This document shows positions 1 through 41,339 of a stretch of 41,339 nt of DNA, one piece after another (positions within the stretch are counted from its first letter, which is position 1; the number at the start of each line of letters is the position of its first letter). The DNA comes from an uncultured bacterium (GTDB lineage: Bacteria; Bacteroidota; Bacteroidia; Bacteroidales; CAIXTV01): NCBI GenBank assembly GCA_903922465.1, contig CAIXTV010000150.1, forward strand, positions 1 through 41,339, read 5' to 3'. The notes under the pieces are model-generated. The model did not search any database, had not been told where the DNA came from, and saw nothing but the letters and a program-made list of their open reading frames with translations. The position numbers and the translations under genes were made by a program.

Positions 1-248
1 ACTTTGGGCAAATCAATTCCTTTGGTGGTGAGGTTTTCGGCAAACTCGCCAAATTGCATCTTGCGTTTGGCTTGCTTCTCGAACTTTTTGATGCTTTCGA
101 TGCCCAACAAACTCACCTGACGGTTCCAGTCGCCGGCATGGGCATCGTTTTTGATTCCCTTTTTATCAATCTGGATTTCTTCAACCGCCTCTTTTACGGT
201 TCCTTTTTTGGTGGAAATATTTACGGATTGTATTTCAAATTCTGGCAT
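1..248 (-). CDS. MOSC domain protein, N-terminal part (gene runs off the left edge)
   Basis: Reading the minus strand from the ATG at 248 gives an open frame to the window edge (82 codons). It begins MPEFEIQSVNISTKKG and contains a G-I-K-N-D-A-H-A-G stretch followed by R-Q-V-S-L-L and F-A-E-N-L-T-T. These are the hallmarks of a MOSC domain, a beta-strand module related to the molybdenum cofactor sulfurase C-terminus and often found beside or fused to MogA/MoaB in Bacteroidota. The likely role is molybdenum cofactor or sulfur handling in the cytoplasm. The gene lies 163 nt downstream of moaC on the same strand, so a molybdopterin operon is likely. The C-terminal part, where a MogA fusion might be, is outside the window. 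Confidence 0.75.
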   Translation of the reverse strand, partial: MPEFEIQSVNISTKKGTVKEAVEEIQIDKKGIKNDAHAGDWNRQVSLLGIESIKKFEKQAKRKMQFGEFAENLTTKGIDLPK

Positions 249-254
249 GTTTTT

Positions 255-411
255 TAGGTTTTTAGGCTGAAGGATATTAGGCTGAAGGAAGAGGGGCATC
301 TCAACCTTTTTACCATTTAACCTTCAGGCTTAATTTTTATGTTATTTAAATTATTCTTTTTTCTTTTAGTATATTAGCTTCGACTTCATCCTACAGCCTA
401 AAGTCTAAAGC
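255..411. repeat. Intergenic short repeat cluster (TTAGGCTGAAGG family)
   Basis: The gap between moaC and the MOSC gene contains tandem copies of TTAGGCTGAAGG (about 256-285), an inverted relative (CCTTCAGGCTTAA, about 320-333), and AGCCTAAAG / AGCCTAAAC copies near 395-416. The same word recurs upstream of moaC (about 900-932) and after the last large plus-strand gene (about 40469-40500). It is a dispersed non-coding motif of unknown function. Confidence 0.5.
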
Positions 412-864
412 CTAAACCGCTTTTTTAGTTTTTTCTATCAATGTAACATTCTCAATCACCATCTCCTTATCCACCGCTTTACACATATCATAAATCGTTA
501 GTAAAGCCACCGAAACCGCGGTGAGGGCTTCCATTTCCACGCCGGTTTGGCCGATGCATCTAACTTCCGAACTAATTTCCACCCCGTTTTCCATCAAAAG
601 TGTTTTTACTTTTACTTGAGTGAGCAAAAGAGGATGGCAAAGCGGAATCAGAGTGCCGGTTTGTTTGGCTGCCTGTATGCCGGCTATTTCGGCAAGGGTC
701 AGTACATCTCCTTTTTTAATGCTGTTTTCCTGTATCTTTTGCACTGTGGCTGCCTGCAAACGGATGAAGCCCTTTGCCCGCGCAATGCGCAATTGCTGAG
801 GTTTGCCGCCGACATCAACCATAGAGGCTTTGCCCTCAGCATCGGTATGTGTGAATGTGTCCAT
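412..864 (-). CDS. moaC: Cyclic pyranopterin monophosphate synthase MoaC
   Basis: This 150-residue protein converts the MoaA product into cyclic pyranopterin monophosphate, the first stable molybdenum cofactor intermediate. It starts MDTFTHTDAEGKASMVDVGG, the standard MoaC opening. It carries K-G-D-V-L-T-L-A-E-I-A-G-I-Q-A-A-K, the L-I-P-L-C-H-P-L motif, and the C-terminal M-E-A-L-T-A-V-S-V-A-L-L-T-I-Y-D-M-C-K-A-V-D segment with the catalytic Asp/Lys pair in AVDKEM. Length matches the family. An upstream TTG at 885 is in frame, but it overlaps a TACCTTTG promoter element (883-890), so the ATG at 864 is the better start. The downstream neighbour is a MOSC gene, consistent with cofactor synthesis. 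Confidence 0.95.
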   Translation of the reverse strand: MDTFTHTDAEGKASMVDVGGKPQQLRIARAKGFIRLQAATVQKIQENSIKKGDVLTLAEIAGIQAAKQTGTLIPLCHPLLLTQVKVKTLLMENGVEISSEVRCIGQTGVEMEALTAVSVALLTIYDMCKAVDKEMVIENVTLIEKTKKAV

Positions 865-882
865 GTTGGGTGAATTTTGCAA

Positions 883-890
883 CAAAGGTA
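883..890 (-). promoter_or_regulatory. Bacteroidota -7 promoter element for moaC
   Basis: On the minus strand the sequence reads TACCTTTG, matching the TAnnTTTG -7 consensus of Bacteroidota primary sigma factor promoters. It lies about 19 nt before the moaC ATG. No clear -33 TTG is seen at the expected spacing. Confidence 0.5.
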
Positions 891-980
891 GGAATTATTT
901 TTAGGCTGAAGGATTTTAGGCTGAAGGCTGAAGGGGAAAAGCCCCAAGACCCAAATACAAAATTCAAAATTCAAAGGGGG

Positions 981-1042
981 TTTGGAATATATATTTGAAA
1001 AGATTTGCCAACTTTTGAAAAGTTGGCAAATCTAATTCCAAA
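981..1042. repeat. Long palindromic hairpin element
   Basis: AGATTTGCCAACTTTT (1001-1016) is followed after one base by its exact reverse complement (1018-1033), giving a perfect 16-bp stem. Outer arms TTTGGAAT (981-988) and ATTCCAAA (1035-1042) also pair. It has no T-tract on either side, so it looks more like a dispersed palindromic repeat than a terminator. Confidence 0.7.
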
Positions 1043-1568
1043 TCGTGGTGAAGGAAGTAAATTATAGTCAAAAAAAAATCCATTCTTCGAACATGAAATA
1101 AATTAATATTCAGGCAACATACTTTTCTGACAATATTGGTTAAATAATTTTTCAAGATAAATTCTTTAAACAAAATAGACATTAAATGGTTACATATACT
1201 CGTTCCTGCAAGCAAAATAGTTGCGAAATAATTTCAACCTTCTGATTCATTACGAAGGATTAAAAGAATGCAATTGCAAACAGAAATAAATTTCGCAAAG
1301 TGCAAATAAAAAATTTTCACACCTAATGCAAAAAAAAGAAAGGATTTAATTTAAAATATTATTCATTGAATTTAGGTTTGATGGCACCTTTAGGATCATT
1401 TCATAGCTGGTTTTGCCAATATCTATCCTCTTTTCATAATTATAAAAACAAATGATTTTTTTTGGCTTTGGAAAGCTTTTCCCTTGCAAAAAAAGGAAAT
1501 ATATACCCTTATTCTATTTACTTTTAAATACTTGTTTTAAAGAAAACCCTCCTTAATTCTTTTTTCTT

Positions 1569-1576
1569 TACTTTTG
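1569..1576 (+). promoter_or_regulatory. Putative -7 promoter element for secA
   Basis: TACTTTTG matches TAnnTTTG and lies 34 nt upstream of the secA ATG, giving a leader of about 27-30 nt. No good -33 TTG is present at 19-21 nt spacing. Confidence 0.45.
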
Positions 1577-1610
1577 TACCCTAAATTACCCGAAAACCCA
1601 ACTCAAGTAT

Positions 1611-4600
1611 ATGAGCTTTTTAAATAAACTATTCGGAAGCAAATCCGACCGCGATATTAAAACCATCAATCCACAAGTCGACCAAATTCGCGAGGCTTAT
1701 GAAATTATATCGAAACTCAGCAACGACGAATTGCGTGGCAAAACCACTGAATTCAGAGAGCGTATTTACGAGAATGTAGAGGCTGAAGAATTAGAATTAG
1801 TCTCACTAAAAGACCGTATCGAACAAGAATTCGATATGGATGTAGAGGAAAAAGAACGTATCTACAAGAAAATAGATGAACTCGAAGGCGAAATCTATAA
1901 GAAAACGCAAGAAATCCTCAATGAGATTCTACCCGAAGCTTTCGCTGTTGTTAAAGATACTGCTCGTCGATTCACTGAAAACAATATGGTTGAAGTTACT
2001 GCCAATCAGTTCGACCGCGACATGGCTGCTCGTAAAGACAATGTTGACATTCAAGGAGACAAAGCACTTTGGCATAATCAATGGATGGCAGGGGGCAATA
2101 TGATTACTTGGGACATGGTGCATTATGATGTGCAGCTGATTGGAGGTATTGTTTTACATGATGGTAAAATCTCAGAAATGGGTACAGGGGAAGGGAAAAC
2201 CCTTGTTGCGACCCTGCCAGTCTATCTGAATGCTCTCCCGGGAAAAGGAGTTCATATTGTAACCGTAAACGATTACTTAGCAAAACGTGACTCCGAATGG
2301 ATGGGCGTTTTATATGAATTTCACGGCTTAACCGTAGATTGCATCGATCGTCATGAGCCCAATTCTGCCGCACGTAAAAATGCCTACTTAGCCGATATTA
2401 CCTTTGGTACTAACAATGAATTTGGATTCGATTATTTACGTGACAATATGGCACGTAATCCAGAAGAGTTAGTTCAACGCCCTCATAACTATTCGATAGT
2501 GGATGAGGTTGACTCGGTTTTAATTGATGATGCCCGTACCCCTCTAATCATTTCAGGGCCTACACCTAAAGGCGATAAACAAGAATTTGACCGTCTGAAA
2601 CCTAATATCGAGAAACTTTATCATGCCCAACGTAATTTAGTTACGCAAATGTTGGCTGAAGCTAAGAAATTATTAAACGACAATTCCGATAAAGAGAGTG
2701 ATAAAAAAGGAGGTGAACTTTTACTAAGAGCCCATCATGGTTTGCCTAAAAACAAGGCCCTGATTAAGTTCTTAAGTGAACCAGGAATGAAAGCCTTACT
2801 TCAGAAGACCGAAAACTATTATATGGCAGAGCAAAACAAGCATATGCATATAATTGACGAGCAATTATTTTTCGTGATTGATGAAAAAAATAATTCTATC
2901 GATATTACTGACAAAGGTATTGATTTGGTAAGTACTTCTGAAGAAGATGCCAAAACATACTTATTAACCGACATTGGTGCTGAGCTTGCTGATCTTGAAA
3001 AACTAAATCTTTCGCCCAAGGCTCTTGCCCAAAGGAAGGCAGAAGCCTTACAAGACTATTCTATTCAATCGGAACGTGTTCATACAATTAATCAATTATT
3101 AAAAGCCTATGCTTTGTTTGAAATTGATGTGGAATATGTAATTCTCGATAATAAAATTAAAATTGTTGATGAACAAACCGGACGTATTCTCGAAGGAAGA
3201 AGATATTCGGATGGTTTGCATCAGGCTATTGAAGCCAAGGAAAACGTGAAGGTAGAAGCGGCAACACAGACCTACGCCACTATTACACTACAGAATTACT
3301 TCCGTATGTATAAGAAACTTGCCGGTATGACGGGTACTGCCGAAACAGAAGCAGGTGAGTTGTGGGATATTTATAAATTGGATGTGGTGGTGATTCCAAC
3401 CAACAAAAAAGTTATTCGCGACGACCGTCAAGACCTGGTTTACAAAACAACCAAGGAAAAATATAATGCCGTTATTGATGAAATCGCCAATTTGGTAGCC
3501 AACGGCAGACCTGTTTTGGTTGGGACAACTTCAGTGGAAATATCTGAGTTGTTAAGCCGTATGCTTAAGTTCCGTCGAATTAATCATAATGTATTAAACG
3601 CAAAACTGCATCAAAGGGAAGCCGACATTGTGCTTCAGGCTGGGATGGCAGGCACGGTTACTATTGCTACCAACATGGCAGGTCGTGGAACGGACATTAA
3701 GCTCGGTCCCGGGGTGAAAGATGCTGGTGGCTTAGCAATCATAGGCACAGAGCGTCATGAGTCGCGTCGTGTCGACAGACAGTTACGCGGACGTGCTGGT
3801 CGTCAAGGCGACCCCGGTAGCTCACAGTTCTTTGTTTCGCTCGAAGATAATTTGATGCGTATGTTCGGTTCCGAACGTATTGCTAAAATTATGGACCGTT
3901 TGGGACTAAAGGAAGGTGAAGTGATTCAGCATTCCATGATTACTAACTCTATCGAAAGAGCACAGAAGAAAGTGGAAGAAAATAACTTTGGTGTTCGTAA
4001 GCGTTTGCTCGAATATGATGATGTAATGAATACACAGCGCGAAGTAATCTATTCGAAGCGCCGTCATGCCTTATATGGCGACCGCCTTGCCATTGATATC
4101 TCGAATATGATGTATGATGTTACCGAACACATCGTTGAATCTGCTTGGGCCGACCGTAATTATGAAGCTTTCCAAATGGAGCTGATTTCGGTGTTTGCGA
4201 TTGAACCTCCTTATTCAGAGAATGAATTTTTCTCAGCCAAACCTGCTGAAATAATCAATCATATTAGTGACACCATTCATGCCACCTATAAAGAGAAAAC
4301 GCTGCGCATGTCTGAACAAATGCTGCCAATGATTGGTCAGGTTTTTGAAAATGAAGGCACCCGTTTCGAGAATATTGCTATTCCACTGAGTGATGGAAGA
4401 AGAACCATGCAGATTATTGCTCCTATTAAAAAATCATTAGATACCAATGGTAGAGAATTGATTTTGGCAATCGAAAAAAGCATTGCTCTTTCGCTTATCG
4501 ATGATGAGTGGAAAGATCATCTACGCGAAATGGACGAACTAAAACAATCGGTTCAGAATGCTTCATATGAACAGAAAGATCCTCTTGTGGTTTACAAATT

Positions 4601-4892
4601 CGAATCGTTCGACTTGTTTAAGAACCTTGTGCAGAAAGTAAACCGTGACATTGTTTCTCTTTTAATGAAAGGTCGCACCGACCAAGAAGAACATCACATA
4701 AGAGAAGTTCAGCAACAAAAAACCGATTTAAGTAAGCTTCGCATTAGCAGAGAAGAAGTTTCGGCACCCAATCGCACACAAGAACCTGTGAAACCTTCAC
4801 CTATTAAGGTGGAAAAGAAAGTGGGAAGGAACGATCCTTGCCCTTGCGGTAGCGGAAAGAAATTTAAACAGTGCCACGGGAAGGAAGCATAG
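1611..4892 (+). CDS. secA: Preprotein translocase ATPase SecA
   Basis: SecA is the cytoplasmic motor that pushes unfolded preproteins through SecYEG. The 1,093-residue protein has Walker A G-T-G-E-G-K-T near residues 191-197, followed by [10 protein letters not shown]. Walker B / DEVD is at about 297-302 with [12 protein letters not shown] after it. The helicase-like second domain carries [14 protein letters not shown] and [14 protein letters not shown]. The C-terminus ends with a zinc-binding SEC-C tail ([19 protein letters not shown]). It is about 190 residues longer than E. coli SecA because of inserts in the N-terminal region (about 50-100) and the preprotein-binding region, as is usual in Bacteroidota. 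It is monocistronic: a 5' promoter element precedes it and a 279-nt repeat-bearing gap follows. Confidence 0.98.
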
Positions 4893-4906
4893 TTTCCTCT
4901 TATTTA

Positions 4907-4949
4907 TTGATTTAAGAACAAGGATCAACGATTTTTGATTTAAGAACAA
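4907..4949. repeat. Short repeated motif (GATTTAAGAACAA)
   Basis: The word TTGATTTAAGAACAA occurs twice here (about 4907-4921 and 4935-4949). A relative, TTAGAACAAGG followed by ATTTTTGATTTAAGAA, occurs at about 40553-40579 after the last large gene. It is non-coding and of unknown role. Confidence 0.4.
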
Positions 4950-4962
4950 TGCCAATTTTTTG

Positions 4963-5043
4963 CGTCATTGCGAACGCAGTGAAGCAATCTCTTCATTGAA
5001 TATATTTCATAGATTGCTTCGTCGTTCCTCCTCGCAAAGACGA
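4963..5043. repeat. Imperfect palindromic intergenic repeat (CGTCATTGCGA...AGATTGCTTCGTCGTTCC type)
   Basis: The left arm begins CGTCATTGCGAACGCAGTG and ends GAAGCAATCT (4981-4990). The right arm begins AGATTGCTTC (5011-5020), its exact reverse complement, and continues GTCGTTCCTCCTCGCAAAGACG, which mirrors the left arm imperfectly. Elements of this kind, with GTCATTGCGA and GAAGCAATCT arms, are widespread palindromic intergenic repeats in many bacteria. It sits between secA and the nucleoside transporter gene and could fold in either transcript. Confidence 0.7.
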
Positions 5044-5171
5044 GAAAAAACGAATAATACGATTAGTACTCACATCATTTTTTTCAAATAAACCTTCCTG
5101 ATTCCCGAATTTTATTAATTTTACTCCCTTAAGAATTAATTGAAATTGTAAATTGATAAAATTAACGCATT

Positions 5172-6425
5172 ATGAGTATTAAGAATCGTCTTATTTTGAT
5201 GAATTTCCTCCAGTTCTTTATCTGGGGGTCGTGGTTGCTAACCATTGGAGCCTATTGGTTCCAGACTAAACAATGGTCGGGTACTGAGTTCGGGGCCATC
5301 TTTTCGACCATGGGCATCGCCTCTTTGTTTATGCCTGCCATTGCCGGCATTATTGCCGACCGCTGGCTGAACGCCGAAAAGCTCTACGGCATTTTCCACA
5401 TCATCGCCGCCGGAATTTTGTTCTGCGTGCCCCTAGTAAACGACCCTTCTACCATGTTTTGGGTGATGCTTATCAATATGATTTTCTATATGCCCACCAT
5501 TTCGCTTTCGATTACGGTGGCATATTCTTCATTAAAGAAATCGAACCTCGACATCATTAAAGAATACCCCCCGATTCGCGTTTGGGGAACCGTTGGCTTT
5601 ATTGTGGCCCTTTGGATAGTTAGCTTGCTCCACTTCGAAACCTCTTCCACTCAATTCTATCTGGCATCGGGCGCCTCGCTGTTTTTAGGCATCTATGCCT
5701 TCACATTGCCAAAATGTTTGCCCATGGGCAAGGGTCATAAGAAATCTTTCATCGAAGCCCTGGGATTGAACGCTTTTAAACTGTTCAAATCATCAAAAAT
5801 GGCCATCTTCTTCATTTTCGCCATGCTATTGGGTGCTTCTCTGCAATTGACAAATGCTTATGGCGATACTTTCCTACACGACTTTGCCAAAGTGGATGCT
5901 TACAAAGATTTAATTGCCGTGAAATTTCCGGCCATCATCATGTCAATCTCACAGATATCAGAAACCCTTTTCATACTCGCCATCCCGTTTTTCTTGCGTA
6001 AATTTGGAATTAAAAAGGTTATGATTTTCAGTATGATTGCATGGGTGCTTCGTTTCGGATTGTTTGCTTATGGCAACCCTGCCGAAGGTTTATGGATGAT
6101 TATTGCTTCATGCATCATCTATGGTATGGCTTTCGATTTCTTCAATATTTCGGGCTCCCTCTTCGTGGAAACTCAAAGCGACCCTTCGATACGCGCCAGC
6201 TCTCAAGGTTTATTTATGATGATGACCAACGGTTTTGGAGCCTTTCTGGGCAGCCGCATTAGCGGTATTGTCATCGATAAGTTCTATAAGTTAGCCGACG
6301 GAAGCTTCGATTGGAAAGGCATCTGGCTTGCCTTTGCCGGATACTCCTTAATTGTGGCTATATTGTTCACCATCCTCTTCAAACATAAGCACGACCCAAA
6401 GGATATGGTGACAGTGGGTCACTAA
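5172..6425 (+). CDS. Nucleoside:H+ symporter, MFS family (NupG/XapB-like)
   Basis: This 417-residue polytopic inner-membrane protein belongs to the nucleoside:H+ symporter branch of the major facilitator superfamily, which imports nucleosides using the proton gradient. The N-terminus (LMNFLQFFIWGSWLLTIGAY) and the AGIIADRW loop after the second hydrophobic segment are typical of NupG-type permeases. About 12 hydrophobic segments can be traced, with PPIRVWGTVGF around residue 135. A conserved acidic/aromatic stretch (AFDFFNISGSLFVE) lies near residue 320. Length agrees with the family. No partner gene is adjacent, but the window also encodes a purine nucleoside phosphorylase and an adenine deaminase (22031-25550), so a salvage role fits. 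The exact substrate range cannot be read from sequence. Confidence 0.88.
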   Translation: MSIKNRLILMNFLQFFIWGSWLLTIGAYWFQTKQWSGTEFGAIFSTMGIASLFMPAIAGIIADRWLNAEKLYGIFHIIAAGILFCVPLVNDPSTMFWVMLINMIFYMPTISLSITVAYSSLKKSNLDIIKEYPPIRVWGTVGFIVALWIVSLLHFETSSTQFYLASGASLFLGIYAFTLPKCLPMGKGHKKSFIEALGLNAFKLFKSSKMAIFFIFAMLLGASLQLTNAYGDTFLHDFAKVDAYKDLIAVKFPAIIMSISQISETLFILAIPFFLRKFGIKKVMIFSMIAWVLRFGLFAYGNPAEGLWMIIASCIIYGMAFDFFNISGSLFVETQSDPSIRASSQGLFMMMTNGFGAFLGSRISGIVIDKFYKLADGSFDWKGIWLAFAGYSLIVAILFTILFKHKHDPKDMVTVGH

Positions 6426-6602
6426 GGGGGTGACCTTGCTTATTTGGGTTTGCTCTTGGGGAGAAGTGCCTAGAGTGACTAAAGTTTGGAGTGTATAGAG
6501 TTTGGGTTAATAAGTTATTGGGTGTAATAAGTTATTAGGGGGGAACTGAGATATTTTAGTGCTTAATATTGGGAATAAGTCAATTGTGCCGATCTAAAAC
6601 CT

Positions 6603-7520
6603 CTATTTTAGCATCGAATTCCAATCGTAACGAGTTTGGAGGTTTTCGATGGTGGCTCCTGATTTTTTATAGCTTTCACGTAAATCGTTTAGGAATTTGT
6701 TTCCATAATTAATATATTTTTGTTGCTTTTCTTCATTAAAGCCTCTTTCATTCATCACGGGAATTAGTTTTTCGAAGTGATTATCTAAAATTAGTTGAAG
6801 TGCGCAGTCGATACATATTTGGAAGAAAATATTATGAACAAATTTTAGTTTTATTGTCCCCTTTTCAAGTGCCATACAATTTAATTTTGTAGTATAATAA
6901 ACAGATTCGGGAATTATATCGTGAAAAACTTCCTGATTATGTGCGAGATCGAATGCTTTGTTAGAATGCAAAACTTCATCGAGTATCATAAAAGTTCCAT
7001 TTACCAGAAGTAATGTAAGTTTTCCCGGAGTGAGTGTTAATAATCCAACTTTCCCTTTTGGATTCAATTCATCATCCCTAAATCTTGATTGAGAGCGTTC
7101 TATCATTCCATCTCTTATACTTTTTGCACATTCCGTCCAATCTTGAATTTCTTCAAGCGGTTGTTCAATTTGGTGGGTTTCACAATATTCAATAAATCCT
7201 TTCTGGGCTAATTCTAAAGCCATTTTGTTGGTGAGATCAATTGATACAGGATGAAAAAGGAGAGATTTTATGCAATTTATCTCATAAGTAAGACGTGTTT
7301 TTATAACAGCAAAGGGTTTTACATCCAACTTAATATCAATATGAACACGCCAACGATTTCTCCCGATTTCTTCATAATCGAAAGAATGGCTAAATTGCAA
7401 ACTTACAGTACCCTCAGCCTGATCAATATTCATAATCAAAACTTCCTCAGGTGTATAAGGCAAAAACCAAAGGCATACCTTATTTTTAACTATAGCTTCT
7501 AATGTGGTTTTCTTTTCCAT
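6603..7520 (-). CDS. Hypothetical protein, 305 residues
   Basis: I do not recognise this protein. It has an intact frame from an ATG at 7520, no signal peptide and no membrane segment. The sequence mixes strands and amphipathic helices (for example FHPVSIDLTNKMALELAQKG, and LNDLRESYKKSGATIENLQ near the end). Charged, soluble composition suggests a cytoplasmic protein. It is transcribed away from the gene at 8412, and the region between them holds a 41-bp tandem array. The plus-strand frame at 7251-7502 is its antisense shadow. Confidence 0.65.
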   Translation of the reverse strand: MEKKTTLEAIVKNKVCLWFLPYTPEEVLIMNIDQAEGTVSLQFSHSFDYEEIGRNRWRVHIDIKLDVKPFAVIKTRLTYEINCIKSLLFHPVSIDLTNKMALELAQKGFIEYCETHQIEQPLEEIQDWTECAKSIRDGMIERSQSRFRDDELNPKGKVGLLTLTPGKLTLLLVNGTFMILDEVLHSNKAFDLAHNQEVFHDIIPESVYYTTKLNCMALEKGTIKLKFVHNIFFQICIDCALQLILDNHFEKLIPVMNERGFNEEKQQKYINYGNKFLNDLRESYKKSGATIENLQTRYDWNSMLK

Positions 7521-7773
7521 TTTAAAATGATTGGTTCAATTTCAAAATACAATATTACAAATTATTCGAATATCTTCAGCAATTGAATATATTTTTTCTT
7601 TTACTTAAAACATATTCAATAAATTGCTTTCTAATAAATGTGAAATCCCTCATAACAAGCAAAAATATTTTCAGTCGTAAATAAAATTTTCAAAATTTGT
7701 TTTTTGATTGTTTAAATTTCGCTTCCCAAAACCGGCTTTTCTCAAAATCGTCGAAAGTGCATTAAGACGAAAT

Positions 7774-8101
7774 CACTTGCATTTTATTTTAGATAAAACG
7801 CTATCGAACGAATCCACTTGCACTTTTTTCAAAATAAAACGCATGTAAAGTGGTTCACTTGCGCTTTTTCCGAAATAAAACGCAAGTGAACGAAATGATT
7901 CGGACTTTATGTCGAATAAATAGCTATCGAATGTGATGATGCAGACATTATGTCAAATTTAAGGCTATCGGACTTATCCGTAGGTATTTTATTCAAAATA
8001 ATATGGTTTTTATTGTGTTCACTTGCATTTTATTTTAAATTAATAATTGCTGATGCATTCAAAGCTGAGTTTTTTCAGAATAAAAAGCAATCGAATTGTA
8101 A
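7774..8101. repeat. Degenerate 41-bp tandem repeat array, 8 units
   Basis: Units start at 7774, 7815, 7856, 7897, 7938, 7979, 8020 and 8061, exactly 41 bp apart with no indels. Units 1, 2, 3 and 7 begin CACTTGC. Most have a T-rich block at unit positions 9-16, an A-rich CAAAATAA-like block at 16-23, and GCTATCGAA or a relative at 27-34. Several units are imperfect palindromes; unit 3 has perfect arms CACTTGCG (7856-7863) and CGCAAGTG (7881-7888). Units differ strongly from one another, so the array is old or under weak constraint. Because 41 is not a multiple of 3 it is not a coding repeat. Confidence 0.8.
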
Positions 8102-8362
8102 TTATTTCGCCTATTTGTAGTATTTTTTATGTCATATTAATTACTGCTTGCAAATTTTTTTGTAATACTATTTTCATTTTCTTCTATTCATTTTAAGATT
8201 TTTTTTCCTCCATTTGAATATATTTTTTCAGTCTATTCAACTCATTCTAACTATAGTTACGATATGGCTAACATATGTTTTATGAATATCAAGTACTATC
8301 CGAATTTCTTTCTACCACAAATATATTTCATTTAATTTGATTAATCATATCACATTTATATA

Positions 8363-8370
8363 TATCTTTG
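8363..8370 (+). promoter_or_regulatory. -7 promoter element for the 8412 gene
   Basis: TATCTTTG matches TAnnTTTG. A TTG at 8337-8339 lies 23 nt upstream, slightly longer than the usual 19-21. Transcription would begin near 8376, which rules out the upstream in-frame ATG at 8337 and supports the ATG at 8412. Confidence 0.55.
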
Positions 8371-8411
8371 TAGCGAAATTAATCGCATTTAAAAACCAAC
8401 ATTTATTTATT

Positions 8412-9371
8412 ATGGAACAATACTTAGCAATCAATCATCACGACAACGTTACCAAGCACAATATGAGGCTCGGAAACCATCTTTTCAATTATCACAACAA
8501 CAAAAGTCTGGCCAAAGAAGGCGACACGTTTTTCGATGGGAGGATAACGTTTTTCAACCCATTTCTCAACGATTGGAACACTGGCTACACTTTGTGGCAC
8601 GCTTCATTCTACGATGAGATGGAGGCCACAGCAGAAATTAATGTATTGTTGGATCAATTGATTGGCGTAAAAGCTCCCGAATGGGTGTTTGGAGTATTAG
8701 CTAAATATTCCGAAAAAAGCACAAGAGTTAGGGGGTTAATTCCTCATAAACGTAAAGCTTTGATCACTGGCACTACACTCGAAAAAATCACAGCAATCGA
8801 CACCTTTATAACTGGCATTGGCGACGATGCTTTGTTGGTCGACATCAAAGCAAGTGCTGTTGCATTCGTTCCCCTGCTTCGCGCAGCACTAATTAAACAA
8901 GACAAAGCCAAAGAAGACCTGGCTACTTTTTCGAGTGATCAGGAAATCCTGAGAGTGATCACCTGTCAGGCTATGCTTGCCGAAGAAGGCGCGCTGATAG
9001 ATCACTACTTCACAGATGCTAAAAAAGTAGATTTATTTTTCGACATCTCAGCCATGCGCAAATCGCAAACCAAAAAAGAAGAAGATTTGGGCTATAATAT
9101 CGAATTGCTACCTGAAGAAATTAAACTTCTAGACCTCCGTTTCACCGGAAAAGAAATTTGGTCGGTCGAAAATAAAAGCACTAAAGATGCCTGTTTGTTT
9201 TTTGGTATTACCAGCAATATCACAACAATTCCACAAATCAAATTTACTATTTCGGCAGGCACTACCATACAAATCGACCTGAGCACACTTGCCAACACCA
9301 TGCGCTTTGCCTATGCCGCAAACCTCAGCTCCGAAAGCAATGGAGCATTGGTGGTGAAAGAAGTGAAGTAG
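8412..9371 (+). CDS. Hypothetical protein, 319 residues
   Basis: I do not recognise this family. The ATG at 8412 (MEQYLAINHH) is chosen because a TATCTTTG promoter element lies between it and the earlier in-frame ATG at 8337. There is no signal peptide or membrane segment. Residues 1-200 look mostly helical (for example EMEATAEINVLLDQLIG). The last ~90 residues look like beta-strands (FTISAGTTIQIDLSTLANT), so a helical N-terminal domain with a C-terminal beta-sandwich is plausible. It is followed by a terminator-like hairpin at 9396-9430. Codon use resembles its neighbours. Function unknown. Confidence 0.65.
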   Translation: MEQYLAINHHDNVTKHNMRLGNHLFNYHNNKSLAKEGDTFFDGRITFFNPFLNDWNTGYTLWHASFYDEMEATAEINVLLDQLIGVKAPEWVFGVLAKYSEKSTRVRGLIPHKRKALITGTTLEKITAIDTFITGIGDDALLVDIKASAVAFVPLLRAALIKQDKAKEDLATFSSDQEILRVITCQAMLAEEGALIDHYFTDAKKVDLFFDISAMRKSQTKKEEDLGYNIELLPEEIKLLDLRFTGKEIWSVENKSTKDACLFFGITSNITTIPQIKFTISAGTTIQIDLSTLANTMRFAYAANLSSESNGALVVKEVK

Positions 9372-9395
9372 GAAGATATTCTTATCGTTATTTAG

Positions 9396-9430
9396 AAAAG
9401 GCTTGCTCTCAGGGGTAAGTCTTTTTTTTT
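9396..9430 (+). terminator. Rho-independent terminator after the 8412 gene
   Basis: AAAAGGCTTGC (9396-9406) pairs with GTAAGTCTTTT (9415-9425) over 11 bp including two G-T pairs, and the T-run continues to 9430. The right half of this hairpin is the start of the duplicated 93-bp segment. Confidence 0.65.
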
Positions 9431-9505
9431 AGCATAAAATGCTTTTATAAAAATGCTTAATTTTGAGAAATAAATACTGCCACCATTAATGTTCTGCACA
9501 ATATT
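9413..9505. repeat. Direct repeat copy 1 flanking the MNT-HEPN genes
   Basis: From GGGTAAGTC to CACAATATT this 93-bp stretch matches 10603-10694 at almost every position. The differences are one T in the T-run and one substitution (GAGAAAT against GAGATAT). Outside the repeat the flanks diverge. It includes half of a terminator and a small AGCAT/ATGCT hairpin. Confidence 0.85.
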
Positions 9506-9649
9506 AATTGAGAGAAATATTCCATTTTTAAGCTTCTGAAAACACCTTTATAACCTGCAACATCCTAAAGAATTGCTTCGAGAAACTCTTTATTTGGGAG
9601 ATGAGCAAATAATTATTCTCCAAAACGCTGATAACTTATAAAATATACT

Positions 9650-9657
9650 TATTTTTG
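9650..9657 (+). promoter_or_regulatory. -7 promoter element for the MNT-HEPN operon
   Basis: TATTTTTG matches TAnnTTTG. A CTG (one mismatch to the -33 TTG) lies 19 nt upstream at 9628-9630. The element sits 13 nt before the start codon, implying a very short leader. Confidence 0.5.
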
Positions 9658-9669
9658 TTTCAATAAAAA

Positions 9670-9990
9670 ATGAATAAAAAAACCATCATATTACAGGACT
9701 TAAAAGTCAAATTGGGCGACTTGCTGGGCAAGGAGTTGGTCAATATTTATTTGTTTGGATCGCAAGCCAATAACACAGAAAACCCTGACTCTGATTATGA
9801 TATTTTAATCCTACTGAAAACAAAAAACGATTGGAAAACCAAAGATAAAGTGATTGATATTTGTTATGATGTGGATTTAAAACACGATATACTTATCGAT
9901 GCACATATATTGGCCGAAGAAGAACTTACAAGCCTTAGAGGCAAACAACCCATCTATTTAAATGCAATTCAAAACGGAATAATAGCATGA
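9670..9990 (+). CDS. Minimal nucleotidyltransferase (MNT), antitoxin-like
   Basis: This 106-residue protein has the minimal nucleotidyltransferase core: G30-S31 in LFGSQ, then D42-Y-D44, which fits the GSx10DxD pattern of the DNA polymerase beta-like fold, with further acidic positions around KHDILIDAHI. In MntA-HepT systems the MNT partner neutralises the HEPN RNase by adding AMP to it. The gene overlaps the downstream HEPN gene by ATGA (stop 9988-9990, start 9987), the usual arrangement for this pair. The catalytic motif is intact, so the enzyme could be active even though the partner is broken. A stand-alone transferase role cannot be excluded. Confidence 0.88.
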   Translation: MNKKTIILQDLKVKLGDLLGKELVNIYLFGSQANNTENPDSDYDILILLKTKNDWKTKDKVIDICYDVDLKHDILIDAHILAEEELTSLRGKQPIYLNAIQNGIIA

Positions 9991-10388
9991 CGCTGGATTT
10001 AGACGATAGAAATCAACTTATTGCTTATCGAATGCAACAAGCAATGGAATGCATTGATGAAACACTTTTTTTGCTCGAAAATAATAAGTTTAAAATTGCT
10101 GTCAATCGAATTTATTACGGAATGTTTTATTCTTTACTGGCCTTAGCCCTCAAAAAAGAGTTTGAATCGTCGAAACACTCGCAATTGATAGGTTGGTTCA
10201 ACAAAAACTTCATTCATAGCGGCATTATGGATGTAAAATATGGTAAAATGATAAATTAAGCTTTCATTTTACGCAACGAATCAGACTACGAACCTTTTAT
10301 TCAATATGAAGAACCTGAAGTGAAGGAATTATTCAATAAAATGAAGGAATTTATTTCTAAAGTTCAGGAAATAGTTTCTCAGGATTAA
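9987..10388 (+). pseudogene. HEPN domain protein interrupted by an in-frame TAA
   Basis: The first 90 codons (to 10256) encode the N-terminal part of a HEPN domain, with RIYYGMFYSLLALALKK and a KHSQLIGWFNKNF segment typical of MNT-linked HEPN proteins. A TAA at 10257-10259 stops it. The same frame then continues for 42 codons (AFILRNESDYEPFIQYEEPE and on) to a TAA at 10386-10388. That tail is what the family normally has next, including the L-R-x-E-S-D-Y element. A single change (AAA to TAA) would explain the stop. The gene is therefore probably inactivated, or makes a truncated protein; readthrough is possible but there is no direct sign of it. It overlaps the MNT gene by 4 nt. Confidence 0.8.
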
Positions 10389-10587
10389 TGTATTATCACC
10401 TAGCTTCAAATATTTAAATTTTCTATTTTATATAGCTATCAAAACGAGTAATTCTCCAATTTTCATTTGCAATTCCATCTCATATTATTTTCCTGAAAAT
10501 AAAAACATTCATTTACAGCCTTTACAAGAATTTGGGTCATAAATAACACCCTAAATATAGAGCAGTAAAGAAAAAATTAAAAAGAAT

Positions 10588-10619
10588 AAGCCTTGCTTAA
10601 AAGGGTAAGTCTTTTTTTT
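10588..10619 (+). terminator. Terminator-like hairpin after the HEPN gene
   Basis: AAGCCTTGC (10588-10596) pairs with GTAAGTCTT (10605-10613) with one mismatch and one wobble, followed by a T-run to 10619. It is the weaker sister of the hairpin at 9396-9430. Confidence 0.5.
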
Positions 10620-10694
10620 AGCATAAAATGCTTTTATAAAAATGCTTAATTTTGAGATATAAATACTGCCACCATTAATGTTCTGCACAATATT
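10603..10694. repeat. Direct repeat copy 2 flanking the MNT-HEPN genes
   Basis: 92-bp near-identical partner of 9413-9505, in the same orientation and 1,190 bp downstream. It ends inside a possible promoter of the GNAT gene. Confidence 0.85.
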
Positions 10695-10725
10695 TGTAGG
10701 GGGCATGTTTCAATTATAAACCATT

Positions 10726-11145
10726 ATGATAAGCTTTAGCTATAACATCCACGAATCCGATCTCCTTAAAATCTGTTCACTTTACACAAAAGCCGGATGG
10801 TGGGATGGAGAATGCTCTGCAGAACAAGTGACTAACTTATTGAAAGACAGCTTCTGCTTCCTCACAGCATGGGATGGTGAAATATTGGCGGGCATGGGCC
10901 GTGTGATTTCTGATGGCTATAGCGATGCTTATATTCAGGATATATTTGTGGACGAAACCTATCGAAAACAAGGCATCGCATCCGAAATAGTTAAAAGCTT
11001 AACGCAATATTGTCAGTCGAGGAAGGTCAATTGGATTGCTTTGATTGCCGCCCCCGGAAGCGTAAATTTATACGAAAACCTCGGCTTCAAAGTCATGAAA
11101 GACCACACACCTATGAAACTTGTAATTAAGTCAGAAAAGCAATAA
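10726..11145 (+). CDS. GNAT family N-acetyltransferase
   Basis: This 139-residue cytoplasmic enzyme should transfer an acetyl group from acetyl-CoA to an amine. The acetyl-CoA binding motif A is clear: IFVDETYRKQGIASEIVKSL, with R-K-Q-G-I-A as the pyrophosphate-binding loop near residues 86-91. Motif B is seen in LYENLGF near residue 120. Length is standard for a single GNAT domain. The substrate cannot be told from sequence. It may be transcribed from a weak promoter at the edge of repeat copy 2. A DUF2156 protein, also built on the GNAT fold, follows 172 nt later on the same strand. Confidence 0.9.
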   Translation: MISFSYNIHESDLLKICSLYTKAGWWDGECSAEQVTNLLKDSFCFLTAWDGEILAGMGRVISDGYSDAYIQDIFVDETYRKQGIASEIVKSLTQYCQSRKVNWIALIAAPGSVNLYENLGFKVMKDHTPMKLVIKSEKQ

Positions 11146-11179
11146 TCCATTTCTGATATTGTAGAATAACAGAATGCAA

Positions 11180-11276
11180 AAGACCCAAATCCCAAATTCA
11201 AAGCTTCAAATTCAAAGTATTGGACACTTTTTTCTTCCCTTGGGACTCGAAATTTGGAATTTGAAGCTTGGGTCTT
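11180..11276. repeat. Inverted repeat element (AAGACCCA...TGGGTCTT)
   Basis: AAGACCCA (11180-11187) and AAGCTTCAAATTC (11201-11213) on the left mirror GAATTTGAAGCTT (11257-11269) and TGGGTCTT (11269-11276) on the right, with a 13-bp perfect inner stem. A related AAGACCCAAATAC / AATTCAAA string lies at about 949-976 upstream of secA. It sits between two acyltransferase-fold genes. Confidence 0.6.
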
Positions 11277-11317
11277 CTCAACACCACCTAAAAATTCAGC
11301 AAACAATTTATTAGCAG

Positions 11318-12298
11318 ATGAAAGAAATACAATTTAAAAGCATAAGCCCCGAAGATAAAGAAATTATCGAATCATTTTTATTGAAATACCCCTCACTTTG
11401 CACCGTATCCACTTCCTTCACGGGTATGATTTCGTGGGAAGTAGTGTATCATAGTCAATGGGCAATTATCGATGACACCTTGCTATTTAAGTTAATTAAT
11501 GTCACCGATAAGCGAGAACATTTCATGCAACCTATTGGGAAATTCCCCAAAGTCCTGCAGAAAAAATTGCTCGATTACGCACAAAACCTATCCTATAAAC
11601 TTAAAATATTCGGGATATCAAAAGAATTCATTGTCCGTTTTTCTGATTTTATCTCCAATTTCGAGCTTCGACAGCTCCGCGAACTCGACCATTACATATA
11701 TGCAGCCGAGGACATTGCCCATCTTAAAGGCAGAAACTATCAGGCAAAACGCAATTTAATCAATCAGTTCGAAACGAATTATCAATGGACTTCCGAACCC
11801 ATCACGTCCGAAAATATTCAGGATTGCATTGATTTAGTAAAAATTATTTACCCACCCGAGGCATTGGACACCCACTCCTTTCTTCCATACGAATTAAAAG
11901 CCCTCGATTATGTGTTGCAAAATTTCCAGCTATTAAACGAAGAAGGAATTTTAATTAGGGTGGATGGAAAGGTGGTTGCTTTCTCCATATTCGAACCCAT
12001 AAACCCTTCAACAAGCATAGTCCACTTCGAAAAAGCAATTAAAGAATATAAAGGTTTATATCAGTTAATCAACCGCGAAACATCGCTGAAAATACTGTCG
12101 AAAGGCTGCAGTTTCATCAACCGCGAAGAAGATATGGGCATAGAGGGTTTGCGCAAAGCAAAACTCTCCTACCACCCCATCGAACTCTATCCTGCTAAAG
12201 CTTTAGCATATATTAAATTGCCAGCACAGATGAAACATTGCTGGATGCCCGAATATTTGAAGGAATTGCACAAAATCAAAAAAGCGAGTAAAGTTTAG
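11318..12298 (+). CDS. DUF2156 protein (LPG synthase C-terminal-like, dual GNAT fold)
   Basis: This 326-residue protein resembles the DUF2156 family (related to the C-terminal domain of phosphatidylglycerol lysyltransferase). The evidence is the opening FKSISPEDKEIIESFLLKYP, an S-F-T-G-M-I-S-W segment in place of the usual F-T-N-L-Y-I-W, and the diagnostic middle motif Y-I-Y-A-A-E-D-I-A-H-L-K-G-R-N-Y-Q-A-K-R-N near residues 126-147. The end of the protein (LRKAKLSYHPIELYPAK) is also typical. It lacks membrane segments, so it is not a full MprF. Family members may be aminoacyl- or acyltransferases, but most are untested. The gene is followed 89 nt later by an SDR gene on the same strand. Confidence 0.8.
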   Translation: MKEIQFKSISPEDKEIIESFLLKYPSLCTVSTSFTGMISWEVVYHSQWAIIDDTLLFKLINVTDKREHFMQPIGKFPKVLQKKLLDYAQNLSYKLKIFGISKEFIVRFSDFISNFELRQLRELDHYIYAAEDIAHLKGRNYQAKRNLINQFETNYQWTSEPITSENIQDCIDLVKIIYPPEALDTHSFLPYELKALDYVLQNFQLLNEEGILIRVDGKVVAFSIFEPINPSTSIVHFEKAIKEYKGLYQLINRETSLKILSKGCSFINREEDMGIEGLRKAKLSYHPIELYPAKALAYIKLPAQMKHCWMPEYLKELHKIKKASKV

Positions 12299-12387
12299 CA
12301 CCAAATGGCGCTGTTCTATTACGGCAAACTGCCGAAAAAAACCGAAATAACTTAAATCATTTTAAATCCAATAAATTCAATAAAACT

Positions 12388-13116
12388 ATGAAGATTTCAA
12401 ACAATACCATCCTCATTACAGGCGGCGCAACAGGCATAGGTTTAGGCCTCACCGAAAGATTTCTGAAAGAAAACAACAAAGTAATTATTTGCGGACGACG
12501 CACAGAAGTCTTGGAAGAAATTGCCCGGAAACATCCTTCTGTAATCACAAAAGCATGCGATTTATCTATTGCAGAAGAGAGAGAAGCCCTCTACAAATGG
12601 ATTTCAGAAGAACATAAAGATGTAAATGTTTTGATAAACAATGCGGGCATACAAAACGACCTCCCAATCAGCGATGATGATTTTTATTTACATGTTAAAG
12701 AAGAAATCGCCATCAATATCGAAGCTCCACTGCATCTTACCTCCCTATTCCTGAATTTAGCTTCTTTAAACACCATAATGAATGTTACATCCGGCCTGGC
12801 ATTCTCACCCCTTGCCAAAGCACATGCCTATTCAGCCACTAAGGCTTTCATGCGTTCTTTCACCCTTTCGATGCGTAGTTTACTCAAAGACAAAGCCATT
12901 GATGTCATTGAAATCATTCCGCCAGCCTTAAACACCGATCTTGGAGGGAAAGGAGTGCACGATTACGCCCCACCCGTAAGCGATTTCATCGAAACCATTT
13001 TCGAACAACTAAAAGAGGGGAAAAAGGAACTTACATTTGGTTTTAGTGCCGCCATGCTCACAGCAGGCCCCGAAGATTTGCAAAAAGCCTTTGCCAGGAT
13101 GAACGGAAGCAATTAA
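12388..13116 (+). CDS. Short-chain dehydrogenase/reductase (DltE-like)
   Basis: This 242-residue cytoplasmic NAD(P)-dependent oxidoreductase has the Rossmann motif TGGATGIG (residues 11-18), N-N-A-G near 86-89, and the catalytic Tyr148 and Lys152 in Y-S-A-T-K, preceded by Ser in NVTSG. C-G-R-R after the second strand suggests NADPH preference. The C-terminal part (EIIPPALNTDLGGKG) resembles the DltE group of SDRs. The substrate is unknown. It ends one base before the stop of the convergent TPR gene, so the two transcripts must overlap or stop very close together. Confidence 0.9.
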   Translation: MKISNNTILITGGATGIGLGLTERFLKENNKVIICGRRTEVLEEIARKHPSVITKACDLSIAEEREALYKWISEEHKDVNVLINNAGIQNDLPISDDDFYLHVKEEIAINIEAPLHLTSLFLNLASLNTIMNVTSGLAFSPLAKAHAYSATKAFMRSFTLSMRSLLKDKAIDVIEIIPPALNTDLGGKGVHDYAPPVSDFIETIFEQLKEGKKELTFGFSAAMLTAGPEDLQKAFARMNGSN

Positions 13117-13117
13117 A

Positions 13118-15052
13118 TTAATTCATCACCCCACTGCAATGTTTCTTAATGAGAGAAAAAGCTTGTTGAAGCCCCAACTCCCCTGCCTTGCTGAAATTTT
13201 CGCAGGCAGCTTGTTTTAGATTAAGATAATACAGAAGAAAAGCATTATTAAAGTAAGCATCGGCAAAGCCAGGGTTCTTTTTTATTGCCTGATCATAGTC
13301 GAAATTAGCACCATAATAATCGCTTGAAATGCATTTCACATAGGCGCGATTATATAGAGCAAAATAAAAATCGGGGGCAAGGCGAAGCGCAGCACTGAAG
13401 TCTGAAATGGCTGACTTGCATTTCGCCTTTCTTTCGTCTATCACTTTTTCCTGATTGGGGTTTGCAATAATAAAATAGTCATCATTATTATTATTTTGGA
13501 GTTCTATTTCCCTGCTGGTGTTTACCCCTCGGGCAAAAAGGGCAACAACATTGGTGCTATCCACATCAATCAAACTATCAAGAATGAGTTTAGCCTCGGC
13601 AAACATTTGCATGTTCGATTGATAAATAGCAAACATCAATAGAGTCTGATTGCTTGTTTTATTGTTTACATTTAGAAGCGTATGTGTTAAACTTGAGTCA
13701 ACATCGAAAGCACCCGCATTCTTAAGACAAATATTTTGTTTTTGCTTCCAATTATAATCTTCAATCAATAATGAGAAGTTTTTGGCACTATAATTCAAAG
13801 TGTCTTTTTCAGTAAGATAAAATATGGGCAGAAAATTATTATTGACATTATCTGGTTTAATGTCAGAAGTATTATGAAAGTCGGCACTCAGATGGGTTAG
13901 CTTATTTAGCAAAAGTGAATCTTTATTAAAGAGAACTTTCTCTTTAGTATGAAAAACATCGCTCATCACCTTAGCTGTTTGCAAATCCTGCTTTGATCCC
14001 GCATAATCTTTGATGCTATATTTGGCTTGTGAACGATAATAGTATGCCTCAGTAAAATATGGGAAAAGAGAAGTTATTTTATCATAATCAACTATAGCTC
14101 CCTTGAAATCTTTAACCGTTTGTTTCAACTTTGCCCGATTAAAAAGCGCTTCAATGTTATCGGGATTTATCAAAATCACTTTATTGAAATCGGAAATGGC
14201 ATTGCTGTAATCTTCCTTATTTGCGAACAAAACACCCCTGCCAAAATAGGCATAAGAGTTACGTGGCTCGTATAAAAGAACGGTATTATAATCCTTCATA
14301 GCATTTGCAAAGTCCTCGAGTTTAATTTCTGCTTCAGCACGGCAATAATAAGCCATAGTGCTACTCGAATCAATTCGTAGGGCTAAATTATAGTCATCAA
14401 TTGCATCCTTAATGTTTTCCATCTTAAATTTCGTCATTCCACGATAGGCATAAGCATCCACATTCTTGGGATTAATCCTGATAACCTCGTCATAATCGCA
14501 AAGGGCATTTTCATAATCTGCAAGCGACTCTTCTGCCTGTGCCTTACATAAAAAACCATCTTCACCCAAACCTTTCAAAGCAAGGGCCTTTTTGCAATCG
14601 TTAATGGCAGCGGCATAGTTCGTATTTGCAAGATAAAAGAATGCCCTCTCAACATAAAGTTTTGAATTATCCGGTTCTTTTTCTATCACAGTATTCACAT
14701 CTTCAATAGCAGCTTTAAATTTCCCAAGCCGATATCGGGTTAATGAACGATAATTATAAGCATCATAATAGAGTGGACTATAATAAATGATTGCCATAGT
14801 AAAATCCTGATCAGCACCAATGTTATCATAGAGGGCATATTTACATAATCCTCTGTAATAATAAACTTCTCCGTTTTCAGGTTTTATAGATGCACATTTA
14901 TTAAGCTTGCTTAGGGCTTCATAATATTTCTTCTGGTTAACGGCTATTTTAGCATTCGAATATAGCACATCGAAATTGTATTGTGCAGATGCAACACTTA
15001 TAAAAAGAATTTGGAACAGAAGAAAGAAGATTGGTTTCAGTAATTTCACCAC
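13118..15052 (-). CDS. Secreted tetratricopeptide repeat protein
   Basis: This ~644-residue protein begins with a signal peptide (LLKPIFFLLFQILFISVASAQ). About ten TPR units follow, spaced every ~34 residues from roughly residue 25 to 390, for example YYYRGLCKYALYDNIGADQD and AYAYRGMTKFKMENIKDAID. Two or three more TPRs lie near the C-terminus (about 560-640), after a spacer (390-480) with no clear domain. TPR arrays are protein-interaction scaffolds; an envelope location is likely. The start is GTG: two GTG codons at 15052 and 15049 are both possible. It is convergent with the SDR gene and divergent from the YiiX-like gene. Confidence 0.85.
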   Translation of the reverse strand: MVKLLKPIFFLLFQILFISVASAQYNFDVLYSNAKIAVNQKKYYEALSKLNKCASIKPENGEVYYYRGLCKYALYDNIGADQDFTMAIIYYSPLYYDAYNYRSLTRYRLGKFKAAIEDVNTVIEKEPDNSKLYVERAFFYLANTNYAAAINDCKKALALKGLGEDGFLCKAQAEESLADYENALCDYDEVIRINPKNVDAYAYRGMTKFKMENIKDAIDDYNLALRIDSSSTMAYYCRAEAEIKLEDFANAMKDYNTVLLYEPRNSYAYFGRGVLFANKEDYSNAISDFNKVILINPDNIEALFNRAKLKQTVKDFKGAIVDYDKITSLFPYFTEAYYYRSQAKYSIKDYAGSKQDLQTAKVMSDVFHTKEKVLFNKDSLLLNKLTHLSADFHNTSDIKPDNVNNNFLPIFYLTEKDTLNYSAKNFSLLIEDYNWKQKQNICLKNAGAFDVDSSLTHTLLNVNNKTSNQTLLMFAIYQSNMQMFAEAKLILDSLIDVDSTNVVALFARGVNTSREIELQNNNNDDYFIIANPNQEKVIDERKAKCKSAISDFSAALRLAPDFYFALYNRAYVKCISSDYYGANFDYDQAIKKNPGFADAYFNNAFLLYYLNLKQAACENFSKAGELGLQQAFSLIKKHCSGVMN

Positions 15053-15176
15053 ACAAAATTAGTATTTAAATTCACTTTGTTTCCAGCAAACTTTATCTTA
15101 AAAAACATATCAATAAACTCATTATTCAGAATTTTATTTTACTTTGCATATATTAAACTCAAAAAAAGACTTATTC

Positions 15177-15836
15177 ATGCAAAAAACGACATACTCTCAT
15201 CTCTTTTTATTCGTCCTTTACGTTGTATTTGGCGGTATTCTCTGCGCTCAGCCTAATAATGTGAATTTAAAAGAAGGAGATATCTTGTTTCAGCATCTAA
15301 ATTGCGGACCGATGTGTGAAGCAATCGAAGCAGTCACTCAGGGTGTCGATGGAAAAAAGTTTGCTCATTGCGCATTGGTTATCAAAATTAATGACAGTTT
15401 GAAAGTGGTTGAAGCCATTGGGAATAAGGTTCAGCTAAACAGTTTGGCTGCTTTTTTTGCTCGAAGCGGTGACACTAATGCACTTAAAAATATTACGATA
15501 GGGCGATTAAAAAAAGAATTCAAACATTTGGTTAAGGATGCAATGGCCTTTGCTGAAAGACAAATCGGGCAGCCTTATGATGATGAGTTTCTGTTGGATA
15601 ATGGCAAATGGTATTGCAGCGAACTTTTGTATGAATCATTTAAAGTAGCAAACAATCATAAAGATTTTTTCCTCTTATATCCTATGACATACAAACTCCC
15701 TGGGAGCAATGATTATTTCCCGGTTTGGATTGATTATTACCTTGGGCTAAATGCACCTATTCCTGAGGGAAAGCCTGGCATTAATCCGGGAAGCATTTCT
15801 CGATCCGATAAAATTGAGATTATAAAGTATCCTTAA
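15177..15836 (+). CDS. Secreted YiiX/YebB-like permuted papain hydrolase
   Basis: This 219-residue exported protein has a signal peptide ending near GILCAQ. It has the permuted NlpC/P60 (papain-like amidase, YaeF/YiiX type) layout: L-K-E-G-D-I-L-F-Q at the start of the domain, catalytic His in F-A-H-C-A-L-V, I-G-Q-P-Y-D-D-E-F, and catalytic Cys in W-Y-C-S-E-L-L-Y-E-S-F. Family members cleave amide or peptide links in the envelope, but substrates are mostly unknown. An in-frame TTG at 15144 is rejected because it lies within a TTACTTTG promoter-like string; the ATG at 15177 fits the signal peptide. A radical SAM/peptide pair follows 213 nt downstream behind its own promoter element. Confidence 0.85.
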   Translation: MQKTTYSHLFLFVLYVVFGGILCAQPNNVNLKEGDILFQHLNCGPMCEAIEAVTQGVDGKKFAHCALVIKINDSLKVVEAIGNKVQLNSLAAFFARSGDTNALKNITIGRLKKEFKHLVKDAMAFAERQIGQPYDDEFLLDNGKWYCSELLYESFKVANNHKDFFLLYPMTYKLPGSNDYFPVWIDYYLGLNAPIPEGKPGINPGSISRSDKIEIIKYP

Positions 15837-15995
15837 ATAAGTAGAGTAAGCAGAATGGCCTCTGCCAGAAGTTTAACTTTAAAAATCTATCCCCTTTTCA
15901 CTTTAGCCAATATTTTTTTTTGAATTTTCGAACCGGAACGTTTGTAGCACTTTCAATTATTTCATTCGAAACTTATTAAGCATATAAATTCTTCT

Positions 15996-16003
15996 TATCT
16001 TTG
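15996..16003 (+). promoter_or_regulatory. -7 promoter element for the radical SAM/peptide operon
   Basis: TATCTTTG matches TAnnTTTG, with TTA about 20 nt upstream at the -33 position. It gives a leader of ~40 nt before the ATG at 16050 and makes the maturase-peptide pair a separate unit from the YiiX-like gene. Confidence 0.55.
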
Positions 16004-16049
16004 TGATGCTAATAAATATCAAATGCTTTTTAAAAGATAAGTCTTGTAT

Positions 16050-17105
16050 ATGGGGAAAATAAATTACATCATCATAAAAGCCAATGGCAATTGTAATTTA
16101 AATTGCACATACTGCTATTATACCCAGCATCAGTTGTCTGAATGGAAAACTGCTTATAATTTAGACCTCCTAGAGATAACTTTTAAAAAGATTGCCGATT
16201 ACACCGACATCATTACAATTTGCTGGCATGGCGGAGAACCTTTGTTGAATGGGGTAGATTATTTCAGAAAAGCAATCGAAATTCAACGTAAATACAAGCT
16301 TAAAGTCGAAAATAATCTTCAAACCAACGGGACTTTGATTAATAATGAATGGGCCGAGTTCTTTAAGGAAAATAATTTCTCGGTTGGATTGAGTCTTGAT
16401 GGCAATAAGGAGACTCATGATTTAAACCGATTAAAAAATAACACATCCTCCTACGATAAAGTACTCGATGGCTTAAATATTTTAATTAAGCACAAAGTTA
16501 AGCATGGTGTTTTATGTTATGCAAACCCCGACACAGATAGTGTTGCTATATTCCGTCACTTTGTTCAACTTGGGATTAGAAAGATTGATTTTATGCTTCC
16601 CATTATTTCCCACCATTCAAATGCTGAAGTTGATGTGGAAAAAGTCAGTAATTATTTCATCCAATTATTTCACGAATGGTTTGATTTGAATAATCCCAAT
16701 ATCAAAATCAGAATATTCGAAGATATTCTTTCTCTTTTATTAGGAGGAAAGGCAAATAACTGTTTGTTTAAAAACCAATGCGGTGGTTTTATTACCATTG
16801 AACCAAATGGCGACATTGGAATTTGCGAAAATCATAGAATTAATGGGTTTGAAAATTATCTTTTAAATAAAAATATTCTGCACGACAATTTTATTTCAAT
16901 TGAGAATGAAGCGCATATTAGAAATGAAAACATTAATAAATTATCCAATGAATGTCTGAATTGCAATCTGCTTCCATGGTGCAATGGAGGCTGTTCGGTT
17001 GAGAGATTTTTTGATGGATTTAAAAATATTAATGTGTATTGCAGGGTATATAAAAATATTTTTAGTAATTTAGCTGAAAGAATTTATGTTCAACCAAAAA
17101 AATGA
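16050..17105 (+). CDS. Radical SAM/SPASM peptide maturase
   Basis: This 351-residue enzyme has the radical SAM cluster C15-N-L-N-C19-T-Y-C22 (Cx3Cx2C), and WHGGEPLL shortly after, as in other SPASM maturases. The C-terminal SPASM domain has Cys near 238, 244 and 259, then Cx2Cx5Cx3C (302, 305, 311, 315) and a last Cys near 331, enough for two auxiliary Fe-S clusters. Related SPASM enzymes (anSME, cyclophane synthases, sactisynthases) modify peptides or proteins by radical chemistry. It is followed 6 nt downstream by a 68-residue peptide gene, so a RiPP maturase role is likely. An in-frame TTG at 16044 is a poorer start than the ATG at 16050. No separate RRE domain, protease or transporter gene is adjacent. 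Confidence 0.9.
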   Translation: MGKINYIIIKANGNCNLNCTYCYYTQHQLSEWKTAYNLDLLEITFKKIADYTDIITICWHGGEPLLNGVDYFRKAIEIQRKYKLKVENNLQTNGTLINNEWAEFFKENNFSVGLSLDGNKETHDLNRLKNNTSSYDKVLDGLNILIKHKVKHGVLCYANPDTDSVAIFRHFVQLGIRKIDFMLPIISHHSNAEVDVEKVSNYFIQLFHEWFDLNNPNIKIRIFEDILSLLLGGKANNCLFKNQCGGFITIEPNGDIGICENHRINGFENYLLNKNILHDNFISIENEAHIRNENINKLSNECLNCNLLPWCNGGCSVERFFDGFKNINVYCRVYKNIFSNLAERIYVQPKK

Positions 17106-17111
17106 TGTATT

Positions 17112-17318
17112 ATGGAAAAAGGATTCACCAATAGTATCTCTTTTGAAAATTTAACGGTAGAAGAGATAATGAAACTTCCTATTAGGGAAGATCTAAAGAA
17201 TGAAATTGTTTTAGAAATCTTAAAGAATTCTGAAACATCTAGGCAGGCTATTGATGTCTGCAAACCAGTTTATAGTTGGGGTAATCAATGGAGAGATCAC
17301 ATTCCCGATAGTATATAA
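17112..17318 (+). CDS. Putative RiPP precursor peptide (radical SAM substrate)
   Basis: The gene encodes a 68-residue peptide beginning 6 nt after the maturase stop, so the two are almost certainly co-transcribed. Residues 1-48 are charged and helix-prone (FENLTVEEIMKLPIREDLK), like a leader. The tail (49-68) is different: V-C-K-P-V-Y-S-W-G-N-Q-W-R-D-H-I-P-D-S-I. It contains W56-G-N58 and W60-R-D62, plus Y54-S-W56. Aromatic-x-Asn/Asp triplets are the crosslinking sites in cyclophane (triceptide) RiPPs made by radical SAM/SPASM enzymes. There is one Cys (C50). No GG cleavage site is evident. The modification type is inference from motif and context. Confidence 0.7.
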   Translation: MEKGFTNSISFENLTVEEIMKLPIREDLKNEIVLEILKNSETSRQAIDVCKPVYSWGNQWRDHIPDSI

Positions 17319-17549
17319 TTTTCTTTCTACAAAGATCAGGCTCATTGCAGGATTTTTTGATTAAGGAGGCTTTTCTTTACTGGCATTTGCAGTGGGTTCA
17401 TTCAATTAAATGAATACCCAAAAAGTTTCACTTGATCATACTAAAGTTTTGTTGTGTGTTAAAAGGATAATAAGCGGTTTTATTATTCTAATAGCTGTGC
17501 TTTGTCTGAACATTACCTTACGGTATACATTTACCCAAAATCAAATACG

Positions 17550-20500
17550 ATGAGAAGACTAATTTTTCTTCTTTTGTTTACATTTCTACTCTTTTCGTGC
17601 CATCAACAAAAGGAAAAGAAAAGTTTAGGCTCTTCCACTCCTTTAATAGTTGAAGCTAAGGGATATATTGTCCCTATGGAATCGTTGCGAAAGCCAAACG
17701 TCTTATACATCGACACCAACAAACTTAAGAAAATTGCCGCCCCAAAGCCCACTATCATTGCCTTTGATAAAAGTATTTGTCCTGTTAAAAAACCAAATTT
17801 CAGCAAAGCAGGAATCCCTAAAATAGCGATTCCCGGACAAACTCCCTATGGTTTACCAAAAATCAGGAAAGCAATCGATAGTTCTTTTATTGCAGGAATC
17901 CCCGAAGTTGTTGAAGCGAAAGCACCATATACCAAAGATCAAAATCCTCAAAACTTCTCCTCTTATAGTAAATTGCAGGGGTTAAAACAGCAAAACATCT
18001 ATTGTATGCTAGAAGATAAGGCTGGAAATCTCTGGTTTGGCACCAATGGTGGTGGAGCCTCTAAGTTTGATGGAAAATCTTTCACTCATTACAGCAGAAA
18101 AGAGGGTTTATCAAGCAATGTAGTCCGTTGCATGATGGAAGACAAGAAAGGAAACATTTGGTTCGGCTCCTTCAACGGGGGGCTTAGTCGGTTCGATGGA
18201 ATCTCGTTTAGCCGCTTCACCACCAACAACGGTCTTTCGAATAACGACATCTTTTGTATGTTGGAAGACAATGCTGGAAACATTTGGCTAGGAACCAACG
18301 GTGGTGGAGTTTGCCGTTTCGATGGGAAAAACTTCACGAATTATACCGACAATGAAGGCTTATCGAATAATTTCGTCTTAAGTATTTTACAAGACAAAAA
18401 GGGGAATATCTGGTTTGGCACCAACGGAGGGGGAGCATGTCGTTTCGATGGTAAATCCTTCGCAATATACACCACGAATGAAGGTTTGTCAAACAATAAT
18501 GTCTACTCAATGCTTGAAGATAAGAGCGGAAACATATGGCTTGCTACTTTCGGAGGGGGGGTGAGCCGATTCGACGGAACTTCCTTTTGTAACTTCACAA
18601 CTAACGAAAATCTTGCTAACAATATGGTCAGGGCGGCGATAGAAGACAAGAACGGAAATCTCTGGTTTGGCACCGACGGTGGAGGTGTTTGCAAGTTCGA
18701 CGGAGAATCTTTCACTCGATATACGTCTAAAGATGGTCTTTCAAGCAATGTAATTATTAGTATGCTCCAAGACAGCAAAGGAAATCTTTGGTTCGGCACC
18801 TACGATGGAGGGGTGAATCGATTTGACGGAAAATCATTCACCCATTTCACCGAAAGCGAAGGCCTTTCGAACAAACACATCAATTGCATTTTCAAAGATA
18901 AAAAGGGAAACATTTGGCTGGGCTCCGAAAAAGGGGAAGTGAACAAATATGACGGGAAAACCTTCGTGCAATATTCTCTAAAAGAAAGTTTTTCGAACAA
19001 AGACGTTCTATGTATAACAGAAGACCGAAAAGGAAACCTCTGGTTTGGCAGCAATGGTGGTGGGCTTTGCAAGTTCGACGGAAAATGGTTTAGCTATTAC
19101 ACTTCGAAAGATGGTATATCTTATAATTATATTTATTGCCTGCAGGAAGATAAAAACGGAAAGCTTTGGTTGGGAACTTATGGAGAGGGAGTTTACCAAT
19201 TCAACGGAAGTTCATTTACCCACTACACTTCAGAAGAAGGCCTTTCGAACAATGATGTTTTTAGCATTTATGAAGATAAGTCAGGAAACCTTTGGTTTGG
19301 CACTGGCGACGGAAAAGCAAGCAAGTTTGACGGCAAATCCTTCACACATTTCTCGATAAAAGAAGGCTTTAGCAATAATGCCATCAGGGCAGTGTTTGAG
19401 GATAAGAATGCGAACCTCTGGTTTGGCACCTATGGAAGCGGAGTATGCCGATTCGACGGGAAATCCTTCATACATTACACTGTTGATGATGGTTTATCAA
19501 GCAATAATGTATTAAGCATTATGGAAGACAAGAATAATAACCTCTGGTTTGGGACCAGCTTTGGAATTAGCAAACTTTCAGTAAACAAATTAAATGAAAT
19601 CGAAACTCCACTAAATCCAAATAAAGAAGTTAATGTTATTTTCAGGAACTACACTTATGAAGATGGCTTTTTAGGGGTGGGCGTCAATACAGGGAAATCT
19701 CTTTGTGAAGATAATAATGGCACCATTTGGATTGCTACTAACGACCGATTGACTGCATACCACCCCCAAGGAGAGACATCCGACACCATTCCTCCCAATA
19801 TTCAACTCACAGGAATCGAACTGTTTAATGAAAAGATTAATTGGATTAATTTACAATATAAAAAAGACACCACATTCCAATTAGACAATGGTGTAAGCGT
19901 TGGGGATTTTATTTTTTCAGGAATTTCGAAATGGAATTCTTTGCCCGAAAACCTAAGTTTAGCTTATAACAATAACTACCTTACTTTTAAGTTCATTGGA
20001 ATCACTCAAAAAAGTCCTCGCAAAACTCAATACTGCTATAAATTAGAAGGAATGGATGAAAACTGGAATACAATCACCAGCCTGACCGAAGCACACTATG
20101 GTAACCTTCCTGCCAAAACCTTCACCTTTAAAGTAAAAGCCATGAACTGCGAAGGATATTGGAGCGATGAACTTCAATACAGCTTCACCATTCGTCCACC
20201 CTGGTGGAAAACTTGGTGGGCCTACATATTATATGTTGTTTCCTCCATTTCTGCCATAGTTTTCTATATAAAACGAAGGGAGAAGACCTTAAAAGAACGA
20301 CAAAAAGTCCTCGAACAAACCGTTGAAGAACGAACTGCCGAAGTAGTATCAGAAAAAAGAATTGTAGAAAAACAGAAAGCCGAATTAGAGATAGAAAAAA
20401 GACGTAGCGATGACCTCTTGCTCAATATTCTTCCCGAAGAAGTTGCTGAAGAACTCAAACAAAAAGGAAGTGCCGAAGCCCGTCAGTTCGATGACGTAAC

Positions 20501-21068
20501 CGTTATGTTTACCGACTTCAAAAACTTTACACAGATCACTGAAAAACTTTCACCATCCGAGCTTGTTGCAGAAATACACAAGTACTTTATTGGTTTCGAC
20601 GAGATAATCAGTAAATATAATATCGAAAAAATTAAAACCATTGGCGATAGCTATATGTGTGCCGGTGGCTTGACCAAAAATAATAAAACCACAGCCATCG
20701 ACGTCCTTAAGGCAGCTCTCGAAATAAGAGAATTCATAAAACAATACCTCTACGACACCAAAAAAGAGATTAGTGAACCTTTCGAAATAAGGATAGGAAT
20801 TCATACAGGCTCAGTTGTTGCAGGAATAGTGGGCAATAAAAAATTCGCCTACGACATTTGGGGCGATACAGTGAATATTGCTTCTAGAATGGAAAGCAGT
20901 GGAGACGCTGGTAAAATAAATATTAGCGGTGCAACCTACGAATTGGTTAAAGATGCATTCAATTGTAGCTATCGAGGCAAAGTTCCTGCTAAGAATAAGG
21001 GGGAGATTGATATGTATTTTGTGGAAGTCCGAAATCCTGAAGATATACCCACAATGCAGGAAAATTAG
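17550..21068 (+). CDS. Lipoprotein receptor adenylate cyclase (Reg_prop propeller, Y_Y_Y, TM, class III cyclase)
   Basis: This 1,172-residue protein joins an extracytoplasmic sensor to a cytoplasmic cyclase. It has a lipoprotein-type signal (LLLFTFLLFSC, Cys17). Fourteen Reg_prop blades follow at about residues 147-735: thirteen regular ~39-residue units with N-L/I-W-F-G-T...F-D-G, plus a later T-I-W-I-A-T-N. A Y_Y_Y domain spans about 800-885, then a membrane segment (~889-907), a coiled coil and a class III cyclase domain (~975-1165). Metal-binding Asp is in MFTDF (about 989) and TIGDSY (about 1033). The adenine-specifying Lys in EKIKTIG and Asp in YDIWGD point to ATP, and the N-x-A-S-R motif is present. 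These sensors usually feed histidine kinases. An in-frame TTG at 17502 is less likely than the ATG at 17550. Confidence 0.9.
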   Translation: MRRLIFLLLFTFLLFSCHQQKEKKSLGSSTPLIVEAKGYIVPMESLRKPNVLYIDTNKLKKIAAPKPTIIAFDKSICPVKKPNFSKAGIPKIAIPGQTPYGLPKIRKAIDSSFIAGIPEVVEAKAPYTKDQNPQNFSSYSKLQGLKQQNIYCMLEDKAGNLWFGTNGGGASKFDGKSFTHYSRKEGLSSNVVRCMMEDKKGNIWFGSFNGGLSRFDGISFSRFTTNNGLSNNDIFCMLEDNAGNIWLGTNGGGVCRFDGKNFTNYTDNEGLSNNFVLSILQDKKGNIWFGTNGGGACRFDGKSFAIYTTNEGLSNNNVYSMLEDKSGNIWLATFGGGVSRFDGTSFCNFTTNENLANNMVRAAIEDKNGNLWFGTDGGGVCKFDGESFTRYTSKDGLSSNVIISMLQDSKGNLWFGTYDGGVNRFDGKSFTHFTESEGLSNKHINCIFKDKKGNIWLGSEKGEVNKYDGKTFVQYSLKESFSNKDVLCITEDRKGNLWFGSNGGGLCKFDGKWFSYYTSKDGISYNYIYCLQEDKNGKLWLGTYGEGVYQFNGSSFTHYTSEEGLSNNDVFSIYEDKSGNLWFGTGDGKASKFDGKSFTHFSIKEGFSNNAIRAVFEDKNANLWFGTYGSGVCRFDGKSFIHYTVDDGLSSNNVLSIMEDKNNNLWFGTSFGISKLSVNKLNEIETPLNPNKEVNVIFRNYTYEDGFLGVGVNTGKSLCEDNNGTIWIATNDRLTAYHPQGETSDTIPPNIQLTGIELFNEKINWINLQYKKDTTFQLDNGVSVGDFIFSGISKWNSLPENLSLAYNNNYLTFKFIGITQKSPRKTQYCYKLEGMDENWNTITSLTEAHYGNLPAKTFTFKVKAMNCEGYWSDELQYSFTIRPPWWKTWWAYILYVVSSISAIVFYIKRREKTLKERQKVLEQTVEERTAEVVSEKRIVEKQKAELEIEKRRSDDLLLNILPEEVAEELKQKGSAEARQFDDVTVMFTDFKNFTQITEKLSPSELVAEIHKYFIGFDEIISKYNIEKIKTIGDSYMCAGGLTKNNKTTAIDVLKAALEIREFIKQYLYDTKKEISEPFEIRIGIHTGSVVAGIVGNKKFAYDIWGDTVNIASRMESSGDAGKINISGATYELVKDAFNCSYRGKVPAKNKGEIDMYFVEVRNPEDIPTMQEN
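17985..19575 (+). repeat. ~117-bp coding tandem repeats (Reg_prop blades)
   Basis: Within the cyclase gene, thirteen consecutive units of about 39 codons repeat at DNA level, with recurring strings such as CTCTGGTTTGGCACC and TTCGACGGAAAATC. The units are diverged enough to be stable, but similarity is high enough for slipped recombination to change blade number. Confidence 0.75.
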
Positions 21069-21756
21069 CTAATATCCTTAAGCCACATTTCGCAGCTCTG
21101 AAATTGATAATACAATATTAAGAAAAGCAGATATTCTGTTTTTTAAAATCAGTTGGAAGCAGTTTTAAGGGTTAATTTTCGTCTTAAATTTACATTTTAA
21201 CGTTTTATTGTGTTTTGCCTCATCCACTCGAGTGGATTGGGCAAAAAATTATTTTGGAAGCAATACACTCGAGTGAATTGAGTAAAAAATTATTTTGGAA
21301 GCAATACACTCGAGTGGATTGAGTAAAAAATTATTTTGGAAGCAATACACTCGAGTGGATCGAGTAAATAATTATTTTGGAAGCAATACACTCGAGTGGA
21401 TTGAGTAAAAAATTATTCTGGATGCAATACACTCGAGTGGATGGCATCCATCCTCAGTATTGACGGGGTATTTAATTTTTCTTAACTTTCAAATAAATGC
21501 AAAAACTTCTTCGATTTGACTCATTCGAGAAAATTTGATAGGGTTTTAGTGGTTTCATCACCTTTGCAAAAGTTCTAAATCTTAGATTGGTTAGCTTTTT
21601 TATTTTCTCTAATTATAGGAACACTTTGATTGTTTACAGTAAAAATAATATTAAAAGAATTATTACTTCCGAAAATGAATGAATCTATTGCAGACTCACA
21701 TAAGAGTTTAGAAAAAAAATTATTATGGTCATCTTTATGGTCACATTTGTGGTCAC
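21069..21756. other. Intergenic region before the tRNA terminator
   Basis: No gene is visible. It contains the second 41-bp array (21225-21449) and a small 12-bp tandem of TGGTCA words (21726, 21738, 21750) beside the tRNA terminator. The remainder is plain AT-rich sequence. Confidence 0.55.
21225..21449. repeat. 41-bp tandem repeat array with CACTCGAGTG palindromes, 5 full units plus a partial
   Basis: The perfect 10-bp palindrome CACTCGAGTG (CACTCGAGTGAA in one copy) begins at 21225, 21266, 21307, 21348, 21389 and 21430, exactly 41 bp apart. The intervening 31 bp (GATTGAGTAAAAAATTATTT then TGGAAGCAATA) are nearly identical in all units. The final unit ends in GGATGGCATCC, which can pair with GGATGC at 21420-21425. 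The homogeneity suggests recent expansion or gene conversion. It is intergenic, between a plus-strand gene and a minus-strand tRNA. Confidence 0.9.
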
Positions 21757-21791
21757 AAAAAAAGTTTCAAGAATTTAAAACATCTTGAAAC
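21757..21791 (-). terminator. Rho-independent terminator of tRNA-Val
   Basis: On the minus strand GTTTCAAG (21791-21784) pairs perfectly with CTTGAAAC (21771-21764) and is followed by seven Ts (21763-21757). It lies 16 nt past the tRNA 3' end. Confidence 0.8.
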
Positions 21792-21806
21792 TCCTATCTA
21801 TCTAAG

Positions 21807-21881
21807 TGGGATGTACTGGATTCGAACCAGTGACCTCATGCCTGTCAAGCATGCGTTCTAAACCAACTGAACTAACATCCC
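21807..21881 (-). tRNA. tRNA-Val (anticodon GAC)
   Basis: Read on the minus strand, the 7-bp acceptor stem GGGATGT/ACATCCC closes a full cloverleaf. The D-arm is AGTTCAGTTGGTTTAGAAC, the anticodon arm is CATGC-TTGACAG-GCATG, and the T-arm is ACTGG-TTCGAAT-CCAGT. Loop position 34-36 is GAC, which reads GUC/GUU valine codons. CCA is not encoded. It stands alone, with its own promoter and terminator. Confidence 0.93.
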
Positions 21882-21890
21882 TTTGGCTTG

Positions 21891-21920
21891 CAAAAATACG
21901 GATTAATTGATAAGGAACAA
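21891..21920 (-). promoter_or_regulatory. Consensus promoter for tRNA-Val
   Basis: On the minus strand a -33 TTG (21920-21918), 19 nt of spacer and a -7 TATTTTTG (21898-21891) match the Bacteroidota consensus closely. The -7 element ends 9 nt before the mature tRNA 5' end. Confidence 0.7.
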
Positions 21921-22030
21921 GAAACTTATTAAAGTTTCGGACATTAAGAACAACTAAAGCGAAAAACCCCTACACTTAGCGCATAATTCAAGCCCCTTCA
22001 GACTCTAGAGCACATCAAGGGACATATTGT

Positions 22031-22846
22031 TTATAAATCCTTAAGCAATTCTTTAATGATTAATGTCATACGGGGTTCTACCCTACTTGCTGCTTCAATC
22101 ACTTGTTGATGGGTAATTTCTACAATTTTCCCTTCTACCCCCAAATCAGAAATCACCGAGAAGGCAAAACAAGTCATCCCCATATGTCGTGCTACAATAA
22201 CTTCAGGAACAGTCGACATTCCAACAGCATCAGCTCCGATAGTGTGTATATATTTATACTCGGCGGCAGTTTCAAATGTTGGGCCGCTCACCCCTGCATA
22301 AACCCCTGTTTGATAACTAATTTGATTAGCCGTAGCAATCGATTTTACTTTCTCGAGTATGGCTTTGTTATACGCATTGCTCATATCAGGAAAACGTGGG
22401 CCAAGAGAGTCATCGTTTTTACCTATTAAAGGATTAGGCATAAGATTGATATGGTCGGTAATCAGCATTAAGTCACCTACTTCAAATGCAGGATTCAAAC
22501 CTCCACTGGCATTTGAAAGGATTAACAATTCAACACCAAGATATTTCATAACCCTGATAGGATATGTAACTTCCTGCATATTATAACCTTCATAAAAATG
22601 GAATCGCCCCTGCATGGCAACGATAGGCTGGTTGCCTAAAGTTCCGAAAATCATATTTCCTTTATGCCCCTCAACCGTCGAAACGGGGAAATGAGGAATA
22701 TCAGAATAGTTTATTGTTTCTGTTACATCGATTTCCTTTGTAAGTCCACCTAAACCCGTTCCCAATATGACCCCAACGCGGGGTCTGGTTTTTGTTTGAC
22801 TAAAAATATAATCAACTGTTTCATTAATTTTTGCTAACATATTCAA
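22031..22846 (-). CDS. punA: Purine nucleoside phosphorylase, trimeric type
   Basis: This 271-residue enzyme phosphorolyses purine nucleosides to base and ribose 1-phosphate in the cytoplasm. Family motifs include V-I-L-G-T-G-L-G-G (phosphate loop), V-E-G-H-K-G-N, Q-G-R-F-H-F-Y-E-G-Y, S-N-A-S-G-G-L-N-P and GPTFETAAE followed by GADAVGMSTVPEVIVARH. The base-selecting position, Asn243 in human PNP (F-S-L-I-T-N), is Asp here (F-S-V-I-S-D, about D234). In the human enzyme this change is known to allow 6-aminopurine nucleosides. The gene is the last of a minus-strand operon, overlapping lpxK by up to 23 nt and following ade. The start may be the ATG at 22846 or 22840. Confidence 0.93.
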   Translation of the reverse strand: MNMLAKINETVDYIFSQTKTRPRVGVILGTGLGGLTKEIDVTETINYSDIPHFPVSTVEGHKGNMIFGTLGNQPIVAMQGRFHFYEGYNMQEVTYPIRVMKYLGVELLILSNASGGLNPAFEVGDLMLITDHINLMPNPLIGKNDDSLGPRFPDMSNAYNKAILEKVKSIATANQISYQTGVYAGVSGPTFETAAEYKYIHTIGADAVGMSTVPEVIVARHMGMTCFAFSVISDLGVEGKIVEITHQQVIEAASRVEPRMTLIIKELLKDL

Positions 22847-23876
22847 TTATTTGCTTATTAAACTTTATTTTATCTTCTTTATGAAACTCTACCTGTACAG
22901 GAACGAAATACAATGGTATATCGTTTAAAATATCGATAAGTTTTGCTGCTTGCAATCGCATGACATCTTTTTCGGTGGTCATCATCACCTTGTTCTTGGT
23001 ATATATATTTTGGAATGTAGATTTAATTTTTTCAATGTCGGCGAGGGTAAAATCGTGATGGTCGGTAAACTTCATCACTATTACTTCGTTACTTTGATGT
23101 TTCAGATGCACTTCTAAAGGATAAACATTAGCAATTCCAGCAAAAAGGAATATGGTGGAAATATTATCCATAGGATTTTGAATCGCAGCATCGGTCAAAG
23201 GTACAGCTAAGCCATATTTTAAATAAGAAAAAAATAAATTTTGATTAGTGCGAAGTTTTAATTGCTCCTCAATACTTCGACGTGTTATAGGGGAGAGAAT
23301 TTTCGGGGTTTTTGTAACCACAATAATATCTGCACGGTTTGCACCCGAGCGAAATTCCCTTAAATTGCCCGTGGGTAGAATATAATCATTGGCGTAAAGA
23401 CTATAGTAATCGGTGAGGAGAACAGAAAGCCCTGGCTTAATGGAACGATGTTGAAACCCATCGTCCAGAATTATACACTCCAAATCAAATATTAAATTAA
23501 GAAGTTGTCGAACTCCTGAAACCCTGCTTTCACAAACTGCCACCGAAACCGTATCAAATTTAGAAAGATATTGTTTGCTTTCATCCCCAATAATATAACT
23601 ATCATCTGCTTGAGTTGCCAAAACAAATCCCTTGGTTTTTCGTCCATACCCCCTACTTAAGGTTGCTAAACGAAAATTATTTCGCAGTAAACGGATAAGA
23701 TACTCTACATGAGGAGTTTTCCCTGTGCCTCCCATCGAAAGATTTCCCACACAGATAACCGGAATATCAAAACTAGTATGTTTCAAAATCCCCCAATCGA
23801 AGAGTCTGTTTCTAAACAAAATAACAATTCCGTAAAGCACTGCAAATGGGAATAATATATACCTCAGAAATTTCAT
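22824..23876 (-). CDS. lpxK: Tetraacyldisaccharide 4'-kinase LpxK
   Basis: LpxK phosphorylates the 4' position of the lipid A disaccharide at the inner membrane. The 350-residue protein has a hydrophobic N-terminus (LRYILFPFAVLYGIVILFRN) and then the Walker A-like VGNLSMGGTGKTPHVEYLI near residues 42-60. L-S-R-G-Y-G-R-K-T-K-G and the typical I-L-D-D-G-F-Q-H-R motif near 136-144 follow, then R-E-F-R-S-G. Length is normal. It overlaps punA at its 3' end and begins 42 nt after the ade stop, so the three genes are probably one transcript. Linking lipid A synthesis with purine salvage is likely just an operon of convenience. It also shows that the organism makes lipid A. Confidence 0.95.
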   Translation of the reverse strand: MKFLRYILFPFAVLYGIVILFRNRLFDWGILKHTSFDIPVICVGNLSMGGTGKTPHVEYLIRLLRNNFRLATLSRGYGRKTKGFVLATQADDSYIIGDESKQYLSKFDTVSVAVCESRVSGVRQLLNLIFDLECIILDDGFQHRSIKPGLSVLLTDYYSLYANDYILPTGNLREFRSGANRADIIVVTKTPKILSPITRRSIEEQLKLRTNQNLFFSYLKYGLAVPLTDAAIQNPMDNISTIFLFAGIANVYPLEVHLKHQSNEVIVMKFTDHHDFTLADIEKIKSTFQNIYTKNKVMMTTEKDVMRLQAAKLIDILNDIPLYFVPVQVEFHKEDKIKFNKQIIEYVSKN

Positions 23877-23918
23877 GGGGGTAAAACTACAATAAAATAT
23901 TGAAATTTAGCTTTCTTA

Positions 23919-25550
23919 CTAAATAAAAAGCTTGGTAAAAGAAAAAGTATTTCCATCAAACAAACCTTTATCGCTAAGTTTAAGTTCAGGAATAACTAAT
24001 AAAGCCATGAAAGAAAGTGTCATATAAGGGGCTAGCATGGAGGTTCCTAACGAAATTGTTTTCGTATTGAGCATTTCATACATTTCAGCTACTCTATATC
24101 CGTCGTCGGTCGACATTAAGCCTGCAACAGGCAAGGGTAAAACATATTCCTCATTAGCATTCACTAAAGAAATCCCACCTTTGCTTTCAATGATTAGATT
24201 GATTGCTCTTGTTATTTCCTCGTCTGTTGTTCCTACTGCAATTATATTGTGGCTATCATGCGCAACGGTTGATGCAATAGCGCCTTTTTTAAAACCAAAC
24301 CCTTTAATGAATCCAATGGCAGGCGTTTGTTCTTTCTGATAACGATTTAATACTACCAATTTCAACAAGTCTCGTTTTAAATCACTTATTGCGAAACCAT
24401 CTATAGTAAGTGGTTCTTGAACAATATTACGGGTTATCAGTTGCCCTTCTATTGCTTCAACAATCTGAAGTTTGTCAGAAGTCGCTTTCACTTTAATATC
24501 TTCAGTAGAAATTTCTACTGCTTCAAAAATATTTGGTTTTAATTCGTGAACACTTGGCAAAAGGCATTTCCCATTCTCTGCAACTTTTTCTCCATTAATA
24601 AAAGTGGAAATTACCCTGAAATTGGAAAGATTATCAACCACAATAAAATCGGCTACGTCTCCCTTTTGCAACAATCCAACGGGTAAATTATAATGTTTAG
24701 CTGGGGTATAGGTGCAACTTCTAATAACATCCATTACATCGAAATCCATCGAAATAGCTTTTTTAATAAGAAGATTAATATGTCCTTTCACTAAATCATC
24801 GGCATGTTTATCATCAGAACAAAGCATCACACTATCGGGCATTAGTCGAATAATTTCGCATAGGGCATCGAAATTCTTTGCCGCACTTCCTTCACGAATT
24901 TGAATTTTAATTCCAAAACGGGCTTTCTCGAGAGCTTCATCCAAATCGAAGCACTCATGATCGGTTGTGATACCTGCATTTGCATATTTTTCTGCTGATT
25001 CACCAGTTACACCAGGGGCATGGCCATCAACAGGTTTATTGTATTTCCTAGCCAAATCAAGTTTATTTTTTACTGACACATCATCAAAGAGAACTCCTGG
25101 GAAATTCATCATTTCTGAAAGATAAAATATATCATTACTTTTCAGTAATTCTTCTGTTTCTGCTTCATTAAATACAGCACCTGAAGTTTCGAAAGGAGTA
25201 GCAGGAACACATGAAGGGGCTCCAAAGAATATTTTAAAAGGAGTTTTCTTGCTGTTTTCTATCATAAACCTAACTCCCGTCGAACCTAGGACATTGGCTA
25301 TTTCATGTGGATCGGAAACCGTGGCAGTTGTTCCATGAACAACAGCCAGACGCGCAAACTCCGAAGGAATTAGCATGGAACTCTCGATGTGGACATGAGA
25401 ATCAATCAATCCGGGCAGAATATATTGTTCTGGAGCAGTTTCATCTTCAACTATTTCAATGATAATTCCTTTATCAATAGTAATTTTCCCCTTGAAAATC
25501 TTTTTGTTAACTACATCTATTATTTTTCCTGAAATTGAATATGTTGACAT
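23919..25550 (-). CDS. ade: Adenine deaminase
   Basis: This 543-residue amidohydrolase deaminates adenine to hypoxanthine for purine salvage. The metal-binding motifs of the family are present: G-L-I-D-S-H-V-H-I-E-S-S-M (about 47-59), T-V-S-D-P-H-E-I-A-N-V, V-D-G-H-A-P-G, T-T-D-H-E-C and C-S-D-D-K-H. The C-terminal adenine deaminase domain carries VAHDSHNIIAVG and L-P-L-P-V-A-G-L-M-S. Length matches bacterial Ade (about 540-580). It is the first gene of ade-lpxK-punA; coupling to a nucleoside phosphorylase would let the cell convert adenosine through adenine to hypoxanthine. No clear TAnnTTTG element is visible at a good distance upstream. Confidence 0.95.
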   Translation of the reverse strand: MSTYSISGKIIDVVNKKIFKGKITIDKGIIIEIVEDETAPEQYILPGLIDSHVHIESSMLIPSEFARLAVVHGTTATVSDPHEIANVLGSTGVRFMIENSKKTPFKIFFGAPSCVPATPFETSGAVFNEAETEELLKSNDIFYLSEMMNFPGVLFDDVSVKNKLDLARKYNKPVDGHAPGVTGESAEKYANAGITTDHECFDLDEALEKARFGIKIQIREGSAAKNFDALCEIIRLMPDSVMLCSDDKHADDLVKGHINLLIKKAISMDFDVMDVIRSCTYTPAKHYNLPVGLLQKGDVADFIVVDNLSNFRVISTFINGEKVAENGKCLLPSVHELKPNIFEAVEISTEDIKVKATSDKLQIVEAIEGQLITRNIVQEPLTIDGFAISDLKRDLLKLVVLNRYQKEQTPAIGFIKGFGFKKGAIASTVAHDSHNIIAVGTTDEEITRAINLIIESKGGISLVNANEEYVLPLPVAGLMSTDDGYRVAEMYEMLNTKTISLGTSMLAPYMTLSFMALLVIPELKLSDKGLFDGNTFSFTKLFI

Positions 25551-25782
25551 AATATGTTTATTTGTTGTTGAAGTAAAATTATAAAAAATATTCGAGAGTT
25601 AAGCGATAAAATATATATTTGCCTAAAATAAAAGTTCTTTCTTTTTGGAAGTATAATGCAATTACCTTTATGTAAGTCTTTGATCCCCTTCATTGAAAAG
25701 CTATTCAGTAAGGGATGCAAAGAAGCACAATTTTCATGAAAACCCTTATACAACTATAAAAGAAATAAAAATAATTGACTCA

Positions 25783-28209
25783 TTGAAAAAACTAATCTCT
25801 TTCATTCTTCTCTGTTTTATACTAAGTGTTTCGCTTGTTAATGCACAGGAACAAATACTTAGTGGTAAAGTGATTGATTCCTTAAGCAGAGAAGTTTTAC
25901 CATTTGTAAACATCACCATCAACAACACTTTTCAGGGCACAACTGCTGATATTGACGGGAAGTTTACTGTACGTTTTAAAGGGAATATTGAATTTCTTAA
26001 ATTCAGTTACATAGGTTATGATCCTTTGAGATATGAGATTCACAGCTTGAGCCACAATCTGAAAATTGAAATGATTAAAAAGAAACTTGAGTTGAAGGAA
26101 GTGGAGATATTTCCTGGTCTTAATCCAGCTCATAGAATCATAGATAGTGTTTTTAGATACAGCAATATGAATAATCCTGAAAAGATGCATTCTTTTGCCT
26201 TTACTTCCTATAATAAAATGTCGTTTACAGCTGATTTGGGTGTCGATTCTCTTATAAAACCAGACGAAAGTGATACTAATATGGTGAACACTCTAAAGTT
26301 TATGAAAAATCAATACTTCTTTTTAATGGAAAGTGTGAATAAAAGACAGTTTCTTCATCCCGATAAAAATTACGAGAAAATTATTGCTAGCCACGTTTCG
26401 GGATTTAAAGATCCTTTATTGGCTTTAATTATGAATAGTTTTCAATCATTCTCCTTTTATAATGAATGGATTTCACTTGCAGGTGAAAACTATATAAATC
26501 CGATTAGTTCTGGTAGCACTTCAAAATATCTTTTCATTTTGCAAGACACCACTTACAGCGGAAAAGATACCGTATTCATCATCACTTTCAGGCCTTTTAA
26601 AAATAAAAATTTCGAAGGATTGAAAGGGACAATGTATATTAATTCTAACGGCTGGGCAGTGCAGAATGTAATGGCTGAACCTTCTAAGAAAAAGGGAGGC
26701 ATTGGAATAAAAATCCAACAACAATATGAATTTGCGCAAGGGAAGCAATGGTTTCCAAGTCAGTTGAACACCGATGTTACTTTTAACAATACATCAATTA
26801 ATGGTTTTCATATTATTGGTACGGGTAGGACATATATCAGAGAAATTGAGATTGATCCTCCCTTGAAAAATAATCAGTTTAGTAATGTGGACGTAGAAAT
26901 AGCTCCTGAAGCTATTGGAATGTCAGATGATTTTTGGAAACAATACCGCAAAGATTCGCTCAGTTTTAAGGAAAAAAACACCTATGTTATTATCGACAGT
27001 TTAAGCAAAGAATTACATCTCGAGAAGAAATTAAATGGCTTGAGATACTTTTTGTCAGGAAGTCTTCCTTGGGGGCCTGTTGATATTGATTTATACAGCA
27101 TATTAAATGCAAATGAGTATGAAGGAATTCGTTTGGGATTGGGATTATATACTAACGATAAAATCTCCCGCACTTTCACATTAGGTGGATATGCCGCCTA
27201 TGGTTTTAGTGATGAAGCCATTAAATATGGTGCTTCTTTTAAATGTATCCTAAACCAAAAGCATGATATTTCATTTAAGTTAGCCTATATTAAAGATATT
27301 TCAGAAACCGGTTCGGTTAGTTTTTTCGATGACAGAAGCGGTTTAGGAAGCGATTTTTATCGCACAGTATTTTTAAAATCTTTTGACGACATAGAACAAA
27401 AGACCTTTTCGTTTCAATTTAAATCGCTACGATATCTGACTACCTATATTTCTTTATCTCAATATCAAAAGAAACCTCTTTATACCTATCAGTTTGATAA
27501 TTTCATTTCCGATACGTCAAACCCATCAGAACCAACTTTTAATTTCACTGAACTTCAGCTTTGTTTACGTTATGCTTACAACGAAAAATACATTCAAAAC
27601 ATTGACTATAAGATGAAAATGGAAACCAATTATCCTGTCCTGTGGATACAATATAGCAGAGGGTTTAATGATTTACTTGATGGAGGTTTTGAATTCAACC
27701 GGATTGATGTTAAGTTGGAGAAATCTTTTTACATAAAATATCTAGGAAAATCTTCCTTTCAGTTGTTAGCAGGTTACACCGACAGCCGTTTGCCATACAG
27801 CAATCTTTATAATGGCCGAGGCAGTAATAACGATTGGTATATTTATGCATCAAGGAGCTTTTCAACTATGGGAATCAATGAATTCACTATGAGCCGTTAT
27901 GCATCCTTGTTCTTCACTCATAATTTCGGAAAATTGTTGTTCAGGACAAAAGGGTTCGAACCCGAACCTGTTTTATGTGGCAATATGTTGTTTGGCGATT
28001 TGGGGAATTCCGAGAAACATCAAAATTTAGCTGTTCCCCTAAAAAATCCTTCATTGGGTTATTACGAAGCAGGACTCATGATACTTAATGTTTATAAATC
28101 ATCTCTTTCCTCTCTTGGTTGCGGCGCTTTTTATCGCTTAGGACCTTATTCACATATGACTTTCGACAATAATATTGCTTTTAGGTGGACGCTGGGAGTT
28201 AATTTGTAA
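25783..28209 (+). CDS. DUF5686 / carboxypeptidase-regulatory-like outer membrane protein
   Basis: This ~808-residue protein starts with a signal peptide (KKLISFILLCFILSVSLVNA), then a CarboxypepD_reg-like beta-sandwich (LSGKVIDSLSREVLPFVNIT, about 25-110). A long DUF5686 region follows, rich in alternating strands and ending in aromatic beta-strands (FRWTLGVNL), consistent with an outer-membrane beta-barrel. Such proteins are common in Bacteroidota; function is not established. No ATG fits: the frame opens with TTG at 25693, but a second TTG at 25783 sits exactly at the start of the signal peptide (M-K-K-L-I-S-F), so I choose it. It is divergent from ade and convergent with the Smr gene. Confidence 0.85.
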   Translation: MKKLISFILLCFILSVSLVNAQEQILSGKVIDSLSREVLPFVNITINNTFQGTTADIDGKFTVRFKGNIEFLKFSYIGYDPLRYEIHSLSHNLKIEMIKKKLELKEVEIFPGLNPAHRIIDSVFRYSNMNNPEKMHSFAFTSYNKMSFTADLGVDSLIKPDESDTNMVNTLKFMKNQYFFLMESVNKRQFLHPDKNYEKIIASHVSGFKDPLLALIMNSFQSFSFYNEWISLAGENYINPISSGSTSKYLFILQDTTYSGKDTVFIITFRPFKNKNFEGLKGTMYINSNGWAVQNVMAEPSKKKGGIGIKIQQQYEFAQGKQWFPSQLNTDVTFNNTSINGFHIIGTGRTYIREIEIDPPLKNNQFSNVDVEIAPEAIGMSDDFWKQYRKDSLSFKEKNTYVIIDSLSKELHLEKKLNGLRYFLSGSLPWGPVDIDLYSILNANEYEGIRLGLGLYTNDKISRTFTLGGYAAYGFSDEAIKYGASFKCILNQKHDISFKLAYIKDISETGSVSFFDDRSGLGSDFYRTVFLKSFDDIEQKTFSFQFKSLRYLTTYISLSQYQKKPLYTYQFDNFISDTSNPSEPTFNFTELQLCLRYAYNEKYIQNIDYKMKMETNYPVLWIQYSRGFNDLLDGGFEFNRIDVKLEKSFYIKYLGKSSFQLLAGYTDSRLPYSNLYNGRGSNNDWYIYASRSFSTMGINEFTMSRYASLFFTHNFGKLLFRTKGFEPEPVLCGNMLFGDLGNSEKHQNLAVPLKNPSLGYYEAGLMILNVYKSSLSSLGCGAFYRLGPYSHMTFDNNIAFRWTLGVNL

Positions 28210-28272
28210 TGATAAATTGCATTTGCATGAAAAATCAGAAGAGGTTATAAAGCTTGATTTATCAATTGAAAA

Positions 28273-28527
28273 CTAATGCCTGAAATACACAAATATCTTT
28301 CCGAAATTATTGCTGTCTTTTTCAATGCGATGGTATAATTGCTTGATTTCTTTTTGAGCCAAAAAGCGAAGCACTTTCTTTTTCAATTGCCCACTTCCTT
28401 TGCCGGGAATAATTTCAATCCAGTCGATCTTTCTATCGTTGGCTTCTTCCATTATTTCCTGCAGAGCAGCGTCAATCTTTTTACCTTTATTGTAAATTTC
28501 GTGAAGATCTAAAACCAGTCGCGACAT
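28273..28527 (-). CDS. Stand-alone Smr domain protein
   Basis: The 84-residue protein is a single Smr domain, a nuclease/nucleic-acid-binding module related to the C-terminus of MutS2. It shows the L-D-L-H motif (L-V-L-D-L-H-E) near the start and I-I-P-G-K-G-S-G-Q-L-K-K-K-V near residues 39-52, where the family has G-x-G followed by L-R/K. The usual His of GKGxH is Ser here. A TATTTTTG promoter element lies at 28545-28552 on the minus strand, about 18 nt upstream of the ATG. It may act in RNA or DNA cleavage, but that is family-based inference. Confidence 0.82.
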   Translation of the reverse strand: MSRLVLDLHEIYNKGKKIDAALQEIMEEANDRKIDWIEIIPGKGSGQLKKKVLRFLAQKEIKQLYHRIEKDSNNFGKIFVYFRH

Positions 28528-28544
28528 CGTATTAAATTATGATG

Positions 28545-28552
28545 CAAAAATA
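28545..28552 (-). promoter_or_regulatory. -7 promoter element for the Smr gene
   Basis: Minus-strand TATTTTTG matches TAnnTTTG, placed 18-25 nt upstream of the ATG at 28527. It separates the Smr gene from the GH85 gene upstream. No clear -33 TTG at the expected spacing. Confidence 0.45.
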
Positions 28553-28597
28553 CTATTATTAATAATTCTAAGCCCTTCTTAAGATTAGTTTTGCAGA

Positions 28598-30511
28598 TTA
28601 ATACACTATTAACTTCCCAAAACGGCTTACTTTTCCTGCACGAAACTCATAGGTATATACATTGTTATTGGGCAAAGTAAAACTCTGGATTTCTCCTCTT
28701 AAAATAGTCTTCGTAAAGACATACCTCCCTTGCAAATCATATATATGAAGTTGTCCTGCTTCATTCCCATCATAAGAAACAGAAACCACTCCCTCAGATG
28801 GATTAGGATAAACAACTAATGAATTAGATTTTAGTAAGAGAGGTTGAATTTGGGTTCCTGAAGTGCTTTCAATATTTATTTTACCCAAATGCAAACTAAA
28901 TGGCCCCGAAGAAGAAATATGTAACAGAATCTCAATTAGGGTATCAGAAACAGCAACATTGAAATCGTTATTCGTTAGGACTTCCCAATTCCCACTTAGG
29001 CTTGGATAAAACGAAGAAACAACAGGAGTAATACTATTCTTCTTTCTCAATTCAACAGAAACCGAATCGATGGTATTAGAAGAAGACTTAAGAGCAAGTT
29101 CAATATTTAATCTGTCGCTTATGGTGACCATTTCTGTAGAATAAAGAGGAATAGTATAACTTCCTGTGGCCGCAGCAACTATCGACAAAGAAGAACCTCC
29201 CGAAAATGCTGTGTTAAAATCATAATTTATACTAAGACTATTAGCATAAAAAGTCCATGAAGGCAAAGGTGATTGATGTGAGATATTGCTCCACGAACCT
29301 GATATTAATATGTTTCCATTATCGTAATAATTAAATCCATGTCCTGTATTGAAATCAGTTTGAAATGGTAATGAAATAATATTGCTGCGCACAGGTATAT
29401 AGTTCCCAATGCCCTTCCAAGTTGAATCCACATTAAAAGGGTCCTGATCTACACCTGAAAATATTTTTCTTTCTGAGCTATAAAAAGCATTATAAGCCGA
29501 CGAATCGGTATTAAAAGTAGAAAATGTAGCGTAATTAAAAGTGAAATTGGGAGCAAATAGTGCAATGGAAGTTTTGGCAACTCCATTTGTAATAATTTTA
29601 TCTATCCAACTATAACTGCTAAAAGCTGGTTGCGCAGTACGTCCGGGCCAAATATCTGCTCCAGTATATACATTAAATGGACTAAATCCCAGTCCTGTTG
29701 CATAGGTATTCGATCCACTGACGGTTGAAGTTGATGACCATGAATAATTTGTAAACAAACCCGTTGAATGTTGGAAAAAATATGCATTGCTGGAGTTCAA
29801 ACAGTTTTGATACGAAACCGAACCACTCTGAAGCATGGCATCGTACCAAATTACTTCACCAGCATATGCACTATCGAGTTTTTTTACGAATAATGAAGCC
29901 AAAGCTCCGGTTGTTGAGTTAACCGATGTTTCGAAATTAAGCAGCCACCCATCAAAGTTATAGTAGTTGGCTATTTCTATCATTTTCGCGGCAGCAATAA
30001 AATTCCCAAAAGCATCTTGTTGCAAAAAACTCTGAACTGCAGTTTGTGATCCTCCATAAACAGCAGGAGCCATAAACACTGTCCCTATCACCTTAACTCC
30101 ATTTTTATGTGCCGCATCAACCCACGATTTGGCAGGTATGATAATAGGTGTACTTGCACTTCCGCCAAACCACGAAAGAATATCGATATATTGCCAATGC
30201 GAGAAATTAAAAAGATTAAACTTTGCGGCAGAATCGATATACGTTCCAAAATTATTCATCCCATCGGGACAATACAGTATTTTGGCATTCGAATCGAGTA
30301 AAGTTCCATACTGATAGTTAGGCGAAATCTTTCGTTCACATATAGGAATAGTAGAAATATTCTGAGGAGTAATGCTTGAAGGCTGCCAGTTTAAAAGTTC
30401 GCTTATTGTGAACTTAAGCGCTGGCTGCGCTCTTAGTTCTGGCGAAAACAGCACGATTATGAAGACAGTCAGACAATAGGCAAGGCAACGATTATGAAAA
30501 GTAGATTTCAT
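28598..30511 (-). CDS. Secreted GH85 endo-beta-N-acetylglucosaminidase with T9SS type A signal
   Basis: The 637-residue protein should cleave the chitobiose core of N-glycans outside the cell. After a signal peptide (ending LRAQ) comes a GH85 catalytic domain (~30-370). F-S-H-W-Q-Y-I-D-I-L-S-W-F, S-W-V-D-A-A-H-K-N-G-V-K-V-I-G-T and Y-Y-N-F-D-G-W-L-L-N-F-E match the family. The final motif supplies the catalytic pair N192/E194, corresponding to the Asn/Glu of substrate-assisted GH85 enzymes. I-W-Y-D-A-M-L-Q-S-G with Y-Q-N is also typical. A beta-sandwich (~390-550) and a T9SS type A sorting domain (VYPNPSEG...IYDLQGRYV) end it. No other glycan-degradation genes are adjacent. Confidence 0.88.
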   Translation of the reverse strand: MKSTFHNRCLAYCLTVFIIVLFSPELRAQPALKFTISELLNWQPSSITPQNISTIPICERKISPNYQYGTLLDSNAKILYCPDGMNNFGTYIDSAAKFNLFNFSHWQYIDILSWFGGSASTPIIIPAKSWVDAAHKNGVKVIGTVFMAPAVYGGSQTAVQSFLQQDAFGNFIAAAKMIEIANYYNFDGWLLNFETSVNSTTGALASLFVKKLDSAYAGEVIWYDAMLQSGSVSYQNCLNSSNAYFFQHSTGLFTNYSWSSTSTVSGSNTYATGLGFSPFNVYTGADIWPGRTAQPAFSSYSWIDKIITNGVAKTSIALFAPNFTFNYATFSTFNTDSSAYNAFYSSERKIFSGVDQDPFNVDSTWKGIGNYIPVRSNIISLPFQTDFNTGHGFNYYDNGNILISGSWSNISHQSPLPSWTFYANSLSINYDFNTAFSGGSSLSIVAAATGSYTIPLYSTEMVTISDRLNIELALKSSSNTIDSVSVELRKKNSITPVVSSFYPSLSGNWEVLTNNDFNVAVSDTLIEILLHISSSGPFSLHLGKINIESTSGTQIQPLLLKSNSLVVYPNPSEGVVSVSYDGNEAGQLHIYDLQGRYVFTKTILRGEIQSFTLPNNNVYTYEFRAGKVSRFGKLIVY

Positions 30512-30592
30512 CTTTAGAGCAATTATAATTTATGGTAAAGGTAAGCTTTATTTCAATTGCCTTACGAAATAAATACTCATAGCATCTCCAAT

Positions 30593-32446
30593 TTATCCAG
30601 AAAAATTACTTTCCACAAAATACATATCTATCATTCCTTTATTCTTAGCTTGTATTTTTCCACGATAAGTGCAATTAAATTTATCTTTAACCAAATCATA
30701 AGTAGTTTCACTAATATTCACTTTCCCTTCTTCTCCACCGCTTTCCATACGTGATGCAACATTTACAGTATCGCCCCAGATGTCATAAGCAAACTTCTTC
30801 ACACCAACTATTCCTGCAACAACAGGACCAGTATGTATGCCTATTCTTACTTCAAAAAAAGGTGCACCCATGGCTATTTTATTTGCTTTTCCTGTTTCAA
30901 TAAACCGAAGTATTTCGAAGGCTGCACAAATTGCATCTGTTGCATGCGTTGTATTTGGATTAGGCAATCCTCCTGCAGCCATATACGAATCGCCAATGGT
31001 TTTTATTTTCTCTAATCCATGCTTCTCCATTATTAAATCGAAAGCCGAAAAACATTCGTGAATATCTTTAACCAGTTCCTTAGGACTTAACTTTTCCGAA
31101 ACAATAGTGAAACCTTTAAAGTCGGTAAACAATACCGTAACCTCATCAATTAATTTTGCATCGGCACTCCCTTTCAATTTTAATTCTTCCGCAACCTCGA
31201 ATGGGAGTATATTCAGCAATAAATTCTCAGAGCGTTCTTTTTCTTCTGAAATAATTTTATTCTTTCCCTCTAAGGCAATATTTGCATTTTGTTTTATTTT
31301 ATACCTGCTGTATAATACAATCAGCAGCAGTAGCAGAAGAGCTGAACCTATAAGGAATGAATTCCTGAGAATTCTCTCTTTTTGAATTTGTTGTAAGGCA
31401 ATTTCCTTATCTTTTATCTGACTAATTTTCTGATCATTTATCTTCCTCTTAAAATCGAACATACTTTGCATGTCAGCGACCTTTTGTTTAGTGCTTCCTT
31501 TAAAGAAAGTGTCTTTAGTGGTGCTCAATAAATCGAGATAATAGTATGCTTTTTTAAAATTTCCTTTGCGAGCATAGGCTTTACTTAATGTGGCTGTTGC
31601 CTCAACAAAGCTTATTTCATCAGACGAAGTGCTTGACATATTAAAGCTAAGCTGAGCATAATAAATAGCCTTTTCAATATTATTAGCCTGTAAATATACT
31701 GCTGAAACAAAAGCATAGGGCCTGCTTAAGTAACTCAATTCATTTTTAACTTTTAATTGGTCGATGGCTTTATTCAAATAGTAAAAAGCTGAATCGTGCT
31801 GATGCATTTTCGAATATAATTTACCCAAATACATATAACATTCATTTAGCCTGATTTGATTATTTCTTTTCTTATAAGCGTTTATCGACTTTGAGAAATA
31901 CTTTTTTGCTTCAGGAAAAATTTCTAATTCCGAATAAGATAATGCCATAAGGTAGTTTGATGTTGCATTATCGGAATAAGTCAATGAGAGTTTGAAGTTT
32001 TTTATTGCATCTTCATAATATTGTAAAATATAACTTGTCAATCCCAACTGAAGATAGCATTTCGATATGCCTAGGCTATCGTCTAGGCTCACGAAAACAG
32101 AAAGACTTTCGAGGAAGCATGGAGTAGAAATGGCATAACTATGTGTGCTTGCAATATGGAACTTCCCTTGATTTAATAAAGCTTCTGCCAGTCCTTTCGA
32201 ATATTTCAATCGTCTAGCTAATTTCGTTGCCTTATCTGAATAAAACCCGACACTATCTTTTCTGTTTCCTGATTCTTTTTCCCAATATTTTAAGGTTATT
32301 TTATTAAGAAGATCTACTTTCAGTGTATTTTCTCCACAATTTTTTAATAGTGCCAATAAAGAATCGAGACCACTATCAATATTATTCTGAGTAAGTCCAC
32401 TCAATACAAACAGTAGCATTAGTAATGAGAAAATCTTTTTTTTCAT
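30593..32446 (-). CDS. TPR-sensor membrane adenylate cyclase (class III)
   Basis: This 617-residue protein has a signal peptide (MKKKIFSLLMLLFVLSGLTQ), TPR repeats at about 40-300, a membrane segment (SFLIGSALLLLLLIVLYSRY, about 350-372), a short coiled coil and a class III cyclase domain (about 420-612). Metal Asp residues are in VLFTDFKGFT and TIGDSYMAAGG; the Lys in EKIKTIG and Asp in FAYDIWGD indicate ATP rather than GTP; N-V-A-S-R is present. The catalytic domain and the S-E-N-L-L-L-N-I-L-P linker are very similar to those of the 17550 cyclase, so the two are paralogues with different sensors. An alternative ATG lies three codons upstream (32455). It has a well-spaced promoter. Confidence 0.9.
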   Translation of the reverse strand: MKKKIFSLLMLLFVLSGLTQNNIDSGLDSLLALLKNCGENTLKVDLLNKITLKYWEKESGNRKDSVGFYSDKATKLARRLKYSKGLAEALLNQGKFHIASTHSYAISTPCFLESLSVFVSLDDSLGISKCYLQLGLTSYILQYYEDAIKNFKLSLTYSDNATSNYLMALSYSELEIFPEAKKYFSKSINAYKKRNNQIRLNECYMYLGKLYSKMHQHDSAFYYLNKAIDQLKVKNELSYLSRPYAFVSAVYLQANNIEKAIYYAQLSFNMSSTSSDEISFVEATATLSKAYARKGNFKKAYYYLDLLSTTKDTFFKGSTKQKVADMQSMFDFKRKINDQKISQIKDKEIALQQIQKERILRNSFLIGSALLLLLLIVLYSRYKIKQNANIALEGKNKIISEEKERSENLLLNILPFEVAEELKLKGSADAKLIDEVTVLFTDFKGFTIVSEKLSPKELVKDIHECFSAFDLIMEKHGLEKIKTIGDSYMAAGGLPNPNTTHATDAICAAFEILRFIETGKANKIAMGAPFFEVRIGIHTGPVVAGIVGVKKFAYDIWGDTVNVASRMESGGEEGKVNISETTYDLVKDKFNCTYRGKIQAKNKGMIDMYFVESNFSG

Positions 32447-32547
32447 TGCTCTCATCTGGGTTTAATAAAAATAATTTTCTAACACATTGTAAGATATTGG
32501 GTTTACAGTAGCAAATCTAATTTAATTCGATACATGAAAATGATATA

Positions 32548-32578
32548 CAAAGGTACAATTTATTTTTTTCAACCACAA
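32548..32578 (-). promoter_or_regulatory. Consensus promoter for the TPR cyclase
   Basis: Minus strand: TTG (32578-32576), 20-nt spacer, TACCTTTG (32555-32548). This fits the -33/-7 consensus and gives a leader of about 95 nt. Confidence 0.65.
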
Positions 32579-32605
32579 TTTCTTTCTTTTTCTATTTGCA
32601 TGCAA

Positions 32606-32636
32606 AAAGGCTCAACCAACAGTCAAGCCTTTTTAA
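32606..32636 (-). terminator. Rho-independent terminator
   Basis: AAAAAGGCT (32606-32614) and AGCCTTTTT (32628-32636) form a 9-bp stem with U-tract potential on both strands. Nearest upstream gene on the minus strand is the one at 33056-33766, about 420 nt away. Confidence 0.55.
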
Positions 32637-33055
32637 TTTACGATTTATAATTTATTAGGTTGTGGGTTTTTTCTTTGTTTGCCCATACTAACTATCAATG
32701 CCAAGATTGGAGGGAGGGATTAAAGGTTTTTATTCTTTGTATGTATAGCTCTTCATTTTTTTGTTCAGAACATCTCTGTTTTGAGCTAAAACATCTCTGT
32801 TTTGTTCAATATTTATTTGCTTAATATAAAACGACCCCTTCAATGCATTAAATTAGGTTGCTTTTATAAAAAATAAGTTTATTCTTTTTCAAAGCCTCCT
32901 TTCATTTATAAATTAAAATTAAGCATGTAAATATAATATCAAGGAATTGAGCAAAGAAAGAAAACTTCCCGAATACTTCCAGCAATCTTCTGCGAGTTAG
33001 GTTTGATAAGGGTTTTAAGAAGTGATTTTAGCTGTGTTTTTTATTTAGCTCTTAA

Positions 33056-33766
33056 TTATTTTATATCCTTAGCGCATAATTTCTCAATAAATTCGTCGAC
33101 TACACGAATAATCAATGTGTATTTTTCGGGATTGTTGTTGATTCTTGTAATCCATTTACTTATGGCATTTGAATCAAGCAACTTGCCTTCACAAGCAATA
33201 TGTCGGCAAGCTGCTTCAATATAACCCTTGCCACGGCTGGCTTTAATACATTTAATTTCATGCAGGCGAAATATCAAGTAAGATAAAAATGAAATGCGAT
33301 AAAAAAGACAATGAAAAACGATCTGAGGACGCTTATTATCGAAAAAATCATTTATCGAAAACACTTTGTTAAACCAAAAGGTTCTTTGCAATAAAACTCC
33401 AAGTAATTCTATTTTCTCATTAACATCATCCCAAACTAAAAATATCACATTGTTCAATTTTGAATGTATTCCTCCATTAGGAGAAATAAAAACCTGCCTG
33501 ATGTCAACTTCACACACACACATTTCTTTCCAAATCAATCCTATTCTTTCCTGGAGTAAGAGATCCAATTCATTTCCATTATCGTCAAAATCTTCAATAA
33601 GTTGCAGACCAATTTCTTTTAAAACATTAAAGGCAATATGCGTAATAGCACTATTTTTAATTTTAATAAGATGCAAGGTTATTTCGGTTAGAACCCCCTC
33701 AACAATAAAATTCAATCTTTCATGGTCTATCTCCTGAATTTGCTCGTTGGGTTTTAAAGCCAACAC
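33056..33766 (-). CDS. Hypothetical protein, possibly frameshifted at its N-terminus
   Basis: I do not recognise this 236-residue soluble protein. It is helix-rich, with the patterns ERLNFIVEGVLTEITLHLIK and ISKWITRINNNPEKYTLIIR. The only start in this frame is GTG at 33766, with no ATG. The frame actually stays open back to a TAG at 33821-33823 and the extra codons read like protein (IKAFPDICFIFEQYYVFV). Just upstream, in another frame, an ATG at 33882 opens a 22-residue helix (see the next entry), so the real gene may begin there with a frameshift in the AAATAAAA run near 33812-33820. The last ~60 residues (GKGYIEAACRHIACEGKLLD) resemble a short helical, possibly DNA-binding region, but this is weak. 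Confidence 0.6.
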   Translation of the reverse strand: MLALKPNEQIQEIDHERLNFIVEGVLTEITLHLIKIKNSAITHIAFNVLKEIGLQLIEDFDDNGNELDLLLQERIGLIWKEMCVCEVDIRQVFISPNGGIHSKLNNVIFLVWDDVNEKIELLGVLLQRTFWFNKVFSINDFFDNKRPQIVFHCLFYRISFLSYLIFRLHEIKCIKASRGKGYIEAACRHIACEGKLLDSNAISKWITRINNNPEKYTLIIRVVDEFIEKLCAKDIK

Positions 33767-33813
33767 AAAAACATAATACTGTTCAAATATAAAACATATA
33801 TCAGGAAAGGCTT

Positions 33814-33882
33814 TTATTTGCTAATCTGGCGCTTCGCCTCAGAAGAGATTTCCTTCTGCAAAATGCTATCGAGAATCTTCAT
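33814..33882 (-). CDS. Short open frame, possible N-terminus of the 33056 gene
   Basis: An ATG at 33882 opens 22 codons (MKILDSILQKEISSEAKRQI then S-K) ending TAA at 33814-33816. The peptide is a plausible amphipathic helix. It is either a leader peptide or the true N-terminus of the following gene separated by a frameshift. No TAnnTTTG element is seen upstream. Confidence 0.3.
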   Translation of the reverse strand: MKILDSILQKEISSEAKRQISK

Positions 33883-34335
33883 ACGAATGTGTATTAAATG
33901 AATACTAAGTCAACTTGAAATTTTAGGTAAAATTAGCTAAATTGTTATACATAACTCAAAATAAATTGATTTTTTTCAAGATTTTTCTTTTGAAGAAAAC
34001 TCTGCTTAATTCAATGAAAGTTTAAAGCTATTTGATCGATATAGGCTTAATCTTTAAGGATTGATACCAAAAAACAGCAATTTCCCACTATAAATAAAAT
34101 CTACTTTTCGTTTTTGGAACTAAATTAAAATAAATTTTAGGTGAGTTTACGATTACTGAAATCACTACTACTGCTCATTACTATTAAGGAAATAGGGTTT
34201 CTTTCGAAAAATACATTTTGAAGAAAACAAAATAAATCCAAAACATTTAATCTATTTCATTAATTAGTCGTATCTTTGTGTAATCATTTTTTTGATTAAC
34301 ATATATTTAATTATAATCGTCAAAAACAAAAAGCA
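33883..34335. other. Divergent intergenic region upstream of the secretion operon
   Basis: About 450 AT-rich nt. The right end carries the promoter element of the 34336 operon. I see no gene, tRNA or repeat in the rest. Confidence 0.5.
34271..34278 (+). promoter_or_regulatory. -7 promoter element for the 34336-40422 operon
   Basis: TATCTTTG matches TAnnTTTG and lies 57 nt before the first ATG. No good -33 TTG at 19-21 nt. Confidence 0.5.
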
Positions 34336-34701
34336 ATGAAAAACCGCACATTCCCTTTCTTTTACAAAGCAGTAAGCGTGTTACTGTTTACAATATTCCT
34401 TACACAAGTAGGCTTAGCGCAAAAGGATTTCAACAATAAAACACAGCAAGATTCAATTTCAAAAAAGGGAACAAAGCCAACAAATCGACTTGTTCAACGT
34501 ATTTCGCTTAGCGGAAAAAACGATAAAACAACCCTAAAGGGTAGCACAACAAATCTCTTAATTTATAATATTGCAAAAGCAGGCATTAGCCCGAATGATG
34601 TGTATCCAGGATATTATCAAAATGTTGGAACAACAGAACAACCCAATTGGCAAAGAGTGGATGTTACGGTTAAAAATGCCAACAAAACAAAAGAACAATA
34701 A
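34336..34701 (+). CDS. Small exported protein of the secretion operon
   Basis: This 121-residue protein has a signal peptide (FYKAVSVLLFTIFLTQVGLA, cleavage near AQ) and a short mature part rich in Lys, Thr and Asn. The conserved-looking end reads D-V-Y-P-G-Y-Y-Q-N-V-G-T, then P-N-W-Q-R-V-D. G-Y-Y-x-N-x-G-T-x-x-x-P-x-W strings occur in other exported Bacteroidota proteins as I recall, but I cannot name a function. It is the first gene of a three-gene run (gaps of 45 and 33 nt) ending with two T9SS cargo proteins, so a role with them (surface attachment or assembly) is likely. No sorting domain of its own is present. Confidence 0.65.
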   Translation: MKNRTFPFFYKAVSVLLFTIFLTQVGLAQKDFNNKTQQDSISKKGTKPTNRLVQRISLSGKNDKTTLKGSTTNLLIYNIAKAGISPNDVYPGYYQNVGTTEQPNWQRVDVTVKNANKTKEQ

Positions 34702-34746
34702 TTATTTCCAATTTAGAAAAACACAGAATATCAAATTGGTAAAAGG

Positions 34747-37401
34747 ATGAAAAAGAAGATAAGCATCAATCTAACACTTCTCGTCATGCTGTTTCTTTTT
34801 AAACAGTTAAACGGACAAGGATTCACTACAAAAGGTAATGATTTCTGGTTGGGATTTATGGAAAACTATCTTGGCGACGACACCGCACACACCGACAGAA
34901 TGAAAATTTATGTCACTACAGATTTTCTTCCGGCATCGGGTACGGTTTCAGTTCCTTTGGGTGCATGGTCTCAAAATTTCAATATTCCACCCAATTCAAC
35001 TGTAGAAATAATCATCCCCACTCCTATTGCCATGTGTACTTCAACCGATGCTATTGAAAACAAAGGCATACACATAACAACAGATAATTCGGTTTCAGTA
35101 TATCAGTTAAATTATGTACAATACACTTCTGATGCAAATATCAATATCCCTACATCTTCCTTAGGGAAAAAATATAGAATAACAACCTATCAGCCTTCTT
35201 CAGCAAGTTCTGCTTGGACTGAAGTTTCGATATCGGAACTTCTTGTGGTTGCAGCATATAATAATACAGTAATTCGAATTACACCAAAATGTAACACTCA
35301 AGGAGGTCATGGGGCCAATATTCCTTTCACCATAACGCTGAATCAAGGCGAAGTTTATCAGGTTAAATCAACCCCTTCATCAGCCTATAGTCTTACGGGT
35401 TCACTAATTGAAATTGACACAACAGCAACTGACAATTGCAAAACCTTTGCTGTCTTTTCGGGCAACCAATGCGCCTTTGTACCGGGCGATTCGTGTTGTT
35501 GCAATCATATTTGTGAGCAGATGATGCCCATCAATTCATGGGGAAAACAATATGTAACGGTTCCCCTCAAAACAAGAGTTAGTGATGTTTTCAGAATAGT
35601 GGGGCAACAAAATGGCACTATTTTCACTATCAATGGCGGACTACCACACGGATTGAATGCTGGCAATTATTACGAAGAAGATATTTCAACTGCAAGCTTC
35701 ATCGATTCGAATTATCCTATATCAGTTGCTCAGTTTAGTAAGAGTGCAGGAACTGATGGCAATGTTAATTCCGATCCGTTTATGATTATGATTAACCCAT
35801 TGGAACAAACAATTAAAAGAATTGTGTTTAATTCATTTGTCACTCCAATCATTTCATCGTATTATGTAAATATTATTTCCAGAACTGGATTTACTAACCT
35901 TGTAAGTCTTGATGGCTCAAATATTTCATCTTCATTTCTGACGGTTCCTGGCAATCCATTTTATTCTTATGCACAGATAACCATTTCACAGGGAAATCAT
36001 ATATTACAATCCGATAGCGGCATTATTGCTAATGTCTATGGATATGGATGGTACGAAACTTATGGATATATAGCAGGAGCTACTGTGAAAAATCTGGAAA
36101 TAAGTTATAGCATTATTACCCCCACCGATACCTTACAGTATTATGATCTTGTCGATACCATTTGTAGAAATACCCCTCTTACTTTTACTGCCACGTTTAA
36201 TCAATATATCACAGATTATTTCTGGAGGTTTGGAGATGGATCCCCTATCATTCACGGGCAAACTGTAACTCATACCTATGTTAATCCTGGAAGTTATCCC
36301 ATCACCTATTATTATCAAAAAATAGGTGCTTGTGGTTTAGATTCAATTGTTTGGACCATTAATGTTAAGTGTTGCAATAATCCACCCATAATTAATGGTA
36401 CGACACCCCTTTGCCTAAACGTTCAGACTACTATTTCAGATATCAGTGTCTTTAATCCTAATGCAAGCTATTCGTGGAATTTTAACGGAGGTGTTGTTGT
36501 TTCAGGAAACGGGCAGGGTCCTTATCAGGTGTATTGGAATAACTCAGGAATTGACACCGTCAAATTATACGTTTCTGAACCAGGTTGCTCAACCGATTCA
36601 ACGACTTTTGTAATTGAGATAAATCCTATCCCAACTTCCACCTTTACACTGATATCCCCACTATGTTTCGGAGCGGAAACTCCCATTACCTATACAGGAA
36701 ACAGTCCCACAAGCGCAACTTATATTTGGGGTTTTGATGGTGGACATATTGTTTCAGGAAGTGGTCAGGGGCCGTATGTTGTTTCATGGTTGAATGCGGG
36801 CTTACATTATGTAAGCCTCACAGTGAATAATGCAGGATGTTCTTCAACATCTAGCGATTCTATAAGAATATTCCCACCTCCTATTCCACTATTTACAGCA
36901 AATCCTCAAACATCATTTATCGAAAATCCATTAATTAATTTTCTTGATCACTCGCTAAACACATCCATTTGGTGGTGGAACTTCGGGGACATTTCTTCTG
37001 GAATTGATAATTCCTCAAGTTTGTCATCGCCTTCACATTCCTTTTTCAATCAAGGAACTTACACTGTTTGGCTCACGGCTACAAGTCCTGATGGATGTAT
37101 TGATTCGACTTCAACTGATGTACATTTAATTGATTTTAATTCTTTATATATTCCAAATGCATTCACTCCAAACGAAAATGGACTTAATGATATTTTCAAA
37201 CCCTATGGCAATGGATTAGATTATACTTTATTTATCTTCGACCGATGGGGTGAACAACTTTTCAAAGGCAAGAATCAGGGTTGGGATGGAACTTATAATG
37301 GAAAAATGGTGCAACAGGACATTTATGTATGGAGTTTAATTTACTCCTTTAATCAAACAGACACAGAAACCACATATGGAAAAGTTACCTTAATAAAATA
37401 A
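34747..37401 (+). CDS. IgGFc-binding-like/PKD protein with T9SS type B C-terminus
   Basis: This 884-residue exported protein has a signal peptide (ending LNGQ). A large N-terminal domain (~25-440) resembles the IgGFc-binding protein N-terminal domain, with G-N-D-F-W-L-G-F, I-H-I-T-T-D-N-S-V-S-V-Y and V-A-A-Y-N-N-T-V-I-R-I-T. PKD-type domains follow (~465-790), for example Y-F-W-R-F-G-D-G-S-P and WWWNFGD. It ends in a gliding-motility-associated (CHU_C, type B) domain, I-P-N-A-F-T-P-N-E-N-G-L-N-D...W-D-G-T-Y-N-G. Type B cargo is exported by T9SS and often stays at the surface. Cys-rich CCCNHIC (about residue 250) could form disulfides. It shares PKD units with the next protein. Confidence 0.85.
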   Translation: MKKKISINLTLLVMLFLFKQLNGQGFTTKGNDFWLGFMENYLGDDTAHTDRMKIYVTTDFLPASGTVSVPLGAWSQNFNIPPNSTVEIIIPTPIAMCTSTDAIENKGIHITTDNSVSVYQLNYVQYTSDANINIPTSSLGKKYRITTYQPSSASSAWTEVSISELLVVAAYNNTVIRITPKCNTQGGHGANIPFTITLNQGEVYQVKSTPSSAYSLTGSLIEIDTTATDNCKTFAVFSGNQCAFVPGDSCCCNHICEQMMPINSWGKQYVTVPLKTRVSDVFRIVGQQNGTIFTINGGLPHGLNAGNYYEEDISTASFIDSNYPISVAQFSKSAGTDGNVNSDPFMIMINPLEQTIKRIVFNSFVTPIISSYYVNIISRTGFTNLVSLDGSNISSSFLTVPGNPFYSYAQITISQGNHILQSDSGIIANVYGYGWYETYGYIAGATVKNLEISYSIITPTDTLQYYDLVDTICRNTPLTFTATFNQYITDYFWRFGDGSPIIHGQTVTHTYVNPGSYPITYYYQKIGACGLDSIVWTINVKCCNNPPIINGTTPLCLNVQTTISDISVFNPNASYSWNFNGGVVVSGNGQGPYQVYWNNSGIDTVKLYVSEPGCSTDSTTFVIEINPIPTSTFTLISPLCFGAETPITYTGNSPTSATYIWGFDGGHIVSGSGQGPYVVSWLNAGLHYVSLTVNNAGCSSTSSDSIRIFPPPIPLFTANPQTSFIENPLINFLDHSLNTSIWWWNFGDISSGIDNSSSLSSPSHSFFNQGTYTVWLTATSPDGCIDSTSTDVHLIDFNSLYIPNAFTPNENGLNDIFKPYGNGLDYTLFIFDRWGEQLFKGKNQGWDGTYNGKMVQQDIYVWSLIYSFNQTDTETTYGKVTLIK

Positions 37402-37434
37402 TGTAATTTCAATAATTAATAAAACAAGCATATT

Positions 37435-40422
37435 ATGAAAAGAGCTTATATACTATTTATTTTTTCGATGCTTTTAAGCATATACATCAAAGCACAAACC
37501 AACATCATGGTGTATTCTGAAGATTTTGAAACTGGCGCAACAGGCGTACAAATGAATGCAACTGGCAATGGAACAAACACAGGTTCGAACATGTGGGTTA
37601 TTAATAATTCATATACCGGCACACCATTATATCCTAACACAACAAATCAGAGTGTTACGGCAGGAGGGAATATTTCTTTTGCGCCCTATAGCAAATACCT
37701 TCATATTTATGATCAAGCGGGTGGTGTTACAAGTTGTAATTATAATCCAACAAATGCTTCCGATAGATTTGTTATTCTTACAAATGGGTTTTGCACCCTG
37801 GGTATGTCGGATGTGAAACTTACTTTTTTCTATTTATGTCAAGGCTCTCCAACTGCTTACGCTGAAATATATTACAGCATAAACAATGGGGCATGGGTTT
37901 CAACGGGAACTCAATATAGCAATCAGACAGTTTGGCAATATACGATACTTCAAAATCCTGCTTTTAACAATGTAACCAATATTAGGTTTGGTATAAAATG
38001 GGTAAATGATGCGGGAGCATTACCTGGCAACATGTCATTTGGAATTGATGACATCTTCATTACAGGTTTTTTCGACAATTTCGTCACCAACTTTAATGTT
38101 GTAATCGATTCAATTACCCCTAATCCCATTTGCCAGAATTTCAATCCAACTATTTTTTATCATCTTACCAATTCTATTTGTGGAAACGGTTTCTTTGAAT
38201 TTCAATTATCAAATAGCGCAGGATCATTTGCAAGCCCAGTCAGTTTAGGGATTTATAATATGAGCAATTCGTTTATGAATGTCACTTTCCCGTGGACAAC
38301 AATTCCGGCGAACACTCCACCCGGGAGTTGTTATAAGATTCGAATACACTATTATTATACTGATTACGCTTTGAATTTCTATAGTAATATGACTCCTTGT
38401 TTTACTGTAGAGCAATGTCCGAATACCATTACAACCCGACAACCTGTTGTTACGATGGGTTTAGATTCCTTATGTATAGGAAGTGTGATTGACATACCAT
38501 TTTATTCGACTGGAGTCTTTCAAGCTGGGAACAATTACATTGCGCAACTCTCCGATTCTAGCGGATTCTTTTCGAGCAATCTTAACATATTAGGCTCCTC
38601 CCCCGATAATGCAACATACGATCCTCTTTTAGGGTCATCGCCAGGTTCAGTATCTGGATTGGTAAACGAAAACAATCAGCCGATACCAGATGGATGTAAC
38701 TATTATGTTCGAATTGTTTCAACAAATCCGGTTGCAATTGGAGTTCAGTGGGGCCCATTTTGCATTAAACATTGCGACATTGAAACCAATCATAAATTAG
38801 ACCTTCATGCCTGTCTTTCATCAACTCAGGGCTACGACACTACAGTGTATGCCAATATTCATTACTATGATTCATCTGCCACTGCTTCGGTTTATAATCC
38901 TGCAAATAATCAATTTATGCTTGAAGTTCACAGCTCAACAAATTTTGCTGTGATTCCTCCTCTTGGAGGATTAGGTAGCATAACTGCAGTTAGCGACACC
39001 AGCCTGCATATACATGTTCCTAATGCTACACAATTGAATACCCTTGGTCTTGCTCCCGGTTTATATTATTTACGTATTAAAGCCACCAATTCAAACCACC
39101 CATGGGATGTAAATGGCACACTTATCCGATTGCTGATTGGTGCGCCTGCCGATAATCTTTACATTTGGCAAGACCCGCCTGATTCAATCTTATGCGTGGG
39201 TGATGCTATTTACTTTTATCCTATTCCTTACAATGCAGGAGCACCCATGAATTCGACCTATCAATGGTTTTTAAATAATGCCCTTTTCTCTACTGATGCT
39301 GGCATTGGGATTCTTTTCAATGGGGCAGGAACATACAATTTGGTGGTTCAGGAAACTAATTATGGCTGCGTTGGTCCTTTGATACCAAATGATGTCACCT
39401 TGCATGTTCTAGCACCACCCACTGCTACGATTATTGGCCCACTTCAGGTTTGCAAGGGCGATACTATTTATTATCATGTAAACTTCAATCCTAATATATA
39501 CTACGAATGGAATTGCACAGGGGGGAGCATTATTGATACTGCCAACAATGAATTGTATATTCGATTTGATACTGCCGGCATTTATAATCTTGATCTTCTA
39601 TGTCTGAATAAATGTGGACAGGCAGTAGGTCATAGAAATATTATTGTTTCGGAACATCCTGATCCTACATTTACTTTTCTGCCTGCAATTTCCTGCACAG
39701 GCGATAGTGTTATTATAAATTACACCGGCACATCCACCACTCCTTTAGTGTTTAGTTGGAACTTTGACGGAGGAACGGCAACACCAGGAGGAAACAGCCC
39801 GGGGCCGCATAGCGTGATTTGGAATTCTCCGGGGCAGTACTCAATAATTCTTGATATTTCAAAGTATTCGTGTCATTCGAAGGACACAAATAATGTTACG
39901 GTTACCCAAACTCCCACTTCTCAGTTTACGGTTGACGTTCCGCTATGCCTAGGGGACACTTCACTTGTCACCTACACTGGCAACGCCCCTACTGATGCAG
40001 TATATTTATGGAATTTCGGGGGTGCTACAATAATTTCTGGCTCAGGACAGGGGCCTTATGTGATTTTGTTTCCTGACTCTGGGACTTATGTAGTTAGCTT
40101 GAGCGTTACTCAAAATACATGCATTTCAACCAATACTGTTAATTCGATTACCGTTAAAAGCTGTGAAATACCCGAAATATTTATTCCTAACATCTTCACT
40201 CCTAACGGAGATGGCCAAAATGATGTTTTTTATATCTTAGGCTTAGATGGCTATGTTCAATCGAAATTACAAATTTATAATCGTTGGGGAAATCTGGTTT
40301 TTGAGAATAGCAATTATCTGAATAATTGGGATGGAGGAGGATGCCCTGATGGGGTATATTATTATATATTAACCTTAAAAGACGGAACTTCTTTTAATGG
40401 CACTCTTACTTTAATCAGATAA
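37435..40422 (+). CDS. Large PKD-repeat protein with T9SS type B C-terminus
   Basis: This 995-residue secreted protein starts with a signal peptide (ending IKAQ). A jelly-roll-like N-terminal domain (~25-210) with EDFETGATG and F-G-I-D-D-I-F-I-T-G is common in Bacteroidota extracellular proteins. Several Ig/PKD-like modules follow, including paired units with W-N-F-D-G-G and SGSGQGPYV. It ends in a CHU_C/type B domain: I-P-N-I-F-T-P-N-G-D-G-Q-N-D...Y-N-R-W-G-N-L-V-F-E, W-D-G-G and D-G-V-Y-Y-Y. It is the last gene of the operon, 33 nt after the IgGFc-like gene; a terminator lies ~85 nt downstream. An adhesin or matrix role is inferred; no catalytic domain is visible. Confidence 0.85.
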   Translation: MKRAYILFIFSMLLSIYIKAQTNIMVYSEDFETGATGVQMNATGNGTNTGSNMWVINNSYTGTPLYPNTTNQSVTAGGNISFAPYSKYLHIYDQAGGVTSCNYNPTNASDRFVILTNGFCTLGMSDVKLTFFYLCQGSPTAYAEIYYSINNGAWVSTGTQYSNQTVWQYTILQNPAFNNVTNIRFGIKWVNDAGALPGNMSFGIDDIFITGFFDNFVTNFNVVIDSITPNPICQNFNPTIFYHLTNSICGNGFFEFQLSNSAGSFASPVSLGIYNMSNSFMNVTFPWTTIPANTPPGSCYKIRIHYYYTDYALNFYSNMTPCFTVEQCPNTITTRQPVVTMGLDSLCIGSVIDIPFYSTGVFQAGNNYIAQLSDSSGFFSSNLNILGSSPDNATYDPLLGSSPGSVSGLVNENNQPIPDGCNYYVRIVSTNPVAIGVQWGPFCIKHCDIETNHKLDLHACLSSTQGYDTTVYANIHYYDSSATASVYNPANNQFMLEVHSSTNFAVIPPLGGLGSITAVSDTSLHIHVPNATQLNTLGLAPGLYYLRIKATNSNHPWDVNGTLIRLLIGAPADNLYIWQDPPDSILCVGDAIYFYPIPYNAGAPMNSTYQWFLNNALFSTDAGIGILFNGAGTYNLVVQETNYGCVGPLIPNDVTLHVLAPPTATIIGPLQVCKGDTIYYHVNFNPNIYYEWNCTGGSIIDTANNELYIRFDTAGIYNLDLLCLNKCGQAVGHRNIIVSEHPDPTFTFLPAISCTGDSVIINYTGTSTTPLVFSWNFDGGTATPGGNSPGPHSVIWNSPGQYSIILDISKYSCHSKDTNNVTVTQTPTSQFTVDVPLCLGDTSLVTYTGNAPTDAVYLWNFGGATIISGSGQGPYVILFPDSGTYVVSLSVTQNTCISTNTVNSITVKSCEIPEIFIPNIFTPNGDGQNDVFYILGLDGYVQSKLQIYNRWGNLVFENSNYLNNWDGGGCPDGVYYYILTLKDGTSFNGTLTLIR

Positions 40423-40468
40423 AATTTTGTGATTAAGTGATTTGAAAAAGCTATAACGCAAAGGAATT

Positions 40469-40500
40469 AGGCTGTTAGGCTGAAGACTGTTAGACTGAAG
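40469..40500. repeat. TTAGGCTGAAGG-family repeat, third location
   Basis: TTAGGCTGTTAGGCTGAAG followed by ACTGTTAGACTGAAGG belongs to the same word family seen at 256-285 and 900-932. It stands between the operon end and the terminator. Confidence 0.5.
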
Positions 40501-40507
40501 GAAAAGA

Positions 40508-40536
40508 AAAAAGGCTTGCCGGTGGCAAGCCTTTTT
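40508..40536 (+). terminator. Strong bidirectional rho-independent terminator
   Basis: AAAAAGGCTTGCC (40508-40520) pairs perfectly with GGCAAGCCTTTTT (40524-40536) across a 3-nt loop. It ends the 34336-40422 operon and could also stop transcripts coming from the right. Confidence 0.85.
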
Positions 40537-40830
40537 CGTTTATTATTTGATGTTAGAACAAGGATTTTTGATTTAAGAAATTTAGGTGGTTGGGGGAGTT
40601 GGAGATAGTTAGGAAATTTATTTTTTGATGAGTTTACAAGTGAGACGGATGATTTTGGTATCATCGGTGGTGATGTTTGTTTGTGAGAAGCTATTGTTTA
40701 AGCACAGCATTTTGCCTTATTAGGTTTTTGATGAAATTTTGCTTTCAAATGGTAAAAAAAACATGTTTTTCGTTATGCCGAGGAGTAATATAGTATAAAA
40801 TAAGTTTGTTTGTCACAGTGATTGGTTGAA

Positions 40831-41095
40831 TCATAGTGTAAAAGGAGTTTCTTTATCCTTATGAACCGGAAATTCATAGTGTAAAAGGAGTTTCTTTATC
40901 GTTATGAACCGGAAAGTCATAGTGTAAAAGGAGTTTCTTTATCGTCATGAACCGAAAAGTCATAGTGTAAAAGGAGTTTCTTTATCCTTATGAACCGAAA
41001 AGTCATAGTGTAAAAGGAGTTTCTTTATCGTTATGAATCGGAAATTCATAGTGTAAAAGGAGTTTCTTTATCGTTGTGAACCGGAGAGTCATACT
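40831..41095. repeat. 43-bp tandem repeat array, 6 full units plus a partial
   Basis: TCATAGTGTAAAAGGAGTTT starts at 40831, 40874, 40917, 40960, 41003 and 41046, exactly 43 bp apart; a partial TCATA follows at 41089. Units are nearly identical, differing at a few sites (CCTTATGA/CGTTATGA/CGTCATGA; ACCGGAAAT/ACCGAAAAG). TCATA at the unit start can pair with TATGA further on, so each unit may fold. 43 is not a multiple of 3 and no gene covers it. It lies between two convergent genes. Confidence 0.9.
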
Positions 41096-41110
41096 TAATT
41101 ACGTAGGGAT

Positions 41111-41339
41111 TCAGAGGATAACCACCATTTTTTTTCTCGTCAACAAAACCTGCTTTTCATCCAAAACAGAAACAAAATACATCCCATTGGAAAGTCCGTT
41201 TAGTTCAATAGAAATATTCTTTTCTGGAGTAAGGATGATGTGTTCCTTTAATTTGCGTCCGCTCACATCACTAATAATAATTTTAGATTGAGAAGCGAGC
41301 AAATTGGGTGGACTAAGGGTCAAATGTGTTTTTGCAGGA
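41111..41339 (-). CDS. T9SS type A sorting domain protein, C-terminal part (runs off the right edge)
   Basis: The minus-strand frame is open from the window edge to a TGA at 41111-41113. The visible 75 residues match a Por/T9SS type A C-terminal sorting domain: a strand with I-I-I-S-D-V-S-G-R-K-L, then N-I-S-I-E-L-N-G-L-S-N-G-M-Y-F-V-S-V, then a basic end (TRKKMVVIL). The domain directs export through the outer membrane and is usually removed and exchanged for A-LPS. The catalytic or binding part of the protein is outside the window. A TTG at 41323 is not the start, since the frame continues upstream. Confidence 0.85.
   Translation of the reverse strand, partial: PAKTHLTLSPPNLLASQSKIIISDVSGRKLKEHIILTPEKNISIELNGLSNGMYFVSVLDEKQVLLTRKKMVVIL

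Follow-up and report, generated by a model that had tools for sequence, protein, structure and literature searches.

We have identified, within a 41,339-base window (the whole stretch of DNA analysed, equal to contig C150 of a 5.02-Mb assembly in 312 contigs), what on balance we believe to be a minimal three-gene RiPP cassette composed of a SPASM enzyme, a triceptide-like peptide and, as the likeliest partner, a receptor nucleotidyl cyclase. Judged from the sequences, the enzyme and the peptide form a real minimal RiPP pair, whose product, by a chemistry that we infer, would most likely be triceptide-like and bear three-residue cyclophanes. The maturase gene (16050..17105, + strand; ATG at 16050, stop codon at 17103-17105) encodes 351 residues, and 6 nt separate its stop from the ATG of the precursor gene (17112..17318, + strand; ATG at 17112, stop codon at 17316-17318), coordinates that confirm the initial annotation in placing a 68-residue peptide 6 nt 3' of the maturase. 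That annotation had also described a SPASM maturase with an intact Cx3Cx2C plus Cx2Cx5Cx3C set, and all cysteines could be located: the radical SAM cluster motif is CNLNCTYC (CX3CX2C), and the SPASM cysteines are C244-x9-G254-x4-C259, C302-x2-C305-x5-C311-x3-C315 and C331. Since the first cluster cysteine is residue 15, the enzyme has no N-terminal extension able to hold a recognition domain. The third gene, which the initial annotation overlooked, starts at 17550 and encodes the receptor cyclase (17550..21068, + strand; ATG 17550 taken as the start, with an in-frame TTG at 17502).

The trio is bordered in the window by a C92/YiiX-like hydrolase upstream and by PNP, LpxK and adenine deaminase genes downstream, as assigned by Pfam. 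No transporter, protease or immunity gene adjoins the pair, in agreement with the earlier reading, and the cassette contains no exporter, PCAT or protease. The window also carries CHU_C (type IX secretion) and DUF5686 domains, which together with a TAnnTTTG-type promoter point to Bacteroidota. An Rfam scan of the window found nothing beyond one tRNA, whose gene (21807-21881, minus strand) begins about 740 bases past the cassette. Elsewhere on the contig, at 28598-32455 on the minus strand, the gene for a GH85 family glycosidase adjoins that for a TPR protein (30593-32455) whose class III cyclase domain makes it the second cyclase of the contig.

The comparison that carries our proposal is with a second locus, in G353, a genome that belongs to the same order but to a different family. 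When 393 genomes of this order were searched, G353 alone, besides the window's own genome, yielded a close maturase (L019), which is 62% identical to the window enzyme; a small ORF of 66 residues begins 6 nt after it. The two peptides match each other by blastp (E 2e-7), with tails that agree at 10 of 11 positions (W-x-N-Q-W-R-D-H-I-P-D) and leaders that agree at about 14 of 55. The leaders appear to be at best weakly related, their local alignment score being matched by 2.5% of 2,000 shuffles, and the core codons differ between the two genomes by three silent changes (N, H and P) and one replacement (G/K). Because the tail was conserved while the leaders diverged, W56-x-N58 and W60-R-D62 are probably under constraint, a view that draws on a single comparison of the pair between two genomes. 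When 78 ORFs of the window were compared one by one with 26 from a 16-kb G353 stretch, blastp gave 14 pairs, three of which are collinear: the maturase (62%), the peptide and the cyclase (61%). The other 11 comprise ORFs that overlap the cyclases in antisense or in another frame, the second cyclase of the window and two weak matches (29-31%) of large window proteins at 34.7-40.4 kb to a protein encoded at the distal end of the G353 sequence. In both genomes the peptide and cyclase genes lie on the same strand, with a gap of 231 nt in the window and 235 nt in G353. The G353 flanks consist of a PKD/Por_Secre_tail protein upstream of the maturase and a sigma factor and others downstream. Because the trio keeps its order in both genomes amid otherwise different neighbours, it looks like a three-gene cassette that, in these two genomes, outlasted the turnover of its immediate surroundings. 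The C92 hydrolase was rejected as a partner: G353 has another gene in that place, and no ORF of the 16-kb stretch matches the YiiX-like hydrolase (15177) to which the initial annotation had given that speculative role.

The window peptide ends in VYSWGNQWRDHIPDSI, which contains Y54-S-W56, W56-G-N58 and W60-R-D62. We divide it into a leader of roughly residues 1-55 and a conserved core, W56-[G/K]-N-Q-W-R-D-H-I-P-D66, whose codons in the window (WGNQWRDHIPD, 17277..17309, + strand) include the candidate crosslinks W56-N58 and W60-D62. Both of the latter triplets, which had been recognised from the window alone, are kept in the G353 homolog; the third one proposed, Y54-S-W56, is present in the window peptide but reads I-A-W in G353. 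Shuffling the window peptide 200,000 times gave at least two W-x-[N/D] triplets in 1.6% of cases, compared with 3.6% for the G353 peptide, and the window peptide is the only one among 157 window ORFs of 40-130 aa with two such triplets within its last 25 residues. No Pfam or NCBIfam family matches it, and neither a hydrophobic signal nor a GG-type leader-cleavage motif was found in it. The cyclophane (triceptide-like) pair put forward in the initial annotation is thus retained as a maturase and a precursor with conserved triplets and putative crosslinks, but it loses Y54-S-W56 and the hydrolase.

Across all genome sets searched (393 genomes for the order, 395 for the class, 395 for the phylum and 176 relatives of G353, in overlapping sets), a close maturase occurs only in the genome of the window itself (G000), which is the sole member of its family in the searched set, and in G353. 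Other matches in these sets are distant, with an identity of at most 38% where it was shown for near-full-length matches, and none of the four other genomes of the G353 family has the maturase at E <= 1e-60. Searching 395 genomes of the phylum with the peptide returned its own genome and one weak match in G544 (E 0.008, within a 461-residue frame); the plasmids searched with the peptide gave no match, and the viral contigs matched neither the core DNA pattern nor the maturase profile.

With respect to known families, the maturase scores 68.6 bits against Pfam Radical_SAM and draws 70 NCBIfam models at E <= 1; among the best 25 of these 70, from which its scores below are taken, it reaches no curated cut-off. 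The top model is the sulfatase maturase TIGR03942 (246 bits against a cut-off of 349), which is also the top single model for L019 (243 bits) and for L029 (271 bits), a distant locus discussed below. Cyclophane models score lower, with YhhB at 184 bits (cut-off 445), DynA (NF041298) at 181 (450), FxsB at 163 (370), GrrM/OscB at 134 (310), XyeB at 124 (450) and AmcB at 118 (425), as do PapB (125 of 340) and DarE (116 of 650); L019 scores 190 bits against DynA. Among five matches to solved structures, the best two are the sulfatase-maturating enzymes 4k36 and 4k37, followed by ChlB (9gm3), and the AlphaFold model of the maturase (mean pLDDT 52) was too poor for use. By these model scores, we regard the maturase as a member of an unnamed SPASM subfamily outside the named cyclophane subfamilies.

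The maturase also lies outside the sulfatase-maturase clade, by score and by tree. In a tree of 38 rows, the window enzyme among them, 25 rows of sulfatase-maturase type group as one clade (support 100/99), and the four clade rows whose TIGR03942 scores were checked (L004, L021, L022 and L026) all pass the cut-off with 449-500 bits. The window enzyme and L019 pair at 100/98 among the 13 rows outside this clade, in a part of the tree with several long branches, where the deeper order is unsupported and the letter make-up of this pair is odd. The residue after the cluster Cys is Asp in 24 of the 25 clade rows (Asn in L027) and Glu in the window enzyme and L019; we take the Asp to be the catalytic residue of sulfatase maturases, although a literature search on that residue turned up no fitting paper. 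All nine rows marked with a peptide neighbour, the peptides at non-clade rows having been chosen by eye, fall among the 13, and this label is not monophyletic in the tree, with four changes. We also surveyed small ORFs of 30-129 aa ending at most 450 nt upstream or starting at most 350 nt downstream (at L024 the 3' flank is just 139 nt long). At least two W-x-[N/D] triplets in one such ORF were found at none of the 25 clade loci versus 5 of the 13 other rows, namely the window, L019, L029, L091 and L017, although the ORF counted upstream of L017 is taken as spurious since it overlaps a likelier peptide in another frame. The expectation that homologous maturases would be followed by a peptide with conserved triplets is therefore borne out by the only close homolog, whose peptide has both W-x-N and W-x-D, but not by many distant ones (at most 38% identical), with 25 of the 36 other tree rows belonging to the sulfatase-maturase-type clade that lacks such a peptide.

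Several distant relatives have small peptides of their own. A contig scan gave 11 distant loci, of which the tree took L029 and left out the other ten; among those ten, the survey of neighbouring genes covered L036. L029 (748-2041 in the Paceibacterota MAG contig JAQVET010000060.1) encodes a maturase 32% identical to that of the window, and 31 or 40 nt past it begins a peptide of 59 or 56 aa (GTG or ATG start, respectively) ending in WLDGWQNTYPWDNYEDFVDFPDAPPPR, a dense series of aromatic-x-D/N triplets. A search with the L029 maturase drew matches at E <= 1e-50 in 6 of 177 genomes of the phylum (7 loci). The downstream peptide at L089 has W-D-K, W-E-K, W-D-K and W-A-N (three W-x-K and one W-x-N), that at L091 has W-D-D, W-P-N, W-H-D twice and W-F-D, and a Tyr-rich peptide upstream of L090 has Y-D-N, Y-P-D and Y-S-N. 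By eye, such peptides occur in four of the six L029-type genomes, with none seen at L088, L092 and L093, which suggests from sequence that cyclophane-type RiPPs occur in Patescibacteria. In the same order as the window, the distant maturases L008 (G006) and L017 (G025) have upstream small ORFs ending in PPKYDNVAYPDTTYVRK and DNWSEYNESYDDYNDCHGDYYDAE, respectively, and these could possibly be further cyclophane precursors. In G012, the upstream peptide at L016 carries KGG and two RPDGEFSRGP repeats and the downstream peptide at L010 ends in DWGQQGQCGCVMGCLGG; neither looks triceptide-like.

The receptor cyclase of the window comprises 1172 residues, with a lipobox recognised by eye, 12 Reg_prop stretches, a Y_Y_Y domain, a single TM segment marked by a hydropathy maximum around residue 889, a coil and a Guanylate_cyc domain (PF00211, 190.9 bits against a cut-off of 21.9). 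FTD, GDSYM and DIWGDTVNIASR are visible by eye in its sequence, and we take them as candidates for catalytic or base-selecting cyclase residues, with Lys/Asp presumably favouring ATP; by these rules the product would probably be cAMP. By similar general rules of topology, we expect the propeller to be periplasmic and the cyclase domain cytosolic. The G353 ortholog has 9 Reg_prop stretches and is 61-62% identical overall; identity is highest in Y_Y_Y (76%) and the cyclase domain (74%), lower in the propeller (60%) and lowest over the first 140 residues (43%). Among six genomes searched with the window cyclase, it is the sole foreign match spanning nearly the full query in one piece. A lone propeller-cyclase in G783, a congener of G353, is likewise full-length and 47% identical over 1065 residues (L073:13626-16838, contig C101). 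Neither a maturase-like ORF nor a peptide-like one lies on its 17.8-kb contig, which also lacks any match to the core motifs, and no close maturase was found in the whole G783 genome.

Co-transcription of the trio seems plausible from the signals around it. An octamer, TATCTTTG (15996..16003, + strand), begins 54 nt 5' of the maturase ATG and fits TAnnTTTG, which we take to be the Bacteroidota -7 element consensus and which occurs 27 times on the + strand across the 41-kb window. The same octamer stands upstream of the G353 maturase (L040), beginning 38 nt before its ATG. The peptide-cyclase gap of the window contains neither TAnnTTTG nor a + strand terminator-like site, and its one sigma-70-like + strand match does not clearly exceed shuffles; the corresponding gap in G353 contains one TAnnTTTG.

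Taken together, we propose that the SPASM enzyme would recognise the leader of the peptide and thereby place its tail, after which W56 would be joined to N58 and W60 to D62; each of these two links would close a strained cyclophane of three residues and remove 2 H. The conserved 11 residues would then be the mature part of the peptide, released and exported by steps that we infer along with the topology of the receptor. With its propeller facing the periplasm and the cyclic nucleotide made inside, the receptor cyclase could contact the modified peptide as its receptor, or have its output tuned by it. Neither the peptide nor the rest of the cassette shows a cleavage motif, protease, exporter or hydrophobic signal that would account for the peptide reaching a periplasmic propeller. 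A bolder version, which we consider rather improbable, is a peptide-hormone-like unit in which a stapled RiPP switches cAMP through its own propeller adenylyl cyclase, either in the producer or in its neighbours.

The nature of the modification could differ from this scheme. SPASM enzymes make thioether (sactipeptide/ranthipeptide) and Lys-Trp (streptide-like) modifications, and PapB appears among the weaker-scoring models; such a product is nevertheless highly improbable here, given that the two peptides have no tail Cys or Lys in common. Even less credence is due to reading the enzyme as an anaerobic sulfatase maturase that makes formylglycine and the small ORF as incidental. Its attractions are the top model and best structure matches mentioned above together with C-K-P-V in the window tail, which comes near the sulfatase motif C-x-P-x-R, but Cys-x-Pro is not in the G353 peptide, the TIGR03942 score falls below a cut-off that the four control maturases pass, and the enzyme lies outside their clade with Glu for the usual Asp. 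A subtler alternative keeps the same pair and alters the link, either to an i,i+3 ring (W56-Q59 and W60-H63) or to a dynobactin-like crosslink pattern. The positions of the Trp links were taken solely from the motif, and Q59, R61, H63, I64, P65 and D66 are equally conserved; in addition, DynA is among the nearest models for both maturases, and Aro-x-x-Asn precursors are reported that are expected to form larger rings (PMC9062424). On the other hand, the DynA cut-off is far from reached, and N58 and D62 are the residue types used on Trp by known enzymes, in that XncB and OscB crosslink W-x-N and OscB also W-x-D, according to PMC11002830. We therefore regard a different link as unlikely and continue to favour i,i+2 cyclophanes.

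Harder to set aside is the reading that the pair makes a RiPP while the propeller-cyclase is merely a neighbour that travels with it without a functional tie, which we hold to be a serious possibility, if not one that we would bet on. It is raised by the lone G783 cyclase, which is full-length and stands without a maturase. The two loci and the gap of some 230 nt leave room for it, the maturase and cyclase genes of the window differ in GC (31.8% and 39.7%, respectively), and an unexported peptide would be separated from a periplasmic propeller by the inner membrane. What argues for the three-gene cassette instead is that the other adjacent genes were turned over while the trio stayed in order, and that maturase and cyclase have diverged equally, at about 62% identity each. 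If the trio is indeed a unit, it would supply both a stapled peptide and, in the gene beside it, a candidate for its target, and the role of this RiPP could be tested through cAMP. A further gain is an unnamed SPASM subfamily whose peptide core of 11 residues is sharply conserved. The surprising part is the association with the cyclase, not the ring chemistry, and it is this association that most needs more genomes; among the listed hits of our searches of open-licence papers, no radical SAM RiPP was linked to a receptor cyclase.

Compared with known systems, the maturase shares its superfamily and cluster layout with the anaerobic sulfatase-maturating enzymes (TIGR03942), its nearest solved structures, but occupies a separate place, has Glu for Asp and adjoins a precursor peptide. 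The dynobactin and darobactin maturases (DynA and DarE) are related SPASM enzymes whose substrates also have Trp-containing tails; in contrast, the conserved tail described here lacks both W-x-W and a conserved Lys, and the scores stay under the respective cut-offs. On the receptor side, propeller/Y_Y_Y hybrid two-component sensors occur in Bacteroides, and the window receptor resembles them in having Reg_prop, Y_Y_Y and one TM segment, whereas its output is a class III cyclase instead of a histidine kinase plus regulator. The closest parallel to the pair is provided by triceptides and 3-CyFE enzymes (XncB/XyeB, OscB/GrrM, MscB, YxdB, HaaB and YhhB), which likewise combine a SPASM enzyme with a small precursor carrying W-x-N or W-x-D in its tail and, in the two- and three-gene pathways described in PMC9062424, have an optional transporter. 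The window system differs from them in an enzyme below the cyclophane-family cut-offs (among the best 25 of 70 models), a precursor that belongs to no family, a crosslink that is predicted and an adjoining receptor cyclase. Finally, most of the nine Bacteroidales RiPP clusters described in PMC10352776 have PCAT transporters and GG leaders; these also appear to be radical SAM RiPPs of Bacteroidota, but the cassette described here has neither PCAT nor GG and includes a receptor cyclase.
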